Made by a program: the position numbers and the translations under genes. Below, in pieces: positions 1 to 64,000 of a DNA stretch of 64,000 nucleotides. This stretch comes from Streptomyces sp. YIM 121038 (GTDB lineage: Bacteria > Actinomycetota > Actinomycetes > Streptomycetales > Streptomycetaceae), in NCBI RefSeq assembly GCF_006088715.1, contig NZ_CP030771.1, forward strand, positions 3,596,001 to 3,660,000, given 5' to 3'. The notes under the pieces were generated by a model. That model ran no database searches and had not been told where the DNA came from. It saw nothing but the letters and a program-made list of their open reading frames with translations. Within the stretch, counting starts at the first letter, position 1. Each line of letters starts with the position of its first letter.

Positions 1-538
1 CGCGCAGCCCGTACAGGGTGTTGAGGAGGATCGGCCACAGCGCGGCGTAGCACACGAGGGACCGCTCGACCCGGACCGGCTCGGCGAACACGAGGATCGC
101 GAGGGGGATGAGCGCGACGGACGGCACGGGCCGGGCCAGCTCGACCACGGCGAGGCTCGCGGCGCCGAGCCGGGGCAGCGAGCCGAGCAGGAGCCCGGCG
201 GGCACGGCGAGGGCGACGGCGAGCGCGAGCCCCCCGAGCCAGGCGGAGACGGTGGTGCCCAGATGGCCGAGGAAGCCGTCGTCGACGGCCATCCCGGCGG
301 CGCGGGCGAGCACGGAGGTGGCGGGCGGCAGCTCCCCGTCGCCGAAGGCGCCGGTACGGGAGAGGAGTTCGAGGACGAGCACGGCCCCGCCCACGCCGAG
401 CGCGCCGAGCAGGGCCCGCCCCCACCGCCGGGAGACGAGCGCCCCGGCGCGCGGAAGGGCGCCCAGGCGCACGCGGCGACGGGCGCGCGCCCCTGCCTCC
501 GGGCCGGACCCGGAACCGAAGCGCGCCGCCTCCTTCAC
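1..538 (-). CDS. ABC transporter permease, SsuC/TauC-like (partial, runs off the left edge)
   Basis: The minus-strand frame encodes the N-terminal half of an inner-membrane permease. After a basic N-terminus there is one hydrophobic segment (ALLGALGVGGAVLVLELL), then a transport domain start (LGTTVSAWLGGLALAVALAV) and the stretch RPVPSVALIPLAI, which is typical of the aliphatic sulfonate/taurine/nitrate permease family. It begins 10 nt after the stop of the substrate-binding gene, so the two form an operon, binding protein first. I chose the GTG at 538 because no in-frame ATG lies near; the start is uncertain. The C-terminal half, with the ATPase-contact loop, lies outside the window. Substrate unknown. 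Confidence 0.8.
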   Translation of the reverse strand, partial: MKEAARFGSGSGPEAGARARRRVRLGALPRAGALVSRRWGRALLGALGVGGAVLVLELLSRTGAFGDGELPPATSVLARAAGMAVDDGFLGHLGTTVSAWLGGLALAVALAVPAGLLLGSLPRLGAASLAVVELARPVPSVALIPLAILVFAEPVRVERSLVCYAALWPILLNTLYGLR

Positions 539-548
539 CGCATCGCCC

Positions 549-1565
549 TCACGGCCCCGTGCGCACGAGCAGCGGTTCGACGTCGAGCGGCCGCCGCAGA
601 TAGCCGAACTCCCGCATCAGGTCCACCACCCGGCGCAGCCGCGCCGGGTCCAGGGCCACCGGATAGCCGCCGAGGTGGAGCTGGGCGGCCTGGTCGGGAG
701 TGATCCTGGTGTAGTCGGGGAGCGTGCGCACGACCGTGGTGCGGTTGGCGGCCTGCTTCTGGGCGCGGGCCATGGCCCGCTGGAAGGCCTCGACGGTCTT
801 CTTGTTCTTCTCGGCGAAGCGCGCCGTGGTCGCGTACCCCGCGATCGGGAAGCCCGCGGTCGGCGGCCTGCCGAGGTCGGCGACGACGCGGCCGGTGCCG
901 GACTCCTCGATCGCGCTGACGAACGGCTCCGCGGCCTGCACGGCGTCGACGCTGCCCGTCTTCAGGGCGGTCTCCATGTTCGGCATGTCGACCTCGGCGA
1001 AGTCCTCGTCCTCGTCGAACGTCACGCCCTCGGCCTTGGCGGCCTTCTGGACGAGCAGGGAGCTGATGTTCCGCTTCGTGTTGACGGCGATCTTCTTGCC
1101 TTCGAGGTCCTTCAGGGTCTTGACCGGCGAGTCCTTGCGCACCAGGACCGCGTGCGTCTTGGGCGCCAGGGCGAAGGCGTCGGCGACGATCCGCACGTCC
1201 AGGGCCTTGTTGGCGTGCGCGAGGAAGTACGAGACGTAGTTGCCGAAGGAGATGTCGAGGGCGCCCGCGCGCAGCCTGCCGACGGACTCGGCGCCGCCCT
1301 GGAGCGTCGTCGTGCGGACGGTGAGCCCCTCGGCCTTGAAGAAGCCCTTGCTGATCGCGAGCTGGAGCGGGGCGGTGTCCGCCACGGACATCGTGCCGAC
1401 GGTGATCGTGCTCTTCTCCAGGCCCTTGCCGTCCGCCGTGCCGCCCCCGTCGTCGCCGGAGTCGCCGCAGCCCGCCGTGGCGAGCAGCAGGGCCAGGGCC
1501 GCCGCCGGGGCGAGGACCGCGCGCGGACAGGTCCCGCGTAACCGGCCCCGTACTCCCCGTGCCAT
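549..1565 (-). CDS. ABC transporter substrate-binding lipoprotein, SsuA/NMT1-like
   Basis: 338-residue exported solute-binding protein. It has a basic N-terminus, a hydrophobic core and a lipobox LATAGC with the lipidated Cys at residue 33, followed by a Gly/Asp-rich linker. The body reads as the SsuA/THI5 family: an N-terminal TVGTMSVADTAPLQLAISKGFF segment, a middle LEGKKIAVNTKRNISSLL segment and DAVQAAEPFVSAI. This family feeds sulfonates, nitrate, taurine or pyrimidine precursors to SsuBC-type transporters; the substrate cannot be read here. The start at 1565 (ATG) gives a normal signal peptide; an in-frame upstream start at 1610 would add 15 residues. It is followed by the permease gene on the same strand. 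Confidence 0.85.
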   Translation of the reverse strand: MARGVRGRLRGTCPRAVLAPAAALALLLATAGCGDSGDDGGGTADGKGLEKSTITVGTMSVADTAPLQLAISKGFFKAEGLTVRTTTLQGGAESVGRLRAGALDISFGNYVSYFLAHANKALDVRIVADAFALAPKTHAVLVRKDSPVKTLKDLEGKKIAVNTKRNISSLLVQKAAKAEGVTFDEDEDFAEVDMPNMETALKTGSVDAVQAAEPFVSAIEESGTGRVVADLGRPPTAGFPIAGYATTARFAEKNKKTVEAFQRAMARAQKQAANRTTVVRTLPDYTRITPDQAAQLHLGGYPVALDPARLRRVVDLMREFGYLRRPLDVEPLLVRTGP

Positions 1566-1752
1566 ATACACCTGCTTCCGCGCGTGACCGCCACCGTGGG
1601 GCCCGCCCAAGGCCGTGGGGCCTGAGCCGACGCGCGGATGCTAACCGCAGGGCGGGCCGAGAACAATGGGCCGGGGCACCCCGCCGTCCCGCATGGAAGG
1701 ATGGCCGGAAACATCACAGAAACTTCGCAAGTCGCACTGAGGAGATGACCGC

Positions 1753-4320
1753 GTGCCCGGCACCAATCTGACCCGCGAAGAGGCGCAGCAGCGGGCGAAG
1801 CTGCTCACCGTTGACTCGTACGAGATCGATCTCGACCTCTCCGGAGCGCAGGAGGGCGGCACCTACCGGTCGGTGACCACCGTGCGCTTCGACAGCGCCG
1901 AGGCGAACGCCGAGACGTTCATCGACCTGATCGCCCCGGCCGTCCACGAGGTGGTCCTCAACGACCACGCCCTGGACGTCGCCGCGGTCTTCCGCGACTC
2001 CCGGATCGCCCTGCGGCACCTGCGCGAGGGGCGCAACGAGCTGCGCGTCGTCGCCGACTGCGAGTACACGAACACCGGCGAGGGCCTGCACCGCTTCGTC
2101 GACCCGGTGGACCAGCAGGCCTATCTGTACACGCAGTTCGAGGTGCCGGACGCGCGCCGCGTGTTCGCCTCCTTCGAGCAGCCGGACCTGAAGGCCACGT
2201 TCCAGTTCACCGTGAAGGCACCCTCCGGGTGGACGGTGATCTCCAACTCGCCGACGCCCGAGCCGAAGGACGACCTCTGGTCCTTCGAGCCCACGCCGCG
2301 CATCTCCACGTACATCACGGCCCTGATCGTCGGCCCGTACCACGCGGTGCACTCGTCGTACGAGAAGGACGGGCAGAGCGTGCCGCTCGGCATCTACTGC
2401 CGGCCCTCGCTCGCCGAGTTCCTCGACGCCGACGCGATCTTCGAGGTGACGCGGCAGGGCTTCGACTGGTTCCAGGAGAAGTTCGACTACGCGTACCCCT
2501 TCAAGAAGTACGACCAGCTCTTCGTGCCGGAGTTCAACGCGGGCGCGATGGAGAACGCGGGCGCGGTGACGATCCGCGACCAGTACGTGTTCCGCTCCAA
2601 GGTGACGGACGCCGCGTACGAGGTGCGCGCCGAGACCATCCTGCACGAGCTGGCCCACATGTGGTTCGGCGACCTCGTGACCATGGAGTGGTGGAACGAC
2701 CTGTGGCTGAACGAGTCGTTCGCCACCTACACCTCCATCGCCTGCCAGGCGTACGCGCCGGGCTCGCGCTGGCCGCACTCGTGGACGACGTTCGCGAACT
2801 CCATGAAGACCTGGGCGTACCGGCAGGACCAGCTGCCGTCCACGCACCCGATCATGGCGGACATCCGCGACCTCGACGACGTGCTCGTCAACTTCGACGG
2901 GATCACCTACGCGAAGGGGGCCTCGGTCCTCAAGCAGCTGGTGGCCTACGTCGGCATGGACGAGTTCTTCCAGGGCGTGCAGGCGTACTTCAAGCGCCAC
3001 GCGTTCGGCAACACCCGCCTCAGCGACCTGCTCGGGGCCCTGGAGGAGACCAGCGGCCGCGATCTGAAGACCTGGTCGCAGAAATGGCTCCGGACCGCGG
3101 GCATCAACGTCCTGCGCCCGGTCGTGGACGTCGACTCCGCGGGTGTCATCACCTCCTTCGCGGTCAAGCAGGAGGCCCCGGCGCTCCCCGCGGGCGCCAC
3201 GGGCGAGCCCACCCTGCGGCCGCACCGCATCGCCATCGGCCTGTACGACCTCGACGACAGCTCGGGCAAGCTCGTGCGCACCGACCGCGTGGAGCTGGAC
3301 GTCGACGGCGAGCTGACCGCCGTGGAGGCCCTGGTCGGCCGGGCCCGCCCGGCGGTCGTCCTGCTCAACGACGACGACCTGTCGTACGCGAAGGTCCGCC
3401 TGGACACCGAGTCCCTCGCCTTCGTCACCGCGCACCTCGGCGACTTCGAGGCCTCGCTGCCGCGCGCCCTGTGCTGGGCGTCCGCCTGGGACATGACGCG
3501 TGACGCGGAGCTGCCCACGCGCGACTACCTGGCGCTCGTCCTCTCCGGCATCGCCAAGGAGTCCGACATCGGCGTGGTGCAGTCCCTGCACCGCCAGGTG
3601 AAGCTCGCCCTCGACCTGTACGCCGACCCGGCCGGGCGCGACGCGCTGCTCGCCCGGTGGACGGAGGCGACCCTGGAGCACCTGCGCGCGGCCGCGCCCG
3701 GCGGCGACCACCAGCTCGCCTGGGCGCGGGCGTTCGCGGCCACCGCCCGCACGGAGTCCGACCTCGCGCTGCTCGAAGAGCTGCTCGACGGCTCCGAGAC
3801 CATCGAGGGCCTCGCCGTGGACACGGAGCTGCGCTGGGCGTTCGTGGGGCGGCTCGCGGCCATGGGCCGACTCGACGAGGCGGGCATCGCCGCCGAGTCC
3901 GAGCGGGACAGGACCGCCGCGGGCGAGCGGCACGCCGCCGCCGCGCGGGCCGCGCGGCCGACCCCCGAGGCCAAGGCGGCCGCGTGGGCGTCCGTCGTGG
4001 AGTCCGACGCGCTGCCCAACGCCGTGCAGGAGGCCGTGATCTCCGGCTTCGTACAGACCGAGCAGCGGGAGCTGCTCGCGCCGTACGCGGAGAAGTACTT
4101 CGGCGCCGTCAAGGCGGTGTGGGAGTCCCGGTCGCACGAGATGGCGCAGCAGGTCGCCGTGGGGCTCTACCCCTCGGTCCAGGTGTCCGCGGCGACGCTC
4201 GACGCGACCGACGCGTGGCTCGCCTCGGCGGAGCCGAGTCCGGCTCTGCGGCGGCTGATCACGGAGTCCCGTGCCGGGGTGGAGCGGGCCCTGCGGGCGC
4301 GGGCCGCCGACAAGGCCTGA
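1753..4320 (+). CDS. pepN: Aminopeptidase N (M1 zinc metallopeptidase)
   Basis: 855-residue cytoplasmic M1 aminopeptidase that removes N-terminal residues from peptides. The substrate-binding GAMEN motif is at residues 264-268. The zinc site HELAH is at 298-302 with the third ligand Glu321 in NES, giving the expected HEXXH-(18)-E spacing. The C-terminal half is the helical ERAP1-like domain (from about residue 530), rich in Ala/Glu/Arg. GTG start at 1753 follows GAGGAGATGACC, a good ribosome binding site. Length fits the actinobacterial PepN group. It is transcribed divergently from the ABC uptake operon, with 187 bp between the two starts. Confidence 0.97.
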   Translation: MPGTNLTREEAQQRAKLLTVDSYEIDLDLSGAQEGGTYRSVTTVRFDSAEANAETFIDLIAPAVHEVVLNDHALDVAAVFRDSRIALRHLREGRNELRVVADCEYTNTGEGLHRFVDPVDQQAYLYTQFEVPDARRVFASFEQPDLKATFQFTVKAPSGWTVISNSPTPEPKDDLWSFEPTPRISTYITALIVGPYHAVHSSYEKDGQSVPLGIYCRPSLAEFLDADAIFEVTRQGFDWFQEKFDYAYPFKKYDQLFVPEFNAGAMENAGAVTIRDQYVFRSKVTDAAYEVRAETILHELAHMWFGDLVTMEWWNDLWLNESFATYTSIACQAYAPGSRWPHSWTTFANSMKTWAYRQDQLPSTHPIMADIRDLDDVLVNFDGITYAKGASVLKQLVAYVGMDEFFQGVQAYFKRHAFGNTRLSDLLGALEETSGRDLKTWSQKWLRTAGINVLRPVVDVDSAGVITSFAVKQEAPALPAGATGEPTLRPHRIAIGLYDLDDSSGKLVRTDRVELDVDGELTAVEALVGRARPAVVLLNDDDLSYAKVRLDTESLAFVTAHLGDFEASLPRALCWASAWDMTRDAELPTRDYLALVLSGIAKESDIGVVQSLHRQVKLALDLYADPAGRDALLARWTEATLEHLRAAAPGGDHQLAWARAFAATARTESDLALLEELLDGSETIEGLAVDTELRWAFVGRLAAMGRLDEAGIAAESERDRTAAGERHAAAARAARPTPEAKAAAWASVVESDALPNAVQEAVISGFVQTEQRELLAPYAEKYFGAVKAVWESRSHEMAQQVAVGLYPSVQVSAATLDATDAWLASAEPSPALRRLITESRAGVERALRARAADKA

Positions 4321-4705
4321 CCCCGGCTGCCCCGGGGGGCCCTGTCCTCCCACCCGCCCACCCGTAGCTCCCCGGCTTCGCCAGACCGGCCCCGACGCGG
4401 AGCGCCCACGGGTGGGCGGGCAGGCGCCCGCCGCTACCGCGGCGGGTTCTTTCCCACCCACCCACCCGTAACACCCGAGCTTCGCCGGCCCGGCCCCGAC
4501 GCGAAGCGCCCGCGGGTGGGTGGGCAGGTGGGCCCCCGCTCCCCCGTCCCTTCGTGGGGCGGCACGGGTGGGCGGGCGCGTCAGCCTTTGCCGCTGTGGG
4601 CAATCGTCCCGCAGGGCGGGACGGGTGGGCACAGCGCCCAGGTGCCGCCCGGCCGTTCCGCTGGGGCCCGAGGCCCAGGTGCCGCCCCGCCGTTGGCACA
4701 GGGGC
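4321..4705. repeat. Intergenic region with paired inverted/direct repeats between pepN and the lysR gene
   Basis: This 385-bp gap between two convergent genes carries no credible gene. It holds two related units of about 66 bp. The first has perfect 13-bp arms CCCGCCCACCCGT (4353-4365) and ACGGGTGGGCGGG (4408-4420). The second has perfect 12-bp arms CCCACCCACCCG (4457-4468) and CGGGTGGGTGGG (4513-4524). The interiors of both units share GCTTCGCC and CGGCCCCGACGCG, so the units are diverged direct copies of a hairpin. Likely roles are transcription termination for the two convergent genes or a dispersed intergenic repeat. Confidence 0.6.
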
Positions 4706-5599
4706 TCAGGCCGGGGCCGCCGCGTGGAGGGCGGTGAGGACGTGGGTCACGGCGGGGCCCGCGCCCCGCCGGGTCGCCGCCACGACGTGGCGGTAGGGCC
4801 GCTCCGCCCCGAGCCCCCGCGTCACCACGCCCCCACACCCGGCGGCCCCCGCCATCCGCGGCACCAGCGCCACCCCCATCCCCGCCCCCACCAGCGCCAG
4901 GATCGCCGTCCACCCCGCGGCACTGTGCGCCTGCTCCGGCACGAACCCCGCGGCCTCGCACGCGGCCCGCGTGATGTCCGACCAGGGGCCGGACCCGCCG
5001 AAGATCCACGGCTCGTCGGCGAGGTCGGCGAGCCGCAGCCCCCGCTTGCGGGCCAGCGGATGCCCCTCGGCCAGGGCGACGTCCAGCGGGTCGGCGAAGA
5101 GGGTGACCCCGGTGAAGCGGGGGTCGCTCCGCGCCGGGGCGTGCGCGGCGAGGGACAGGGCCAGATCCACCTCGCCCGCCGCGAGCAGCTCGTACGCCTG
5201 CGCCGCCTCGGCCTCCCTGACCCGTACGAAGACGCCGGGCCTGGCCTCCCGCAGGGCCCGTATGGCGGGCACCACGAGCGCGGGCACCGCCGTGGAGAAG
5301 GCCCCGACCCGCACCTCCCCCGCGTCGCCCCGCGCGTGCGCGGCCAACTCCGCGTCGGCCCGCTCCAGTTGGGCGAAGACCGCCTCGGCGTGCCGCAGCA
5401 CGAGGTGCGCGGCGTCGGTGAGCCGCACCCGCCGCCCCTGCGCTTCGAGGAGGGGGACGTCCAGCTGCCGGGCGAGGTTGGACAGCTGCTGGGACACGGC
5501 GGACGGCGTCATGCTGAGCGCCCCGGCGGCCGCCGTCACCGTGCCGTGGTCCCGCAGCGCGCGCAGGATCCGCAGCTTCTTGATGTCCCACTCACTCAT
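4706..5599 (-). CDS. LysR family transcriptional regulator
   Basis: 297 residues. The N-terminal winged HTH (about residues 3-62) reads IKKLRILRALRDHGTVTAAA and then SMTPSAVSQQLSNLARQLDV, the standard LysR DNA-binding pattern. Residues from about 90 form the periplasmic-binding-protein-like effector domain. Start chosen at the ATG at 5599; a longer frame upstream lacks conservation and a ribosome binding site. Its target is not obvious: the neighbour upstream is a divergent secreted protein gene at 5797. Effector unknown. Confidence 0.93.
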   Translation of the reverse strand: MSEWDIKKLRILRALRDHGTVTAAAGALSMTPSAVSQQLSNLARQLDVPLLEAQGRRVRLTDAAHLVLRHAEAVFAQLERADAELAAHARGDAGEVRVGAFSTAVPALVVPAIRALREARPGVFVRVREAEAAQAYELLAAGEVDLALSLAAHAPARSDPRFTGVTLFADPLDVALAEGHPLARKRGLRLADLADEPWIFGGSGPWSDITRAACEAAGFVPEQAHSAAGWTAILALVGAGMGVALVPRMAGAAGCGGVVTRGLGAERPYRHVVAATRRGAGPAVTHVLTALHAAAPA

Positions 5600-5796
5600 G
5601 CGGCCAACGTACCCGCGGCCCCGCCGGTCTCCCCCGCGCGGCGGAGGCGGTACCGCCCGGGGACCGACGCCGAGGCCCCCCGCCGCCCGGGAGGATCGGA
5701 GCACGCCGGCCGGGCGAGCCCCGTCCCGTCGGCCGGGCGCGCCCGTACAGTCAGGCGGGCGCGCCCTCCCGCCCCCGTCCCGCAGGAGCCGCAGCC

Positions 5797-6408
5797 GTGT
5801 TCAAGAACGCCCTCCGCGCCACCGCCCTGGCCGCCCTCGCCACCGCGGTGGCCGTGCCCGCGGCCCTCGCCGGGCCGTCGGGCGCCGAGCCGCGGCCCGC
5901 CACCGCGAAACCCCCGGTCGTGACCTCCGTGCTCAAGGGCGAGGGACGCATGGACTATCCGGTCAGGAGCGAGGACGTCCGGATCAAGGTCGACGCCGAG
6001 GCCGTCTTCCCCGCGGACCGGCCCTTCCGGCCGAGCCGGACCACGGGCACGTTCCGCATCCAGCACAGCTACCCCGCCCGCGACGGCAAGCCCGCGCGCA
6101 CGCTGTGGGGCGACTTCAAGGTGGACTGCCTGACCACGGGCGGTCCGACCGCCACGGTCACCGGCATCCTCGTGCGCACCAGCCCCGGCCACCCCTGGCG
6201 CACCGCCCTCGACCGGCACACCCGTATGGGCGTCAGCTTCTACGTCCCCGGCGGTGACGGGAAGAACGCCGCGCGGGACACCGCCCGCATCGGTCTGAGC
6301 GGCGCCACGGCCAAGGGCAGGCCGAGGCTCACCCGGTGCATGGCACCGGCCGCCGACGCGGCGGTCGTCGACGGCGGGTACGCCCTCAAGGACCGGCTCA
6401 CGAGCTGA
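5797..6408 (+). CDS. Secreted protein of unknown function
   Basis: 203 residues beginning at GTG 5797, 8 nt after an AGGAG. The N-terminus (MFKNALRATALAALATAVAV then PAALAGPSGAEP) is a Sec signal peptide with likely cleavage after ALA. The mature part is beta-rich with few charged clusters, has two widely separated cysteines (in KVDCLTTGG and LTRCMAP) that could form a disulfide, and no recognised catalytic motif. The repeated pattern of short Thr/Val strands suggests a small beta-sandwich. I do not recognise the family beyond secreted Streptomyces proteins. It ends 11 bp inside the 3' end of the convergent transporter gene. Confidence 0.75.
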   Translation: MFKNALRATALAALATAVAVPAALAGPSGAEPRPATAKPPVVTSVLKGEGRMDYPVRSEDVRIKVDAEAVFPADRPFRPSRTTGTFRIQHSYPARDGKPARTLWGDFKVDCLTTGGPTATVTGILVRTSPGHPWRTALDRHTRMGVSFYVPGGDGKNAARDTARIGLSGATAKGRPRLTRCMAPAADAAVVDGGYALKDRLTS

Positions 6409-7564
6409 GCGACCGCCCGCGGCCCGCCGTCGAGCCGAGCACCACGCCGCCGAGGATCAGGCCCATGCACGCCGCCCGCGGCCGGCTCATCCCCTCGCCG
6501 AGCAGGGCGAAGGACAGCAGCGCCACGCAGACGGGCTGGAGGTAGTAGACGACTCCGGCGCGGGCCGCGCCGATCAGGGCGATGGCCTTGTTCCAGGCGA
6601 AGAAGGCGACGGCCGAGGAGACGACGCCCACGTAGAGCAGCGGCGTCACCGTGGCCGGTGTCGGGGTGAAGCCGCCCTGGGCCGTGAGGCTGACGGCGTA
6701 CGCGGGCAGCAGCATCAGCGTGCCGAGCACGAACGTCGCGAAGAGGAAGGGCAGTCCGCCGAGCTCCGGGGGCCTGCGCCGCAGCAGCGCGCTGTAGGAG
6801 CCGAAGGCGAGGGCGCCGCCGATCACCCACAGGTCGCCGGGGGCGAGGTCGAGGGTGAGGGAGCCCTTGCTGACCAGGAGCAGCACCCCGGCGCAGGCGA
6901 TCAGCATGCCGGTGGTGCGGCGGGCGCCGAGCCGGGCCCCGCCGAGGCGTTCGTAGCAGGCCATCAGCACCGGCGACGCGGCCATGATCATGCCCATGTT
7001 GCCCGCGGTGGTGGTGACGCCCGCCTGGTTGACCAGGGTGTTGTAGAGGGCGACGCCGAGGAAGGAGGCGGCGAGGAGGTAGCCGAAGTGACGGCGCAGG
7101 ACGGCCCGTCGGCGCCAGGTCCGGCGGAGCGCGAAGGGCGCGACCGCCGTGACGGCGATCAGCCAGCGCCAGAAGGCGTGCTGGACGGGCGGCACGCTGT
7201 CGGCGAGGGCGCGGGACGTGACGAAGCTGCCCGACCAGACCACGGTCGCGAGCAGCGCGAGCCCGAGCCCGGCGCCGAGGCCGCCGACAACGGCCGACCG
7301 GGCCGACCAGTCGTCCTGGTCGGCCCGGTCGGCCCGTGCGCTTCCCGCGCCCCTCGCGCCCTCCACGTCCCCTGCGTCCTCCGCGTCCTCCGCGTCCTCC
7401 GCGTCCTTCACGTCCCCTGCGTCTTCCGTGCCCTCCGCGCCCCCCGCATCCCTCGCGCCCTCCGCGTCCCCCGCGCCCCCTGCATCCCCCGCGCCCTCCC
7501 TGCCCTCCCTGCCCTCCGGGCCCTTCGCGCTCGGCTCGGCGGTCCGGTCCAGGGGCGTCGCCAC
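6398..7564 (-). CDS. EamA (DMT) family transporter with a long acidic repeat N-terminus
   Basis: 388 residues. The C-terminal ~300 residues hold about ten hydrophobic segments in two EamA repeats (VVWSGSFVTSRALADSVPP start; WVIGGALAFGSYSALLRRRP middle), as in drug/metabolite exporters. The first ~85 residues are a low-complexity tail of GDAGGA/EDAEDAED units before the first membrane helix, absent from normal family members of about 300 residues. The GTG at 7564 has GAGG about 8 nt upstream, so this extension may really be translated; otherwise a start nearer residue 75 is possible. The gene lies 57 bp downstream of a second EamA gene on the same strand and its stop overlaps the convergent secreted-protein gene by 11 bp. 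Substrate unknown. Confidence 0.85.
   Translation of the reverse strand: MATPLDRTAEPSAKGPEGREGREGAGDAGGAGDAEGARDAGGAEGTEDAGDVKDAEDAEDAEDAGDVEGARGAGSARADRADQDDWSARSAVVGGLGAGLGLALLATVVWSGSFVTSRALADSVPPVQHAFWRWLIAVTAVAPFALRRTWRRRAVLRRHFGYLLAASFLGVALYNTLVNQAGVTTTAGNMGMIMAASPVLMACYERLGGARLGARRTTGMLIACAGVLLLVSKGSLTLDLAPGDLWVIGGALAFGSYSALLRRRPPELGGLPFLFATFVLGTLMLLPAYAVSLTAQGGFTPTPATVTPLLYVGVVSSAVAFFAWNKAIALIGAARAGVVYYLQPVCVALLSFALLGEGMSRPRAACMGLILGGVVLGSTAGRGRSLSS
7333..7520. repeat. Low-complexity tandem repeat encoding the acidic tail of the EamA transporter
   Basis: The + strand reads as imperfect repeats of 9-12 bp built on CCTCCGCGTCCT and CCCCCGCGCCCT. On the minus strand these encode repeats of EDAEDAED/GDAGGA type. 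Such slippage-prone DNA explains why the N-terminal tail of this transporter is longer than usual. Confidence 0.6.
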
Positions 7565-7621
7565 TGATGTCCCTCGCCTCTCTCCCCGGGTCCGGGGCGG
7601 TGGGTGCGTTCGTTCGCCGGA

Positions 7622-8599
7622 CTACCGTCGCACCGCCGAACCGCTCAGGTCCATCGAATCTTTCCGACCGTTCTTTGAAGCCGAGCTGAACGATCCGGCG
7701 GCGGCGGGCACTCCCGCCACCGTGCGCGCCCCGGCCGGCTCCGCCTTCTCGCGGGGCTTGAGCTGACCGAACAGCGTCGCCGCGAACGCGAGCGCCATGC
7801 CCGCCACCTGCACCGCCGTCAGCGACTGGCCGAGCGCCGCCCAGCCGATGACCGCCGCCGTCAGCGGCGAGAGCGGTCCGAGCAGGCTGACCTGCGTCGC
7901 GCTGAGGCGGCTGAAGCCGCGGAACCACAGCCAGTAGGCGACGGCCGTACCGGCGATGGAGAGGTACACGTAGCCCGCGACGTTCCGGCCGTCGAGCGCG
8001 GGCGGCGCGCCCTCGATGAAGAAGGCGAGCGGCGCGATGAGCAGGCCGCCCATGGTCAGCTGCCAGCTCGTCAGGGCCAGCGGGCCCACGCCCTCGGGGC
8101 GGCCCCAGCGCTTGGTGAGCACGGTGCCCGTGGACATCGACGCGGTGGACGCCACCGCCGCGAGCAGACCGATCGCGTCCAGGCTCCCGGCGGCCTTGAG
8201 GACCACGAGGCTGACGCCGAACGCGGCCGCGATCCCGGTGAGCAGCGTGCGGACGGTCGGGCGCTCGCTGAGGACAAGAGCCGAGAGCCCGGCGACGAAC
8301 AGCGGCCCGACGGAGCCGACGACGGCGGCCATGCCACCGGGCAGGCGGTAGGCGGAGAGGAACAGGAGGGGGAAGAAGGCCCCGATGTTCAGCGCCCCGA
8401 GGACCGCCGCCTTCCCCCACCACACCCCCTTCGGCAGCCGTCTGGCCAGCAGGAGCAGCAGGAGTCCGGCGGGCAGCGCCCGCATCATGGCCGTGAACAG
8501 GGGCCGGTCCGCCGGCAGGAACTCCGTGGTGACGAAGTAGGTGGAGCCCCAGGTGATGGGGGCGTAGGCGGTGAGCAGGATCGTGGCGGCGCGGTTCAT
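7622..8599 (-). CDS. EamA (DMT) family transporter, RhaT/PecM-like
   Basis: 325 residues with about ten transmembrane segments. The N-terminus AATILLTAYAPITWGSTYFV is the family signature (WGSTYFVTTEFLP), and the second EamA half starts near NVAGYVYLSIAGTAVAYWLW. Likely an inner-membrane exporter of small metabolites or drugs. ATG start at 8599. It faces the divergent MarR gene at 8756 across a 156-bp regulatory region carrying repeated CTTAGC motifs, so MarR control of this exporter and the one behind it is likely. A Ser/Lys-rich cytoplasmic tail follows the last helix. Confidence 0.92.
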   Translation of the reverse strand: MNRAATILLTAYAPITWGSTYFVTTEFLPADRPLFTAMMRALPAGLLLLLLARRLPKGVWWGKAAVLGALNIGAFFPLLFLSAYRLPGGMAAVVGSVGPLFVAGLSALVLSERPTVRTLLTGIAAAFGVSLVVLKAAGSLDAIGLLAAVASTASMSTGTVLTKRWGRPEGVGPLALTSWQLTMGGLLIAPLAFFIEGAPPALDGRNVAGYVYLSIAGTAVAYWLWFRGFSRLSATQVSLLGPLSPLTAAVIGWAALGQSLTAVQVAGMALAFAATLFGQLKPREKAEPAGARTVAGVPAAAGSFSSASKNGRKDSMDLSGSAVRR

Positions 8600-8648
8600 G
8601 GCACACCTCTCTCGGCGGCCCGACAGGCCGGAGTGGAAGCTTGGTGGT

Positions 8649-8730
8649 GATTAGCTTAGCCGCAAGCTACTTAACGTCAACCCACTTAGCGAAAATTCAC
8701 TTAGCTTGAATCTGCTTACTTGCAAGCTTC
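8649..8730. promoter_or_regulatory. Divergent promoter/operator between EamA and marR genes
   Basis: An AT-richer patch in a very GC-rich genome. It has CTTAGC at 8655, 8685 and 8700, plus the perfect palindrome CTTGCAAG at 8719-8726 and a related CGCAAGCTA at 8661. Repeated half-sites between a marR gene and its divergent transporter gene are the normal arrangement of MarR operators. Confidence 0.6.
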
Positions 8731-8755
8731 TGGAGTGGGGACCGATACTTCCCCC

Positions 8756-9280
8756 ATGCACTCCCCGGACACTCCGCACGTCGACGCCGACGCCGTCGAC
8801 GCGATCATCGATCAGTGGGCCTCGGTCAGGCCCGAACTGGAGACGACCCCCATGGAGATCTACGGCCGCGTGTACCGCGTGGCGCAGGCGGTCGGCGACC
8901 GCGTCGAGAAGGCCTACCGCGAAGTGGGCACCACCCGGGGCGAGTTCGACGTCATCGCCACGCTGCGCCGGCACGGCGAGCCGTACACGCTCTCGCCCCG
9001 GCAGCTCTCCGCCACGCTGATGCTGACCACCGGCGGCATGACGGGGCGCCTCGACAAGCTGGAGCGGGCGGGCCTGCTGCGCCGCTCGCCCGATCCGAAC
9101 GACCGGCGCGGACTCCAGGTCACGCTGACCGACGCGGGGCGCGAGCTCGTCGACCGGGCCGTCGTGGCCGGTCTCGAGGCGCAGCGCGCGGCGCTCGGCG
9201 CCGCCGGGCTCGACGAGAAGGAGACGGCCCAGCTCGCCGGCCTGCTCAGGAAGCTGCTCGCGGGCGCCGCGCCCGCCTGA
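8756..9280 (+). CDS. MarR family transcriptional regulator
   Basis: 174 residues. The winged HTH covers about residues 55-115: TTRGEFDVIATLRRHGEPYT, then LSPRQLSATLMLTTGGMTGR (recognition helix) and the wing RRSPDPNDRRGLQVTLTDAG. Flanking helices form the dimer interface. The start is the ATG at 8756; the frame is open upstream to 8720 but that would begin inside the operator. Divergent from two EamA exporters, so it probably represses them and itself and responds to a small aromatic ligand or transported compound. Confidence 0.93.
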   Translation: MHSPDTPHVDADAVDAIIDQWASVRPELETTPMEIYGRVYRVAQAVGDRVEKAYREVGTTRGEFDVIATLRRHGEPYTLSPRQLSATLMLTTGGMTGRLDKLERAGLLRRSPDPNDRRGLQVTLTDAGRELVDRAVVAGLEAQRAALGAAGLDEKETAQLAGLLRKLLAGAAPA

Positions 9281-9287
9281 ACACGCA

Positions 9288-9346
9288 CGAGGGCGCCCTC
9301 CGGCGGCGTGCACGCGGAACGCGTACGCCGCCGAGGGGCGCCCTCG
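9288..9346. terminator. Strong hairpin terminator between convergent genes
   Basis: Arms of 22 nt (9288-9309 and 9325-9346) pair except for two bases; the outer part is CGAGGGCGCCC with GGGCGCCCTCG. It sits 8 bp after the marR stop and 22 bp before the stop of the convergent small membrane protein, and fits a bidirectional terminator without a U-tract. Confidence 0.75.
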
Positions 9347-9367
9347 ACGTCAGAAAAGGGGGGCGGA

Positions 9368-9607
9368 TCAGCCCTGCTTCTGCTGCTTGCGGGACTTGTC
9401 ACCCACCATGACCAGACCCGCGATCACCAGGAAGAGGACGATCGGTGCCGCCACGTACAGCCCGAGCGTCTCCGCCACGCTCAGCTTGGGAGCCGGGTCG
9501 TCGCCGTCGTCGCGGGTGAGCGCGAGCGCGGGGGACGACATGAGCAGCATCATCAGCGTCGTACCGGTGGCAACGGCACCGGCGCGCAGGGCGTTCTTCT
9601 TGTCCAC
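9368..9607 (-). CDS. Small secreted or membrane protein of unknown function
   Basis: 79 residues. Basic start MDKKNALRAG, a hydrophobic signal segment (ATGTTLMMLLMSSPALA, likely cut after ALA), a short acidic linker DDGDDP, a second helix (LYVAAPIVLFLVIAGLVMV) and a basic tail KSRKQQKQG. The result would be a single-pass protein with a short external loop and a positively charged cytoplasmic end. Such small proteins are common in Streptomyces; function not known. Confidence 0.75.
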   Translation of the reverse strand: MDKKNALRAGAVATGTTLMMLLMSSPALALTRDDGDDPAPKLSVAETLGLYVAAPIVLFLVIAGLVMVGDKSRKQQKQG

Positions 9608-9655
9608 GATGCCAAACTAGCGAACGGCTCCGCGGGCCGCGCGCCCGGGGTGCCA

Positions 9656-11809
9656 TCAGGGGACCGCGCCCGGGCCCCGGCAGGCCCCGCCGGCGCGGGC
9701 GCCCCGGAACTCCCGGAAGACGTCGAGCAGCGCGTGCAGCCGGGGCGACGCCGTCAGGTCCTCCAGGGACACCGGGCGCCCGGCGGCGTCGGCGATGGGC
9801 AGCCGCCAGTTCGGATACGCGTCCAGGGTGCCCGGCAGGTTCTGCGGGCGGCGGTCCCCGACCCCGTCCGGCAGCCAGACCCCGATCAGCCGGGCCGGGG
9901 TCGCGAGCAGCAACCGGTGTACCGCGCGCACCTCGTCCTCCTCGTGCCCGGCGCCACCGCGCAGCAGCCCGAGCCGGGCGGCGAGCGCCAGCCATTCGCG
10001 CACCTCGGCCGCGGCTTCGGCGCGCTCGGCGGCCAGCGGCCGGGTCAGCAGGCCCAGGTCGTGGCGGAGCGTGACGTGCTCGCCGGTGACGCGGGCCGCC
10101 GTGGACGGCAGGTCGTGGGTGGTGGCGGTGGCGAGGCAGTCCGCGCGCCACTCCCCGGGCGGCAGCACCTTGCCCGACCCGCCGGAGCCGGGCTCCTCGG
10201 TCGCCCAGTCCCGCTCGAACCAGAGCACCGACGTGCCGAGCACCCCGCGCTCGCGCAGCGCGTCGCGCACGCCCGGCTCGACGGTACCGAGGTCCTCGCC
10301 GATGACGAGCGCGTCCGCGCGGTGCGCCTCCAGGACGAGGGCGGCGAGCATCGCCTCGGCGTCGTACCGCACGTACGTGCCCTCCGTGGGCGGGCGTCCC
10401 TCGGGCACCCACCACAGCCGGAACAGGCCCATCACATGGTCGACGCGCACCGCGCCCGCGTGCCGCAGCGCCGCGCGCAGGAGCTCGCGGAACGGCGCGT
10501 ACCCCGACTCCGCGAGCCGGTCGGGCCGCCACGGGGGCAGGTTCCAGTCCTGGCCGCGGGCGTTGAAGGCGTCCGGGGGCGCGCCCGTCGACATGCCCGC
10601 CGCGAAGCAGCGCCGCTGCGCCCAGGCGTCGGCGCCGTCCGGGTGCACGCCCACCGCCAGGTCGTGGACGAGGCCGATGCCCATGCCCGCGTCCCGCGCG
10701 GCCCGCTGCGCCGCGGCCAGTTGCTCGTCGACGTACCAGGCGAGGCGCTCGTGGAAGTCGACGCGGTCCATCAACTCGGCACGGGCGCGGGCGGTTTCGC
10801 GGCTGTCCGGGTCGCGCAGGGGCGCGGGCCAGGCGTGCCAGTCGGGTCCGTGCCGCTCGGCGAGCGCGCACCAGGTGGCGTGCGCCTCCAGGGCCTCGCC
10901 GCGCTCGGCGAGGAAGTCGCTGTACGCGGCGCAGCGGCCGGGGCCGAGCGGCACCCGCGCGGCCAGTTCGAGCGCCTCGGCCTTGGCCGCCCACACCGCG
11001 TCGCGGTCGATGAGGCACCCGTCCCGCAGCACCGCGCGCCGCAGCCCGTCGCCGCGTTCGAGCAGGGCGCCCGCCCGCTGCCGCGCCGCGCCGCGCAGCC
11101 GGGCGAACTCCGGTACGTCCTCCACCCGTACGTGCACGGGGTCGGGGAAGCGGCGCGAGGAGGGCCGGTACGGCGAGGGGTCGCTGCTACCGCCGGGCGG
11201 CGCGGGCACCGCCGCGTGCAACGGGTTCACCTGGACGAAGCCCGCGCCCACCGAGCGGCCCGCCCACGCGGCGAGCTCCGCCAGGTCCCCCAGGTCGCCC
11301 ATGCCCCAGGAGCGGCGGCTCAGCAGCGAGTACAGCTGGACGAGGAAGCCGTACGCCCGCGCGCGCGGCCCGGGCGCGCGGCTCGGGGCGACGAGGAGGT
11401 GCGCCTCGGCGACGGCCCCGTCCGGAGTGGTGGCGCGCAGCCGGTGGGCACCCAGCGGCAGGGGCGGGGGCGGTGACGGGGCGTCCCAGGTGAGCGTGTC
11501 GCCCTGCTCGGTACGGAGGTGGAGGCGGGTGCGGGCGGGCAGCGCGCTCAGGGGCTTGGGGGCGGCCCCTTCCTCCGGCAACTCCTCCGCCGCGCGCCAG
11601 AGGACCACGGTCGGGGGCAACAGCCTTTCCCGCAGGGCCCGTTCGCGCTCCGCGAGGGCCGCGACCACCGCGTCCGGCGTACGCGCGTCGACGTCGAGTG
11701 CGGCGAGCGCGGCGACGAGCGCCGCGTCGGAGGCCTGGACCGTGCGGCCCGGGGACGGGGAGTACGAGGCGGCCACGCCGTACAGGGCGGCGAGCCGGGC
11801 CAGGGTCAC
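9656..11809 (-). CDS. malQ: 4-alpha-glucanotransferase (amylomaltase, GH77)
   Basis: 717 residues, the length of the longer actinobacterial MalQ group with an N-terminal beta domain. The GH77 catalytic barrel shows VRVDHVMGLFRLWWVPEG (with the nucleophile Asp), VIGEDLGTVEPGVR (the acid/base Glu) and THDLPSTAARVTGEH (third acidic residue). It transfers glucan segments between maltodextrins in the cytoplasm during maltose and glycogen breakdown. GTG start at 11809, 8 bp after the stop of the small upstream ORF, which suggests coupled expression. Confidence 0.95.
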   Translation of the reverse strand: MTLARLAALYGVAASYSPSPGRTVQASDAALVAALAALDVDARTPDAVVAALAERERALRERLLPPTVVLWRAAEELPEEGAAPKPLSALPARTRLHLRTEQGDTLTWDAPSPPPPLPLGAHRLRATTPDGAVAEAHLLVAPSRAPGPRARAYGFLVQLYSLLSRRSWGMGDLGDLAELAAWAGRSVGAGFVQVNPLHAAVPAPPGGSSDPSPYRPSSRRFPDPVHVRVEDVPEFARLRGAARQRAGALLERGDGLRRAVLRDGCLIDRDAVWAAKAEALELAARVPLGPGRCAAYSDFLAERGEALEAHATWCALAERHGPDWHAWPAPLRDPDSRETARARAELMDRVDFHERLAWYVDEQLAAAQRAARDAGMGIGLVHDLAVGVHPDGADAWAQRRCFAAGMSTGAPPDAFNARGQDWNLPPWRPDRLAESGYAPFRELLRAALRHAGAVRVDHVMGLFRLWWVPEGRPPTEGTYVRYDAEAMLAALVLEAHRADALVIGEDLGTVEPGVRDALRERGVLGTSVLWFERDWATEEPGSGGSGKVLPPGEWRADCLATATTHDLPSTAARVTGEHVTLRHDLGLLTRPLAAERAEAAAEVREWLALAARLGLLRGGAGHEEDEVRAVHRLLLATPARLIGVWLPDGVGDRRPQNLPGTLDAYPNWRLPIADAAGRPVSLEDLTASPRLHALLDVFREFRGARAGGACRGPGAVP

Positions 11810-11817
11810 CCCGCGCC

Positions 11818-12054
11818 CTAGATCCCGGCCGGGTCCAGGCCCGCGGCCGTGCCCGTGGAGGTCGGCTCGCTGGTGAGGGGCGCGGCGTCGGTGAGCGGCG
11901 GCTCACTGGTCAGCGGCGCGGCGTCGGCGAGCGGGGGCTCGCTGGTCAGGGGCGGCTCCAGGCAGCCGCAGGAGCAGGATCCTTCGAGTCCTGAGTCCGG
12001 GTGCGAGACCTCCGGGGGGAGGCCGGACGGGAGAAGATTCGCCGAAGGGGGCAC
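11818..12054 (-). CDS. Small orphan protein with 12-residue repeats and a CSCGC motif
   Basis: 78 residues starting at GTG 12054, placed behind a textbook AAGGAG with a 7-nt spacer. The middle has GSCSCGCLE with three closely spaced cysteines; the C-terminal half is a repeat with SEPPLADAAPLT then SEPPLTDAAPLT then SEPTS. There is no signal peptide and no membrane helix. The gene ends 8 bp before malQ on the same strand. I recognise no family. A leader-plus-repeat layout recalls precursor peptides, but no modifying enzyme is nearby, so this is only a formal possibility. Confidence 0.55.
   Translation of the reverse strand: MPPSANLLPSGLPPEVSHPDSGLEGSCSCGCLEPPLTSEPPLADAAPLTSEPPLTDAAPLTSEPTSTGTAAGLDPAGI
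11843..11958. repeat. 36-bp tandem repeat inside the small ORF upstream of malQ
   Basis: Two full copies and a part copy of a 36-bp unit containing GGCGCGGCGTCGG and GGCTCRCTGGT. The period is a multiple of three, so the repeat expands the encoded SEPPLxDAAPLT motif without breaking the frame. Confidence 0.6.
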
Positions 12055-12420
12055 GGGACGCTCCTTGTTTCGCGGGTGGGCGTGGATGCGCGAGGGATTT
12101 CGCGGGCTTCGGTTCCCGGGGGCATACCCACTGCGCCGCACCACAGACGCAAACGACCCGCGAAGGTGACGCTGGTCACAGCGACCCCGCCGGGGGCTTC
12201 CCCGAACCCGGCCGCGATCCAGCCCGTCCGGCGTTTGAGGACGAGGCGCGAAGCGCCGACAGACGGGGGGCGCGGGGGGCGGAGCCCCCGGGATCGGGAA
12301 GGGGCGGGCCAGGGGCGCCCCGCGAGGGCCGGGCCCCCGCGTTGACACCCGCCCCGCGGCAATGGTGGGCTCAGTGCTCTACGTGACCGTTCGTGCGACG
12401 ACAGTGACGAGGAGGGGGCC
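12055..12420. other. Intergenic region between the malQ leader ORF and the GH84 gene
   Basis: A 366-bp divergent spacer without a credible gene. It contains the palindromic GGTGACGCTGGTCAC near 12165-12179, a dispersed Streptomyces-type repeat at 12221-12242, and a C/G-rich stretch up to the ribosome binding site GAGGAGGGGGCC in front of 12421. Promoters for both flanking genes must lie here, but no confident -35/-10 pair is visible. Confidence 0.5.
12221..12242 (+). repeat. Dispersed 22-bp intergenic repeat, copy 1
   Basis: The 22 bp containing CCGTCCGGCGTTTGAGGAC recurs identically but inverted at 24471-24492. Both copies are intergenic. Confidence 0.8.
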
Positions 12421-15381
12421 GTGCAACTGCGCGGCAGGAAGGGCGCGGCCGCCATCGCCGCAGCCGTCATCGCGAGCACCCTGGGCACCACCACCGCCCT
12501 CACGGAACCGGCCCTCGCCGCCCCACCGCCCCCGGGCGACCCCCGTACGGAGAACGAGCAGACGACGACCGGCCCCCCACAGGTGTGGCCCCGCCCCCAC
12601 CACCTGGAGCCCACGGCCACCGCCCCGGTCCCCGTCGGCGACGGGGTCGCCCTGGTCACCGACGGGGACGCCGACCCGCACGCCCTGGACGTCCTGCGCG
12701 GCCTCCTGCGCGACGCGGGCGCACGGCGGTTCACCGAGGTGCGCGACGGCACCCCGCCCCCGCCCGGCACGCACCTGGTGATCCGCGCGGGAGGCACCGG
12801 CGCGGCCGAGGCGCTGCGCGCGCTCGGCGCCCGGCCCCGCGCCGGCCTGCCCCCGGGCGGCTACCGCCTGGCCGTGGGCGAGGTCGCGGGCCGGGGCACG
12901 GTGGCCCTGGACGGCGTCGGCCCGGACGGCCTCTTCCACGCGGTGCAGACGCTGCGGCAACTGACGGACGTCCAGGCCCGGCTGATCCCCGGCGTCCGCG
13001 TCCACGACTGGCCCGCGGCCCCGGTGCGCGGCCTAACGGAGGGCTTCTACGGCACGCCGTGGACGCGCGAACAGCGCCTGGCCCAGCTGGACTTCATGGG
13101 CCGGACGAAGCAGAACCGGTATCTGTACGCGCCGGGCGACGACCTGTACCGCCAGGCCCGCTGGCGCGAGCCGTACCCGGCGGCGCAGCGCGCCGGGTTC
13201 CGCGCGCTCGCCGAGCGGGCCGCCCGCAACCACGTGACGCTCGCCTGGGCGGTCGCCCCCGGCCAGGGCATGTGCCTGTCGTCGGGCCGGGACGTGCGGG
13301 ACCTCGCCCGCAAGGTGGACGCCATGTGGGCACTGGGCTTCCGCGCCTTCCAGCTCCAGTTCCAGGACGTGAGCTACAGCGAGTGGCACTGCGCCGAGGA
13401 CGCGGACGCCTTCGGCTCGGGCCCCCGCGCCGCGGCGCGGGCGCAGGCGCGGGTCGCGAACGCCCTGTCCCGGCACCTCGCCGCCCGGTACCCCGGGGCG
13501 GGGCCGCTGTCCCTGATGCCGACGGAGTACTTCCAGGACGGCTCGACCGCGTACCGCGACGCCCTCGCGCGGCACCTGGACGGCGGGGTGGAGGTGGCGT
13601 GGACGGGTGTGGGCGTCGTGCCGCGCACCATCACGGGCCGTGAACTGGCGGACGCGCGCGAGGCGTTCGGCGCGCATCCGCTCGTGACGATGGACAACTA
13701 CCCGGTGAACGACTTCGCGCGGGACCGCGTCTTCCTCGGCCCCTGCACGGGCCGCGAGCCCGCCGTGGCGCAGGGCTCGGCGGGCCTGCTCGGCAACGCC
13801 ATGGAGCAGCCCGCCGCGTCCCGCATCCCGCTGTTCACGGCCGCCGACTACGCCTGGAACCCGCGCGGCTACCGGCCCCACGCGTCCTGGCTCGCGGCGA
13901 TCGACGACCTGGCGGGCGGGGACGCGCGGGCGCGCGGCGCGCTGCGGGCCCTCGCGGGCAACGCCGCCTCGTCCGTCCTCGGCGCCGAGGAGTCGGCGTA
14001 CCTGCGGCCCCTGCTGCGGGCGTTCTGGGCGGCCCGCACGACGCCCGAGCAGGGCCGTGCCGAGGCCGCGGCCCACGCGCTGGGGTCCGCCTTCGCCGTC
14101 ATGCGCGCGGCGCCCGGGCACCTCGCCGGGACGGAGGTGGGGCGCGAGGTGGCGCCCTGGGCCGCACAGCTGGCGCGCTACGGCGCGGCGGGCGAGACGG
14201 CCGTCGCCCTGCTGTCGGCGACCGCCCGCGACGACGGCGCCACCGCCTGGCGCGCGGCCCGGGCCCTGCACGGGCTCCGCGCGGAGCTGCGGACCGGCGG
14301 CGTGACCGTCGGCGCGGGCGTCCTGGACCCGTTCCTGGACCGCGTCGAGCGGGCGTACGGGCGGTGGGCGGGGCTCGACGGGGCGCACGCGGCGGACGGG
14401 CCCGAGGCCCGCTGGGGCCGGGCCCGGGCGCTGGCCGCCGTGACGGCCCTGACGGACCCCGGCACCCGGGGCGCGCTGGAGGCCCACGTGCCGGGCGCGG
14501 GCTGGCGCCGCCTCGCCGGGCTCTCCGCCTCCGGGTTCACCGAGGCCCGCCCGGAGCCGGGCCTGCGCGCCGACGCCGTACGGGTCACCGCGTCCGGCGG
14601 AACGGTCTTGCACCTGGCGCCCTGGTTCGCCGACGGCCCCGCGGCCCGGCTGACACTGGCCCGCGCCGAGGCGGACGCGGAGATCGGCGGCGCCCCCGTA
14701 CGGCTGACGGCGCGGCTGCTCCCGCGCCGCCCCGGCCCCGTGCACGGGCACCTCGAGGCGCGGGCGCCCGGGGGCATCCAGGTGCGCGTCCCGGAGGCGA
14801 CGGCGCTGCCCCGCGGCACCCGGGTCGAGGTGCCGCTCGACGTGCGCGTCCCCGCGGGCACGCGCGCGGGGACGTACGAGATCCCGGTGTCCTTCGCGGG
14901 CGGGACGCGGACGGTGGCGGTGCGGGCCTTTCCCCGCACCGGCGGCCCGGACCTGGCACGCGGGGCGCGGGCGTCGTCCTCGGGCGACGAGACGGCGCGC
15001 TTCCCGGCCGCGGCGGCCCTCGACGGCGACGCCGCCACCCGCTGGTCCTCCCCGGCCGAGGACGGCGCCTGGTGGCAGCTGGAGCTGGCCGGTCCGGTGC
15101 GGCTGGGCCGGGTGGTGCTGCGCTGGCAGGACGCGTACGCCGCCGCGTACCGGATCCAGACGTCGGCCGACGGCAGGACGTGGCGCACGGCCGCCACCGT
15201 GCGGGACGGGCGCGGCGGGGTCGAGTCGGTGCGCATGGACGCGCCGGGCACCCGCTTCGTCCGGGTGCAGGGCGACCGGCGGGCGACGCGCTTCGGCTAC
15301 TCGCTGTGGTCGGTGGAGGCCTACGCCGTGGCCGAGCGGGGGGCGGCGGACTGGGGCCCCGGGCCCGGCCCACGCCCGTGA
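12421..15381 (+). CDS. Secreted GH84 beta-N-acetylglucosaminidase-like protein with CBM32 (F5/8 type C) domain
   Basis: 986 residues. Signal peptide to about residue 38 (AAAIAAAVIASTLG ... ALAAPPPP). A GH20b/NAGLU-like N-terminal domain leads into the GH84 barrel: GLTEGFYGTPWTREQRLAQL at about 202-222, a GDDLYR block, WAVAPGQGMC, and the catalytic-strand region FQLQFQDVSYSEWHC at 310-324. GH84 enzymes use an Asp-Asp pair here; this protein has Gln315-Asp316, so the first Asp is replaced. After a helical domain and an Ig-like NEW3-type segment comes a C-terminal discoidin/CBM32 domain (about 845-970; DGDAATRWSSP, WWQLELAGPVRLGRVVLRW). Expected to act on GlcNAc-containing polymers outside the cell. 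GTG start at 12421 after GAGGAGGGGG. Confidence 0.88.
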   Translation: MQLRGRKGAAAIAAAVIASTLGTTTALTEPALAAPPPPGDPRTENEQTTTGPPQVWPRPHHLEPTATAPVPVGDGVALVTDGDADPHALDVLRGLLRDAGARRFTEVRDGTPPPPGTHLVIRAGGTGAAEALRALGARPRAGLPPGGYRLAVGEVAGRGTVALDGVGPDGLFHAVQTLRQLTDVQARLIPGVRVHDWPAAPVRGLTEGFYGTPWTREQRLAQLDFMGRTKQNRYLYAPGDDLYRQARWREPYPAAQRAGFRALAERAARNHVTLAWAVAPGQGMCLSSGRDVRDLARKVDAMWALGFRAFQLQFQDVSYSEWHCAEDADAFGSGPRAAARAQARVANALSRHLAARYPGAGPLSLMPTEYFQDGSTAYRDALARHLDGGVEVAWTGVGVVPRTITGRELADAREAFGAHPLVTMDNYPVNDFARDRVFLGPCTGREPAVAQGSAGLLGNAMEQPAASRIPLFTAADYAWNPRGYRPHASWLAAIDDLAGGDARARGALRALAGNAASSVLGAEESAYLRPLLRAFWAARTTPEQGRAEAAAHALGSAFAVMRAAPGHLAGTEVGREVAPWAAQLARYGAAGETAVALLSATARDDGATAWRAARALHGLRAELRTGGVTVGAGVLDPFLDRVERAYGRWAGLDGAHAADGPEARWGRARALAAVTALTDPGTRGALEAHVPGAGWRRLAGLSASGFTEARPEPGLRADAVRVTASGGTVLHLAPWFADGPAARLTLARAEADAEIGGAPVRLTARLLPRRPGPVHGHLEARAPGGIQVRVPEATALPRGTRVEVPLDVRVPAGTRAGTYEIPVSFAGGTRTVAVRAFPRTGGPDLARGARASSSGDETARFPAAAALDGDAATRWSSPAEDGAWWQLELAGPVRLGRVVLRWQDAYAAAYRIQTSADGRTWRTAATVRDGRGGVESVRMDAPGTRFVRVQGDRRATRFGYSLWSVEAYAVAERGAADWGPGPGPRP

Positions 15382-15458
15382 CTCGTGCCCGTGGGCCGCG
15401 CCCGTGCTCCGTGCCGTGGCCGTGGCCGTGGATCGGGCCGTGGCCGTGGCCGCGATGC

Positions 15459-15511
15459 TGTCGTAGCCGCGACGCCGCACATCCTGGCCGTGCGTCGTCG
15501 CGGCTACGACA
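15459..15511. terminator. Hairpin terminator between GH84 and HNH genes
   Basis: 22-nt arms (15459-15480 and 15490-15511) with a single mismatch and a 9-nt loop; the stem contains TGTCGTAGCCGCGACG. Lies between two convergent genes and fits a bidirectional terminator. Confidence 0.8.
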
Positions 15512-15534
15512 AAGGCCCGAACCGATCCGGTCCC

Positions 15535-16071
15535 CTAGGCGGAGATGCCGTCGATCCGGGCCATCGCGTCGTCCGCGCCGAACGGCTGCAGGTACGGCAG
15601 CCAGCGCGGGTCCCTATGCCCGGTGCCGATGATGCGCCAGGCGAGACCTGTGGGCGGGGCGGGCTTGTGGCGCAGGCGCCAGCCCAGCTCCATCAGGTGC
15701 CGGTCGGCCTTCACGTGGTTGCAGCGGCGGCAGGACGCCACCACGTTGTCCCAGACGTGCTGGCCGCCGCGGCTGCGCGGAATGACGTGGTCGACGCTGG
15801 TTGCGACGCCACCGCAGTACATGCACCGGCCGCCGTCACGGGCGAACAGCGCACGTCGCGTCAGAGGAACGGGCCCCCGGTAAGGGACCCGCACGAACCG
15901 CTTGAGCCGGACCACGCTGGGTGCGGGGATGGTGCGGGTCGCGCTGTGCATGAAGGCGCCGGACTCCTCGAGGCAGAGTGCCTTGTTCTCCAGGACGAGG
16001 ATGAGCGCGCGGCGGAGCGGTACGACGCCAAGGGGCTCGTACGACGCGTTGAGGACCAGGACATGCGGCAC
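15535..16071 (-). CDS. HNH endonuclease
   Basis: 178 residues. The HNH zinc-finger nuclease core is CMYCGGVATSVDHVIPRSRG then WDNVVASCRRCNHVKADR, with two CxxC pairs and the catalytic His in DHVIPRS. This single-domain, chromosomally conserved actinobacterial HNH protein starts with PHVLVLNASYEPLGVVPLRRA. I place the start at GTG 16071 because AAGGAGG lies 5 nt upstream and homologues begin at this point; the frame is open further upstream. Its cellular role in Streptomyces is not settled. Divergent from mscS. Confidence 0.9.
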   Translation of the reverse strand: MPHVLVLNASYEPLGVVPLRRALILVLENKALCLEESGAFMHSATRTIPAPSVVRLKRFVRVPYRGPVPLTRRALFARDGGRCMYCGGVATSVDHVIPRSRGGQHVWDNVVASCRRCNHVKADRHLMELGWRLRHKPAPPTGLAWRIIGTGHRDPRWLPYLQPFGADDAMARIDGISA

Positions 16072-16317
16072 GGAGGCCTCCTTGTACGCCGGCGGCGCGT
16101 GGCTCGCGCCGGGACGATCTGTGGACCAGTTTCCCCTCATGCCTGGTCGTAGCGCCACCATGTCCCGGTAACGGCCTTGAAGTGTTTTCAACCACATCCC
16201 TCCGGCACCGCTGATGACACGTGTTCCCACGGCTGAGCTGCCGCTGGTCACCGGGTGATCACCCCGCCGCCTTCGAACATGACAACGATCCCCACACAAT
16301 GCCCCGTTAGTGTGGTG

Positions 16318-16347
16318 GGTCTGCCCGGCGCATCTCCTGGGCAGACC
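16318..16347 (+). promoter_or_regulatory. Hairpin in the mscS leader
   Basis: Perfect 9-bp arms GGTCTGCCC (16318-16326) and GGGCAGACC (16339-16347) with a 12-nt loop, ending 13 nt before the GGAGG ribosome binding site of the mscS gene. It could modulate translation or stability of the leader. Confidence 0.45.
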
Positions 16348-16369
16348 GCTATGCCTGGAGGTACCCGCC

Positions 16370-17452
16370 GTGTTCCTGTCCGTGCTCTCGGCCGCCGGGA
16401 CGGACCCGGACCCGACGAAGACGCCGAAGCCCGTCACGCTCGACGACGCGCACGAGAGCGCTCAGAACGCCGCGAGCTGGGTCGAGGAGAACTGGTCGAC
16501 GTGGCTCGCCATCGGGCTCCGCATCCTGCTGATCGTCGTGATCGCGATGGTCCTCAGAGTGCTCGTACGGCGCACCATCACCAAGTTCATAGACCGGATG
16601 AACCGCACGGCGCAGGCCGTGGACGGCACCGCGCTCGGCGGGCTCCTGGTCAATGTGGAGCGGCGGCGGCAGCGGTCGCAGGCCATCGGGTCCGTGCTGC
16701 GCTCGGTGGCGTCGTTCCTGATCCTGGGCACGGCCGCGCTGATGGTGCTCAGCACCTTCGAGATCAACCTCGCGCCGCTGCTCGCCTCGGCCGGTGTGGC
16801 GGGCGTCGCGATCGGCTTCGGCGCGCGCAACCTGGTCACCGACTTCCTCTCCGGCGTCTTCATGATCCTGGAGGACCAGTACGGCGTGGGTGACTCCATC
16901 GACGCCGGGGTGGCCTCCGGCGAGGTCGTCGAGGTGGGCCTGCGCGTCACCAAGCTGCGCGGCGACGCCGGTGAGATCTGGTACGTGCGCAACGGCGAGG
17001 TCAAGCGCATCGGCAACCTCTCCCAGGGCTGGTCGACCGCCGGGGTCGACGTGACCGTGCGCTCGGACGAGGACCTGGACAAGGTCAAGCGGGTGCTCGG
17101 CGAGGTCGGCGAGCGGATCGGCAAGGACGAGCCCTGGAACGAGCAGCTGTGGGGTCCGGTCGAGGTGCTCGGCCTGGACAGCGTGCTGCTCGACCAGATG
17201 GTGGTGCGGGTCTCGGCGAAGACGATGCCCGGCAAGTCGCTCGGCGTGGAGCGCGAGCTGCGCTGGCGCATCAAGCGGGCCTTCGACGAGGAGGGCATCC
17301 GCATCGTGGGCGGCCTGCCGCTGCCGCTGGAGGAGGCGCCCGCCGCCGACCCGACGGCGGGCATGGCGGCGCCGTCCGCGTACGCCTCGACGACGTCCCC
17401 GCAGTCGCTGACGGCGTCGCCGATACCGCCTCCGACGAACCTGTCGAAGTAG
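16370..17452 (+). CDS. Small-conductance mechanosensitive ion channel (MscS family)
   Basis: 360 residues. Membrane helices near residues 45-65 (LAIGLRILLIVVIAMVLRVL) and 110-135, then the pore helix LLASAGVAGVAIGFGARNLV with the Gly/Ala pattern of TM3, followed by FLSGVFMILEDQYGVGDSID and the beta domain. It opens under hypo-osmotic stress to release solutes. The C-terminus has a Pro/Ser/Thr tail. Start at GTG 16370 with GGAGG 8 nt upstream; the frame extends to 16310 without support. Confidence 0.95.
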   Translation: MFLSVLSAAGTDPDPTKTPKPVTLDDAHESAQNAASWVEENWSTWLAIGLRILLIVVIAMVLRVLVRRTITKFIDRMNRTAQAVDGTALGGLLVNVERRRQRSQAIGSVLRSVASFLILGTAALMVLSTFEINLAPLLASAGVAGVAIGFGARNLVTDFLSGVFMILEDQYGVGDSIDAGVASGEVVEVGLRVTKLRGDAGEIWYVRNGEVKRIGNLSQGWSTAGVDVTVRSDEDLDKVKRVLGEVGERIGKDEPWNEQLWGPVEVLGLDSVLLDQMVVRVSAKTMPGKSLGVERELRWRIKRAFDEEGIRIVGGLPLPLEEAPAADPTAGMAAPSAYASTTSPQSLTASPIPPPTNLSK

Positions 17453-17663
17453 CCGTCGGGCTCCGCCGCGGGAGCCCCTCGGGCTGTTTTCGGACACCTT
17501 CGCATCCGCCCCTGGGGGCGCCCAGCACCGGCCGGGCGCCCCCTTCGGCGTCCCCGGCCCGTACGTGCGCCCCGGTGGATCTTCCGCAGGTAACGAGTTG
17601 GTTGCCCCCGCGCCGCCCACTCTTGACGGGCCCTTCACGGCGGCTTACGTTCCTCGCAACCAA

Positions 17664-17678
17664 TAGGAAGCCTTCCTA
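17664..17678. promoter_or_regulatory. Palindromic operator upstream of the ROK regulator
   Basis: TAGGAAG-C-CTTCCTA, perfect 7-bp arms, 48 bp before the ATG of the regulator. Such TTAGGAA/TTCCTAA dyads are typical of ROK-family operators, so autoregulation is likely. Confidence 0.6.
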
Positions 17679-17725
17679 ACAGTGACGTAGGGGGGCAGGT
17701 CGCCGAAGGGCAGGTGTCGTCAGCG

Positions 17726-18904
17726 ATGGCCGGAACCACCCCGTCCAACGGGTCGCCCGGTGTTCCGGGCACGCCCCGCGTGCTCCGCGCCATGAACGAC
17801 CGCGCCGCGCTCGACCTGCTCGCCGCCCACGGGCCGCTCACCCGCACCCGCATCGGCGAGCTCACCGGCCTGTCCAAGCCCACCACCTCGCAGCTGCTCA
17901 GCCGCCTGGAGAGCGCGGGCCTGGTCCGCACCACCGGCCGCCAGAGCGGCCGCCCCGGACCCAACGCCGTCCTGTACGAGATCGACCCCGGCGCGGGCAG
18001 CGTCGCCGCCCTGTCCGCCGACCCCACCGGGCTGACCGCCCTGGTCGCCGACATCACCGGGCGCGAGGTGGGCCGCTTCCGCATCGAGGCCGACGCCATC
18101 GCCGAGGACGTGCGCCACCGCACCGCCCAGCTCGTCGCCGAGGCCGTGGACGGGGCGCTCGCCCAGGCCGGGCTCGGCCACGACGACCTGCGCGCCACCG
18201 TCATCGGCACGCCCGGCGCCATCGACCCGCACGACGGCCGGCTCCGCTACGCCCCGCATCTGCCCGGCTGGCACTCGCGCACCCTGCGCGCCGAGCTCGC
18301 CGAGGTGCTCGGCACCCCGGTCACCATCGAGAACGACGTGAACCTCGCCGCCATCGCCGAGCAGTACGAGGGCGCGGCCCAGGACCACGACGACTTCGTG
18401 CTCGCCTGGCTCGACGAGGGCGTGGGCGCCGCGATCGTCCTCGGCGGCACCCTGCTGCGCGGCGCGACCGGCGGCGCGGGCGAGATCGGCTACATGCCGG
18501 TGCCGGGCGCCCCGCTCCTGCGCGGCCCCGAGTCGACGCCCGGCTCCTACCGGGGCGGCTTCGAGAGCCTCGTCTCCGGCTCCGTGGTCCGCAGGCGGGC
18601 CGGGGGCAAGCCGCTCGCCGACGCCCTCGCCGACCCCGCCGTGCGCGACGAGCTGGCCGGTCACATCGCCACCGCCCTCGCCGCGGTCGTGGCGGTCGTC
18701 GACCCCGAGCTCGTCGTCCTGTCCGGCCAGGTGCCGCAGGCGGGCGGCGAGGAGCTGCGCCTGCGCGTCGAGGCCGAGCTGACCGGCCTGGCGCTGCCCC
18801 GCCCCCTGCTGCGCATCAGCGAGCTCGACGGGGACCCGATCCTCACCGGCGCCCTGCGCACGGCCCTCACCCAGGCCCGCGACACCCTCTTCGACACGGC
18901 CTGA
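17726..18904 (+). CDS. ROK family transcriptional regulator
   Basis: 392 residues. N-terminal winged HTH (about 20-75): DLLAAHGPLTRTRIGELTGL then SKPTTSQLLSRLESAGLVRT. The ROK sugar-kinase-like domain follows with VIGTPGAIDPHDG and the ENDVNLAAIAEQYEGA motif. The usual ROK zinc signature (CxCGxxGC) is not present; the region reads APLLRGPESTPGSYRGGFES, so it is probably a pure regulator without kinase function. Start at ATG 17726; an in-frame GTG at 17714 is an alternative. First gene of the sugar operon and its likely repressor. Confidence 0.93.
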   Translation: MAGTTPSNGSPGVPGTPRVLRAMNDRAALDLLAAHGPLTRTRIGELTGLSKPTTSQLLSRLESAGLVRTTGRQSGRPGPNAVLYEIDPGAGSVAALSADPTGLTALVADITGREVGRFRIEADAIAEDVRHRTAQLVAEAVDGALAQAGLGHDDLRATVIGTPGAIDPHDGRLRYAPHLPGWHSRTLRAELAEVLGTPVTIENDVNLAAIAEQYEGAAQDHDDFVLAWLDEGVGAAIVLGGTLLRGATGGAGEIGYMPVPGAPLLRGPESTPGSYRGGFESLVSGSVVRRRAGGKPLADALADPAVRDELAGHIATALAAVVAVVDPELVVLSGQVPQAGGEELRLRVEAELTGLALPRPLLRISELDGDPILTGALRTALTQARDTLFDTA

Positions 18905-18920
18905 GCCGCGCCGGACCCCG

Positions 18921-18976
18921 CACTCCCCCGTCCGCTCCCTCCCCCTTCTCCCTCCCTCTCCTCCCTCTCCTCCCTC
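18921..18976. repeat. Polypyrimidine tract in front of the sugar-binding gene
   Basis: More than 50 bases almost free of purines on the + strand, with repeats of CTCCCTC and CTCCTCC, directly before the AAAGGAAG ribosome binding site of the binding-protein gene. It may mark the operon's second transcript start or a post-transcriptional element. Confidence 0.5.
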
Positions 18977-18994
18977 CCGCAAAGGAAGTCCGCC

Positions 18995-20335
18995 ATGCCG
19001 CGATGGCGCATACGCGCACGCGTGCCGGTCGTGCTCGCCGCCGCCGGACTGCTCCTGTCCGGCTGCGCCAACCCGAGCACCGGCAGCGACGACGACGATC
19101 CGACCAAGCCCGTGACGCTCAAGTTCTGGCACGGCTGGTCGGCGCCCGGCGAGGTCAAGGCGATCGACGAGAGCATCGAGCGGTTCGAGAAGCTGCACCC
19201 GAACATCGATGTGAAGGCGACCGGCAACGTCACCGACGCCACCATCAACCAGGCCCTCAGGGCGGGCGGCGGCGAGGCCCCCGACGTGGTGGTCTCCTTC
19301 ACCACCAACAACGTCGGCCAGTACTGCGACTCCGGCATGTGGGTCGACCTCGACCCCTTCATGAAGAAGACCGGCCTCGACAAGAAGAAGACGTTCCCCA
19401 AGACCCTCCTCGACTACACGAGCTACCAGGGCACCCAGTGCGCGCTGCCGCTCCTCGCGGACGCGTTCGGCATGTACTACAACAAGGACCTCTTCGAGGA
19501 GGCGGGCATCGCGCACCCGCCGCGCACCATGTCGGAGCTGAAGGCCACGGCCAAGAAGCTGACCGTGCGCAGCGGCAAGGACTCGTACAAGCGGGTCGGC
19601 TACATGCCCAACTTCCGCCTGTACCAGGGCAGCCCGGACCGCCTCTTCGCGCAGTGGGGCCCGCGCTACTTCGACGCCGACGGCAAGTCGCGGCTGGCGA
19701 AGGAACCCGCCTCGTACGACTACTACAAGACGACGAACGCGCTGATCGACGCGCAGGGCGGCTTCGGAGACCTGGAGAAGTTCCGCCTGACCTTCGGCGA
19801 CGAGATGTCCAGCCAGAACGCCTTCCTCACCCAGAAGCTCGCCATGCTCCTGGACGGCGAGTGGCGCGGCCTGATGCTGAAGGACGCCAAGGCCAAGTTC
19901 AACTGGGACGTCGCGCCCCTTCCGGTGCCCGACGACCAGGCCGACACCTACGGCCGCGGCTTCATCACGGGCACCGTCGCGGGCATCGCGCACAGCAGCA
20001 AGCACCAGAACGCGGCCTGGGAGCTGGTGCGCTTCCTGACCGCCGACACCGGCCAGGTCGTGGACCTCGCCAACGCCATCCACAACGTGCCCTCGACGTT
20101 CGCGGCCCTCAAGTCGCCGAAGCTGGACGCCGATCCGACGTTCCGCACCTTCTTCAAGATCCTGCGGAGCAAGCACAGCCAGGCCCTGCCGCCGACCACC
20201 AACGGCAACTCCTACGTCAACTCGTTCGGGGACTACTCGTACGGGGTCGAGGCGGGCCACGAGAAGAACCTGCGCGAGGGCCTGAAGGAACTCGACGACC
20301 AGATCGACGCCGACAACCTCCAGTCAGAGAACTGA
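18995..20335 (+). CDS. Sugar ABC transporter substrate-binding lipoprotein
   Basis: 446 residues. Signal peptide with lipobox LLLSGC, Cys at residue 24. The mature domain is a family-1 carbohydrate-binding protein: VTLKFWHGWSAPGEVKAIDE start, LLADAFGMYYNKDLFEEAGI, and the hinge region GFITGTVAGIAHSSKHQNAA with WELVRFLT. It delivers an oligosaccharide or glycoside to the two permeases that follow. The energising ATPase is not in the operon; a shared MsiK-type ATPase elsewhere is the usual solution in Streptomyces. Confidence 0.95.
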   Translation: MPRWRIRARVPVVLAAAGLLLSGCANPSTGSDDDDPTKPVTLKFWHGWSAPGEVKAIDESIERFEKLHPNIDVKATGNVTDATINQALRAGGGEAPDVVVSFTTNNVGQYCDSGMWVDLDPFMKKTGLDKKKTFPKTLLDYTSYQGTQCALPLLADAFGMYYNKDLFEEAGIAHPPRTMSELKATAKKLTVRSGKDSYKRVGYMPNFRLYQGSPDRLFAQWGPRYFDADGKSRLAKEPASYDYYKTTNALIDAQGGFGDLEKFRLTFGDEMSSQNAFLTQKLAMLLDGEWRGLMLKDAKAKFNWDVAPLPVPDDQADTYGRGFITGTVAGIAHSSKHQNAAWELVRFLTADTGQVVDLANAIHNVPSTFAALKSPKLDADPTFRTFFKILRSKHSQALPPTTNGNSYVNSFGDYSYGVEAGHEKNLREGLKELDDQIDADNLQSEN

Positions 20336-20348
20336 GGAGGGCCCCGCC

Positions 20349-21281
20349 ATGGCAACACTCTCACCCCCGACGCGCCGCAGACTGCGCGTGCTCGGCTTCC
20401 TCTCCCCCTGGCTGATCGGCTTCAGCGTCTTCTTCGCGTACCCGCTGATCGCCACCGTCTACTTCTCGTTCATGCACTACAACCAGATCAAGGAGCCCAC
20501 GTTCGTGGGCCTGAAGAACTGGCGGTACGTGTTCGAGCAGATGCCGCTCTTCGGCCCGGCCCTGTGGAACACGCTGTGGCTGGTCGTCGTGATGGTGGCC
20601 CTGCGCGTGCTCTTCGGGCTCTCGCTCGGGCTGCTCGTGACGAAGATCAAGAGCGGGGTCGGGTTCTTCCGCACCGCGTTCTACATCCCCTATCTGGCCC
20701 CGCCGGTGGCGGCCACCGTCGCCTTCGTCTTCCTGCTCAACCCGGGCACGGGTCCGGTCAACGAGATCCTGTCCAAGGTCGGCATCGACGCGCCCACCTG
20801 GTTCAACGACCCGAACTGGGCCAAGCCGTCCCTGGTGATGCTGTCCCTGTGGGGCATCGGCGACCTGATGGTGATCTTCATGGCCGCGCTGCTCGACGTC
20901 CCCAAGGAGCAGTACGAGGCCGCGGAGCTCGACGGAGCGGGCTCCTGGGCGAAGTTCCGGTACGTCACCTGGCCCTCGATCACACCGATCGTGATGTTCG
21001 CCGTGGTCACCGGGATCGTGCAGACCATGCAGTACTACACGCAGGCCCTGGTCGCCGGGAAGATCGCCTCCGGCGTCAACATCGGGCCCGGCTCGGTGAT
21101 CCAGCCCGGCTACCCCGACCACTCCACGCTCACGGTCCCCCAGCTCGTCTACTCGATGGGCTTCCAGAACTTCAACACCGGCGCGGCGTGCGTGCTCTCG
21201 CTCGTGCTCTTCGCCATCGCCATGGCCGCGACCCTGCTGCTCATGCGCAAGCGCTCGGGCCTGCTCTCGGCGGAGGACTGA
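20349..21281 (+). CDS. Sugar ABC transporter permease (MalF-type)
   Basis: 310 residues, six predicted membrane helices. LGFLSPWLIGFSVFFAYPLI at the N-terminus and the ATPase-docking loop EQYEAAELDGAGSWAKFRYV (EAA motif) near residue 190 identify a family-1 carbohydrate permease. Starts 13 bp after the binding protein, with GAGGAGGGCC as ribosome binding site. Confidence 0.95.
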   Translation: MATLSPPTRRRLRVLGFLSPWLIGFSVFFAYPLIATVYFSFMHYNQIKEPTFVGLKNWRYVFEQMPLFGPALWNTLWLVVVMVALRVLFGLSLGLLVTKIKSGVGFFRTAFYIPYLAPPVAATVAFVFLLNPGTGPVNEILSKVGIDAPTWFNDPNWAKPSLVMLSLWGIGDLMVIFMAALLDVPKEQYEAAELDGAGSWAKFRYVTWPSITPIVMFAVVTGIVQTMQYYTQALVAGKIASGVNIGPGSVIQPGYPDHSTLTVPQLVYSMGFQNFNTGAACVLSLVLFAIAMAATLLLMRKRSGLLSAED

Positions 21282-21286
21282 TCCCC

Positions 21287-22198
21287 ATGACTTCCACGAC
21301 CCTCAGCGCGCCCGCGCCCTCGAAGGCCGCCGCGCCCGCGGGGCGGCGCGACCCCGCGGCCGTCCGTGCCCGCCGCAAGCGGATCCTGCACTGGATCGCC
21401 GTGCACAGCGTGGCGATCGCCGTCGCGCTGCTCTTCCTCCTGCCGTTCGTCTTCGTCTTCCTGACGTCCGTGATGAGCGACTCCCAGGCGATGAGCGGCG
21501 ACCTGTGGCCGTCCTCCTGGCACTGGGAGAACTACAAGACCGTCTTCGAGACCGACGGCTTCCTCACCTGGTGGCGCAACTCCCTGCTGTACGCGGGCCT
21601 CGGCACGCTCTTCACCGTGTGCTCGGCGATCCCCGTCGCGTACGCGCTCGCCAAGTTCCGCTTCCGCGGCCGCCGCACCGCGATGCTGCTCGTCATCTCC
21701 ACGATGATGCTGCCGCCGCAGGTCATCGTGATCCCGATGTACCTGGTGTGGGCCCAGCAGTTCCACCTGTCCGGCACGCTGTGGCCGCTGATCATCCCGA
21801 TGGCGTTCGGCGACGCGTACTCGATCTTCCTGCTCCGCCAGTTCCTCCTGACCATCCCCAAGGAGTACATCGAGTCGGCGCGCGTCGACGGCTGCGGCGA
21901 GTTCAGGACGCTCCTGACGATCATCGTGCCGATGGCCAAGCCGGGCATCGCGGCGATCGCGCTCTTCCAGTTCTTCTACTGCTGGAACGACTACTTCGGC
22001 CCGCAGATCTACGCGGCGCAGGACCCGGGCTCGTGGACGCTGAGCTACGGCCTGGAGTCCTTCAAGAGCGCCCACATGGTGAACTGGAACATGACCATGG
22101 CGGCGACGCTCCTTGTCATGGCTCCGGTCATCGTCATCTTCTTCTTCGCACAAAAGGCCTTCGTGGAAGGCGTCACCCTCACCGGAGTAAAGGGCTGA
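21287..22198 (+). CDS. Sugar ABC transporter permease (MalG-type)
   Basis: 303 residues. About six membrane helices; the EAA loop is KEYIESARVDGCGEFRTLLT near residue 195 and the C-terminus FFFAQKAFVEGVTLTGVKG is the typical MalG ending. ATG at 21287, 5 nt after the preceding stop, so it is tightly coupled to the other permease. Confidence 0.95.
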   Translation: MTSTTLSAPAPSKAAAPAGRRDPAAVRARRKRILHWIAVHSVAIAVALLFLLPFVFVFLTSVMSDSQAMSGDLWPSSWHWENYKTVFETDGFLTWWRNSLLYAGLGTLFTVCSAIPVAYALAKFRFRGRRTAMLLVISTMMLPPQVIVIPMYLVWAQQFHLSGTLWPLIIPMAFGDAYSIFLLRQFLLTIPKEYIESARVDGCGEFRTLLTIIVPMAKPGIAAIALFQFFYCWNDYFGPQIYAAQDPGSWTLSYGLESFKSAHMVNWNMTMAATLLVMAPVIVIFFFAQKAFVEGVTLTGVKG

Positions 22199-22205
22199 AT
22201 CAGCA

Positions 22206-23471
22206 ATGAAGCTCGCAGTGGTCGGCGGAGGCTCGACCTACACACCCGAACTCATCGACGGCTTCGCGCGGTTGAGGGACACCCTGCCGATCGAGGAGCT
22301 CGTCCTCGTCGACCCGGCGGCGGAGCGCCTCGAACTCGTCGGCGGCCTCGCCCGGCGCATCTTCGCCAAGCAGGGCCACCCGGGCCGGATCGTCACCACG
22401 TCCGACGTGGACGCGGGCGTCGCCGACGCCGACGCGGTCCTGCTCCAGCTGCGCGTCGGCGGCCAGGCCGCCCGCCAGCAGGACGAGACCTGGCCCCTGG
22501 AGTGCGGCTGCGTCGGCCAGGAGACGACCGGAGCGGGCGGCCTGGCCAAGGCGCTGCGCACCGTCCCGGTGGTCCTGGACATCGCCGAGCGCGTGCGCCG
22601 CACCAACCCGAACGCCTGGATCATCGACTTCACCAACCCCGTCGGCATCGTCACCCGCGCGCTGCTCCAGGCCGGGCACAAGGCCGTCGGCCTGTGCAAC
22701 GTGGCGATCGGCTTCCAGCGGAAGTTCGCCGCGCACCTGGGCGTGGACCCGGCGCGGGTGCACCTGGACCACGTGGGCCTGAACCACCTGACCTGGGAGC
22801 TCGGCGTCCGGCTCGGCGGCCCCGAGGGCGAGAACGTCCTGCCGGGCCTCCTCGCCGAGCACGGCGAGGCCATCGCGGCCGACCTGCGCATGCCGCAGAC
22901 CCTGGTGGACCGCCTCGGCGTCGTCCCCTCCTACTACCTGCGCTACTTCTACCAGCACGACGAGGTCGTGCGGGAGCTGGCCACCAAGCCCTCGCGGGCG
23001 GCCGAAGTCGCGGAGATGGAACGGCAGTTGCTGGCGATGTACGGCGACCCGGCCCTGGACGAGAAGCCGGAGCTGCTCGCCAAGCGCGGCGGCGCCTTCT
23101 ACTCGGAGGCGGCCGTGGACCTCGCGGCGTCCCTCCTGGGTGGTGGCGGCAGCCCGTACCAGGTGGTCAACACCTACAACAACGGCACGCTCCCCTTCCT
23201 CCCCGACGACGCGGTCATCGAGGTCCAGGCCTCGGTCGGCAAGGAGGGCGCCACCCCGCTGGCCGTCCCGTCGCTCGACCCGCTCTTCTCCGGCCTGATC
23301 GCGAGCGTCACCGCGTACGAGGACCTGGCGCTGCACGCGGCCCTGCACGGCGGCCGCGACCGCGTCTTCAAGGCGCTGCTCGCCCACCCGCTGGTCGGCC
23401 AGTACGCGTACGCGGAGCAGCTCACCGACAAGCTCGTCGCGCACAACCGGGAGCACCTGGCGTGGGCCTGA
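22206..23471 (+). CDS. 6-phospho-beta-glucosidase (GH4)
   Basis: 421 residues. NAD-binding start KLAVVGGGSTYTPELIDGFA, then the GH4 features NPVGIVTRALLQ, GLCNVAIGFQR and HVGLNHLTW, including the Cys/Asn and His that bind the Mn ion. GH4 enzymes cleave phospho-glycosides by a redox mechanism that needs NAD+ and Mn2+. Located between the permeases and a sugar kinase, it probably processes the imported disaccharide once phosphorylated. Starts 7 bp after the permease. Confidence 0.93.
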   Translation: MKLAVVGGGSTYTPELIDGFARLRDTLPIEELVLVDPAAERLELVGGLARRIFAKQGHPGRIVTTSDVDAGVADADAVLLQLRVGGQAARQQDETWPLECGCVGQETTGAGGLAKALRTVPVVLDIAERVRRTNPNAWIIDFTNPVGIVTRALLQAGHKAVGLCNVAIGFQRKFAAHLGVDPARVHLDHVGLNHLTWELGVRLGGPEGENVLPGLLAEHGEAIAADLRMPQTLVDRLGVVPSYYLRYFYQHDEVVRELATKPSRAAEVAEMERQLLAMYGDPALDEKPELLAKRGGAFYSEAAVDLAASLLGGGGSPYQVVNTYNNGTLPFLPDDAVIEVQASVGKEGATPLAVPSLDPLFSGLIASVTAYEDLALHAALHGGRDRVFKALLAHPLVGQYAYAEQLTDKLVAHNREHLAWA

Positions 23472-24439
23472 GTTCCGTGCTCGCCATCGACGCGGGCAAC
23501 AGCAAGACCGACGTCGCGGTGGTCGCGGCCGACGGCAGCGTCGTCGGCACGGCCCGCGGCGGCGGATTCCGGCCCCCGCAGGACGGCGTCGAGACGGCCG
23601 TGGACGTCCTCGCGGACGCCGTGGGCCGGGCCCTGCGGGAAGCGGGCCCGACGTCCGTCGGCCACGTCTCGGCCTGCCTGGCCAACGCCGACCTCCCGGT
23701 CGAGGAGCGGGAGCTCGCCGACGCGCTGCGCCGCCGCGGCTGGGGCGGGACCGTCGACGTGCGCAACGACACCTTCGCGGTGCTGCGCGCGGGCCTCCTG
23801 GAGGACGCGGAGCCGCGCGGCGTCGCCGTGGTGTGCGGCGCGGGCGTCAACTGCGTGGGCATGCTGCCCGACGGGCGCACCGCCCGCTTCCCCGCCATCG
23901 GCAAGATCTCCGGCGACTGGGGCGGGGGCGGCGGGCTCGCCCAGGAGGCCCTGTGGCACGCCGCCCGCGCCGAGGACGGGCGCGGCGGACCCACCGCGCT
24001 GATGCGGGACCTGCCCGCGCACTTCGGGCTCGACTCCATGTACGCGCTCATCGAGGCGCTGCACCTGGGCCGCGTCGAGGCGGTGCGCCAGCACGAGCTG
24101 ACGCCCGTGCTGTTCGCCACGGCCGCCGCGGGTGACGCGGTCGCGCGGGCGCTGGTGGAGCGGATGGCGGAGGAGATCGTCGCCATGGCCGCGGTGGCGC
24201 TCGCCCGCCTCGACCTCCTGGAGGAGGAGGCGCCCGTGCTCCTGGGCGGCAGCGTGCTGGCCGCGCGCCACCGCCTTCTGGACGACGGCGTCCGCTCCCG
24301 GCTCGCCGAGCGCGCGCCCAAGGCCGTGCCCCGCGTGGTCACCGAACCCCCCGTCCTGGGCGCGGCCCTCCTCGCCCTGGACACCACGGCGGCCCCGCCC
24401 TCCGCGTACGCCCGCCTCCGCCACCACTACGCCTTCTGA
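23462..24439 (+). CDS. N-acetylglucosamine kinase-like protein (BadF/BadG/BcrA/BcrD ATPase fold)
   Basis: 325 residues. Phosphate-1 loop SVLAIDAGNSKTDVAVVAAD at the N-terminus; VVCGAGVNCVGMLPDG and KISGDWGGGGGLAQEA in the middle; VLLGGSVLA near the C-terminus. This is the BadF/NAGK branch of the ASKHA fold, with kinases for N-acetylglucosamine or related sugars. The GTG at 23462 overlaps the upstream stop by 10 bp; a GTG at 23477 is an alternative. As the last gene of the operon it supplies the phosphorylation step needed by the GH4 enzyme or for the released sugar. Confidence 0.85.
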   Translation: MGLSSVLAIDAGNSKTDVAVVAADGSVVGTARGGGFRPPQDGVETAVDVLADAVGRALREAGPTSVGHVSACLANADLPVEERELADALRRRGWGGTVDVRNDTFAVLRAGLLEDAEPRGVAVVCGAGVNCVGMLPDGRTARFPAIGKISGDWGGGGGLAQEALWHAARAEDGRGGPTALMRDLPAHFGLDSMYALIEALHLGRVEAVRQHELTPVLFATAAAGDAVARALVERMAEEIVAMAAVALARLDLLEEEAPVLLGGSVLAARHRLLDDGVRSRLAERAPKAVPRVVTEPPVLGAALLALDTTAAPPSAYARLRHHYAF

Positions 24440-24789
24440 CCCCGGCTCAAAGCACCGCGCTACCGCGCTTGTCCTCAAACGCCGGACGGGCTGGTTGGGC
24501 CCGCCGCACGCCGTCGTTCGACTGACCGCCGAACGACGGCGCGCAGGCCGCCAGGTCGGGGCCCGACCGGCTCGTTGGGTGTCACGGGTGGGGGCGGTGG
24601 GAGAGATCCCGCCGCGGCGGCGGTGCGGAAGGGAACCGGAGCGCGGTCGAGCGCGTGTTCCAAAGTGCGCGGCCCACCGCAATCCGCACAAGATCGAGGC
24701 AAGCCCCGTGCGGATCCCCGCCCCGACGGCGATACTTGCGGCCGAGCACCACTTCCTGCCCGGGGCCCGGGGTCCAGGAAGAGACGGCG
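24440..24789. other. Intergenic region before the signalling locus
   Basis: 350 bp without a credible gene. It carries copy 2 of the dispersed repeat (24471-24492), then inverted pieces of GAACGACGGCG/CGCCGTCGTTC near 24510-24540, and the promoter region of the GlnX-like gene. Confidence 0.5.
24471..24492 (-). repeat. Dispersed 22-bp intergenic repeat, copy 2
   Basis: Exact inverted match of 12221-12242 (contains GTCCTCAAACGCCGGACGG). Shortly downstream of the sugar kinase stop. Confidence 0.8.
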
Positions 24790-26256
24790 GTGCCACGCCC
24801 GATGACCGAGGGGGAGGTCGAGGCCCAGGTGACACACCCGCCAGCAGCACCCGAGGCACCGCCCGCGGCGCGGCCCGCCGCGGCGCCCGCCGCTGTGCCG
24901 GAGCCGCCGCCCAAGGCCCCCGCGCGGGAGTCCGCCTGGGCGGAGGGCGTCAAGCGCCTGCGCAAGGCGGCCACCACGGAGCCGGGCAGGCTCCGCGTCA
25001 TCGGCGCGGTCCTCGCCGCCCTGGTCCTGGCGTTCGGCGCGGTCACCACCTGGGAGACGACGTCGCGCGCGGACGCCGCGGACCGCGTGCTGCACCGCAG
25101 CCAGCCGCTGAGCGCGGACGCCGCCGCGATCTACCGCTCCCTCGCGGACGCCAACACGGCCGCCTCGACCGGCTTCCTGGGCGGCGGCCAGGAGCCCGCG
25201 AACATAAGGGAGCGCTACCAGCGGGACATCGAGCGGGCCAGCGAGAAGCTGGCCACGGCCGCGGCGAACGCGGGCACCGGCGGCAACGGCTCGTCGGCCG
25301 CGGCGATCAGCGCGCTCAACAAGCTGCTGCCCCGGTACGCGTCCCTGATCGAGCGGGCCCGCGCCAACAACCGCCAGGGCCTGCCTCTCGGCGGCGCCTA
25401 TCTGCGGTACGCCAACGACACCATGCAGACCCGCATGCTGCCCGCCGCGGAGAAGCTCTACAAGGCCGAGAACCAGCGCCTGGACGACGACTACGCCGAC
25501 GCCGAGCCCTACCCGTGGGCCTCGCTGGCCCTCGGCGCCCTCGCCCTGGCCGCGCTCGTGTGGGCCCAGCGCCGCAACTACCGGCGGACGAACCGGGTGT
25601 TCAACGCGGGCCTCCTCGCCGCCAGCACGGCCGCCGCCGTCGTCCTGCTGTGGCTCGTCGTCGGCCACACCGTGGCCCGCTCCGGCCTCAGCACCTCGTA
25701 CGACGACGGCGTTCGGTCCCTGACCGTCCTCAACGACGCCCGGATCAGCTCCCTCAAGGCCCGGGGCAACGAGAACCTGACCCTGGTCAGCAGGGGCGCG
25801 GAGACGACCGAGGACGGCAAGGACGCGTTCGACACCGCCTACCAGGAGCAGATGAGGCGGCTCGCGGGCGGGTCCGGGCTGCTCGCGCGGGCGGCCCGGC
25901 TCGCCGACGACGGCGCGGGGCAGCGCCCGGTCGCGGCCGCGGTGGACAACGTGACCGAGTGGAAGGCCCGGCACAAGTCGGCCCGCGCCAGCGACGACGC
26001 GGGCTCCTACGAGGCCGCGCTCGACAAGGTCATCGGCTCCGAGAGCACCAAGGGCGAGTCGACGGGCGAGTCCTTCGACAATGTGGACGCCGCCCTGGAC
26101 ACGGCGCTCGCGCACGAGCAGCGCGAGTTCCAGCAGGCCGCGCAGGACGGCAAGGGCGCGATGACGGGCCTGCCCGTCGGCGCGGCCGTGCTCGCGGTCC
26201 TCGGCGCGGCGGGCGCGGTGCTCGGCATCGGCCGCAGGCTGTCGGAGTACCGGTGA
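24790..26256 (+). CDS. glnX: GlnX-like membrane sensor protein
   Basis: 488 residues. An Ala/Pro-rich cytoplasmic N-terminus of about 75 residues precedes TM1 (VIGAVLAALVLAFGAVTTW). A helical extracytoplasmic domain follows, then TM2 (WASLALGALALAALVWA) and TM3 (AGLLAASTAAAVVLLWLVVG), a second helical external domain, and TM4 (VGAAVLAVLGAAGAVLGIG). Duplicated four-helix sensor modules with four TMs match GlnX, which in Mycobacterium precedes glnH and pknG and passes the ligand state of GlnH to PknG. Start GTG 24790 with AGGAAG upstream; ATG 24802 is an alternative. It heads the locus, 40 bp before glnH. Confidence 0.8.
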   Translation: MPRPMTEGEVEAQVTHPPAAPEAPPAARPAAAPAAVPEPPPKAPARESAWAEGVKRLRKAATTEPGRLRVIGAVLAALVLAFGAVTTWETTSRADAADRVLHRSQPLSADAAAIYRSLADANTAASTGFLGGGQEPANIRERYQRDIERASEKLATAAANAGTGGNGSSAAAISALNKLLPRYASLIERARANNRQGLPLGGAYLRYANDTMQTRMLPAAEKLYKAENQRLDDDYADAEPYPWASLALGALALAALVWAQRRNYRRTNRVFNAGLLAASTAAAVVLLWLVVGHTVARSGLSTSYDDGVRSLTVLNDARISSLKARGNENLTLVSRGAETTEDGKDAFDTAYQEQMRRLAGGSGLLARAARLADDGAGQRPVAAAVDNVTEWKARHKSARASDDAGSYEAALDKVIGSESTKGESTGESFDNVDAALDTALAHEQREFQQAAQDGKGAMTGLPVGAAVLAVLGAAGAVLGIGRRLSEYR

Positions 26257-26296
26257 GCGGGGCAGGGGTGACGGGGTGAAGGGAGGCACGCGGACG

Positions 26297-27334
26297 ATGC
26301 GTACGCGACGTGACGGGACTCGGTGGCACGGCGGGGGCGTGGCGCGGCTGCGCGGCTGGGGAGGCGTGGCCACGATGGCGCTCGCCTGCCTCCTGGCGAC
26401 CGCCCTGGTCCTGGTCCTGCCCCGGCTCAGCGACGGCGGCAGCGGCAGCGGCAACAGCGCCGCGCGGAAGGCCGGTTCGCGGGACGCCGACCAGCTCACG
26501 CAGGCCGCGCCCGCGCGCGCCGACGAGGAGTGCAAGGAGCCGGAGCGCAGCCTGCGGCCCTCGCCCAAGGACGGCCCGGTGCTCGAAGCGATCAAGAAGC
26601 GCAAGGTCAGGAAGCTGGTCGTGGGCGTCGACCAGAACAGCTTCCGCTGGGGCTACCGCGACCCGAACAAGGAGAAGGGCGAGCTGGAGGGGTTCGACAT
26701 CGACCTCGCCCGTGAGATCGCCGAACGCCTGCTCGGCGACCGGAAGGCGGTGGTGTTCCGGGCGATCCCCACCAACCAGCGCATCCCCGCCCTCCAGAGC
26801 GGCCAGGTCGACATGGTGGTCCGCACCATGACCATCAACTGCGCCCGCATCGAGCAAGTCGACTTCTCGACGGCCTACTTCGAGACCGGCCAGCAGGTGC
26901 TCGCCCCCAGGAAGTCCACGATCACCGGCTACAACGACACCCTCAAGGGCCGGCGCGTGTGCTCGGCGGCGGGCTCCACTGCGGAGGCCGCCCTCAAGGA
27001 GAAGAGCTTCGGTGCCGACATCAAGACCACGGTGCCGAACCAACTCGACTGCCTGGTACGGCTCCAGCTGGGCCAGGTGGACGCGGTCCTCACCGACGGC
27101 GCGCTCGCCGCGGGCCAGGCCGCCCAGGACCCGACGGTCGCGCTGAAGGGCAAGCCGTTCACCACCGAGTACTACGGCGTGGCGATGAAGAAGGGCGCCG
27201 ACGACCTGGTCCGCCGGGTGAACGACGTCCTGGAGGACTACCGCAAGGACGGCTGGAAGAAGTCCTACGACGACTGGCTCGCCGACGACCTGGACTCCCC
27301 GGCCCGCCCGCCGAAGCCGAAGTACAAGGACTGA
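26297..27334 (+). CDS. glnH: GlnH-like glutamate/aspartate-type substrate-binding protein, membrane-anchored
   Basis: 345 residues. Basic start, one strongly hydrophobic segment (VATMALACLLATALVLVLP, about residues 24-42) without a proper lipobox, so an N-terminal anchor rather than a lipoprotein is likely. Then a periplasmic-binding type 2 domain: LVVGVDQNSFRWGYRDPN, ELEGFDIDLAREIAERL, ALQSGQVDMVVRTMTINCAR, which is the amino-acid binding (SBP_bac_3) signature. No permease or ATPase is encoded nearby. In the GlnX-GlnH-PknG system such a protein acts as a sensor of Asp/Glu, not as a transporter part. GGAGG lies 9-10 nt before ATG 26297. Confidence 0.85.
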   Translation: MRTRRDGTRWHGGGVARLRGWGGVATMALACLLATALVLVLPRLSDGGSGSGNSAARKAGSRDADQLTQAAPARADEECKEPERSLRPSPKDGPVLEAIKKRKVRKLVVGVDQNSFRWGYRDPNKEKGELEGFDIDLAREIAERLLGDRKAVVFRAIPTNQRIPALQSGQVDMVVRTMTINCARIEQVDFSTAYFETGQQVLAPRKSTITGYNDTLKGRRVCSAAGSTAEAALKEKSFGADIKTTVPNQLDCLVRLQLGQVDAVLTDGALAAGQAAQDPTVALKGKPFTTEYYGVAMKKGADDLVRRVNDVLEDYRKDGWKKSYDDWLADDLDSPARPPKPKYKD

Positions 27335-27410
27335 CCCGACCCGACCGGACCGACCAGACCCGACCCGACCCGACCCGACGAGAACCGGCGAGTACCGGCG
27401 AGACCCGACA
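27335..27410. repeat. CGACC pentamer repeat
   Basis: Between glnH and the next gene the + strand is a run of CGACC/CAGACC units, slippage-type low-complexity DNA. Confidence 0.6.
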
Positions 27411-27461
27411 ACTGGCCCGACAGCACGCAAGAGTTGGCAACGCAGAGCGGAGAGGTGATCG

Positions 27462-28781
27462 ATGAGCGTCGCGGGACCCCCCGGCCCCGTCATGGACCGG
27501 GACGAGGTGGACCGTGCCCTTGCCCGCCTCGACGCCGAACACGAGGCGATCGAGACCTCGCTCCTCGCCCTCCAGGACCACGCCGGCCGCCGTCTGCTCG
27601 AAGGCGCCCGGCTCACCGGCACCACCCAGGAGCGGTGGCTCGGCGCCGAGCGCCAGATCACGCTCCTGTGGACGTACTTCGACGCGTACGCGGGCGCCCT
27701 GCGCACCGCCCGTGAGGTGCGCGAGCGCAGGCGCTGGCCCAGCCGCGACGACCTGACGGAGCTGACGCTGCTGCTTCGCGGCGAGAGCGTCACGCTCGCG
27801 GGCGGGTCCGCGTCGGGCGCCGCCCCCTCGATCACCGGCCCCGCCAGGCTCACCGAGCGGTTCACCCTCGAAGAGCTGGTCGCGCGGATGAACGACCTGT
27901 ACGCGCACTCCCTGGACACGGTCGTCGCCGCCGACGCCGTCTGGTCGGCGCTGCCCGCCCGCATCGACCTGCTCGCCGCCGAGCTCCAGCGCACCCGGCA
28001 GCTCGCGCACTCCGTGGGCGTGCGCCCCGGCGAGCACCCCTCGGGCGACGACCTGGAGAGCATCACGCGGGAGCTGGCCCTGCTGCGCGAGCAGGTGGTG
28101 TCCGACCCGCTCGCGTTCTGGCAGCCCGCGCCGGGCAGTTCGGCCCCCGGCGGCGGCCGCCCGCACACCGACCGCTACGACACGGCGGCCCGCGCCCTGG
28201 AGGACGTGCGCCGCGAGATCGACGCCGTGCTCACCGTGCGCCAGGACGCCGAGGCCCGGCTCGGCAAGCTGCGCGACCTCCTGTCGCGCGCGGACCGCAC
28301 CCTCGCCGAGGCCCGCTCCGCGCGCGGCGAGGTCCTCGCGAAGATCGCGGCGTCCGAGGTGCCCGCCGTCTCCGGGCCGCCGACGGCCCTCCAGGAGCAG
28401 CTGGCCATGGCCGCCGACTACCGCCGCAACGCGCAGTGGCACCGGCTCTCGCCGCTCCTCGAGTCCCTGGAGCAGAAGGCCGAGGACGAACTCCTGCGCG
28501 CCCGCGAGTCGCTGACCGCCGTCACCGCGCCGCTCGCGGTCCGCGCGGAGCTGCGCGGCCGCCTCGACGCGTACAAGGCGAAAGTCGCCCGGCACGGCCT
28601 CGCCGAGGACCCGTTCCTCATCGAGCGGTACGACACCGCGCGCCGGATGCTCTGGAGCGCGCCGTGCGACCTGCGCGTCGCCGAGCAGGCCGTGCTGCGC
28701 TTCCAGCAGGCCGCCGCCGAGGCCCTGGCACCGCGGGTCCCGCAACCGGGCGGGCCCGCCGACCGGAGGGGGGACGCATGA
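27462..28781 (+). CDS. Helical protein of unknown function in the PknG locus
   Basis: 439 residues, nearly all alpha-helical with long charged heptad-like stretches (RALEDVRREIDAVLTVRQDA, DEDELLRARESLTAV-like segments); no signal peptide, no membrane helix, no catalytic motif. It ends in a 4-bp ATGA overlap with the kinase gene, so both are made together. Ribosome binding site GGAGAGGTG is well placed before ATG 27462. It is likely a cytoplasmic scaffold or coiled-coil partner of the kinase; this rests only on position and shape. Confidence 0.75.
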   Translation: MSVAGPPGPVMDRDEVDRALARLDAEHEAIETSLLALQDHAGRRLLEGARLTGTTQERWLGAERQITLLWTYFDAYAGALRTAREVRERRRWPSRDDLTELTLLLRGESVTLAGGSASGAAPSITGPARLTERFTLEELVARMNDLYAHSLDTVVAADAVWSALPARIDLLAAELQRTRQLAHSVGVRPGEHPSGDDLESITRELALLREQVVSDPLAFWQPAPGSSAPGGGRPHTDRYDTAARALEDVRREIDAVLTVRQDAEARLGKLRDLLSRADRTLAEARSARGEVLAKIAASEVPAVSGPPTALQEQLAMAADYRRNAQWHRLSPLLESLEQKAEDELLRARESLTAVTAPLAVRAELRGRLDAYKAKVARHGLAEDPFLIERYDTARRMLWSAPCDLRVAEQAVLRFQQAAAEALAPRVPQPGGPADRRGDA

Positions 28782-31399
28782 GCGAGCACACGGCCGGAGG
28801 GCCCGCGGGGCCGCGGCCCTGCCAGCGGCCCGGCTGCACCGGCGCGTACGAGGACGTGGGCGGCGGCGAGCTGTACTGCGACACCTGTGGGCTCGCCCCG
28901 GTCGTCTCGCCGCAGGGCATGGTGGGCTCGCCCGCGACCGGCATCACCGGCGGCGCCAAGGGCTCGGGCGCCTCGGGCCGGTCCGCCTCCGCCCGCTCCA
29001 CGCGCGGCAGTTCGCGCTCCTCGCGCTCCCAGTCGTCGCGCCGCTCGGTCTCCGGCCGCCTGTCGCGCTCCCTGTCGGGGCGCACGTCGTCGCGGTCGGT
29101 CTCCGTGCGCAGCTCGGGCACGTCCAGCGGCTCGTCGGCCCGCGCCCGCCTCGGCATGGGCCTGGTCGCGGTGCCGGGGGTGCCGCGCCCCGACCCGCGC
29201 GGCGCGGTGCAGCGCGACCCCGAGGTGCCCGAGCGCAAGCGGTTCTGCTCGCGCTCCGACTGCGGCGCCCCGGTGGGCCGCGCGCGCGGCGACCGGCCGG
29301 GGCGCACGGAGGGCTTCTGCACCAAGTGCGGCCACCCGTACTCCTTCGTGCCCAAGCTGCACCCGGGCGACGTCGTGCACGGCCAGTACGAGGTCGTGGG
29401 CTGCCTCGCGCACGGCGGCCTCGGCTGGGTGTACTTGGCGGTGGACCGCGCGGTGTCCGACCGCTGGGTGGTCCTCAAGGGCCTGCTCGACACGGGCGAC
29501 CAGGACGCCATGGCCGCCGCGATCGCCGAGCGCCGCTTCCTCGCCGAGATCGAGCACGCCAACATCGTGCGGATCTACAACTTCGTGGAACACCTGGACC
29601 AGCGCACGGGCTCCATGGACGGCTACATCGTCATGGAGTACGTGGGCGGCAAGTCCCTCAAGGAGATCGCCAACGGCCGCCGCACCCCGGGCGGCAAGCG
29701 GGACCCGCTGCCGGTCGAGCAGGCCTGCGCGTACGGCATCGAGGCCCTGGAGGCCCTCGGCCACCTGCACAGCCGCAACCTGCTGTACTGCGACTTCAAG
29801 GTCGACAACGCCATCCAGACCGAGGACCAGCTCAAGCTGATCGACATGGGCGCGGTCCGCCGCATGGACGACACCGAGTCCGCGATCTACGGCACGGTGG
29901 GCTACCAGGCGCCGGAGGTCGCGGAGGTCGGCCCCTCCGTGGCGTCCGACCTGTACACGGTGGCGCGCACCCTCGCGGTCCTCACCTTCGACTTCCAGGG
30001 CTACACCAGCGTCTTCGTGGACCTGCTGCCCGACCCCGACCACATCGAGGTCTTCCGCCGGTACGAGTCCTTCTACCGGCTGCTCGTCCGGGCCACCGAC
30101 CCCGACCCGGCCCGCCGCTTCGCCTCGGCGCAGGAGATGGCCGAGCAGCTGACGGGCGTCCTGCGCGAGGTGGTGGCCCTCCAGAGCGGCCGCCCGCGCC
30201 CCGCGCTCTCCACCTTGTTCGGCCCGGAACTGAAGGTCACGGACACGGAGCTGTTCGGCGAGGTCGAGGGCGAGGTCTCGGTCCTCGGCTCGCGCGTCGT
30301 CGTCGCTCCCGCCGCGGGCCCCGCACCCGCCCCCGCCGCCGCTCCCGCCGTGCCCCACGCCCGTGCGGCCGGGGCCCCCGGCGAGGAGAACGGCGCCCCG
30401 GCGGCGGTCCCCGTCCCCGTGAAGCCCCTGGACGCCCCCGCCGCGGCCCTGGCCCTGCCCGTCCCCAGAGTCGACCCCGCCGACCCCAACGCGGGCTTCC
30501 TCGCGGGCCTCGTGGACTCCGCGGGCGGCGGCGAACTCCTGGCCGCCCTCCAGGCGGCCCCCGCCCGCTCCGCCGAGCTCCGCCTGCGCGAGCTCCGCGT
30601 CCGCCTCACCCTGGCCGAGCACGTGCTGGCCGCGGGCGCCCTGGAGGACCTGGAGCGGGACTACCCGGACGACTGGCGGGTGGTCTGGTACCGGGGCGTC
30701 GCCGCCCTCGCCACCGGCGACCACGAGAACGCGGCGCTGTCCTTCGACGCGATCTACGACGCGTTCCCCGGCGAGCCCGCGCCCAAGCTCGCCCTCGGCC
30801 TGTGCGCCGAGGTCCTCGGCCAGCTGGACAACGCCGCCGAGTACTACCGCCTCGTGTGGACCACCGACCCCAGCTACGTCAGCGCCGCCTTCGGCCTGGC
30901 CCGCGTCCAGCTGGCCACCGGTGACCGCGCGGGCGCCGTACGGACCCTGGAGTCCGTGCCGGAGTCGTCGATCCACTACACGGCGGCGCGGGTCGCCGCG
31001 GTGCGGGCGCGGCTGCGACGGCGTATGACGTTCGACACGGCCCAGGGGCCGGGAGCGGGCTTCCTGGACGACCTGACGGCCGCAGCCGGGCAGGTGGAGG
31101 CCCTCGCGGGCTTCGGGCTCGACGCGGTGCGCAGGGAACACCTGTCGACCGAGGTGCTCGGCACCGCGCTCGACTGGGTACTCTCCGGTAGGCACTCTGG
31201 TCACGCTTCCGCCCCGTCGACGGCCCACGGCGACCGGCACGCGCGGACCGTACTGCTCGGCAGCGATCTGGACGAGCGCGGCCTCCGGTTCGGTCTGGAG
31301 CGCGCGTACCGGACGCTCGCCCGGCTCGCCCAGGGTGGCGAGGAGAGGATCGAACTGGTGGAGCGGGCAAACCGTTTCCGCCCCCGGACGTGGGTGTGA
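28778..31399 (+). CDS. pknG: PknG-like serine/threonine protein kinase
   Basis: 873 residues. N-terminal zinc ribbon with Cys15, 20, 34, 37; a Ser/Arg-rich linker of about 80 residues; a second rubredoxin-like site with Cys157, 162, 181, 184, then the kinase domain starting YEVVGCLAHGGLGWVYLAVD. Lys234 is the ATP Lys; the catalytic loop is YCDFKVDN with Asp339 and Asn344 (no Arg before Asp, as in PknG); DMG at 356-358 replaces DFG. The C-terminal third is TPR-type (AALATGDHENAALSFDAIYD, EYYRLVWTTDPSYVSAAFGL). The architecture is that of mycobacterial PknG, which phosphorylates the FHA protein GarA/OdhI to regulate 2-oxoglutarate metabolism. Confidence 0.95.
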   Translation: MSEHTAGGPAGPRPCQRPGCTGAYEDVGGGELYCDTCGLAPVVSPQGMVGSPATGITGGAKGSGASGRSASARSTRGSSRSSRSQSSRRSVSGRLSRSLSGRTSSRSVSVRSSGTSSGSSARARLGMGLVAVPGVPRPDPRGAVQRDPEVPERKRFCSRSDCGAPVGRARGDRPGRTEGFCTKCGHPYSFVPKLHPGDVVHGQYEVVGCLAHGGLGWVYLAVDRAVSDRWVVLKGLLDTGDQDAMAAAIAERRFLAEIEHANIVRIYNFVEHLDQRTGSMDGYIVMEYVGGKSLKEIANGRRTPGGKRDPLPVEQACAYGIEALEALGHLHSRNLLYCDFKVDNAIQTEDQLKLIDMGAVRRMDDTESAIYGTVGYQAPEVAEVGPSVASDLYTVARTLAVLTFDFQGYTSVFVDLLPDPDHIEVFRRYESFYRLLVRATDPDPARRFASAQEMAEQLTGVLREVVALQSGRPRPALSTLFGPELKVTDTELFGEVEGEVSVLGSRVVVAPAAGPAPAPAAAPAVPHARAAGAPGEENGAPAAVPVPVKPLDAPAAALALPVPRVDPADPNAGFLAGLVDSAGGGELLAALQAAPARSAELRLRELRVRLTLAEHVLAAGALEDLERDYPDDWRVVWYRGVAALATGDHENAALSFDAIYDAFPGEPAPKLALGLCAEVLGQLDNAAEYYRLVWTTDPSYVSAAFGLARVQLATGDRAGAVRTLESVPESSIHYTAARVAAVRARLRRRMTFDTAQGPGAGFLDDLTAAAGQVEALAGFGLDAVRREHLSTEVLGTALDWVLSGRHSGHASAPSTAHGDRHARTVLLGSDLDERGLRFGLERAYRTLARLAQGGEERIELVERANRFRPRTWV

Positions 31400-31401
31400 G
31401 G

Positions 31402-32751
31402 ATGTCGGAAATGCACCAACCGGCGGCCCTGTCGACGTGTCCCAGCTGTGAGTGGCCCCTGGATACGGGCGACTTGTACTGCGGCGCGTGCGGCTACGAC
31501 CTCTCGGCGGCTCCGGTGTCACCGGACGACCGCCCCACGCTGGTGATCAACGGCTTGCCCCGCACCGCCCCCGAGCCCCCGGCGGCTCCCCCCGCGGCGC
31601 CCCCGGACGGGCCCGACGCGTGGCCCGCCGCCCCCGACGCCGCGCGCGGCGCCCGGGGCGACATCGCCGCGAGCGAGACCCAGGACGCCGACGACGTACG
31701 CGTGCGGGAGAGCGCCGACGCGCGGGACGGGCACGCGGGCCGGGACGAGGCGGCCGAGCCCGACGACTATCCGCTGCCCGCCCCCGATCCGCGCGCCGGG
31801 GCCCCGGCGGCCCCCGCGGCCGAGCCCGCCGCGGAGACCAAGGTCTGTGTCGCCTGCCGCGCGGGCAGCGTCGCGCCGGACGGCTACTGCGAGAACTGCG
31901 GGCACGCCCAGCCGCGCGAGCGCGACCACATGGAGCGGGAGCTCGACGCGGTCGCCGCCGTCAGCGACCGCGGCCTGCGCCACCACCGCAACGAGGACGC
32001 CTTCGCGATCTCCACGGCCGCCCTGCCCGACGGCTCCCCCGCCGTCGTCGCGATCGTCTGCGACGGCGTCTCCTCGGCGACCCGCCCCGACGAGGCCTCC
32101 GCCGCCGCGGCCCGCGCCGCCGACGCGTCCCTGCGGGCGGCCCTGCCGCGCGGCACCCATCCGCAGCAGGCCATGCACGACGCGATCGTCTCCGCCGCCG
32201 ACGCCGTCAACGCCCTCGCGGACGAGCCCGCCGCGGCCCGCGAGCACCACCCGCACCAGAACGCGCCCGCCTGCACCCTCGTCGGCGCCGTCGTCACCGG
32301 CGGCCTCCTCGTCGTCGGCTGGGTCGGCGACAGCCGCGTCTACTGGGTTCCCGTCGACCGCACGGGCCCCGCCGTCCGCCTCACCGAGGACGACTCCTGG
32401 GCCGCCCAGATGGTCGCCGCGGGCCTGATGAACGAGGCCGAGGCGTACGCCGACGAGCGCGCCCACGCCATCACGGGCTGGCTCGGCGCCGACGCGTACG
32501 AACTGGAGCCGCACACCGCTTCCTTCAAACCGGACCGTGCGGGTGTAGTGGTGGTGTGCACCGACGGCCTGTGGAACTACGCGGAGGCGGCCGAGGAGAT
32601 GGCCGCGGCCGTGCCCGCGGACGCCGCCGAACGGCCGCTGCACAGCGCCCGGGTGCTCGTCGGCCACGCCCTCGACGGCGGCGGCCACGACAACGTAACA
32701 GTGGCGGTCCTGCCGTTCCCGGCCGCGTCGCGAGGGGCAGGATCGGCCTAG
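31402..32751 (+). CDS. PP2C family serine/threonine phosphatase with N-terminal zinc ribbon
   Basis: 449 residues. N-terminal zinc ribbon CPSCEWPL...YCGACG, a Pro/Ala linker, a second CVACRAG...YCENCG ribbon, then the PP2C domain: SDRGLRHHRNEDAFAI, VCDGVSSATRPDEA, GWVGDSRVYWVPV, VCTDGLWNYAEA and HDNVTVAVLPF contain the metal-binding acidic residues. It would oppose the kinase encoded just upstream. Start at ATG 31402, 2 nt after the kinase stop; ATG 31411 has better spacing from GAGG. The paired ribbons mirror those in the kinase and the FHA protein. Confidence 0.92.
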   Translation: MSEMHQPAALSTCPSCEWPLDTGDLYCGACGYDLSAAPVSPDDRPTLVINGLPRTAPEPPAAPPAAPPDGPDAWPAAPDAARGARGDIAASETQDADDVRVRESADARDGHAGRDEAAEPDDYPLPAPDPRAGAPAAPAAEPAAETKVCVACRAGSVAPDGYCENCGHAQPRERDHMERELDAVAAVSDRGLRHHRNEDAFAISTAALPDGSPAVVAIVCDGVSSATRPDEASAAAARAADASLRAALPRGTHPQQAMHDAIVSAADAVNALADEPAAAREHHPHQNAPACTLVGAVVTGGLLVVGWVGDSRVYWVPVDRTGPAVRLTEDDSWAAQMVAAGLMNEAEAYADERAHAITGWLGADAYELEPHTASFKPDRAGVVVVCTDGLWNYAEAAEEMAAAVPADAAERPLHSARVLVGHALDGGGHDNVTVAVLPFPAASRGAGSA

Positions 32752-32891
32752 CGGTCCGGGCGCGACGCCGTCGCCCGCGCCGGGACCTTCGTACGGTACG
32801 GGCCCCGACGGGCTGCCGTGCACCCGTACTTCATGCGCGCGCCCACACCGTGGGACCGCCGTGGGAACCGTCTCAGGGGGGAACAGCAACC

Positions 32892-34235
32892 ATGGCCAAT
32901 TTCTTCAAGTCGAGCGTCCCGCAGTTCACCGTCGACGTCTATCAGAACGAGTACCTTCCCGAGGGCGGCCGCGAGGTCAACGCGATCGCCACGGTGACCT
33001 CCACCGGCGGCGGCACCATCGGCTCCGCCGTCAGCGCGCCCCATCTGTACGCGGCGGGCCAGGGACCGGACGCCGCCGTCGCCATCATGGTCGACTGCTC
33101 GGGCTCCATGGACTACCCGCCGACGAAGATGCGCGGCGCCCGCGACGCCACGGCCGCCGCCGTGGACGCCCTGCGCGACGGCGTGCACTTCGCCGTCATC
33201 GGCGGCACCCACGTCGCCAAGGAGGTCTACCCCGGCGGCGGCCGCCTCGCCGTCGCGGGCCCGCAGACCCGCGCCCAGGCCAAGGAGGCCCTGCGCAAGC
33301 TCAGCGCGGGCGGCGGCACCGCCATCGGCACCTGGCTGCGCCTGGCCGACCGGCTGCTCTCCTCCGCCGAGGTGTCGATACGGCACGGCATCCTGCTCAC
33401 CGACGGGCGCAACGAACACGAGTCGCCGGACGCCCTGCGCGCCTCCCTCGACGCCTGCGCGGGCCGCTTCACCTGCGACGCCCGCGGCGTCGGCACCGAC
33501 TGGGAGGTGAAAGAGGTCACAGGGATCGCCTCCGCGCTGCTCGGCACCGCCGACATCGTCGCCGACCCCGCGGGCCTCGCCGACGACTTCACGCGCATGA
33601 TGGAGACGGCCATGGGCAAGGAGGTCGCCGACGTCAGCCTGCGGCTGTGGACCCCGATGGGCGTCGAGATCGTCTTCGTCAAGCAAGTGGCGCCCACCGT
33701 CGAGGAGTTGACCGACCGGCGCACCGAGGCCGGGCCGCGCGCGGGCGACTACCCGACCGGGTCCTGGGGCGACGAGTCCCGCGACTACCACGTCTGCGTC
33801 CGGGTCCCGGGCGCCGAACTCGGCCAGGAGATGCTCGCCGCCCGCGTCTCCCTGGTGGTGCCGCAGCACGACGGCACCGTACAGACGCTGTCCCAGGGCC
33901 TGGTGCGGGCGGTGTGGACCGACGACCTGGCAGCGTCCACCTCCATCAATCCGCAGGTCGCGCACTACACCGGCCAGGCCGAGCTGGCCCAGGTGATCCA
34001 GCAGGGCCTGGACGCCCGCAAGCTGGGCGACCTCGACGGCGCAACGGCCAAGCTGGGCCGGGCCGTTCAGCTCGCGAGCGCCTCCGGCAACGAGGACACC
34101 GCGAAGCTGCTTTCGAAGGTGGTGGACGTCGTGGACGCCACGACAGGTACTGTTCGATTGAAGGCGCGCGTCGCCGAGGCCGACGAGATGACGCTCGAGA
34201 CGCGCTCGACGAAGACCGTGCGCGTGAAGAAGTAG
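32892..34235 (+). CDS. vWA domain protein
   Basis: 447 residues, cytoplasmic. The von Willebrand A domain begins near residue 60 with the MIDAS motif DCSGSMD (Asp68, Ser70, Ser72), then GGTAIGTWLRLADRLL and HGILLTDGRNEHESPDALRA. A beta-rich domain follows (about 240-370), and the C-terminus is helical, TPR-like (YTGQAELAQVIQQGLDARKL). Such proteins assemble with partner proteins in a metal-dependent way. It lies between the phosphatase and the FHA protein. ATG 32892. Confidence 0.9.
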   Translation: MANFFKSSVPQFTVDVYQNEYLPEGGREVNAIATVTSTGGGTIGSAVSAPHLYAAGQGPDAAVAIMVDCSGSMDYPPTKMRGARDATAAAVDALRDGVHFAVIGGTHVAKEVYPGGGRLAVAGPQTRAQAKEALRKLSAGGGTAIGTWLRLADRLLSSAEVSIRHGILLTDGRNEHESPDALRASLDACAGRFTCDARGVGTDWEVKEVTGIASALLGTADIVADPAGLADDFTRMMETAMGKEVADVSLRLWTPMGVEIVFVKQVAPTVEELTDRRTEAGPRAGDYPTGSWGDESRDYHVCVRVPGAELGQEMLAARVSLVVPQHDGTVQTLSQGLVRAVWTDDLAASTSINPQVAHYTGQAELAQVIQQGLDARKLGDLDGATAKLGRAVQLASASGNEDTAKLLSKVVDVVDATTGTVRLKARVAEADEMTLETRSTKTVRVKK

Positions 34236-34376
34236 CACGAGCCGGCGAACGTGTCCCTCGTCATACGACGGCACGGAGCGTCGTGATACGACGGCGCAGT
34301 ACAGCTACGTCTGCCCGTACCGGACAAGCACCGCACACGGCCCTCGGGCCGGAGAAGGAGAGGGGGAAGCGCCGAC

Positions 34377-36260
34377 ATGCCGACCTGCCCGAACGGACAC
34401 CAGTCGGGTTCCGACGACTGGTGCGAGGTCTGCGGTCACCGCATGGCCGGTGCCGTACCGCCGCCGCCTTCTCCGCCGCCCCCGGCCGCCGGGTACGGCT
34501 ACCCGCCGCCGGGGCCCGGTGGCCGGCCCGGTCCCGGGCAGCCCGGTCCGCCGCCCGCGCCCGGCGGCCGCCCGCACCTGTCCGCGGTGCCGGACCGCGA
34601 GCCCCAGCTGTGCCCCCAGTGCCGCACCCCCCGCGAGGCGAACGCGCCGTTCTGCGAGGAGTGCCGCTGGAACTTCCTGACGAACACGGCGACGTCGTAC
34701 ACGCCCGCCGCGCCGAACCCGCCGCTGCCCACGTCCGCGGGCATGCCCGGCCCCGGCGGGGCGCCCGGCGGCCCGCCGCGGCCCGGCTTCGACGGGTCCG
34801 CTGGGCCTGGCGGGCCCGGTCCGCACGGTGGCCCCGGCGGTCCTGGTGGGCCTGGTGGCCGCGGTCCGTTCGGTGGTCCCGAGGGGCCCGGCGGCCCCGG
34901 GCGTGCGCCGGGTGGGCCCGGCGGTCCTGGTGGTCCTGGTCCGTTCGGTGGGCCCGGGGGTCCTGGCGCGGCCGGGGGCCCCGGTGGGCCGGGTGGTCCC
35001 GGCGGCCCCGGGGGTCCTGGCGCGCCTGGCGGCCGTGGGCCGTTCGGTGGGCCTGACGGTCCCGGTGGGCCCGGCGGCCCGGGTCCGGGTGGTCCCGGTC
35101 CGGGTCCGGGTGGCCCTGGCGGTCCCGGTGGGTTCGGTGGCCCGGAGGGTCCCGGTAGGCCGGGCGGTCCGGGCGGTCCCGGCGGCCCGGGCGCGGGCGG
35201 TCCCGGTCCGGGTGGTCCCGGTCCCGCGGGTGGCCCTGGTCCGTTCGGTGGCCCGGAAGGCCCCGGCGGCGCCCGTCCCTTCGGCGAGGGCCCCGGTGGG
35301 CCTGGCGGCGGACCCGGTGGCCCCGGCGGGCCCGGTGGCCCCCGCCCGTTCGGCGGCCCGGAAGGCCCCGGTGGTCCCGGCGGCCCCCGTCCCTTCGGTG
35401 GCCCCGGTGCCCCGAACGGCCCTGGCGCGCCCGAAGGCCCCGGCGGGCCGGGCAGCGGTCCTGCCGGGCCCGGTGGCCCCGGAGGCTCCGGCGGCCCCAA
35501 CCCCGGTTCCCAGTTCCCCCCGTCCGCGGGCTCCGGCTCCGGCCACGACCCCTTCGACTACCAGGGCTCCCGCCCCTCGCAGGTGAACCGCCCCGCCGAG
35601 CCGATCCCGCCCTTCGGCGGCGGCCCGTCCGCGCCGCCGCCCGGCGGCCCGGAGAGCGGCGCGCCGCAGGGGTTCCAGCAGGGTCCCCCGGCGCCGCCCG
35701 CGTTCCCGCGCGAGACCGGTGCCCCGCAGGGGCCCCCGCCGCCGGGCCCCGGCCCGTCGGGTCCGCTGACCGGTGGCGACGACTGGGTCCTCTCGCCTCC
35801 CTCGGCCGAGGCCCCCGCACAGGGCTTCCCGCCCCAGGGGCAGCCGCAGGGCCCGGGGACCTGGACCGCGACCGTCGGCCCCGACCGCGAGTACTTCATG
35901 GCGATGATGCAGCGCAGCGGCCCCGAGGCCGCGGGCCTGAACCTGCCCGCGTACTCGCCCGAGCAGCACCGCCCGCTGGTCGGCAACCAGGTCACGATCG
36001 GCCGCCGTCGGCACTCCACCGGCGACACCCCCGACATCGACCTGTCGGTGCCGCCGGAGGACCCGGGCGTATCGCACCAGCACGCGATCCTGGTCCAGCA
36101 GCCCGACGGCGGCTGGGCGGTCGTCGACCAGAACTCGACCAACGGCACCACGGTCAACGGCGGCGAGGAGCCCATCCAGCCGTTCGTCCCCGTCCCGCTC
36201 CAGGACGGCGACAAGGTGCACGTGGGCGCCTGGACGACGATCACCGTCCGCCGCGACTGA
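34377..36260 (+). CDS. FHA domain protein with zinc ribbons and collagen-like Gly/Pro linker
   Basis: 627 residues. N-terminus [20 protein letters not shown] and later [20 protein letters not shown] are zinc ribbons. Residues about 140-380 are almost only Gly, Pro and a few PFGGPEG units, an unusually long collagen-like repeat. The C-terminal FHA domain (about 535-620) has [11 protein letters not shown], the SHQHAIL motif and [10 protein letters not shown], the residues that bind phosphothreonine. By analogy with GarA/OdhI it may be the target or reader of the upstream kinase, though GarA is far smaller and lacks the linker. ATG 34377 follows GGAGAAGGAGAGGGGG. Confidence 0.9.
34800..35510 (+). 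repeat. GGNCCNGGNGG-type coding repeat for the Gly/Pro linker
   Basis: About 700 bp of degenerate GGTCCTGGTGGGCC/GGCCCCGGCGG units encode the collagen-like linker of the FHA protein. Codon choice is mixed (GGT, GGG, GGC), unlike flanking genes, which suggests expansion or recombination between units. Confidence 0.8.
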
Positions 36261-36280
36261 CCCCACCGCGCACAGCACGA

Positions 36281-36331
36281 CCCGAGGGCCGTACGCCCGC
36301 CGTCACAGCGGCCAGGCGTACGGCCCTTCGG
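36281..36331. terminator. Bidirectional hairpin terminator
   Basis: Perfect 12-bp arms GGGCCGTACGCC (36286-36297) and GGCGTACGGCCC (36315-36326) extended by CCCGA/TCGGGG with one bulge. It lies between the FHA gene and the convergent methyltransferase and overlaps the latter's 3' end. Confidence 0.7.
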
Positions 36332-37292
36332 GGTCGTCCAGCCACGCCCACGCGTACTCCCCGCTGACCGTCACCCCGAACCGCTCCCGCACCGGCCGCC
36401 GCTCCCGCTGCCACAGCGCGAGCGCCTCGTACGGATCCAGGGTCCCGGCCGTCAGCTCCAGGAGGAAGCGGAACAGCTCGCTCTGCAGCGCCCGGCGCGG
36501 CAGCCCCCCGAGCTGCGGCTCCTGCGCCATCCGGCCGCTGCCGCCGCGCAGCGGCACGAAGTACGCGGGCGTGTGCAGGAACCGCCCCTCCGCGTGGGTG
36601 GCGTCCCGCACCCGCAGCGCGATGAGCCCCGTCGCCAGGGGCGCGAGCACAAGGGCCCCCGGACGGCACTGCGCCAGCCACGGCCTCGGCACCGAGTTCA
36701 GCGTGCAGGTCGCGACGATCCGGTCGTACGGCGCCCGGCGCGGACACCCCGCGGCCCCGTCCCCGGTGACCACGGTGGGCCGGTACCCGGCCACGGCGAG
36801 GTGCCGCCGCGCGGACTCGGTGATCTCCGGGTCCAGGTCGACGGTCGTGACGCGGCCGTCCCCGAGCCGGTGCGCGAGCAGCGCCGCGTTGTAGCCGGTG
36901 CCCGCGCCGATCTCCAGGACGTCGTACGGCCCGCCGTCACCGACCCGGAGCTCCACCAGCATCTTGGCCATGAGCGAGGGCTGGCTGCTGGAGGAGAGCA
37001 GCTCCCCGTCCCGGACGCGGGTGGCGAGCGGCGCGTCCGCGTACGCCCCGCGCAGCCACCTGGCCCGCCGCACCGGGTCGGGGTCCTCGCCCCACAGCCG
37101 CTCGTAGCCCCCGGTCTGGCTCACGTAGTAGTAGGGCACGAACACGTGCCGCGGCACCGCGTCGAACGCCTCCCGCCAGCCGGGATCGCCGTCGAAGGCA
37201 CCGCCCGCCTCGATGTCCCGCACCAGAGCGGCCCGCGCCTCGGCGGCGACGACGGGGTCGGGTTCGTCCCTGAGCGGAGCTTGCGCACCCAT
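36303..37292 (-). CDS. Protein-L-isoaspartate O-methyltransferase-like methyltransferase
   Basis: 329 residues. SAM-binding Rossmann domain with DVLEIGAGTGYNAALLAHRL (motif I), VTTVDLDPEITESARRHLAV (motif post I) and APYDRIVATCTLNSVPRPWL (PCMT-type motif). N-terminal FVPYYYVSQTGGY and LLSSSSQPSLMAKMLVEL resemble the PCMT substrate region. The C-terminal ~110 residues extend beyond canonical PCMT and are seen in actinobacterial methyltransferases, including those linked to peptide modification; no such precursor is next to it. ATG 37292 chosen. Divergent from the globin gene. Confidence 0.85.
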   Translation of the reverse strand: MGAQAPLRDEPDPVVAAEARAALVRDIEAGGAFDGDPGWREAFDAVPRHVFVPYYYVSQTGGYERLWGEDPDPVRRARWLRGAYADAPLATRVRDGELLSSSSQPSLMAKMLVELRVGDGGPYDVLEIGAGTGYNAALLAHRLGDGRVTTVDLDPEITESARRHLAVAGYRPTVVTGDGAAGCPRRAPYDRIVATCTLNSVPRPWLAQCRPGALVLAPLATGLIALRVRDATHAEGRFLHTPAYFVPLRGGSGRMAQEPQLGGLPRRALQSELFRFLLELTAGTLDPYEALALWQRERRPVRERFGVTVSGEYAWAWLDDPEGPYAWPL

Positions 37293-37377
37293 ACCCCCAC
37301 TGTGCTGCTCCCGGCCGTCCGATGCGAGCGGTCCTAAGCCTTCCGTCCTCGGCCACGGCGTCTGAGACCATGGAGAG

Positions 37378-37782
37378 GTGAATGAGATCCCGCGCGGCAC
37401 GCTTCAGGAGCAGACCTTCTACGAACAGGTCGGCGGCGAGGAGACCTTCAGGCGCCTGGTGCGCCGGTTCTACGAGGGCGTCGCCGAGGACCCGCTCCTG
37501 CGGCCCATGTACCCGGAGGAGGACCTGGGCCCGGCCGAGGAGCGCCTCGTGCTGTTCCTGATGCAGTACTGGGGCGGCCCCCGCACCTACAGCGACAACC
37601 GCGGCCACCCGCGGCTGCGCATGCGCCACGCCCCCTTCACGGTCGACCGCGCGGCCCACGACGCCTGGCTCCGGCACATGCGCGCGGCGGTCGACTCCCT
37701 GGACCTCACCGAGGAGCACGAGCACACGCTGTGGAACTACCTGACCTACGCGGCCGCCTCCATGGTGAACACCCCGGGCTGA
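37378..37782 (+). CDS. glbO: Group II truncated haemoglobin
   Basis: 134 residues. [20 protein letters not shown] start, [20 protein letters not shown] and the proximal-His region [20 protein letters not shown] (with the Trp at G8) are diagnostic of TrHbII/GlbO. Binds oxygen and probably handles NO or oxygen in the cytoplasm. GTG start at 37378; the GGAGAG lies directly before it, so spacing is short. Confidence 0.95.
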
Positions 37783-37800
37783 GCGGGCCCGCCACGCGCC

Positions 37801-38487
37801 TCAGGCGGGCGTGACGGACAGCGCTCCGACGCCCGCCCGCCGCAGCGCGACGGACCCGTAGGGCGTGCGGAGCCGCAGCCAGACCCCGGCCGACAGCAGG
37901 TCGAGGGAGTCCCCCCGCAGGAACCCGAGCGACTGCGCGGCGTGCGCGGCCCGCACGGGCAGCCCCGTGCCCGGCACGACGCGGGACCAGATCTCCCGCC
38001 CCACCCGGTCCAGCTCCGCCCTGACCCTCCGCTCCGGCGCCAACTCCTCCACCCGGGCCCGGAATTCGGTGACGGCACCCCGCACCAGGGCCCGCACCTC
38101 GGGCGCGGCCGGAAGGCCGGGGACGCGCTCCCAGCCGCCCCGCGGCGGCAGCACACCGGCCCACGGCGGCCCGGTCACGGCGGCGGGCACGGCGGCCGTG
38201 CCCGCCGTCCCCGCCGATTCCGCCGAATCACCCACGGACTCCAGGAACTCGCCCGCGGACACCGTCACGTCGAGCGAGGTGTCCAGCCCGTCCTCGTACG
38301 GCTTGGCGAGCCGCGCCGTCCGGATCGCGAGGACCTCGAACGACGGCGGCCGCCCGAACACGGCGAGCGTCTCCCCCGCCGCCTGCAGCCGCACCGCGGC
38401 CGCCTTGTCGTAGTGGACCAGACGGGCCAGGAAGGCGGCCAGGTCCGCCGCCTCCCCCGGGTCCACGAAGTGCAGCCGCGCGGTCAT
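37801..38487 (-). CDS. Conserved actinobacterial protein of unknown function
   Basis: 228 residues, cytoplasmic. N-terminus LHFVDPGEAADLAAFLARLV and YDKAAAVRLQAAGETLAVFG; the middle is Ala/Thr-rich, the C-terminus has two beta-hairpin like strands (GVWLRLRTPYGSVALRRAGV). No catalytic motif seen. It starts in a 4-bp overlap (ATGA) with the thioesterase gene upstream, so the two are co-translated. Confidence 0.8.
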   Translation of the reverse strand: MTARLHFVDPGEAADLAAFLARLVHYDKAAAVRLQAAGETLAVFGRPPSFEVLAIRTARLAKPYEDGLDTSLDVTVSAGEFLESVGDSAESAGTAGTAAVPAAVTGPPWAGVLPPRGGWERVPGLPAAPEVRALVRGAVTEFRARVEELAPERRVRAELDRVGREIWSRVVPGTGLPVRAAHAAQSLGFLRGDSLDLLSAGVWLRLRTPYGSVALRRAGVGALSVTPA

Positions 38488-38918
38488 GCGACCAGCGCCT
38501 CCGCACCGCCCGCGCCGTCGTCCTGGTACTCCTCCAGGACCGCGCGCTCCTCGGCGGTGATCCGCCGGGGACGCTGCGCCCGCAGGTCGAACGGCACGAC
38601 GACCGTCGTCGCCCGCACGTACACCTGCTCCGGGTCCTTGATCTCGTACGAGACCGTCAGGGACGCGGCGCCTATCTTCGTCACCCACGACTCGATGGTG
38701 ACCGGCTCGTGCCGGTGCACCAGCGGCCGCAGATAGTCGATCTCGTGCCGTGCCACCACGGACCCGCCGGAGAACGACGGGCCGTCCTCCGACGAGAGCC
38801 GGAACATGAAGTCGATGCGCGCCTCTTCCAAGTACCGCAGGAAGACCGCGTTGTTGACGTGCCCGAAGGCGTCCATGTCCGACCACCGCAGCGGGCAGCT
38901 GTACAGATGACGGGCCAT
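38484..38918 (-). CDS. Acyl-CoA thioesterase (hot-dog fold, 4HBT family)
   Basis: 144 residues. The hot-dog motif RWSDMDAFGHVNNAVFLRYL with the catalytic Asp and the following EEARIDFMF helix are typical of YbgC/FadM-type thioesterases. Acts on acyl-CoA thioesters in the cytoplasm; acyl chain specificity unknown. ATG 38918 lies 1 bp after the ettA stop, so it is in an operon with ettA. Confidence 0.93.
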   Translation of the reverse strand: MARHLYSCPLRWSDMDAFGHVNNAVFLRYLEEARIDFMFRLSSEDGPSFSGGSVVARHEIDYLRPLVHRHEPVTIESWVTKIGAASLTVSYEIKDPEQVYVRATTVVVPFDLRAQRPRRITAEERAVLEEYQDDGAGGAEALVA

Positions 38919-38919
38919 G

Positions 38920-40584
38920 TCAGCCCCGGGTGAGCTTCTTGTACGTGGCGCGGTGCGGACGGGCCGCGTCCGGGCCCAGGCGCTCGATCTTGTTCTTCTC
39001 GTACGACTCGAAGTTGCCCTCGAACCAGAACCACTTGGACTCGCCCTCGTACGCCAGGATGTGCGTGGCGACGCGGTCCAGGAACCAGCGGTCGTGGGAG
39101 ACGACCACGGCGCAGCCCGGGAACTCCAGGAGCGCGTTCTCCAGGGACGACAGGGTCTCGACGTCCAGGTCGTTGGTCGGCTCGTCGAGGAGCAGCAGGT
39201 TGCCGCCCTGCTTGAGGGTCAGCGCCAGGTTGAGGCGGTTGCGCTCACCGCCGGAGAGCACGCCCGCGGGCTTCTGCTGGTCCGGGCCCTTGAAGCCGAA
39301 CGCGGACACGTAGGCGCGCGAGGGCATCTCGACCTGGCCGACGTTGATGTAGTCCAGCTCGTCGGAGACGACGGCCCACAGCGTCTTCTTCGGGTCGATG
39401 TTCGCGCGGCCCTGGTCGACGTAGGAGATCTTGACGGTGTCGCCGACCTTGATGCTGCCGGCGTCCGGGGTCTCCAGGCCCTGGATCATCTTGAACAGCG
39501 TGGTCTTGCCCGCGCCGTTCGGACCGATGACGCCCACGATGCCGTTGCGCGGCAGCGTGAAGCTCAGGTCGTCGATGAGGACCTTCTCACCGAAGGCCTT
39601 GGAGAGGTTGTTGACCTCGACGACGATGTTGCCCAGGCGGGGGCCCGGCGGGATCTGGATCTCCTCGAAGTCCAGCTTCCGCATCTTGTCGGCCTCGGCG
39701 GCCATCTCCTCGTAGCGGGAGAGTCGCGCCTTGGACTTGGCCTGCCGCCCCTTGGCGTTGGAGCGGACCCACTCCAGCTCTTCCTTGAGGCGCTTGGCGC
39801 GCTTGGCGTCCTTCTGGCCCTCGACCTTGAGGCGGGTGGCCTTCTTGTCGAGGTACGTCGAGTAGTTGCCCTCGTAGGGGTGGGCGCGGCCGCGGTCGAG
39901 CTCCAGGATCCACTCGGCGACGTTGTCCAGGAAGTACCGGTCGTGGGTGACGGCGACGACGGTGCCCGGGTACTGCGCGAGGTGCTGCTCCAGCCACTGC
40001 ACGGACTCGGCGTCCAGGTGGTTGGTGGGCTCGTCGAGGAGCAGCAGGTCGGGCGCCTCCAGGAGCAGCTTGCACAGCGCGACGCGGCGGCGCTCACCAC
40101 CGGAGAGGTTGGTGACCGGCCAGTCGCCGGGCGGGCAGCCCAGGGCGTCCATGGCCTGCTCGAGCTGGGTGTCCAGGTCCCACGCGTTCGCGTGGTCGAG
40201 GTCCTCCTGGAGCTTGCCCATCTCCTCCATGAGCGCGTCCGAGTAGTCGGTCGCCATCAGCTCGGCGACCTCGTTGAACCGCTTGAGCTTGTCCATGACC
40301 TCGCGGGCCCCGTCCTGGACGTTCTCCAGGACGGTCTTGGACTCGTCCAGCGGCGGCTCCTGCAGGAGCATGCCGACGGTGAAGCCGGGCGACAGGAACG
40401 CGTCGCCGTTCGACGGCTGCTCCAGACCCGCCATGATCTTCAGCACCGTGGACTTACCGGCGCCGTTCGGACCCACGACACCGATCTTCGCGCCAGGCAG
40501 GAAGTTCAAGGTGACGTCGTCGAGGATCACCTTGTCGCCGTGCGCCTTGCGCGTCTTGCGCATGGTGTAGATGTACTCAGCCAA
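38920..40584 (-). CDS. ettA: Energy-dependent translational throttle protein EttA (ABC-F ATPase)
   Basis: 554 residues, the exact size of the EttA group. Two ABC domains: Walker A GPNGAGKSTVLKIMAG and GPNGAGKTTLFKMIQG, signatures LSGGERRRVALCKLLL and LSGGERNRLNLALTLKQGG, Walker B LLLLDEPTNHLDAES and LLLLDEPTNDLDVET. The arm insertion and P-site linker (KAKRLKEELEWVRSNAKGRQ) lie between. It binds the ribosomal E site and senses ATP/ADP. The start is TTG at 40584, giving LAEYIYTMRKTRKAHGDKVI as in homologues; the frame stays open upstream, into the integrated element. The element's left att repeat ends 35 bp upstream of this codon, so integration changed everything beyond the immediate leader. 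Confidence 0.96.
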   Translation of the reverse strand: MAEYIYTMRKTRKAHGDKVILDDVTLNFLPGAKIGVVGPNGAGKSTVLKIMAGLEQPSNGDAFLSPGFTVGMLLQEPPLDESKTVLENVQDGAREVMDKLKRFNEVAELMATDYSDALMEEMGKLQEDLDHANAWDLDTQLEQAMDALGCPPGDWPVTNLSGGERRRVALCKLLLEAPDLLLLDEPTNHLDAESVQWLEQHLAQYPGTVVAVTHDRYFLDNVAEWILELDRGRAHPYEGNYSTYLDKKATRLKVEGQKDAKRAKRLKEELEWVRSNAKGRQAKSKARLSRYEEMAAEADKMRKLDFEEIQIPPGPRLGNIVVEVNNLSKAFGEKVLIDDLSFTLPRNGIVGVIGPNGAGKTTLFKMIQGLETPDAGSIKVGDTVKISYVDQGRANIDPKKTLWAVVSDELDYINVGQVEMPSRAYVSAFGFKGPDQQKPAGVLSGGERNRLNLALTLKQGGNLLLLDEPTNDLDVETLSSLENALLEFPGCAVVVSHDRWFLDRVATHILAYEGESKWFWFEGNFESYEKNKIERLGPDAARPHRATYKKLTRG

Positions 40585-40618
40585 GAGAAACCGTCCGGCA
40601 ATCAGTGTGTGGGCAGAT

Positions 40619-40642
40619 ACACCCCATCTTGCCGTACGGCTA
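40619..40642. repeat. Left attachment site repeat (attL core)
   Basis: 24 bp ending ATCTTGCCGTACGGCTA; identical to 50762-50785. Homology continues imperfectly on both sides: GGCAGA before the core and CCCC-GG-GAAAACC after it. The chromosomal side is the ettA leader. Confidence 0.9.
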
Positions 40643-40792
40643 GCCCCAGGCGAAAACCAGTATGTGCGGGGGCCCTGACCAGGGGCGCAAAGGTCAGCCG
40701 CGCACGCGGCAACCGTCGCTACCTGTCGTTGTTGGTCGTCGTCGGGCACCCTCGGACGGCCCACAGACGGCCCCACGGGCGGCCCGTGACGA

Positions 40793-41037
40793 CCTCTACC
40801 GGTAGAGGCCGGAACCTCTAGCGCTAGAGGTCTCACTAGCGGTCTGCACCGCCTCTGACCAGGGTGGTAGACGCTAGAGGCTGCCTTCGCGGAATCAGCG
40901 GATAGCCCCTGGGGCAGGGTCTGCGGCGGTCGCGCCGAGAGCTCTAGCGGCTCGGGCCCGACGCTCCCAGCGGCTCGCGGCCACGAGTCGCGAGAGCCGC
41001 TATCGATAGCGGCAGGGGGCGCTAACGTTAGCGCCCC
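40793..41037. repeat. Series of perfect palindromes at the left end
   Basis: CCTCTACCGGTAGAGG at 40793-40808; ACCTCTAGC/GCTAGAGGT at 40814-40831; GCCGCTATC/GATAGCGGC at 40996-41013; GGGGCGCTAAC/GTTAGCGCCCC at 41016-41037. All are exact dyads without a spacer. The last two contain GCTA-NNNN-TAGC cores. Confidence 0.9.
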
Positions 41038-41206
41038 TGATAGCGGCCCAAACCGCTGTCGACCTGGTCGCTAGCAGATAGCGAGGCACCTGGGCAGACC
41101 CCGGAATCCGGCCACTAGGGGCCTCCCGGGAGGGGCGCCGCCGGATCGCTATCAGCCCCGGCCGGACCGCGCGCGGCTGCCGGCCGTTGCGGGGGAAGAG
41201 CACGAA

Positions 41207-41256
41207 GGAGCGGCCTGCGGCCGCACGATCTTTGGCAGCTCGCTGCGCTCGCGCGC
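41207..41256 (+). repeat. 50-bp inverted repeat, left arm
   Basis: Pairs with 42133-42182 at 46 of 50 positions; both arms contain TTGGCAGCTCGCTGCGCTCG (or complement). Together they frame about 0.9 kb of iterons and hairpins. Confidence 0.9.
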
Positions 41257-41319
41257 CCGGTCACCGTGGACTGGCCCCGATCCGGCGGCTGCGGGCCGTG
41301 GGCGGCCGTGACGGCTGCC

Positions 41320-41437
41320 TGACGCCTGACACTGTCACGGCGCCTGACACCCAAACCCCTAGGCACACGCGGTGTCACGCGCCCTGACACCCGGCCTGAC
41401 GCCTGACGCTGACACCGCTTGACGCTCACCCTGACGC
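41320..41437 (+). repeat. TGACRC iterons
   Basis: Nine same-orientation copies of TGACGC or TGACAC at 41320, 41327, 41345, 41385, 41397, 41404, 41410, 41420 and 41432; inverted GTCAC copies follow up to about 41715. Confidence 0.75.
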
Positions 41438-41451
41438 CCCGCCGACCGCGC

Positions 41452-41562
41452 CACACGACGGCATTTCAGGGGAAGGGAGAGCGCCCCCGCCTTGGAAGGC
41501 GGTCCTGTCGGCCTTCCAAGGCGGCGCGGCAGCCCTGGCCCACCCTGAAATGCCGTCGTGTG
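41452..41562. repeat. Nested inverted repeat (double hairpin)
   Basis: Outer arms of 20 bp, CACACGACGGCATTTCAGGG (41452-41471) and its complement (41543-41562). Inside lies a second perfect pair, CCGCCTTGGAAGGC (41487-41500) and GCCTTCCAAGGCGG (41511-41524), with a 10-nt loop. The shape resembles single-strand or conversion origins of rolling-circle replicons. Confidence 0.85.
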
Positions 41563-41725
41563 ACGCTCCGTACAGCTCACCGTGACTCCGGCACCTGGAG
41601 CACGCCGTGACTCGTCACATGTGACGGGCCCGTCACACCCAAACCCCTAGGCAGACGCGGGCGTGACGCGCCCATCACAGCGGTCGTCACACCGCATCAC
41701 ACCTGCCTGTCACAGCATCTGGCCC

Positions 41726-41768
41726 AAGCAAGAAGAGCACCCCGCCCCGCCCGGTGCTCTTCTTGCTT
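41726..41768. terminator. Terminator-like hairpin in the element's left end
   Basis: Perfect 16-bp arms AAGCAAGAAGAGCACC (41726-41741) and GGTGCTCTTCTTGCTT (41753-41768), 11-nt loop. No gene ends nearby, so it may terminate an unseen transcript or insulate the region. Confidence 0.7.
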
Positions 41769-41826
41769 GAACCGACCGCGCATACCGTGATCGCGCCGTA
41801 CCTGGAGAGCCTTCCTTCTTCTCTTA

Positions 41827-42022
41827 CTAGAGAGTTGAGAGGGAATAGCGTCCGCAGCGTCCGCCGGGCGACGCTCACCCCATCTGACCTGCGCTGTTCC
41901 TGCGGACGCTAAACAAAATGTTTAGCGTCCGCAGCGTCCGGACACACCCTGTCACCAAGAGCGTGTTTCAGCAGGTCAGGGCAGCTCTCAGCAGATGGAG
42001 GGGTGCGGACGCTGCGGACGCT
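41827..42022. repeat. Iteron cluster 1: CTAGAGAGTTG box and AGCGTCCGC repeats
   Basis: CTAGAGAGTTG at 41827-41837, then AGCGTCCGC at 41847 and 41856 (tandem), a 15-bp perfect dyad TGCGGACGCTAAACA/complement at 41901-41933 containing two more, a near copy at 41933, and inverted tandem copies at 42005 and 42014. The layout is roughly symmetrical. Confidence 0.85.
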
Positions 42023-42040
42023 AACCCACGCCGGGAGCCT

Positions 42041-42078
42041 CGAAGAGGCCACCACCCGGACGCCGGGTGGCCTCTTCG
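42041..42078. terminator. Hairpin downstream of the XRE-like gene
   Basis: CGAAGAGGC with inner CACCCGG pairs with CCGGGTG and GCCTCTTCG; short bulge and 3-nt loop. Located 115 bp beyond the stop of the minus-strand XRE-like gene. Confidence 0.55.
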
Positions 42079-42132
42079 CGGCGTCGACGGCCGGTCGTGC
42101 GCGACGATGCTCAGCGCGGTACGGCGACTGTC

Positions 42133-42182
42133 GCGCGCGAGCGCAGCGAGCTGCCAAGGGTCGCGCGGCCGAAGGCCGCTCC
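42133..42182 (-). repeat. 50-bp inverted repeat, right arm
   Basis: Partner of 41207-41256 (46/50 matches), ending 11 bp before the stop of the XRE-like regulator. Confidence 0.9.
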
Positions 42183-42192
42183 ACACTGTTCG

Positions 42193-43440
42193 CTACTGAG
42201 GCAGGAAGCCGGGGGCCGTCTGCCCCAGTTCGCGCAGATGCGCAAGGTAGTCCTGAGTCGCAGGCTCGGACGCGTAACGGCGCTTCATCTCCGCCGCAAG
42301 CTCGCGGCTGATCATGATGAGTGACGGAACCGACTGGCGCTCCCCTTCGAGAGCTCGCTCCCCCAGGATGAGTGCTTGTTCGAGGTCACCTTCCCGCGCG
42401 GCCGTCACGCCCAACGTGACGCGTGCTTCCGCGTTGCGCATCGGCGCCCGCTCCGTGCCGTCGAAGTCCGTGCCTGCCCGGAGAACTTCCTCAGCAAGCG
42501 TCCGGGCCAGCTTGTCCTCTCCCACCAAGCGGTAGCAGTCCATCGCGTAGTAGTCGAACTTCGCGGGGTCCACCACGAAGTGGTTGTCTAGGTTCTCCGG
42601 ATGCGGCATCCCTTCGAGCAGGTTGCGCCCCCTGTCGAGCGCCACCTCAACCCGTCGGCGGTCCCCGAGCCGAGCCCATGCCTTGGCCTCCTGCGCGGCA
42701 AGCTGCACGGCTACGCCCTGGTGGGCGGCCACCTCTGTCCCTGCCTGTGCCGCTGCGACGACCCCGCGGTAGTCCCCCGTCGTGAGCGCGAACCAAGCTC
42801 GCATCTCATGGGCCCAACCGGCGACTTCAGCATGGTCCGCTTCGGTTGCCAGTGACAGGGCGGCCCGGCGCGTCGACTCGGCTGCATGGCGGTCGCCCAT
42901 GTCGTACTCCACGCACCCCACGAGGAGTGCTAGCCAGCCGGACAGGGACAGTACCTCGCGGTGCTGCGAGAGCGTCAGGCTCTTGGAGTGGAGCTCTACG
43001 ACGCGGCGGAGCCACTGGCGGCCTTCGATGAGAAGCTGTCCGCTCGGCATGAATGGGTACTCCGAACAGAGCCGATCTGTAGTGATCCGCAGTGCGTCGA
43101 GCGTGGCAGCGTCCACGTCGGACCGGTTGAGACGGCTCACGATCTCCAGTGTCTCCATGCCGCTCACGGCCAGGATTTCCCTGTCTCCATCCCGACGCGG
43201 CGGCGCGGGGAAGAGCGCGTGCGTCACGGTGCCGAAGACCGCCGCGATCAGAGGTTGGTAGAACTCGTTGGGGCTCTGCCCAGACTCCCAGCGCTTCCAC
43301 TGCCGGATCAGGCTGTCATCTGCGGGAAGTTCTCCGTCCGCGTGGGCACGAAGCGCTCTTACCGCGTCTCGCTGGGACCAGTCGCGCGCCGCACGTTCGG
43401 CCGCAATGCGCCGTGCCCAAGCGGGCCTGCCGTCGCTCAT
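42193..43440 (-). CDS. XRE-like HTH regulator with helical-repeat C-terminus
   Basis: 415 residues. The N-terminal ~75 residues form an HTH: ARRIAAERAARDWSQRDAVR then DDSLIRQWKRWESGQSPNEF, typical of XRE proteins. The remainder (from about residue 95) is helical, TPR-like, with repeated short helices (AESTRRAALSLATEADHAEV, ARTLAEEVLRAGTDFDGTER), resembling Rgg/BldD-associated or plasmid maintenance regulators with ligand-binding TPRs. Probably controls the element. Minus strand, facing away from the replication block. Confidence 0.85.
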   Translation of the reverse strand: MSDGRPAWARRIAAERAARDWSQRDAVRALRAHADGELPADDSLIRQWKRWESGQSPNEFYQPLIAAVFGTVTHALFPAPPRRDGDREILAVSGMETLEIVSRLNRSDVDAATLDALRITTDRLCSEYPFMPSGQLLIEGRQWLRRVVELHSKSLTLSQHREVLSLSGWLALLVGCVEYDMGDRHAAESTRRAALSLATEADHAEVAGWAHEMRAWFALTTGDYRGVVAAAQAGTEVAAHQGVAVQLAAQEAKAWARLGDRRRVEVALDRGRNLLEGMPHPENLDNHFVVDPAKFDYYAMDCYRLVGEDKLARTLAEEVLRAGTDFDGTERAPMRNAEARVTLGVTAAREGDLEQALILGERALEGERQSVPSLIMISRELAAEMKRRYASEPATQDYLAHLRELGQTAPGFLPQ

Positions 43441-43601
43441 ACGCCCTCCTCCGAGTGCCTACGCTCCGAGTCTCACCCGCGGCCCGGGGGGACAGGGAAG
43501 GGGACAGCAAGGTGACACCGGACATGTCCCCTGCTTCGGTTCACTGCCCCCCTCAGTGTCACTTACGTCACAGGCCGCCGTGCTCGCATTCTGGTTCCAG
43601 A

Positions 43602-43937
43602 TCAAGCACCGCCAGAGTGAGAGCGGTTCTCCAGCGCTTCGAGCCGTTCAGACAGCATCTGAATCTGGGAGCGGATTTCCTTGATGTCATCGCGCACGTC
43701 GGCCGGAGGCACGGTTCCATCGCCGACAAAGTTGCCGAGGTTCCCGGCCGAGATGACCAGCCCTTCGGCCTTCAGCTTGTTCAGTCCGTTTTGGATGGTT
43801 TGGCCCGCGAATCCGAACCGGTCAGCCAAGTCCTTCTGTGACGGAAGTTGCTGGCCGGGCTCCATCGTCTTGATGTCCTCGCGGAGCGCGTCCGCGACCT
43901 GTTCCGCCTTCGTCTTGGGCAAGCCTGTGGCAGTCAT
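43602..43937 (-). CDS. GntR family regulator, short form
   Basis: 111 residues. Winged HTH with KAEQVADALREDIKTMEPGQ, LPSQKDLADRFGFAGQTIQN and GLNKLKAEGLVISAGNLGNF: the GntR DNA-binding domain. Only a short coiled tail (IKEIRSQIQMLSERLEALEN) follows instead of an effector domain, as in KorSA-like regulators of Streptomyces elements. Start ATG 43937. It faces the replication block across a palindromic operator, so it likely represses that block and itself. Confidence 0.88.
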   Translation of the reverse strand: MTATGLPKTKAEQVADALREDIKTMEPGQQLPSQKDLADRFGFAGQTIQNGLNKLKAEGLVISAGNLGNFVGDGTVPPADVRDDIKEIRSQIQMLSERLEALENRSHSGGA

Positions 43938-43968
43938 GCTCTGAGGGTACCGGCGCACACCACAGCGA

Positions 43969-44025
43969 ACTAGTGCACTCCAACTCAGGGGTTGCGCACT
44001 AGCGTGTACTAGTGCACGCTAGTGC
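43969..44025. promoter_or_regulatory. GntR-type operator region between the two transcription units
   Basis: Perfect dyad GCACTAGCGTG (43996-44006) and CACGCTAGTGC (44015-44025) around TACTAGTG, with ACTAGTGCAC repeated at 43969 and 44008. It lies between the gntR-like gene and the plus-strand block; the likely binding site of that regulator. Confidence 0.75.
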
Positions 44026-44157
44026 ATGCAAAGCCGACCGCCACAAGGCGAGCGCACGACAAAAGGCCCTGGTCAACGCCGGGGCGAAGAAGCAGGGAGC
44101 GGCTCCCTACCGCCAAGCAGATAGCCGCTCCCCGACCCTCGAAGGGGTACCTCCATC

Positions 44158-44739
44158 ATGCCTGGAACTGTCATGGAGCAGGGCACCGCGCAGGATGCGG
44201 TCTTAGGGATCACCCGCAGCGAACTCGGCGTTCTGCTGGACCACTTGCGGGAGATCCGGCAGTCGATCTCCGGTATGGAGCGGCGGATCGACGCGCTGGA
44301 GAACGCGGCGCGCATCCCGGCCGTGTCGGAGGCAGCGCAGCCGGTCACGATCGTCGCGAGCGGCCCGGTCGGCCGCCTGGTGGACAACGTGGACGTGCTC
44401 GGGGACCCGGAGCCGGGAGCTCCCATGCGAGTGACCGTGGACGTGTGCTCGCACCTGTCGTTCGGTGAACTGCTGGCCCTGCTGCTGTTCACGCCGGGTC
44501 TGAACCTGCTGTGGTCCGAGCTGGAGGACGACGACGCTGCGGTCCGGGAGAGCGTGAGCTTCGCCGTGCTGGCCAATGATCTGCTGGCCCTGGACGACCG
44601 CGCGGACTACGCCCTGTCCCTGTACCAGCGGCGGCCGCAGGCCTGCGCCCCGGCGGGGCTGGCGGTGACGGACATGGACCCGACGTACGTGTACTGCGTG
44701 GGGCAGGCCATCCAGCGGGTCTACGGGGTGACGGCATGA
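44158..44739 (+). CDS. Element protein of unknown function
   Basis: 193 residues. After a short N-terminus there is a coiled-coil segment (LLDHLREIRQSISGMERRID, about 24-50); the rest is mixed, with HLSFGELLALLLFTPGLNLL. No known motif. First gene of the plus-strand block; overlaps the next gene by 4 bp (ATGA). Expressed from the promoter controlled by the GntR-like protein. Confidence 0.75.
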   Translation: MPGTVMEQGTAQDAVLGITRSELGVLLDHLREIRQSISGMERRIDALENAARIPAVSEAAQPVTIVASGPVGRLVDNVDVLGDPEPGAPMRVTVDVCSHLSFGELLALLLFTPGLNLLWSELEDDDAAVRESVSFAVLANDLLALDDRADYALSLYQRRPQACAPAGLAVTDMDPTYVYCVGQAIQRVYGVTA

Positions 44740-45152
44740 CCATCACGAGGGAACGCGAGCGGACGCCTTCGCTGGTGACCGTGACGGTCAACGGACCAGT
44801 TCCCCCGCAGCCGCAGGCGCTGCGGGCCGCGAACACCCCGTTGGGGCACGCCCGGCTGGCGCGCGGCTGGTCGCAGGACAAGACGGTGCGGGCCCTGCGT
44901 CTGCTCGCGGAGAACTGGGGCTGGCAGATCGCTGCGGAGACCTCGCTGAAGGTACAGCTGTCCCGCTGGGAGCACGAGTCGGGCCGTCCCAGCGAGATGT
45001 ACCAGGTACTGCTGTGCGCGCTGTACCGGGCCACGCCCGATGAACTCGGCTTCCGCCGGACGCCGGTGACGGTGAAGGCGCTTCAGAACCGTATCGACGA
45101 CCTGGAAGCCCTGGTGTGCACGCTCACCGCTGAGCGGGAGGCGCAGGCATGA
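44736..45152 (+). CDS. XRE-like small DNA-binding protein
   Basis: 138 residues. HTH pattern LGHARLARGWSQDKTVRALR and VQLSRWEHESGRPSEMYQVL in residues 35-95, then a coiled tail LQNRIDDLEALVCTLTAERE. Likely a transcription or partition-type DNA-binding protein. Coupled to the genes before and after by ATGA overlaps. Confidence 0.8.
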   Translation: MTITRERERTPSLVTVTVNGPVPPQPQALRAANTPLGHARLARGWSQDKTVRALRLLAENWGWQIAAETSLKVQLSRWEHESGRPSEMYQVLLCALYRATPDELGFRRTPVTVKALQNRIDDLEALVCTLTAEREAQA

Positions 45153-45937
45153 GCACTACTGCCCTGGACGCCCTGTACACGCAGGTGCGGACCGCTGCGG
45201 CGCCGGTCGTCTCCCTTTCAGGGATGGACCGGCGCCGGGACGGCGACACCTTCGCCACCATCCCCGTGGCCGGGCTGGAGCTGACGGTGGGCGAGGCAGC
45301 CGCCGCGCTGTTCGAGACGGCTGCGGAGGATCTCGCGCTTCCGGTGCCCAGCACCGACGCCCTGTACGCGGCGCTCACCGCCGCCGTGAACACGCTGGGC
45401 CCAACGGGAATCGCGGAGCACACGCCCGAGTTCGAGGGCCTGGACGGAGACCCGGTGGAGTGGCCCGAGGTGGCCACCTGCCGCAGGTTCGCCTACCGGC
45501 TGGCCCTGTCGTTCTGGTACGCGGGAGCGCGCTCGCGGCCGATGACGGCCGGGGAGGTCGGCGCGGCGGTGTACCTCTCCAGCCTGAACCGCTACCGGGC
45601 GGAGGTCTTCCGTGAACTGCCCGGCCGCAAGCTGCTGCTGGCCCGCGCGATCCACGAGGGCGCCACGGCGGTGCCGACCGAGACCCTGATCCGCCTGGGC
45701 GCGGTGATGGGCGGAGAGCTCGGCGGAGCCGACCGCGACCGCGAGCGGGAGTGGCTGTACAAGCAGGCCCTGCCCGACTACCACCGCCGCCGCTTCGCGT
45801 TCGACCTGGTGCGCTTCGACCGCAGTCAGCCCGCGCCGCTGGTCGTGCGCCCCGACTCCGGCGGCTACACCATCGGCCTGACCCCGCCGCCCGGCCCTGA
45901 CGGCACCTGGCTGCGGCCCCTGCGGGCGGAGTGGTAG
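45149..45937 (+). CDS. Element protein of unknown function
   Basis: 262 residues. No signal, no membrane helix. Contains LTVGEAAAALFETAAEDLAL and a region RRFAYRLALSFWYAGARSRP with aromatic residues; C-terminal half rich in Arg/Tyr (REREWLYKQALPDYHRRRFA). Not recognised. Same operon, 4-bp overlap with the XRE-like gene. Confidence 0.75.
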   Translation: MSTTALDALYTQVRTAAAPVVSLSGMDRRRDGDTFATIPVAGLELTVGEAAAALFETAAEDLALPVPSTDALYAALTAAVNTLGPTGIAEHTPEFEGLDGDPVEWPEVATCRRFAYRLALSFWYAGARSRPMTAGEVGAAVYLSSLNRYRAEVFRELPGRKLLLARAIHEGATAVPTETLIRLGAVMGGELGGADRDREREWLYKQALPDYHRRRFAFDLVRFDRSQPAPLVVRPDSGGYTIGLTPPPGPDGTWLRPLRAEW

Positions 45938-45939
45938 CC

Positions 45940-46542
45940 GTGCGCCCCGGACATCCCCTCAACTCCGCGCGGCGGCGCGTGCGCAAGGAACAGCTCGCGC
46001 GCCGCCACGGGCAGCGCTGCGCCTACTGCCGCCGCCCGTTCTCCTGCCTGAGTGAGGCCACCCTCGATCACGTGGCACCGTGCTCACTGTGGCGCTCGTG
46101 GTCGGTCACCTCCCTGATGCTGGCCTGTGTCGACTGCAACCACGCCAAGGCCAACCAGCTGCCGCTCTCGCTCGCCCTGGTGCTGTGCGCGGCGCTGCGG
46201 TCGACGCCCGTCAACGACGCTTCGACGCCCGTCGCCCCGACCGTCGACGCCCCGACTGTTCACGTCAATGGCCCCGCGCTCACGGCCGCTCATGCCGTGT
46301 TCACGGCGCCGTTCACGCTCGGCCTCTGGCGGCTGCTGGCCCGACTCGCACACGCCCACCAGCCGACGTTCACGGCCGTGTGGTCGCCCGACCCGACCGG
46401 CCGACGGTCGACCCCTGACCGGCCTCAATCGGCCTGCCACGACCGCCGTGAACAGCACCCGTCGGCCCGACCGAACTGCCTGCGCGCACCCCGACCAGTG
46501 CGGACGTGCACGGGCTCGACTGGAGAGGCGGTGTGCGCGTGA
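45940..46542 (+). CDS. HNH endonuclease of the element
   Basis: 200 residues. HNH core: CAYCRRPFSCLSEATLDHVA, PCSLWRSW, then LACVDCNHAKANQLPL; both CxxC zinc pairs and the catalytic His (DHVAP) are present. The C-terminal ~90 residues are Thr/Ala/Arg-rich without structure. GTG 45940 has GGAG about 8 nt upstream; GTG 45931 is an alternative. Its stop overlaps the start of the ATPase gene (GTGA), so the two are coupled. A nuclease next to a replication ATPase could nick the origin or act in packaging or defence. Confidence 0.82.
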   Translation: MRPGHPLNSARRRVRKEQLARRHGQRCAYCRRPFSCLSEATLDHVAPCSLWRSWSVTSLMLACVDCNHAKANQLPLSLALVLCAALRSTPVNDASTPVAPTVDAPTVHVNGPALTAAHAVFTAPFTLGLWRLLARLAHAHQPTFTAVWSPDPTGRRSTPDRPQSACHDRREQHPSARPNCLRAPRPVRTCTGSTGEAVCA

Positions 46543-46628
46543 ACGCGATGAACGGCCGCATGAACGGATCGGCCCGACCCGTGAACACGGTGAACGGCGC
46601 CGTGAACACCACGGCCGACCCGGTGAAC
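46258..46628. repeat. GTGAAC/GTTCAC repeat cluster across the HNH-ATPase junction
   Basis: GTTCAC at 46258, 46299, 46311 and 46368; inverted GTGAAC at 46448, 46539, 46581, 46590, 46602 and 46623. Ten copies in 370 bp, inverted about the gene junction. In the ATPase gene they encode the repeated VN in MNGRMNG...VNTVNGAVNTT. A second origin-type candidate. Confidence 0.65.
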
Positions 46629-48215
46629 ACCCCCACACCCGACGCGAGTCGGGCGGCCGTCGATCGGACCCGGTCGACCGGCCGTCGGCCCGACCATGGC
46701 GACGATGGCGGCAAGAAGCCTCCCGTGGCGGCCCGGATCGTCGATATGGCGCGGGAGGAGTACCGGTTCGTGACGTCTCCCGACGGCCGCCCCTACGCGG
46801 TCGCCCTGGACGGGCCGAACGTCGCGCTGCCGCTGCGGAACAAGGGCGGCTTGCGGCAGCGGCTGGCCCGGCAGTTCGCCGACGCCTACCCCGGAGAAGT
46901 CGCCTCGCAGTCCGCGCTCGCGGACGCCATGACCGTGCTGGAGGGCATCGCCGATTCCGGCGACCCCGAACCGGTGCACCTGCGCGTGGGACGCGACCCC
47001 GCCGGCGGAATCGTGGTCGACCTCGCCAGCGCCGACGGCCGCGCGGTCCAGGTCACCGCAACCGGCTGGAACGTCGTGGAGCGGGCCCCGGTGCTCTTCC
47101 GCCGCTCCGGGGCCATGGCACCGATGCCCGCCCCCGTCCTGGACGGCGACGGACTGGCCAAGCTGCACGCCCTGCTCAACATGGACCAGCCCTCGTTCCA
47201 TCAGCTCGTGGCGTGGCTGGTCGCGGCCTGGATTCCCGACATCCCGCACCCCGCCCTGGTGTGCAAGGGCGAGCAGGGCACGGGCAAGTCCAAGGCCGCG
47301 CAGATGTTCATCAACCTCATTGACCCGTCCCCGGCCGCCAAGCGCAGCCAGCCACGCGACGAAAAGGCCTGGTCCCGCCAAGCGTTCAGCTCCTGGGCCC
47401 TGTGCCTGGACAACGTGAGCACGATCCCGCCGTGGCTCTCGGACACCCTGTGCAAGGCCGTGACCGGTGACGGTGTGGTCGACCGCGCCCTGTACACCGA
47501 CGACGACGTGGTCGTGCTCACCTTCAAGCGGGTGCTGGCCCTCACCACCATCGACGCCGGGGCACTCGCCGGGGACCTGGCCGAACGCGTCCTCCTGCTG
47601 GACTTGCAGCTCATCGACTCCGAACACCGCCGCTCCGAAGAGGAGTTGGACGCCACCTTCGAAGCGGTCCGTCCGGCCGTGCTCGGCGCTCTGTTCGACG
47701 TGCTGGCGTGTGTCCTCGCGGTCCTGCCGGGGGTGCGGCTGGCGTCCATGCCTCGCATGGCCGACTTCGCCCGCGTCCTGGCCGCAGTCGACCAGACGCA
47801 GGGCTGGAACACCCTGAACGACTACCTCGCCACCTCGGCGAACGTCGCCACCGACGCCCTGGAAGGCGACCTGTTCGCCATGGCCATCGCCCGCCTGGTG
47901 GAGCAGGCGGGCACCTGGCAGGGCACCGCCGGGCAGCTCCTCGAGACACTGCCCGCACCACTGGTCCGCCCGCCGAACTGGCCCAAGGACGCCACCCGCA
48001 CCAGCGGACGCGTCAAGCGCCTCGCCCCGCTCCTACGCTCCATCGGAATCATGGTCGACGACACGCAGCGTAGCCGCGACCGGACCCGTCACAAGCTCCT
48101 CACCCTGTCCCGCGCACCCGACGAGGACGAGCCAGCGTCCGCACCCGAACAGGGCCCGCTCTGGCCGGAGGTGGCCCCGCCGGGGCACGGCAGAACCCCG
48201 CACGACCAGCCATGA
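46539..48215 (+). CDS. P-loop ATPase, phage/plasmid replication helicase-like
   Basis: 558 residues. Asn/Thr/Val-rich N-terminus encoded by the GTGAAC repeats. The ATPase core has Walker A GEQGTGKS at 244-251 and a Walker B-like strand ALCLDN with Asp291, followed by ALYTDDDVVVLTFKRVLALT, the layout of D5/SF3-type phage and plasmid replication helicases. The C-terminal ~150 residues form a winged-helix-like region (LVEQAGTWQGTAGQLLETLP, TSGRVKRLAPLLRSIGIMVD). No primase motif is visible. It is the best candidate replication protein of the element. GTG 46539 chosen because it overlaps the HNH stop by 4 bp. Confidence 0.8.
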   Translation: MNAMNGRMNGSARPVNTVNGAVNTTADPVNTPTPDASRAAVDRTRSTGRRPDHGDDGGKKPPVAARIVDMAREEYRFVTSPDGRPYAVALDGPNVALPLRNKGGLRQRLARQFADAYPGEVASQSALADAMTVLEGIADSGDPEPVHLRVGRDPAGGIVVDLASADGRAVQVTATGWNVVERAPVLFRRSGAMAPMPAPVLDGDGLAKLHALLNMDQPSFHQLVAWLVAAWIPDIPHPALVCKGEQGTGKSKAAQMFINLIDPSPAAKRSQPRDEKAWSRQAFSSWALCLDNVSTIPPWLSDTLCKAVTGDGVVDRALYTDDDVVVLTFKRVLALTTIDAGALAGDLAERVLLLDLQLIDSEHRRSEEELDATFEAVRPAVLGALFDVLACVLAVLPGVRLASMPRMADFARVLAAVDQTQGWNTLNDYLATSANVATDALEGDLFAMAIARLVEQAGTWQGTAGQLLETLPAPLVRPPNWPKDATRTSGRVKRLAPLLRSIGIMVDDTQRSRDRTRHKLLTLSRAPDEDEPASAPEQGPLWPEVAPPGHGRTPHDQP

Positions 48216-48466
48216 CGTAGCCGGAACACCTGCCGGGCCGGGCCGCACACCAGCGGCCCGGACACGTCGAAACCTGCGGACGCTACAGCCGCCCCGCGTC
48301 CTCAGCGTCCGCACTAGCGTCCGCACCCCGCACCCCCGCTGGCCTGCCACAACGCGGCCGTGCGGACGCTGGGAAGCTGCGGACGCTGAAATACACCAAC
48401 TCTCTAGGACGGCAACCGGCACCACTCCCACGCACCGCATCCCGGACACGAGGAGTCACCACCGCC
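48216..48466. repeat. Iteron cluster 2 upstream of the excisionase gene
   Basis: GCGGACGCT at 48276, 48362 and 48379; inverted AGCGTCCGC at 48304 and 48316; CAACTCTCTAG at 48397-48407 is the inverted copy of the box at 41827. Box and iteron are spaced by 9 bp in both clusters. Likely the promoter/operator of xis as well as an iteron site. Confidence 0.8.
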
Positions 48467-48709
48467 ATGCCCCCCGCCGACGAGCCGACCGATCCGCGCG
48501 AGACCCTGCGCGGCGGCCTCCCGGACCGCTACCTCACCCCCGAAGACCTGGTCACCATCTTCAGCCTCCCCAGCGTCGAAACCGTCTACCAGTGGCGCCG
48601 CAAACGCATCGGCCCCACCGGCTTCCGCGTCGGCCGCTACCTCCGCTTCAACCCCGCCGCCGTACAAGCCTGGGAAGCCGAACAGACCGCCCTTAACGAC
48701 GCGGCCTGA
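48467..48709 (+). CDS. xis: Excisionase (MerR-type HTH, Xis-like)
   Basis: 80 residues. YLTPEDLVTIFSLPSVETVY and QWRRKRIGPTGFRVGRYLRF form the winged HTH of Streptomyces excisionases. It helps the integrase to excise the element. It lies about 700 bp before int, unlike the overlapping xis-int pairs of pSAM2-type elements. Confidence 0.9.
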   Translation: MPPADEPTDPRETLRGGLPDRYLTPEDLVTIFSLPSVETVYQWRRKRIGPTGFRVGRYLRFNPAAVQAWEAEQTALNDAA

Positions 48710-49412
48710 ACGGCTGCTAGGCCTAGCGCCCACCCCTGCTAGGCCTAGCACCCCCACTAGCGGCCGATCCGCCCCCTGACCAGCCACCTAGCGCCTAGCA
48801 CCACCACCCGCCGAGACGCCCGAAACGGGCCCGGACGGCGGGGGAGGCAGCACCCGCCGGGCCGGGGAAGGGGGAGAACTCCCCCCGAACCTTCCTCGGC
48901 CGCCTCCCCCGCAGCCACCTGCGGAAACACCCCCAGGGGGAGGCGGGGGAGGCCCCGCCGGAGCTCCCCCGAAACCCCCTCAGACGGCCGCTTCGGGCCC
49001 CCGTCTCCACCTCCCCCACCGCGCCCCGGCGGGCACCGCGAGCGGCAGGGAGGCACCACCCGCCACCCCAGGGAGCCAGGGAGAACTCCCTGACCACCTC
49101 CCTGCTCCGCCTCCCTCCACCTGACCAGCGCAAACAGCCCCTCAGGGAGGCAGGGAGGCACGCCCCCAGCACTCCCGGAAGCCCCCTCAGGAAGCCAACC
49201 GAGACCCCTGTCTCCACCTCCCTGAAACCCCACCGGAGGGCGCTACCGATAGCACCCGCACCCGCTACCGGTAGCAGGCCCACTAGCAGCCCAAACCCCC
49301 AGTGATCAGGCCCGTAGCAAGTAGCGGGCCCGGTCCAGCACACCCCGAAACCGGCCGGACGGGCGCCACCAGGTCCCACCGCGCCCTGCTACCGAGAAGG
49401 GAGTCAGCCCCG
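48710..49412. other. Structured spacer between xis and int
   Basis: 703 bp without a supported gene. Palindromes TGCTAGGCCTAGC-type at 48716-48727 and 48737-48750, a diverged tandem duplication (units about 48840-49048 and 49049-49230), then GCTACCGATAGC (49242) and the perfect GCTACCGGTAGC (49264-49275). Probably integrase/excisionase arm sites or a second regulatory locus. Confidence 0.7.
48840..49230. repeat. Diverged tandem duplication, ~209-bp period
   Basis: Two units share order of motifs: GGAGGCASCACCCGCC, a GGGAGAACTCCC dyad (48870-48885 and 49079-49090), GCAAACA/GGAAACA, CAGGGAGGC/AGGGGGAGGC, and CTGTCTCCACCTCCC/CCGTCTCCACCTCCC. Runs of G differ between copies, pointing to old duplication plus drift or gene conversion. 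Confidence 0.7.
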
Positions 49413-50669
49413 ATGGCTGGCCATGTCCAAGACCGTTGGTACAAGACCGAGACCGACGCCGACGGCAAGGAGATCAGGGTCAGAAGCGACCGTTACGGCA
49501 CGGGCCTGCGCTACCGGGCCCGCTACATCGGACCCGACGGCACCGAGAAGTCCAAGAGCTACGCCGACGGCAAGAAGCGGCTTGCCGAGAAGTGGCTAAC
49601 GCGGATCGAAGCGGACATGGACGCGGGGCAGTTCATCGACCCAAAGGCCGGACAGATCACGTTCGGGGAATACGCCGAGAAGTACCTAGGCGGACTGACA
49701 ACCGATCTGGGCAGCCGTGAAGTCGTGTGCCGACGCATCCGGTTACATGCCGTTCCCTATCTGCGCACGCGCCCCATGGGATCCTTCAAACCCGAGCACA
49801 TGCGCACCTGGTTGAACCAGCTTCAGCTAGCGGTGCCGAACGGGACTTACCGCCGTGCGATCTACGATTCGGTGTCGTCGCTCTTCAACGCTGCCGTAGA
49901 CGATCGCGTGATCAGGTCGAACCCCTGTCATGCCCAGTCGGTCAAGTCTCCGATCCCTGAAGACCGACTGATCGTGCCGTGGCCCGAAGAGCGGGTAGTG
50001 GCTGTTCGCGAAGGGATGCCCCCGCGGTACGCCGCCACTGTGGACGCTGGCGGCGGATGCGGGCTCCGCCAAGGTGAGGTGTTCGGCCTTGCCGAGGACA
50101 ACGTGGACTTCGACACCGACTGGGTGCACGTCCGACAGCAGATCAAGCGTGTGGGCGGCGTCCTGGTCTTCGCCCCGCCCAAGCGCGGCAAGCTTCGGGA
50201 CGCGCCGCTCAGTCCGGTGGTGGGGGCGGGGCTGCGTGAGCACATGGAGCTGTTCCCACCCGTCGACGTAAAGCTGCCGTGGAAGACGCCGGACGGACCG
50301 CTGGTGACGCGGAAGCTGATCTTTACGAGCGGCGTGGGCAAGGCCATCTGGCGCAGCTACTTTGACGATCACGTGTGGAAGCCCGCCCTGGCTCATGCCG
50401 GTGTGATTCCCCCCAGGAAGCCGGGCCAGCGCTACGCCGCCGCCCCGGACGACGGCATGCACGCGCTGCGGCACTTCTACGCCTCGATGGTCCTGGAGGG
50501 CGGAGGCAGCATCAAGGCGCTGAGCACCTACCTCGGGCACTCCGACCCCGGGTTCACGCTGAAGATCTACACCCATCTCCTCCCCAGCAGCGAGGAGAAG
50601 GCTCGGGCTGCCGTGTCGGCCGTGTTCCAGCGGATCCGCCCGGCCCCGGAGCTCCCGGTGGCGGCCTGA
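49413..50669 (+). CDS. int: Tyrosine recombinase / integrase
   Basis: 418 residues. N-terminal AP2-like arm-binding segment (RYRARYIGPDGTEKSKSYAD), SAM-like core-binding domain, and the catalytic domain with Arg219 (GLRQGE), His350-x-x-Arg353 (HALRH), His376 (LGHSDP) and Tyr386 (IYTH). All five catalytic residues are present, so it should be active. ATG 49413 with GAAGGGAG upstream. It ends 92 bp before the right att repeat, the usual placement. Confidence 0.96.
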   Translation: MAGHVQDRWYKTETDADGKEIRVRSDRYGTGLRYRARYIGPDGTEKSKSYADGKKRLAEKWLTRIEADMDAGQFIDPKAGQITFGEYAEKYLGGLTTDLGSREVVCRRIRLHAVPYLRTRPMGSFKPEHMRTWLNQLQLAVPNGTYRRAIYDSVSSLFNAAVDDRVIRSNPCHAQSVKSPIPEDRLIVPWPEERVVAVREGMPPRYAATVDAGGGCGLRQGEVFGLAEDNVDFDTDWVHVRQQIKRVGGVLVFAPPKRGKLRDAPLSPVVGAGLREHMELFPPVDVKLPWKTPDGPLVTRKLIFTSGVGKAIWRSYFDDHVWKPALAHAGVIPPRKPGQRYAAAPDDGMHALRHFYASMVLEGGGSIKALSTYLGHSDPGFTLKIYTHLLPSSEEKARAAVSAVFQRIRPAPELPVAA

Positions 50670-50761
50670 CGGCCCCCAGACGGCCCACGGCCCGTGCTCG
50701 GCCCCTGGTTGGCGGTTCTCCCGCTGGTCAGGGGCCGTTCGCATGGTCGGGCTCGGCAGAA

Positions 50762-50785
50762 ACACCCCATCTTGCCGTACGGCTA
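50762..50785. repeat. Right attachment site repeat (attR core)
   Basis: Identical to 40619-40642. Flanked by imperfect extension (GGCAGA before; CCCCCCGG-GAAAACC after). Confidence 0.9.
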
Positions 50786-50906
50786 CCCCCCGGAGAAAAC
50801 CGGATAGCCGTGCGGCCCGCCCGACCCGTGGGGGCCACCCGTCAGGAGTGCGGGTGGTGGACCCGGGGCCGGTGGCACACACCGTGGCAGGGTGGTCACG
50901 ATGTGC

Positions 50907-52406
50907 TTACTCCTCGGTCGGGGTGGCCTTGTCGGTCCCGGCCGGGTCGTTCTTCTTGCGGAGCAGGAACACCGCGCCGCCGCCGACCACGACCAGGGCG
51001 ATCGCGAGCCCTGCTATCAGGGGCGTGGCGTTCGACCCGCCGGTCGCCGCGAGGTCACCGCCCCCGGACGTACCGCCCGCCGACGCGGGGCTCGGCTGGG
51101 GCGCGGGCTGCGCCTTGCCGCCGACGCCGACGACCGCACCGGCTTCGGTCCGGCAGTCGAGCACTCCGCTGAAGCGCTTCTCGAAGCCGCCGGGCCCGGT
51201 GATCGTGAAGTCGTAGGCCTGGTCCTCCTGGAGCGGAATCGTCACCGTGCGTGACTCACCGGCCTTGATGGTGTGCTTGGCGCCCATCAGACTGAAGGTG
51301 AACGGCGCGTCGCCCTTGTTGCTCGCCGTGATGTCCACGCCGGACTCCGCGCAGTTCTTCTCCGCGGACAGCGCCGGTATCGGGCCCTTGCGCGCCCAGT
51401 GCGCGGTCGCCGTCGCGGCCACCGTCGACTCGCTGGAGCCCGCGAGGATCTGCGTCTGGCTCCTGGTCTCGGAGGTGAAGGCCCGCCCGACCGGCACGGT
51501 CGTGGACGCCTGCACCTCCAGCGAGGCCATGCCGTCCGGCGTGCCCTTGGGGACGGCGAAGTACAGCTTGCCGCCGTCGGACACCGACTTCGCCGGCTTG
51601 CCGTTCTTGCCGACGACCCGCACGCCGCTCGCCGGGTCGGCGGGGGGTATGACGGTCACGCTGTCCGCGCCCGTCCGCACGGTCACCGGGCCGAGCCGCT
51701 CCCCCGCGCGGCCGGACACGGCGGGCGGCTCCAGGGTCAGCGACGCCTTCGGCTCGGGGCTTGTGCGCGCGCTGCGCTCCAGATAGTCCGCGAGCTTCTC
51801 GGCCCGCGGGTCCACCGCCTCCACCTCGACCCCGGCGGTCCGGCCCGTCCCGTGCGACTTGCCCGCCCGCTCCGCTCCCTTCGCCTTCTCCGCCTTCTGG
51901 GCCTTCTCCGAGTAGCGCCAGATCGCCACCTGGGTGCCCGCCGCGGCCGTCTCCTCGGTGAGCGAGCCCGCGCCCGCCTTGCGGGCCAGCTCCGCCAGGT
52001 CGTTCACCTGGGGGTAGGAGTGCTGGAGGATCCAGCGGATCTTGCCCGCGTCGCGGTTGGCGTGCAGGGACGTGCCGCGCCAAGGGGTCTCCTTGTACTG
52101 CGCGTCCTTCTGCGTGGGGTTGTGGAGGTCGACGCAGTACGTCTGGAGGGTGCCGCCGTTGTCCACGGACATCTCGAAGAGGCCCGCGGGGATTCGCTGG
52201 CTTTCGCCGTCCTCGCGGATGACGGCCTGGCTGTAGGTCGTCAGGCCGTCCAGCGTGGCGGTGGCCCCGCCCCGGTACGGCGGGGCGTCCGTCGCCACGG
52301 CCGCCGCCGCGGTGGCTGTCGCGCCCGCCGAGACGAGCCCGGACGCGACCAGCGCGGCGGCGAGGCGCGCGGCACCCCGGCCCCGTATGGACAACGCAGC
52401 AATCAC
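50907..52406 (-). CDS. Thioester-domain surface protein with sortase signal
   Basis: 499 residues. Signal peptide at the N-terminus (LAAALVASGLVSAGATATAA). The thioester domain shows TYCVDLHNPT with Cys91 and GTQVAIWRYSE with Gln159, the pair that forms an internal Cys-Gln isopeptide-like thioester used to bind surfaces covalently. Two Ig-like repeats follow, then LAATG, a hydrophobic helix and a KK-containing tail (residues about 455-499): a LAXTG-type sortase signal, as in Streptomyces chaplin and SrtE substrates. Start GTG 52406 with GGAGGGG upstream. It sits directly beside the right end of the element. Confidence 0.9.
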   Translation of the reverse strand: MIAALSIRGRGAARLAAALVASGLVSAGATATAAAAVATDAPPYRGGATATLDGLTTYSQAVIREDGESQRIPAGLFEMSVDNGGTLQTYCVDLHNPTQKDAQYKETPWRGTSLHANRDAGKIRWILQHSYPQVNDLAELARKAGAGSLTEETAAAGTQVAIWRYSEKAQKAEKAKGAERAGKSHGTGRTAGVEVEAVDPRAEKLADYLERSARTSPEPKASLTLEPPAVSGRAGERLGPVTVRTGADSVTVIPPADPASGVRVVGKNGKPAKSVSDGGKLYFAVPKGTPDGMASLEVQASTTVPVGRAFTSETRSQTQILAGSSESTVAATATAHWARKGPIPALSAEKNCAESGVDITASNKGDAPFTFSLMGAKHTIKAGESRTVTIPLQEDQAYDFTITGPGGFEKRFSGVLDCRTEAGAVVGVGGKAQPAPQPSPASAGGTSGGGDLAATGGSNATPLIAGLAIALVVVGGGAVFLLRKKNDPAGTDKATPTEE

Positions 52407-52712
52407 AGAATTCCCCTCCGGGCAGGACCGATTCACATGGGGGGACGGGTCCCGCCAGCAGACTCAGAGCGAGCAGAGTCACCTGCCGAGCGCTCCACTC
52501 GGGCATCAACTGACCCACGCAGCCACGCCCGGAATCCTAAAGACGCGACGCATCGCCGTTCCCAGTACGACCGTCCGACAACCGATCCGAATCGGAATCG
52601 TTATCGGCAACGCCCCCGTTGAGCTGGGCTTATCGATAAATCCATGGTTCCGTTCCCCTCATTTCACAGGGGGACGGCGGGCGTTGGACGCGGGGCCGGG
52701 CCTTCCGGCGCC
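52407..52712. other. Intergenic region between the thioester protein and ssb paralogue
   Basis: 306 bp upstream of the thioester gene. AT-richer patch GCTTATCGATAAATCCATGG near 52627-52646 and the inverted CCGATCCGAATCGG at 52579-52592. Promoter of the surface protein expected; no gene seen. Confidence 0.5.
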
Positions 52713-53237
52713 TCAGCCGACCGCGGCCGGTTCCGGGTGGGCGTCGGCTGCGGCTTCGGGCTCCGCCCGCACCGTGGCCGTGGCATCCGCCACCGCGCCG
52801 CTCGCCTTCTCGGCGCCCGGGTCGGCCCCTTCCGCGGGGGACTCCCAAGCGGGCTCGCGCTCCATCGGCGCCTGGGCCGGCGCCCTGCCGCGGCGGAACG
52901 CGGACGTCCCCCGCGCCAGGTCGTGACCGATCGCGTGCGCGTCGATGTCCACCGACAGCCAGTGCTGGCCGCCGCGCTCCTCGTCCTTGATCTTCAACCT
53001 GCCCTGCACGATGACCTGTTCGCCGAGCGACAGCGAGCTCTGCACATTCAGGCCGAGGGCCTTTCGGGCCCAGACCGTGAAGAAGTTGGTGTGCCCGTCC
53101 GCCCACTCGTTGCGCGCGCGGTCGAAGTGACGGGGTGTCACCGCGATCCGGAAGCGTGTCACCGGGCCGGACGGCAGCTCCCGGAACACCGGTGTCGTGG
53201 CCACCCGCCCCACCACCGTGATCATCGTGTCGTTCAT
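52713..53237 (-). CDS. Single-stranded DNA-binding protein paralogue (SsbB-like)
   Basis: 174 residues. OB-fold with MITVVGRVATTPVFRELPSG, FRIAVTPRHFDRARNEWADG and FTVWARKALGLNVQSSLSLG, QVIVQGRLKIKDEE; long Ala/Glu/Pro C-terminal tail that lacks the acidic DDDIPF end of SsbA. Matches the second SSB of Streptomyces (SsbB), needed for chromosome segregation in sporulation. ATG 53237. Confidence 0.88.
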   Translation of the reverse strand: MNDTMITVVGRVATTPVFRELPSGPVTRFRIAVTPRHFDRARNEWADGHTNFFTVWARKALGLNVQSSLSLGEQVIVQGRLKIKDEERGGQHWLSVDIDAHAIGHDLARGTSAFRRGRAPAQAPMEREPAWESPAEGADPGAEKASGAVADATATVRAEPEAAADAHPEPAAVG

Positions 53238-53450
53238 CGTCGGGCCCCTCCCTCGCACACCGCGTGCGGGCCTCTCCCGCGTCGGCGGCGGTCGCGACGA
53301 CCGCAGATCCAGACTGCGCCGGTCCGGCCGGGCCCGCTGAGCGCTGTGCCGTACCCACGGGTTGTGGACAACTCCGTCACCCGACGGAGGCCCTCCGCTT
53401 CCCGCCCGGGCCCCGGCCCCGGCCCTCGGCCGGCCCCCGGCCCCGGCCCC

Positions 53451-55367
53451 TCACCCCCGCTGAGCCACCCGCACGTACTGCTCCCGCACCTCGCGGTACC
53501 GCAGCAGCTCCGCCGCCACCGGGTCGAGCACCCGTGCCCGGCCGCACCCCGAGGCCGCCTCCCGCAGCCTGCGTTCCGCCTCGAAGCCGTACCGGCGCGC
53601 GGGTCCGCGTGCCGCCATCCGGCTCAGCCACTCCACCCCGGGGCCGCCCAGGATGCCCGCGAGCATCAGCAGCACGGGCACGCCCAGGTTCGGCGTCGCG
53701 ACCCCCACGATCTGCGCCACCAGCCAGAGCCCGCCGACGACTTGGAGCAGCGTCATCACCGCCTGCGCGAACACCGCGACCGGCCACCAGCCGGGCCGGG
53801 GCGGGCGCCCCCGCGGCAGCCCGGCCCGCACGGCCAGCTCGTCCAGCGCCTCGGGCAGCCCCTCGGCGCCGCGTGCCGCCGCCTCCCGCACGGCCTGTCC
53901 CCAGGGCGTGGGCAACCCCGTCGCCGCCTCGTCGGCGACCGTGCGCACGGCGTGCTCCACGCGCGCGCGTGCCGTGGCCTCCTCGTCGACGGGGGCGCGG
54001 GTCACGGGCGCGACGATCGACCCGAACGGCGAGCGGCGCGCCTCGTACCAGCGCCACAGCCGCAGCCAGGGCGTACCGCACGCCTTGTTGGCGTGCCTGC
54101 GCCAGGCGCGCTCGGCGGCCTGGCCCACGGCGGTGGCGCCCACCGCCTCCGCGAGCCGGTCGGCGAACTCCTCGCGGGCCTCCTCGCTGAGCCCGACCCG
54201 CCCCCGGCCGACGGCGGGCCCCGCGTCGGCGGCGTACACCGGGCGCAGGCGCGCGGCCGCCGCGTCCAGGTCCGCCTCCACGCGGCGCGCGGCGGCACGC
54301 CGCTCGCGCGTGAACTGCCCGAGCGCCTCGCGCAGATCTCCGACGCCGTCGCCGGTCAGCGCGGACAGGGCGAGCACCGCGGCGCCCGGTTCCCCGTGCT
54401 CGCCCAGGGCGATGCCGTCCTCGTCGAGCAGCCTGCGCAGATCGTCGAGCACCTGGTCGGCGGCGTCCCCGGGGAGCCGGTCCGTCTGGTTGAGCACGAC
54501 GAACATGACCTCGGCGTGGCCCGCCATGGGCCGCAGATACCGCTCGTGCAGGACCGCGTCGGCGTACTTCTCCGGGTCGACGACCCAGATGACGGCGTCC
54601 ACGAGCCGGAGGATGCGGTCCACGTGCCGCCGGTGGTCCTCGGCCGCCGAGTCGTGGTCGGGCAGGTCGACGAGGACGAGCCCCTCCAGGGCCTGGGCGT
54701 CGGTCCCCGGGAGGGGCCTTCTGCGCAGCCGACCCGGAATGCCGAGCCGGTCGAACAGGCCCGCGGCGCCATCCGTCCAGCTGCACCCGATGGGCGCGGC
54801 CGTGGTCGGCCTGCGGACGCCGGTCTCGGAGATCATCACGCCCGCGAGCGCGTTGAACAGCGTCGACTTGCCGCTGCCGGTGGCCCCGGCGATGGCCACG
54901 ACGGTGTGCCGGTCGGACAGCCGCCGCCGGGCCGCCGCCTCGTCGAGGACGCGCCCCGCCTCGGCGAGCGTGGCGCTGTCGAGCCGCGTCCTGGAGAGGC
55001 CGATCAGCTCCCGCAGTGCGTCGAGCCGGGCCCGCAGCGGCCCTTCGTAGAGGGCGGTCGCCTCGGCGGCTGCCTCGTAGGGGCCGTCGTGGTCGTAGGC
55101 CTTCTCGTAGCCGGAGGAGTGCGCGTGCGGGGAGGACGTCCCGTAGGCGGACGGGCTTTCGCCCCCTGTCGGGCCCCGGTCCCCCGTCCCCGTAGAGCCC
55201 GTGCCCGCCGAATCGTCGCCCCCAGGGGAGCCATGGCCACCGGCCCCGGCCCGCCGTGCGATGAGGCCGTCGTCCCAGATGCCGTCGGCCTCCCGCGCGC
55301 GGGAGGCCGGGTCTTCGGGCCGGTCGGCGTGGTCGGTGTGATCCGTGACGGCGGTCACCGCGGTCAC
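53451..55367 (-). CDS. GTPase of the YfjP/dynamin-like group, second gene
   Basis: 638 residues. P-loop [20 protein letters not shown], switch region with [15 protein letters not shown]3 [14 protein letters not shown] and G4 NQTD. C-terminal helices with a hydrophobic pair ([40 protein letters not shown]) suggest membrane attachment. Such paired GTPases occur in Streptomyces beside each other and may act in membrane remodelling or cell division. GTG 55367 overlaps the upstream stop by 4 bp (GTGA), with AAGGAG upstream. Confidence 0.85.
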
Positions 55368-56968
55368 CTCTCCTTCTGCAGTACGGACAGCGCGGCGATG
55401 AGTTCGGCCTGGGGTTCGGGGTGGACGCCGAGCGCGTCGAGGGGGGCGAGGCGCCGCTCCCGCTCCGCGCCGAGGACGGTGTCCAGGTAGTCGGTGAGCA
55501 GCCGGCCGCCCCGGTCGCGCAGGCGCAGCGCGCCGTGGGCGCCGACCCGTTCGGCGAGGGACTCCCCCGCGGAGCGCGCCCGGCGCCCGCCGAGCAGGGC
55601 CGTGGCGAGCAGCGCGGTGAGGACGTCGGGGTCGGGCGGGGCGCCCTTGTCTACGCGGTCGAGCGCGCGGACCTCGTCCTCCACGTACTCCTCCAGGACG
55701 CGCCGCCAGCGGCGCACGGCCATCCCTACGCGGTGCTCCGCGCCGTCCTCGCGCCGCGGGACGAGGCTGGGGAGTCCGGCGGCGGGTTCGCGGCGCCAGG
55801 CCTCGTCCACGCGCTCGTCGGCGGCGGTGACGGCGCACACCAGGAGCGTCTCCAGGCCGGCCGAGACGGCGTCCAGGAGCTCTCCCGGGCCGCAGTCGAG
55901 GGGATAGGCCCGCCAGCGCTTCAGCGCGTCCCCGGCGAGCACGGCGCCCGTCTGGAGCCGTTCCCGTACGCGCGCGTGCTCGCCCTCGTACGCCTCGTCG
56001 ACGGCTGCGGTGAGACGCAGGGCGGCCGCGTGCTGGGCGGCGACGGCACCGGCGAGTTCGGGCATGCGGGAGTTCAGCGAACCGAGCACTCCGTGGGCGG
56101 TGCGCGCGATCGCCTCCTCCCGGGCCGCGGTGTCCTGCGCGCGGTCGGCGAGCCAGGTCAGGAGCGGCGCCACGGCGGTCGCGGGCAGCAGTCCGCCGCC
56201 GCCCGCGGACTCGGGCAGCTCGGGCACGGTGAAGCGGGGCACGTCGCCGAGGCCCGCCTTGGCGAGCAGCGCCTCGTACTGCCGGGACACCTCCGTGACG
56301 ACCTGGTGCGGCACGCGGTCGAGGACGGTGACGAGGGTGGCGTCGTGCTCCTTGGCGGTGCGCAGCAGGTGCCAGGGCACGGCGTCGGCGTAGCGGGCGG
56401 CCGTGGTGACGGTGACCCACACGTCGGCGGCACAGATGAGTTCGGCGGCCAGGACGCGGTTGTCGGCGACGAGGGAGTCGATGTCGGGCGCGTCCAGGAG
56501 GGCGAGCCCTCTGGGCAGCGTGTCGGCGGTCTCCACCCGCAGCACGCGGCTGCCGTCGCCGTCCCTCGCGCCGTCCTCGCCGTCCTGGAGGGGCACCCAC
56601 ACGCGCGTGAGGTCCGGCAGCACCCTCATCCCCGCGAACCAGTGGTGGTCCTCCGGATGGCAGACGAGCACCGGTGTACGCGTCGTGGGCCGCAGCACAC
56701 CCGCCTCGCTGACCTGACGGCCCACCAGGGAGTTCACGAGCGTGGACTTCCCGGCCCCCGTGGACCCGCCGATGACGGCGAGCAACGGTGCTTCGGGAGC
56801 CCTGAGCCGGGGCACCAGATAGTCGTCGAGCTGGGCGAGAAGCTCGTCCCGGTTGGCACGCGCGCGTGGCGCCCCCGCCAGGGGGAGCGGAAAGCGTGCG
56901 GCGGCGACACGCTCACGCAGGGTGGAAAGCGCGTCAAGCAGCTGAGGCCGTACGTCCAAGGTCACCAC
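55364..56968 (-). CDS. GTPase of the YfjP/dynamin-like group, first gene
   Basis: 534 residues. P-loop [20 protein letters not shown], then [20 protein letters not shown] and [11 protein letters not shown] (G3). Middle and C-terminal parts are helical without clear membrane helices, in contrast to its partner. Start taken as GTG 56968 (VVTLDVRPQ), where homologues begin; the frame is open further upstream. First of a two-gene operon. Confidence 0.85.
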
Positions 56969-57188
56969 ATACGAAGAATGCCCAATTTTGATGGCTTTCT
57001 GAAGCATATGGGCACGCCTGCGCGCCGATCGGACAGACGTGACGGAAGGGACGAGTGGGGCACAGGCATAACGAGTGCACAACACCCGGGGCGCCAGGCG
57101 CCAAAAGCGCTGCGAGATTCGCACCTGCCTGCGATTATCAGGACCGCTTCACCGAACCTCCACATCACGGTGCGGAGGTGAAGCACCA

Positions 57189-57221
57189 GGGACAAGGACC
57201 CGGGAGCCCTATCCTTGTCCC
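57189..57221 (+). promoter_or_regulatory. Hairpin upstream of the tRNA gene
   Basis: Perfect 10-bp arms GGGACAAGGA (57189-57198) and TCCTTGTCCC (57212-57221), 13-nt loop. It ends 55 bp before the tRNA and could be a terminator or processing signal. Confidence 0.55.
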
Positions 57222-57276
57222 CGGCAAGGTCACGGACCGGCCCCACACCGGGCTCCAGGCCACCGGCCACCACCCG

Positions 57277-57349
57277 GCCCCCGTAGCTCAGTGGATAGAG
57301 CAGGTGCCTTCTAAGCACTTGGCCGCAGGTTCGAGTCCTGCCGGGGGCG
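57277..57349 (+). tRNA. tRNA-Arg (anticodon UCU)
   Basis: 73 nt. Acceptor GCCCCCG pairs with CGGGGGC, discriminator G. D-arm TAGCTCAGTGGATAGAGCA; anticodon stem GGTGC/GCACT around loop CTTCTAA, giving anticodon TCT; T-arm GCAGG-TTCGAGT-CCTGC. No CCA encoded, as usual in Streptomyces. Decodes AGA, a rare codon here. The element in this window did not integrate in it. Confidence 0.95.
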
Positions 57350-57450
57350 CACCTCATCGGCCTTCCTTCGGGAAGGCCTTTTCGCTGCGGGTACGCGCGC
57401 GGGGCCCGGCCCCCGGGCACACCCGCGGCCAGGCCCCGCCCAGGCCCCCG

Positions 57451-57801
57451 TCACGCCGGGCGCGCCCCCCGCGCCCCTCGGCCGTGCGCCAGCCTGCCGA
57501 GCAGCGCCGCGTTGCACAGCCCCGCCGCCGCCGTGCCGACGGCGAAGATCGACGGGGCGAGCCAGGTGAGGGAGGACTGCTCGGCGGGCAGCGACGCCAG
57601 GAGGGCGAGGACGCCGAGGGGCGCCGTGGCGAGGAACGGGTAGAACCCGGCGAGCCCCGGGTCAGGGCCGACGTACCAGGCCCCCAGGAAGAACGCCAGG
57701 GCCGCCGCGACCACCGCGAGGTAGGCCCGCGCGAGCCAGGTGTCCGTGGCGAGCGCGAGCAGGCGGCGCAGGCGGCGGCGAGGGCGGGAGGAAGGCGGCA
57801 T
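57451..57801 (-). CDS. Small membrane protein, SCO4225-like
   Basis: 116 residues with three hydrophobic segments (YLAVVAAALAFFLGAWYVG, FLATAPLGVLALLASLP, APSIFAVGTAAAGLCNAALL). Basic N- and C-termini. I associate it tentatively with the SCO4225 family of small Streptomyces membrane proteins; function unknown. ATG 57801 with AAGGA upstream. Confidence 0.7.
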   Translation of the reverse strand: MPPSSRPRRRLRRLLALATDTWLARAYLAVVAAALAFFLGAWYVGPDPGLAGFYPFLATAPLGVLALLASLPAEQSSLTWLAPSIFAVGTAAAGLCNAALLGRLAHGRGARGARPA

Positions 57802-57863
57802 CGCGGGTCCTTGGGCTCGGTCCGGTTGGGCGAGCACCACTGTGGCCCGGCGGCCCGCTCCCG

Positions 57864-58060
57864 GCATGAGTACGCGTACTCACCGGAGCGGCCACCGAGC
57901 CGGAGCCCGTGACATGAACGCGCATCCACCGGCACGGCCACCAAGCCGGACCCCGCGGCGGCACGGGTGCACGCACGCACCGGCGCGGTCACCGGGCCAG
58001 AGCCCCGCGGCATGAACGCGCACCGTCCGGCGCGGGCACCGGACCGGAGCCCCGGCACGA
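57864..58060. repeat. Four tandem copies of a ~49-bp repeat
   Basis: Units begin near 57864, 57912, 57961 and 58010. Each reads GCATGAACGCGCA-like, CACCGG, CGCGGCCACC, GGACCGGAGCCCCG. Between two small membrane-protein genes on the minus strand, no ORF of its own. Confidence 0.75.
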
Positions 58061-58087
58061 GCAAGGCCGGGCCCCCGCCGGGCCCCT

Positions 58088-58450
58088 TCACGCGACCGGG
58101 TGCGCCACCTCGTCCTCGCTCTCCCGCCGGGAGGGCGCCACCGCCGCCCCAGGAGCCTCGCCCCGGCGGCCCGCCAGACGGCAGCCGACGCAGCCCGGGT
58201 GCCCCGCGCGCGCCGCGCTGTCGCGCCGCCTCATGGGCCGCTGGGACGCCGGCCTCGGGCCCGGCCCCTTGCCCCAGCCCGCCAGGTGCAGGAACCAGGT
58301 GACGAACACCGCGAGGGCCATCACGCCGAGCCCCAGCCAGATGCCGGGGCGCCAGCCGGTGATGCCCACTCCCGCGATCAGCGCCCCCACCGTGCCGACC
58401 GCGCAGCCGGTCCAGCCGGCGATCGTGTGGCCGTCGTCATGTGTACTCAC
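58088..58450 (-). CDS. Small membrane protein of unknown function
   Basis: 120 residues. Two TM helices (GWTGCAVGTVGALIAGVGIT; PGIWLGLGVMALAVFVTWFL) near the N-terminus, then a basic C-terminal tail with HPGCVGCRLAGRR, a CxxC pair that could bind metal. Conserved in Streptomyces as a short HGxx-type membrane protein. GTG 58450 with GGAGGG upstream. Divergent from the marR gene, so it may be its target. Confidence 0.7.
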   Translation of the reverse strand: MSTHDDGHTIAGWTGCAVGTVGALIAGVGITGWRPGIWLGLGVMALAVFVTWFLHLAGWGKGPGPRPASQRPMRRRDSAARAGHPGCVGCRLAGRRGEAPGAAVAPSRRESEDEVAHPVA

Positions 58451-58506
58451 GTGTCGCGCCCTCCCCGTGCCCGTCGGGGCACGGCCTGGCCGCACCCCGG
58501 CACCAG

Positions 58507-58552
58507 ACGTAAGATGCCTTAGCGAGTAAGCAATTTATCTTACGTACTAAGG
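58507..58552. promoter_or_regulatory. MarR-type operator between the membrane protein and marR genes
   Basis: Imperfect dyad CCTTAGCGAGTAAG (58517-58530) and CTTACGTACTAAGG (58539-58552), 11 of 14 positions pairing, plus ACGTAAGAT (58507) with ATCTTACGT (58537). It overlaps the likely marR promoter. Confidence 0.65.
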
Positions 58553-58559
58553 GATTTCA

Positions 58560-59045
58560 ATGGAGGGCAAGCGCCACCCCAGCGCGTCCGCGCAGGACGT
58601 GGTCGCCGCGGTGGACGACCTCGTCGCGACGAGCGTCATCGGGCAGCAGGAGTTCGCACGGAACCTCGGCCTGTCCGTCACGGACCTGATCTGCTTCGCG
58701 TACGTCCTCCAGGCCGGGGACGACGCGGTCACCGCGGGCGAGCTGGCCACCCGCGCGCACGTCACGACGGGCGCGGTGACGGGCATCCTCAACCGCCTGG
58801 AGCGCGGCGGGTTCGTGACCCGGCGCCCCGACCCCGCCGACCGGCGCCGGGTGCGCGTCGTCGCCGTACCGGCCGCGTCCGCGCGCGTGCGGGAGATCTA
58901 CGAGCCGTACTACGCGCGCCTGATGGCGCTGTTCGACGACTTCACGCCGGACGAGATCGCCGTGATCGCCGCCTGGTCCGCGCGCGCGAGCGCCGTCGCG
59001 CGCACCTACCTGGAGGAGTCGTGCGAGGAGCCGGACGCGCCCTGA
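58560..59045 (+). CDS. MarR family transcriptional regulator
   Basis: 161 residues. Winged HTH: DLICFAYVLQAGDDAVTAGE then LATRAHVTTGAVTGILNRLE and the wing RRPDPADRRRVRVVAV. ATG 58560 directly after the operator. Likely controls itself and the divergent membrane protein. Confidence 0.92.
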   Translation: MEGKRHPSASAQDVVAAVDDLVATSVIGQQEFARNLGLSVTDLICFAYVLQAGDDAVTAGELATRAHVTTGAVTGILNRLERGGFVTRRPDPADRRRVRVVAVPAASARVREIYEPYYARLMALFDDFTPDEIAVIAAWSARASAVARTYLEESCEEPDAP

Positions 59046-59102
59046 CGCCCAGCCCCGGCAGGGCACTCAGCTCCGGTAGGACATTCAGCCCCGGCAGGAC
59101 GC

Positions 59103-61022
59103 TCAGCTCCGGTAGAGCGCCTCGATCTCCTGCGCGTACGCCTGCTCCACGGCCCGTCGCTTGATCTTCAGGGACGGGGTGAGCAGCCCGTTCTCCTCGC
59201 TGAACTCCCCCTCCACGACCGCGAAGCGGCGAATGGACTCGGCGCGCGACACCGCTTCGTTGGCGTGGTCCACGGCCTTCTGGAGGTCCGCGAGGAGCTT
59301 CGGGTCGCGGCGCAGCTCGGCCAACGGCGTGCCCGCGGGGTGCTTGCGGACGGCCAGCCAGTGCGCCACGGCCTCCGGGTCGAGGGTGATGAGCGCGCCG
59401 ACGTAGGAGCGGTTGTCGCCGACGACGAGGCACTGGCCGACGAGGGCCCGGCCGCGCAGCCGGTCCTCCAGGACGGCGGGCGAGACGTTCTTGCCGCCGC
59501 TGGTGACGATGATGTCCTTCTTGCGGCCGGTGATGGTGAGGTAGCCGTCCTCGTCTAGGGCGCCCAGGTCGCCGGTGGCGAACCAGTCGCCGGTGAGGAC
59601 GGCGTCGGTGGCGTCCCGGTCGTTCCAGTACGAGGTGAAGACGATGCCGCCCTTGATGAGCACCTCGCCGTCGTCCGCGATGCGCACCGCGGTGCCGGGC
59701 ACCGGCAGGCCGACGGTTCCGGGGCGCGGCCGCAGCGGCGGGATGATCGTGGCGGCCGCGGTGGTCTCGGTGAGACCGTAGCCTTCGTAGATGACGATTC
59801 CGGCAGCGTAGAAGAACAGGTTGAGCTGTCGGTCGAGCGGGGAGCCGCCGCTGATGGCGTAGCGCAGACGGCCGCCGACCTCCTTGCGGATGCGCCGGTA
59901 GACGAGCAGGTCGTACAGCGCCCAGCCGGCGCGGAGTCCGACGGACGGGCCGGGTCCGGTGCCGAGGAACCCGTTCAGATGCGCCTCGGCGAAGCGCACG
60001 CCGATCCGCTCCGCGCGGTCGAAGGAGGCGCCCCTGCCGATGCGTTCGGCGGTCGCGCGCCCGGTGTCGTGGATCTTCTCGAAGAGGTACGGCACCCCGA
60101 CGACGAACGTCGGTCTGAAGGCGCGCAGTTCGGGCCGAAGATCGTCCGGCTTGATGCTCGGACAGTGGCCGAGTTCGATGCGGGCGAGCATGCAGGCGAT
60201 CTGGATGCTGCGGCCCAGGATGTGGGCGAGCGGCAGGAAGAGCAGCGTGGCGGCCCGTTGGCCGGTGATCGCCTTGAAGACCGGGTACAGCAGGTCGACG
60301 GTGTTGGCCGCCTCGGCGTGCAGATTGCCGTGGGTGAGGACGCAGCCCTTGGGACGCCCCGTGGTGCCGGACGTGTAGCAGAGGGTGGCGATGGTGTCGG
60401 GGGTGAGCGCCGCGCGCCGCTTGGCGACCTCCTCGTCGCTCACCTCCTGCCCCCGCTCGGCGAGTTCGAGGACCGCGCCGTCGTCGATCGTCCGGACGGC
60501 CGGGGGCACGTCGAGGCCCGCGGTGGCGTCCCGTGCCGTCGCGGCGTTCGCCGGAGACTCGGCGAAGAGCAGGCTCGCGCCGGAGTCCCGTACGATCCAC
60601 TCGATCTGCGCGGCCGACGACGTCGGGTAGACGGGCACGGTCTGGCCGCCCGCCGCCCAGACGGCGAAGTCCAGCACCGCCCACTCGTAGCGCGTACGGG
60701 ACATCAGGGCGACCCTGCCGCCCGGCGCGAGCCCCGCCGCGATCAGGCCCTTCACGGCCGCGGTGACCTCGCGGGCGAAGGCCGCGGCCGTCACGGGCCG
60801 CCACCGGCCCGCCTCCTTGCGGCGCAGCACCACGGCGTCGGGGGCCTCGGCGGCGTTGGTGAAGGGGATGTCGGCCGTGCTGCCGTGCGTGGCCTCCGGG
60901 GCGAGGGCGGGGACGCGGGCCTCGCGCACCACGCCGTGCTCGTCCCGGACGAGGTCGACCTCGGCACGCCCGGCGAGACCGGGGTGACGCCGCGCCTTCT
61001 TCAAGTCCTTGCGTACGCCCAT
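59103..61022 (-). CDS. Long-chain fatty-acid CoA ligase (AMP-binding)
   Basis: 639 residues. AMP-binding motif CYTSGTTGRPKGCVLTHGN, the YGLTETTAAATI motif, GDLGALDEDGYLTITGRKKD and the C-terminal Lys loop with TPSLKIKRR. Activates long-chain fatty acids to acyl-CoA, via acyl-AMP, for beta-oxidation or lipid synthesis. ATG 61022. Its neighbours (TetR regulator and SCP2 protein) also suggest a lipid role. Confidence 0.94.
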   Translation of the reverse strand: MGVRKDLKKARRHPGLAGRAEVDLVRDEHGVVREARVPALAPEATHGSTADIPFTNAAEAPDAVVLRRKEAGRWRPVTAAAFAREVTAAVKGLIAAGLAPGGRVALMSRTRYEWAVLDFAVWAAGGQTVPVYPTSSAAQIEWIVRDSGASLLFAESPANAATARDATAGLDVPPAVRTIDDGAVLELAERGQEVSDEEVAKRRAALTPDTIATLCYTSGTTGRPKGCVLTHGNLHAEAANTVDLLYPVFKAITGQRAATLLFLPLAHILGRSIQIACMLARIELGHCPSIKPDDLRPELRAFRPTFVVGVPYLFEKIHDTGRATAERIGRGASFDRAERIGVRFAEAHLNGFLGTGPGPSVGLRAGWALYDLLVYRRIRKEVGGRLRYAISGGSPLDRQLNLFFYAAGIVIYEGYGLTETTAAATIIPPLRPRPGTVGLPVPGTAVRIADDGEVLIKGGIVFTSYWNDRDATDAVLTGDWFATGDLGALDEDGYLTITGRKKDIIVTSGGKNVSPAVLEDRLRGRALVGQCLVVGDNRSYVGALITLDPEAVAHWLAVRKHPAGTPLAELRRDPKLLADLQKAVDHANEAVSRAESIRRFAVVEGEFSEENGLLTPSLKIKRRAVEQAYAQEIEALYRS

Positions 61023-61266
61023 GACGGCTCCCGGTACGTGTCCGTGGTGCGGATGCGGGTGCGTGCGGTACGAGTGCGCGTTGCTGCGCGGCGTGCATGC
61101 GGTACGAGTGCGCGGCGTGCGTGCGCCGCGTACTTACTTTTGAGTCAACTTACCGATGCGTAGGGGAATTTCAATGGGCCGTACCGAAGTCCGGGGAGCA
61201 GGCGGAAGGGGGCAGGGCGTTCCGGGCGGCGACGCAGGTGCCGGTCGGCCAGCAGGCGTCGCGACG

Positions 61267-61983
61267 TCAGTCGTGGGCCGGGACCCAGACCTCCCCCTCC
61301 AGGACCCGCCCCATCCCGACCCAGACCATGTTCATCAGGCGCAGGGTGACGCCCTCCGGCGACTGGTCCGGGTTGCGGACCATCCAGTCGGTGAGCGAGT
61401 CGGCGGCGCCCACCAGGGCGTGGGCCACGAAATCGGCGTCCCTTTCGGAGAGTTGCGAAGCGGTCGCGCTCTCCTCGATGCCCGCCCGGACGAGCTCCGC
61501 GACCTGCGCCATCACCGCGCGGCGCGCGTCGGCGACGGCGACCGCGATGGTCTCGCTCAGCTCCGACGCCTGCCGGTGGAGCACCACCCAGCTGTCGCGG
61601 TGCTCGGCGACGAAGGAGAAGAAGGCCAGGAGCCCGGCGTACAGGCGCACTTCGGGGGCGCCCTGGGGCTTCGCCGCGCCCGACCGCGCACCCCGGCCCC
61701 GGGCGTCGGCCGGGCCGCTCGCGGCCGCCTCCCGGGCCGCCCCCTGGAACGCCGTGACCAGCCGGTCGGCCTCCCGCCGCAGACAGGCCAGGAACAGGCC
61801 TTCCTTGGAGTCGAGGTAGAGGTACACCATCGGCTTGGAGATCCCGGCCAGTTCGGCGATCTCGTCGACCGACGCGGCGTGGTAGCCCCGCTTGGCGAAG
61901 ACCTGGACCGCCACGTCGATCATCTGCTGCTCGCGCTCCTTGCGCGGAACGCGCCGCCTGCGCTCCTGTGGCGTGCCACCCAC
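61267..61983 (-). CDS. TetR family transcriptional regulator
   Basis: 238 residues. HTH in residues 18-63: QQMIDVAVQVFAKRGYHAAS, VDEIAELAGISKPMVYLYLD, SKEGLF. Effector domain follows, with a basic insert GPADARGRGARSG. GTG 61983. Divergent from the SCP2 gene over a palindromic operator; probably a fatty-acid-type repressor of both neighbours. Confidence 0.92.
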   Translation of the reverse strand: MGGTPQERRRRVPRKEREQQMIDVAVQVFAKRGYHAASVDEIAELAGISKPMVYLYLDSKEGLFLACLRREADRLVTAFQGAAREAAASGPADARGRGARSGAAKPQGAPEVRLYAGLLAFFSFVAEHRDSWVVLHRQASELSETIAVAVADARRAVMAQVAELVRAGIEESATASQLSERDADFVAHALVGAADSLTDWMVRNPDQSPEGVTLRLMNMVWVGMGRVLEGEVWVPAHD

Positions 61984-62012
61984 CCTTGTCAGCCTCCTCG
62001 CCCCGGCTCTAC

Positions 62013-62044
62013 CTTACCTTCCAGTAAGTTTACTTCGTGGTAAG
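62013..62044. promoter_or_regulatory. TetR operator between tetR and SCP2 genes
   Basis: Near-dyad CTTACCTTCCAGTAAG (62013-62028) and TTTACTTCGTGGTAAG (62029-62044), 11 of 16 pairing. A TTACTTTT...AACTTACC sequence at 61134-61154, before the acyl-CoA ligase, shares the TTAC half-sites. Confidence 0.6.
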
Positions 62045-62053
62045 GAGCTTGCG

Positions 62054-62527
62054 ATGGGGACGGACAAGGCCGGGGGAATCGCGGGGCTCGACTTCGCCAG
62101 TGTGACGCCCGCTGAGTTCGCGCGGATCGTCAAGGGCCTCTCCGGCAAGGAGCTCACCGAGATCGCCACGGACGCCCCGCTGCGCGCCCGCGTCCTGCGG
62201 GAGGTGTTCAGGCGCATGGAGCAGCAGTTCAGACCGGAGGCCGCGGGCTCCCTGGAGGCGCTGATCCGCTGGCAGGTCACCGGGAGCGGGGGCGTCGGGG
62301 ACGCGGTGTACGAGACGGACATCGCGGAGGGCGCGTGCGTGGTGCGCGAGGGGGGCTCGGCCGCGGAGCCGCGGGTCACGCTGGTGATGGGCGACGCGGA
62401 GTTCCTGAAGCTGGTGTCCGGCAACGCGCATCCCGTCACGCTGTTCATGACCCGCAAGCTCAAGGTCGTGGGGGACGTGGCGCTGGCCGCGGGGCTCACC
62501 CGGTACTTCGACATCCCCAAGGCGTGA
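62054..62527 (+). CDS. SCP2 sterol-binding domain protein
   Basis: 157 residues. SCP2 fold: LIRWQVTGSGGVGDAVYETD, VTLVMGDAEFLKLVSGNAHP, LFMTRKLKVVGDVALAAGLT, the hydrophobic-ligand tunnel region. Intracellular lipid carrier. ATG 62054 with AAGGAG 7 nt upstream. Upstream frame extension to 61892 runs through the operator and is rejected. Confidence 0.9.
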   Translation: MGTDKAGGIAGLDFASVTPAEFARIVKGLSGKELTEIATDAPLRARVLREVFRRMEQQFRPEAAGSLEALIRWQVTGSGGVGDAVYETDIAEGACVVREGGSAAEPRVTLVMGDAEFLKLVSGNAHPVTLFMTRKLKVVGDVALAAGLTRYFDIPKA

Positions 62528-62654
62528 CGGGACCGCCCGCGCGGGTCCCGGTCCGCGCGGGGCGCCCCGGACTCGCCCGCGCGGGTCCCGACTCTCGCCG
62601 GGCGCCCCGGGCCCGCCCCTTAAGGCCTCGCTGACCTGCGCCGAAGTACCGTGC

Positions 62655-64000
62655 ATGACATCCATGCACCCTCCCCTCCGGTCCCGGCAGCCCTTCCGGG
62701 TCGTCGTGTGTCTGCTGCCCGCGCTCGCCGTCGTCTGGGCCGGGTACCAGCGGCGCTGGATGTCCGACGACGGGCACATCTACGTCCGGACGGTCCGGCA
62801 GGTGCTCGCGGGGCACGGGCCGGTGTTCAACGCGGGCGAGCGGGCCGAGTCCTCGACGGGCACGCTGTGGCAGTGGCTGCTCGTCCTCGCGGGGCTGCCG
62901 GGCGCCGACGTGGTGGCCGCCGCGGTGTACGGCGGGCTGCTGCTCACGGCGGCCGGGTTCGCGCTCGCCGCGTGGGGCGCGGCGCGCCTGCACACGGGGG
63001 TGTCCGGCGGCCCCCTCCTGCCGCTCGGCGCCCTGGTGCCGCTCGCGCTGCCGCCCGTGTGGGACTTCGCCACCTCCGGCCTGGAGACGGGGCTCGCCAC
63101 GTGCTGGATCGCGGGCGCCTGGCTGCTGCTCGTGACCCGTCCGCGCGCGCTGGCCACCGCGTTCGTCCTCGGGCTCGGTCCGCTGGTGCGGCCCGATCTC
63201 GCCCTGGTGTCCGCCGTGTTCCTCGGCGCGCAGTGGCTGAGCGCACGCCCCTCGCGCCGTGCCGCGCTCTCCGGGGCGGCCGTCGCGGGCGCCCTGCCCG
63301 TCGCCTACGAGGTCTTCCGGATGGGCTACTACGGGCACCTCGTGCCGCTGCCCGGCGTCACCAAGGAGGCCTCGTCCAGCCTGTGGGGGCGCGGGGCCGC
63401 CTACCTCGCCGACTTCGCCGGGCCGTATCTGCTGTGGCTGCCCGCCCTGTTCGTGCTGGCCGCCGTGGTGCCCGCGCGGCGCGGCGGCCGGCCGATGTCG
63501 CCGCTGACGCCGGTGCGCGCGGTGCCCTTGGTGCCCGCGCTCGCGCCCGTCGTCGCGGGGGTCCTGTGCTGGGCGTACGTCATCAAGGTCGGCGGGGACT
63601 TCATGCACGCCCGGATGTTCCTGCCGGGGCTCCTCCTGCTGGTCCTGCCGGTGTTCGTGGTGCCCGCCACGCGCACGTGGGCCCTCACGGCGGTCGGCGT
63701 CGGGGCGTGGGCGCTGGTCTGCGCGGCGTCGCTGCGCATTCCGTACGAAGGGCTGATCGGGCCGCGCGGCATCGCGGACGAGCGCGGCGTGTACGTGCGG
63801 CAGAACGCGGCCGCGCACCCCCTGCGGCACACCTTCGCCGGGTTCCTGGGCAACGCCGCGTACGCGCGTGAGGTGCGGGACGCCGCACACACCGGGGCGC
63901 CCACGCTGTTCCTGGCCCGCACCCGGGTCGAGGGCGCGGCGCCCTCCGTGTCCGGCGCCTACGCGACGCTCGGGCTCAACGGCACCGTCGTCCCCCTCGA
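62655..64000 (+). CDS. GT-C glycosyltransferase, AftB-like (partial, runs off the right edge)
   Basis: 448 codons without a stop to the window end. Many membrane helices. First external loop WMSDDGHIYVRTVRQVLAGHG then PVFNAGERAESSTGTLWQWL carries the DD motif of GT-C enzymes. Later WDFATSGLETGLATCWIAGA and YVIKVGGDFMHARMFLPGLL match mycobacterial AftB and related arabinofuranosyl/mannosyl transferases that use polyprenyl-phosphate sugars. In Streptomyces the acceptor is a cell-envelope glycan, not arabinogalactan, so the exact role is open. ATG 62655 chosen; ATG 62664 also possible. Confidence 0.85.
   Translation, partial: MTSMHPPLRSRQPFRVVVCLLPALAVVWAGYQRRWMSDDGHIYVRTVRQVLAGHGPVFNAGERAESSTGTLWQWLLVLAGLPGADVVAAAVYGGLLLTAAGFALAAWGAARLHTGVSGGPLLPLGALVPLALPPVWDFATSGLETGLATCWIAGAWLLLVTRPRALATAFVLGLGPLVRPDLALVSAVFLGAQWLSARPSRRAALSGAAVAGALPVAYEVFRMGYYGHLVPLPGVTKEASSSLWGRGAAYLADFAGPYLLWLPALFVLAAVVPARRGGRPMSPLTPVRAVPLVPALAPVVAGVLCWAYVIKVGGDFMHARMFLPGLLLLVLPVFVVPATRTWALTAVGVGAWALVCAASLRIPYEGLIGPRGIADERGVYVRQNAAAHPLRHTFAGFLGNAAYAREVRDAAHTGAPTLFLARTRVEGAAPSVSGAYATLGLNGTVVPL

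Follow-up and report, generated by a model that had tools for sequence, protein, structure and literature searches.

How can an integrative element lie directly upstream of a core gene, and what becomes of the likely control DNA that the insertion displaces? The question is raised by ettA in Streptomyces sp. YIM 121038. In the window (the whole 64,000-nucleotide stretch of the chromosome that was analysed), ettA (38920-40584, minus strand) is a host core gene acting in translation, matching the NCBIfam equivalog EttA (NF008775/TIGR03719). An integrated element of about 10 kb (40619-50785), recognised by its direct repeats, integrase, and Xis-like gene, lies upstream of it; the host neighbour on the far side encodes a thioester-domain LAETG sortase-substrate protein (50907-52436, minus strand; TIGR03934, NF041528, PF08341).

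Boundaries and attachment sites

The preliminary description had placed identical 24-bp repeats around the element, with an imperfect extension to about 50 bp, and both observations hold. The copies at 40619-40642 and 50762-50785 are identical, and a scan allowing up to three mismatches returned two matches, both exact, with a mean of 0.00 in 100 shuffles. The longer form covers 47 bp, of which 43 are identical (40612-40658 and 50755-50801), and the approximately 50-bp repeat is the length over which the element arm copies the conserved ettA promoter-like block. By BLAST, the left junction matches just these two places in the 11.1-Mb genome. The core is 35 bp from the TTG start (40582-40584), within the ettA leader as first described, and the insertion spares the coding sequence. 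The joined flanks align with one relative, G081, across the junction (1290 bp, 79%), so G081 has an empty site upstream of ettA; a search for such an attB in relatives had been suggested as a test of the claim, which the result leaves standing. End repeats, an empty site in a relative, and an intact tyrosine recombinase place the element among the tyrosine-integrase integrative elements.

attL (40612-40658, minus strand) combines the host 5'-UTR side with an element-borne substitute promoter-like block, which reads on the minus strand as CAAGAT (40626-40631) and GTTTTC (40652-40657) with a 20-nt spacer. attR (50755-50801, minus strand) carries the displaced host promoter-like block, now facing the 3' end of int. 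There is a weak indication that attR is the host side, as 30/40 bases beyond the core match G081 there versus 27/40 at attL. The smallest sequence common to attL and attR of bounded elements is ACACCCCATCTTGCC, and for this reason ACACCCC (40619-40625, no strand assigned), between imperfect inverted arms, is proposed as the 7-bp strand-exchange region.

The attP right arm (P', 40661-40808, plus strand) contains TGACCAG (40676-40682) and GACGGCCCACAGACGGCCC (40755-40773), which are probably arm-type sites and are also found in elements at other targets. With nhmmer this arm scores 90.3 bits against the ettA-site arm profile, which itself includes the arm, and 53.6 bits against a profile built solely from elements at other targets. 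In the left arm (P, 50668-50761, plus strand), a side-by-side comparison of the arms of ten loci marks GACGGCCCCCAGACGGCCC (50668-50686) and CTGGTCAGGGGC (50724-50735). Putative Int/Xis sites are the core, TGACCWG, and ACGGCCCAGAGACGGCCC.

Genes carried by the element

The preliminary description had listed an integrase with its catalytic residues, an excisionase, a replication-type ATPase, and paired regulators, and each has a counterpart among the annotated genes. The tyrosine integrase (49413-50669, plus strand, 418 aa, with the ATG start picked by alignment with relatives) matches PF00589 and the Int chain of 6emy (3.1e-08). R219, K260 (or K257), H350, R353, H376, and Y386 were located as catalytic-type residues, with roles that we presume from the family. 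The Xis-like excisionase (48467-48709, plus strand) matches PF12728 (HTH_17, 3.4e-07) and the PHROG excisionase family phrog_66. A P-loop ATPase (46551-48215, plus strand) has the motif GEQGTGKS and homologues named ATP-binding protein, one of them VirE-family; no Pfam family, RepSA among them, reaches the cut-off with it, and it is probably a replication protein (its structure prediction, at pLDDT 44, was set aside). The regulators are an NsdA-family TPR protein (42193-43440, minus strand; NF053720, 110.7 bits against a cut-off of 75) and a GntR protein of 111 aa (43602-43937, minus strand; PF00392, 2.1e-13).

The remaining genes are all on the plus strand. A 193-aa protein (44158-44739) has homologues in L200 (34%) and L313 (46%) and no match in Pfam, NCBIfam, or PHROG. 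It is followed by a 138-aa helix-turn-helix protein (44736-45152), with weak resemblance to HTH_31 and to the NsdA-family N-terminus, both below cut-off. A 262-aa protein (45149-45937) has 133 homologues, all from Streptomyces where the organism is named among the 120 matches listed; its model (pLDDT 89.5) has no PDB match at E<=0.001. An HNH nuclease (45931-46542) scores 21.5 bits with PF01844 (cut-off 21.4) and matches HNH in PHROG. A phage or satellite was rejected as the source, since the phage matches of Rep are two records of one phage at 29% and the PHROG matches are limited to regulators, HNH, Xis, and Int. Defence cargo was likewise rejected, as PADLOC shows just weak HNH and GntR-HTH resemblances.

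Integrase family and target choice

The integrases of ettA-site elements appear, with moderate support, to form one group: they occupy one side of a branch with support of 84/81 in a tree of 30 rows and 85 in a tree of 109 rows, the larger being built without the short L255. Sister groups are found at protein genes, among them glnA-like, nusG, and gpmA genes, rather than at tRNA genes. A tRNA target was rejected, as ARAGORN finds no tRNA in 29 loci around integrase relatives with flanks up to 1.5 kb, and the sole tRNA of the window is at 57277. The site had been called unusual; it is indeed non-tRNA and upstream of ettA, but a non-tRNA target looks normal for this integrase family. Of the 110 best integrase loci, a set in which at least four genomes are counted twice, 38 have the ettA core after the int stop, at +92 (14 loci), +65 (23), or +66 (1).

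A promoter-like block as the probable attachment site

The leader sample comprised 150 genomes, with G001 and G050 dropped as having no usable leader. GGCA[AG][GT]ATGG is present in 147/147 recovered ettA leaders and TT at the -35-like place in 138/139 ettA sites without a bounded element. The exact 15-bp core occurs in 101/147 leaders, so attB is not universal. A sigma-70 consensus scan of 40500-41000 found no promoter.

A position weight matrix (PWM) trained on 139 sites is partly circular, as 36 of these carry arms; with it, the element-arm block is present in 9/9 loci with at least two att copies (scores 23.5-36.0), the 139 other ettA sites scoring 27.3 +/- 8.9 with a minimum of -1.7. In each of the nine loci all interior positions score below the element-arm block, and the highest value among the 221,506 scored there, 18.3, belongs to an att copy inside the tandem locus L068. 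The window attL scores 30.6, with 0/19990 interior positions as high, and the window attR 27.7; L072 contributes an attR row alone.

It is a well-favoured reading that an AICE-related, non-conjugative element uses as attB the 3' edge of the promoter-like block at ettA and replaces the block with its own arm. The tyrosine integrase would recombine attP with this edge, most likely exchanging strands inside ACACCCC, between GGCAGAT and ATCTTGCC. Sequence comparison shows that the coding sequence of ettA and the leader up to the core are left in place, the host block is moved away to attR, and the attP arm brings an equivalent block (GTTTYC, 20 nt, CAAGATGG) at an unchanged distance to ettA. If the block is a promoter, ettA expression would continue from the copy in the element.

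Could the block instead act in RNA? It may form a leader hairpin (GGCAAGAT, 7-nt loop, ATCTGCC), in which case the arm would restore an RNA element and not a promoter, and the integrase would use the hairpin as other integrases use tRNA-gene stem-loops; we consider both propositions unlikely. The hairpin partner occurs in 114/139 leaders and the 7-nt loop coincides with the proposed overlap, but 25/139 leaders have no partner and still retain GGCA[AG][GT]ATGG, conservation peaks in GGCAAGATGG and, 20 nt upstream, in GTTTCC rather than in the hairpin partners, and a permissive Rfam scan of 40000-51500 gave chance-level matches alone, none at the block. A leader peptide was rejected, as length differences of one and two bases among species, seen by eye, break the frame.

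Arms beside ettA in other genomes

The promoter-replacement reading extends to genomes without an element. The attP arm profile is found directly beside ettA in 36/139 sites without a bounded integrase element (shuffled 0, reversed 0), the integrase search at these sites covering the ettA-element integrase family; L128, with an arm match 1.7 kb away, was removed from this set and counted as arm-less, and L074, L075, L202, and L203 are in no count. A profile from eight other-target elements, applied near ettA, detects 8/8 occupied, 15/36 arm-bearing, and 0/103 arm-less sites (reversed 0, shuffled 0 at E<1e-3), missing 21/36 arm-bearing sites. On the far side of the arm, the usual host neighbour is present at 25/36 arm-bearing sites and was not found at 11/36; 16/36 were traced to 2.7 kb at most. 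Most of the 36 sites we read as fossils, in which the element has been lost and the promoter arm kept, presumably because ettA needs it. For one of them, in G099 (L149), another contig carries an attR and an int that looks intact, so this site is probably occupied, by an intact element split between contigs. The arm-bearing sites come from related species, so the events number far fewer than 36.

On balance, the evidence leans slightly towards repeated insertion, promoter substitution, and decay having driven ettA promoter turnover, with some elements entering earlier fossils. As part of the same reading, a promoter derived from an element would serve ettA in about 30% of sampled Streptomyces species (45/148 sites, made up of nine with bounded elements and 36 with arms, of which at least one is probably a split element). 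The arm-like sequence might also be ancestral host sequence that elements captured, which seems improbable. [AT]GGTCA occurs exactly at -49 in 47/139 sites, 17 of them not arm-bearing by profile, and two loci from outside Streptomyces have it, by reading, at -59. In other genera, which supplied 15 of a set of 30 loci (the remaining 51 such genomes yielding none), arms score next to ettA in 4/14 usable loci. The arm-ettA association is therefore old. However, the same motifs are found next to the att sites of elements that use other targets, some arm-bearing sites have a whole or fragmentary GntR gene, an integrase fragment, or a second att copy, and element queries have no match in the 103 arm-less sites.

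Relationship to conjugative elements

AICEs are described as having Int, Rep, and Tra, with an FtsK/SpoIIIE-type Tra, a Rep that is RepSA, RepAM, or Prim-Pol, and a tyrosine or serine Int (PMC3218068). The window element has such an integrase, but no PF01580 was found in the nine element proteins scanned. It belongs to a TraB-less family, found elsewhere with other integrases, that is related to AICEs and falls outside their definition. The element had been called complete; this holds for the integration functions but not for conjugation, for which no gene was found. An integrative mobilizable element would be expected to have a relaxase, or an oriT/clt served by a helper; the Pfam matches of the window element include no relaxase domain. 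FtsK domains are present elsewhere in the YIM 121038 genome.

That the element is a decayed AICE that lost traB is quite doubtful: three other elements at the ettA site have an FtsK/TraB protein, one of them also with RepSA and DUF2637 proteins, but seven relatives (Rep 70-74% identical) keep the HNH-Rep-Xis order, Int (52-58% identical) comes next in six of the seven, the seventh contig ending first, and six putative TraB queries have no match in the seven. The ettA core is absent after int in the six TraB-less relatives.

Comparison with known systems

Actinomycete integrative and conjugative elements also have an integrase, an Xis-like gene, a GntR regulator, and att repeats; the window element differs in being without TraB and RepSA. 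In tRNA-gene integrative elements, the target sequence that insertion displaces is restored from attP. What is restored there is the 3' end of the tRNA gene, whereas ettA-site elements would restore upstream control DNA. Most AICEs are reported at tRNA 3' ends; exceptions are the pSLS subfamily and some insertions in protein genes (PMC3218068, PMC9513070). ettA was not found as an integration site in the literature searched, the scope of which excluded the supplementary site list of PMC9513070.

The SXT ICE at prfC and the dusA-specific islands (PMC8409611, PMC4482086) enter a housekeeping gene at its 5' end, and the start signals that they displace are replaced by DNA that the element brings. 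Like them, the window element targets a housekeeping 5' region and displaces the native upstream signals, and its arm carries a sequence equivalent of the block, which may act as a promoter. Unlike them, it exchanges non-coding DNA only, the core being 35 bp outside the coding sequence; SXT and the dusA islands cut the coding sequence and give a new N-terminus, so that those parallels also replace the protein start. Expression has been assayed for dusA islands, while ettA-site elements are known from sequence and have probably left fossil arms in many genomes. TnGBS ICEs likewise have an insertion site set by promoters, 15-17 bp upstream of sigmaA promoters, but use a DDE transposase (PMC3942029).

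These observations point to a site-specific recombinase with a housekeeping promoter as attB, instead of a tRNA or the 3' end of a gene, and to elements that make up for occupying the ettA site by supplying a substitute promoter. They suggest a chromosomal site for integration vectors, at the exact 15-bp core found in 101/147 leaders, and what may be a clear example of related clades switching integrase specificity. If most arm-bearing sites are indeed fossils, mobile elements make lasting changes to the control region of a core gene and leave its protein unchanged, a route of regulatory evolution that would be open to laboratory tests.

Ends, gene content and empty site

The element (40619-50785) lies between direct repeats that are identical over 24 bp, as the preliminary description had it, and the imperfect extension it put at about 50 bp is real, with 43 of 47 positions identical. 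A BLAST search of the left junction against the 11.1-Mb source genome returned these two repeat copies and no third. The TTG start codon of ettA is at 40582-40584, beyond the ettA-side repeat (attL). The paired regulators and the excisionase that had been claimed are both encoded between the repeats: two minus-strand regulator genes come first, followed on the plus strand by genes for three unknown/HTH proteins, an HNH nuclease, a P-loop ATPase, the Xis-like protein and a tyrosine integrase of 418 aa, with ATG at 49413 as the best-placed start. The 262-aa protein of 45149-45937 has a family of 133 members and a confident structure model, with no PDB match at E<=0.001. An empty site upstream of ettA in a relative, proposed earlier as a check, is present in G081: the joined host flanks align with this genome over 1290 bp, unbroken through the junction, so the site is empty there, with ettA on one side and a sortase-substrate gene on the other.

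The target ahead of ettA

The ettA leader was obtained from 147 of 150 same-genus genomes, the others being the window's own genome and two (G001 and G050) that did not yield the 5' end. GGCA[AG][GT]ATGG is present in every one of the 147 leaders, and 20 nt upstream of it 138 of the 139 leaders without a bounded element (an integrase element between att copies) have TT at the conserved GTTTCC position; the stretch between the two motifs is variable, and the leader downstream of this block varies in length. The pattern of conservation suggests a promoter (-35/-10), and a sigma-70 consensus scan did not score the block as one. It is also possible that the block acts as an RNA hairpin, which can form in 114 of the 139 leaders. 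The smallest sequence common to attL and attR across bounded elements, ACACCCCATCTTGCC, places the exchange at the 3' edge of the block. This exact 15-bp core occurs in 101 of 147 leaders: 8/8 occupied, 34/36 arm-bearing (an attP arm beside ettA but no bounded element) and 59/103 arm-less.

Arms and internal repeats

Three features recur, similarly spaced, in the arms of ettA elements: TGACC[AT]G, repeats of the GTTGGTCG type and repeats resembling ACGGCCCAGAGACGGCCC. Elements at other targets have them too, so they are likely to be the integrase's arm-type sites. A profile built from 15 ettA-element arms, with the block excluded, matched 37 of the 139 sites at E<1e-3, with 36 of the 37 matches directly adjoining ettA and none in shuffled and reversed controls. 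A second profile, solely from eight elements at other targets, matched 8/8 occupied and 15/36 arm-bearing sites; among the 103 arm-less sites it matched none near ettA and one about 1.8 kb off (L128). In other genera, 4 of 14 usable loci likewise gave an arm match next to ettA.

Palindromes of type CCTCTANCGNTAGAGG / CCGCTATCGATAGCGG at 40797-41030 and 49266 are possible replication or transfer sites; comparable ones come after the arm of elements integrated elsewhere (L233, L312). Palindromic TANCGNTA cores number five in the 10.2-kb element and one in the remaining 52.5 kb of the window. Repeats of type GCGTCCGCAGCGTCCG / GCGGACGCTGCGGACGC flank the operon on both sides (41846-42024 and 48265-48390) and may bind a regulator or Rep. 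A 50-bp inverted repeat, 92% complementary, has its copies at 41207-41256 and 42133-42182, 876 nt apart.

Related integrases and the type of element

In the first integrase search the ettA core lay just downstream of int in the nine top-scoring integrases and was absent from the next 21 with fetched loci; an integrase fragment of G063, lower in the same list, is located at ettA. Among 110 loci (30 from this search and the best 80 from a second, with at least four genomes in both), 38 have the core at +92, +65 or +66 relative to the stop codon of int, and clade members L207 and L214 lack it. Trees of 30 and 109 integrases each have a moderately supported branch that divides the ettA set from the others; when the larger tree is drawn with midpoint rooting, L041 stands apart. 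Other sites, with the gene names glnA, gpmA and nusG checked, are a glutamine-synthetase gene (37/110, most of them with its 3' end 78-98 bases away from the stop of int), nusG (2/110, 63 and 79 bases) and gpmA (6/110), which is 84 bases away in one locus and 655-1278 in five, so that in those five it is only the gene shown there. At 12 of the 110 we take the nearby gene to be penicillin-binding-protein-like and the coding 3' end directly after int to be, presumably, that of a mannosyltransferase. No target gene was assigned for 15, and the fetched flanks of 29 loci contained no tRNA gene.

Seven relatives by Rep (70-74% identical; L200, L312-L317) keep the order HNH-Rep-Xis, with Int next in six (the L316 contig ends first). 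Their integrases are 52-58% identical to that of the window, none is followed by the ettA core, and the seven gave no match to six putative TraB queries (three with an FtsK domain) or RepSA. Other ettA-site elements encode FtsK/TraB proteins (three tested), and one has RepSA and DUF2637. The element is therefore related to actinomycete integrative and conjugative elements in its integration module, but falls outside their definition as Int+Rep+Tra in PMC3218068. That a resident TraB mobilises it between cells would be a guess.

Sites without a bounded element

The 103 arm-less sites have the usual sortase-substrate neighbour (88), another host gene set (1) or neither (14), and element queries matched none of them. 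Among arm-bearing sites this neighbour lies within 2.7 kb in 15 of 36; when 20 of these sites were traced over 12-18 kb it appeared in 12, 10 of them new, for 25 of 36 in total. The traced stretches contained no intact integrase of the same family, the one covered by the search, and yielded integrase fragments at two sites (L322, L326), second att copies at two (L326, L327), GntR genes or fragments at several, and a TraB-like gene at one (L324). L324 belongs to G099, whose contig C528 carries int and attR, so an element divided over two contigs probably occupies this site. Unexplained DNA between arm and neighbour reaches about 10 kb at some sites. In L067, L068 and L327 an arm is also present on the far side of attR, as if a newer element had inserted into an older fossil. 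Many arm-bearing sites are certainly related by shared descent, and 36 sites are not 36 events.

Substitution of the block

Nine loci have at least two att copies (the window, L063 and L065-L071), the integrase of L071 being a fragment only. L068 (in G133) is a tandem arrangement at the ettA site, with three att cores at locus positions 711, 4714 and 10234 (ettA-left orientation): an accretion of two units, of which the first had no match to the window integrase. The block is present in the ettA-adjoining element arm of each of the nine, and nowhere in the interior of the corresponding element is its score equalled. On a weight matrix trained on the 139 other sites, 36 of which turned out to bear element arms, these nine blocks score 23.5-36.0 against a mean of 27.3 for the 139.

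In PMC3218068 and PMC9513070 most of the reported sites are tRNA genes; the exceptions are the pSLS subfamily and insertions at protein genes. PMC8409611 reports replacement of promoter and N-terminus at dusA and cites SXT at prfC; the dusA family is described in PMC4482086, and PMC3942029 describes TnGBS upstream of sigmaA promoters. Our literature search, whose scope stopped short of the supplementary site tables of PMC3218068 and PMC9513070, found no paper with ettA as an integration site.

The displaced host block sits at attR, facing the 3' end of int (50755-50801, minus strand in the window); if active, it would produce antisense int RNA while the element is integrated.
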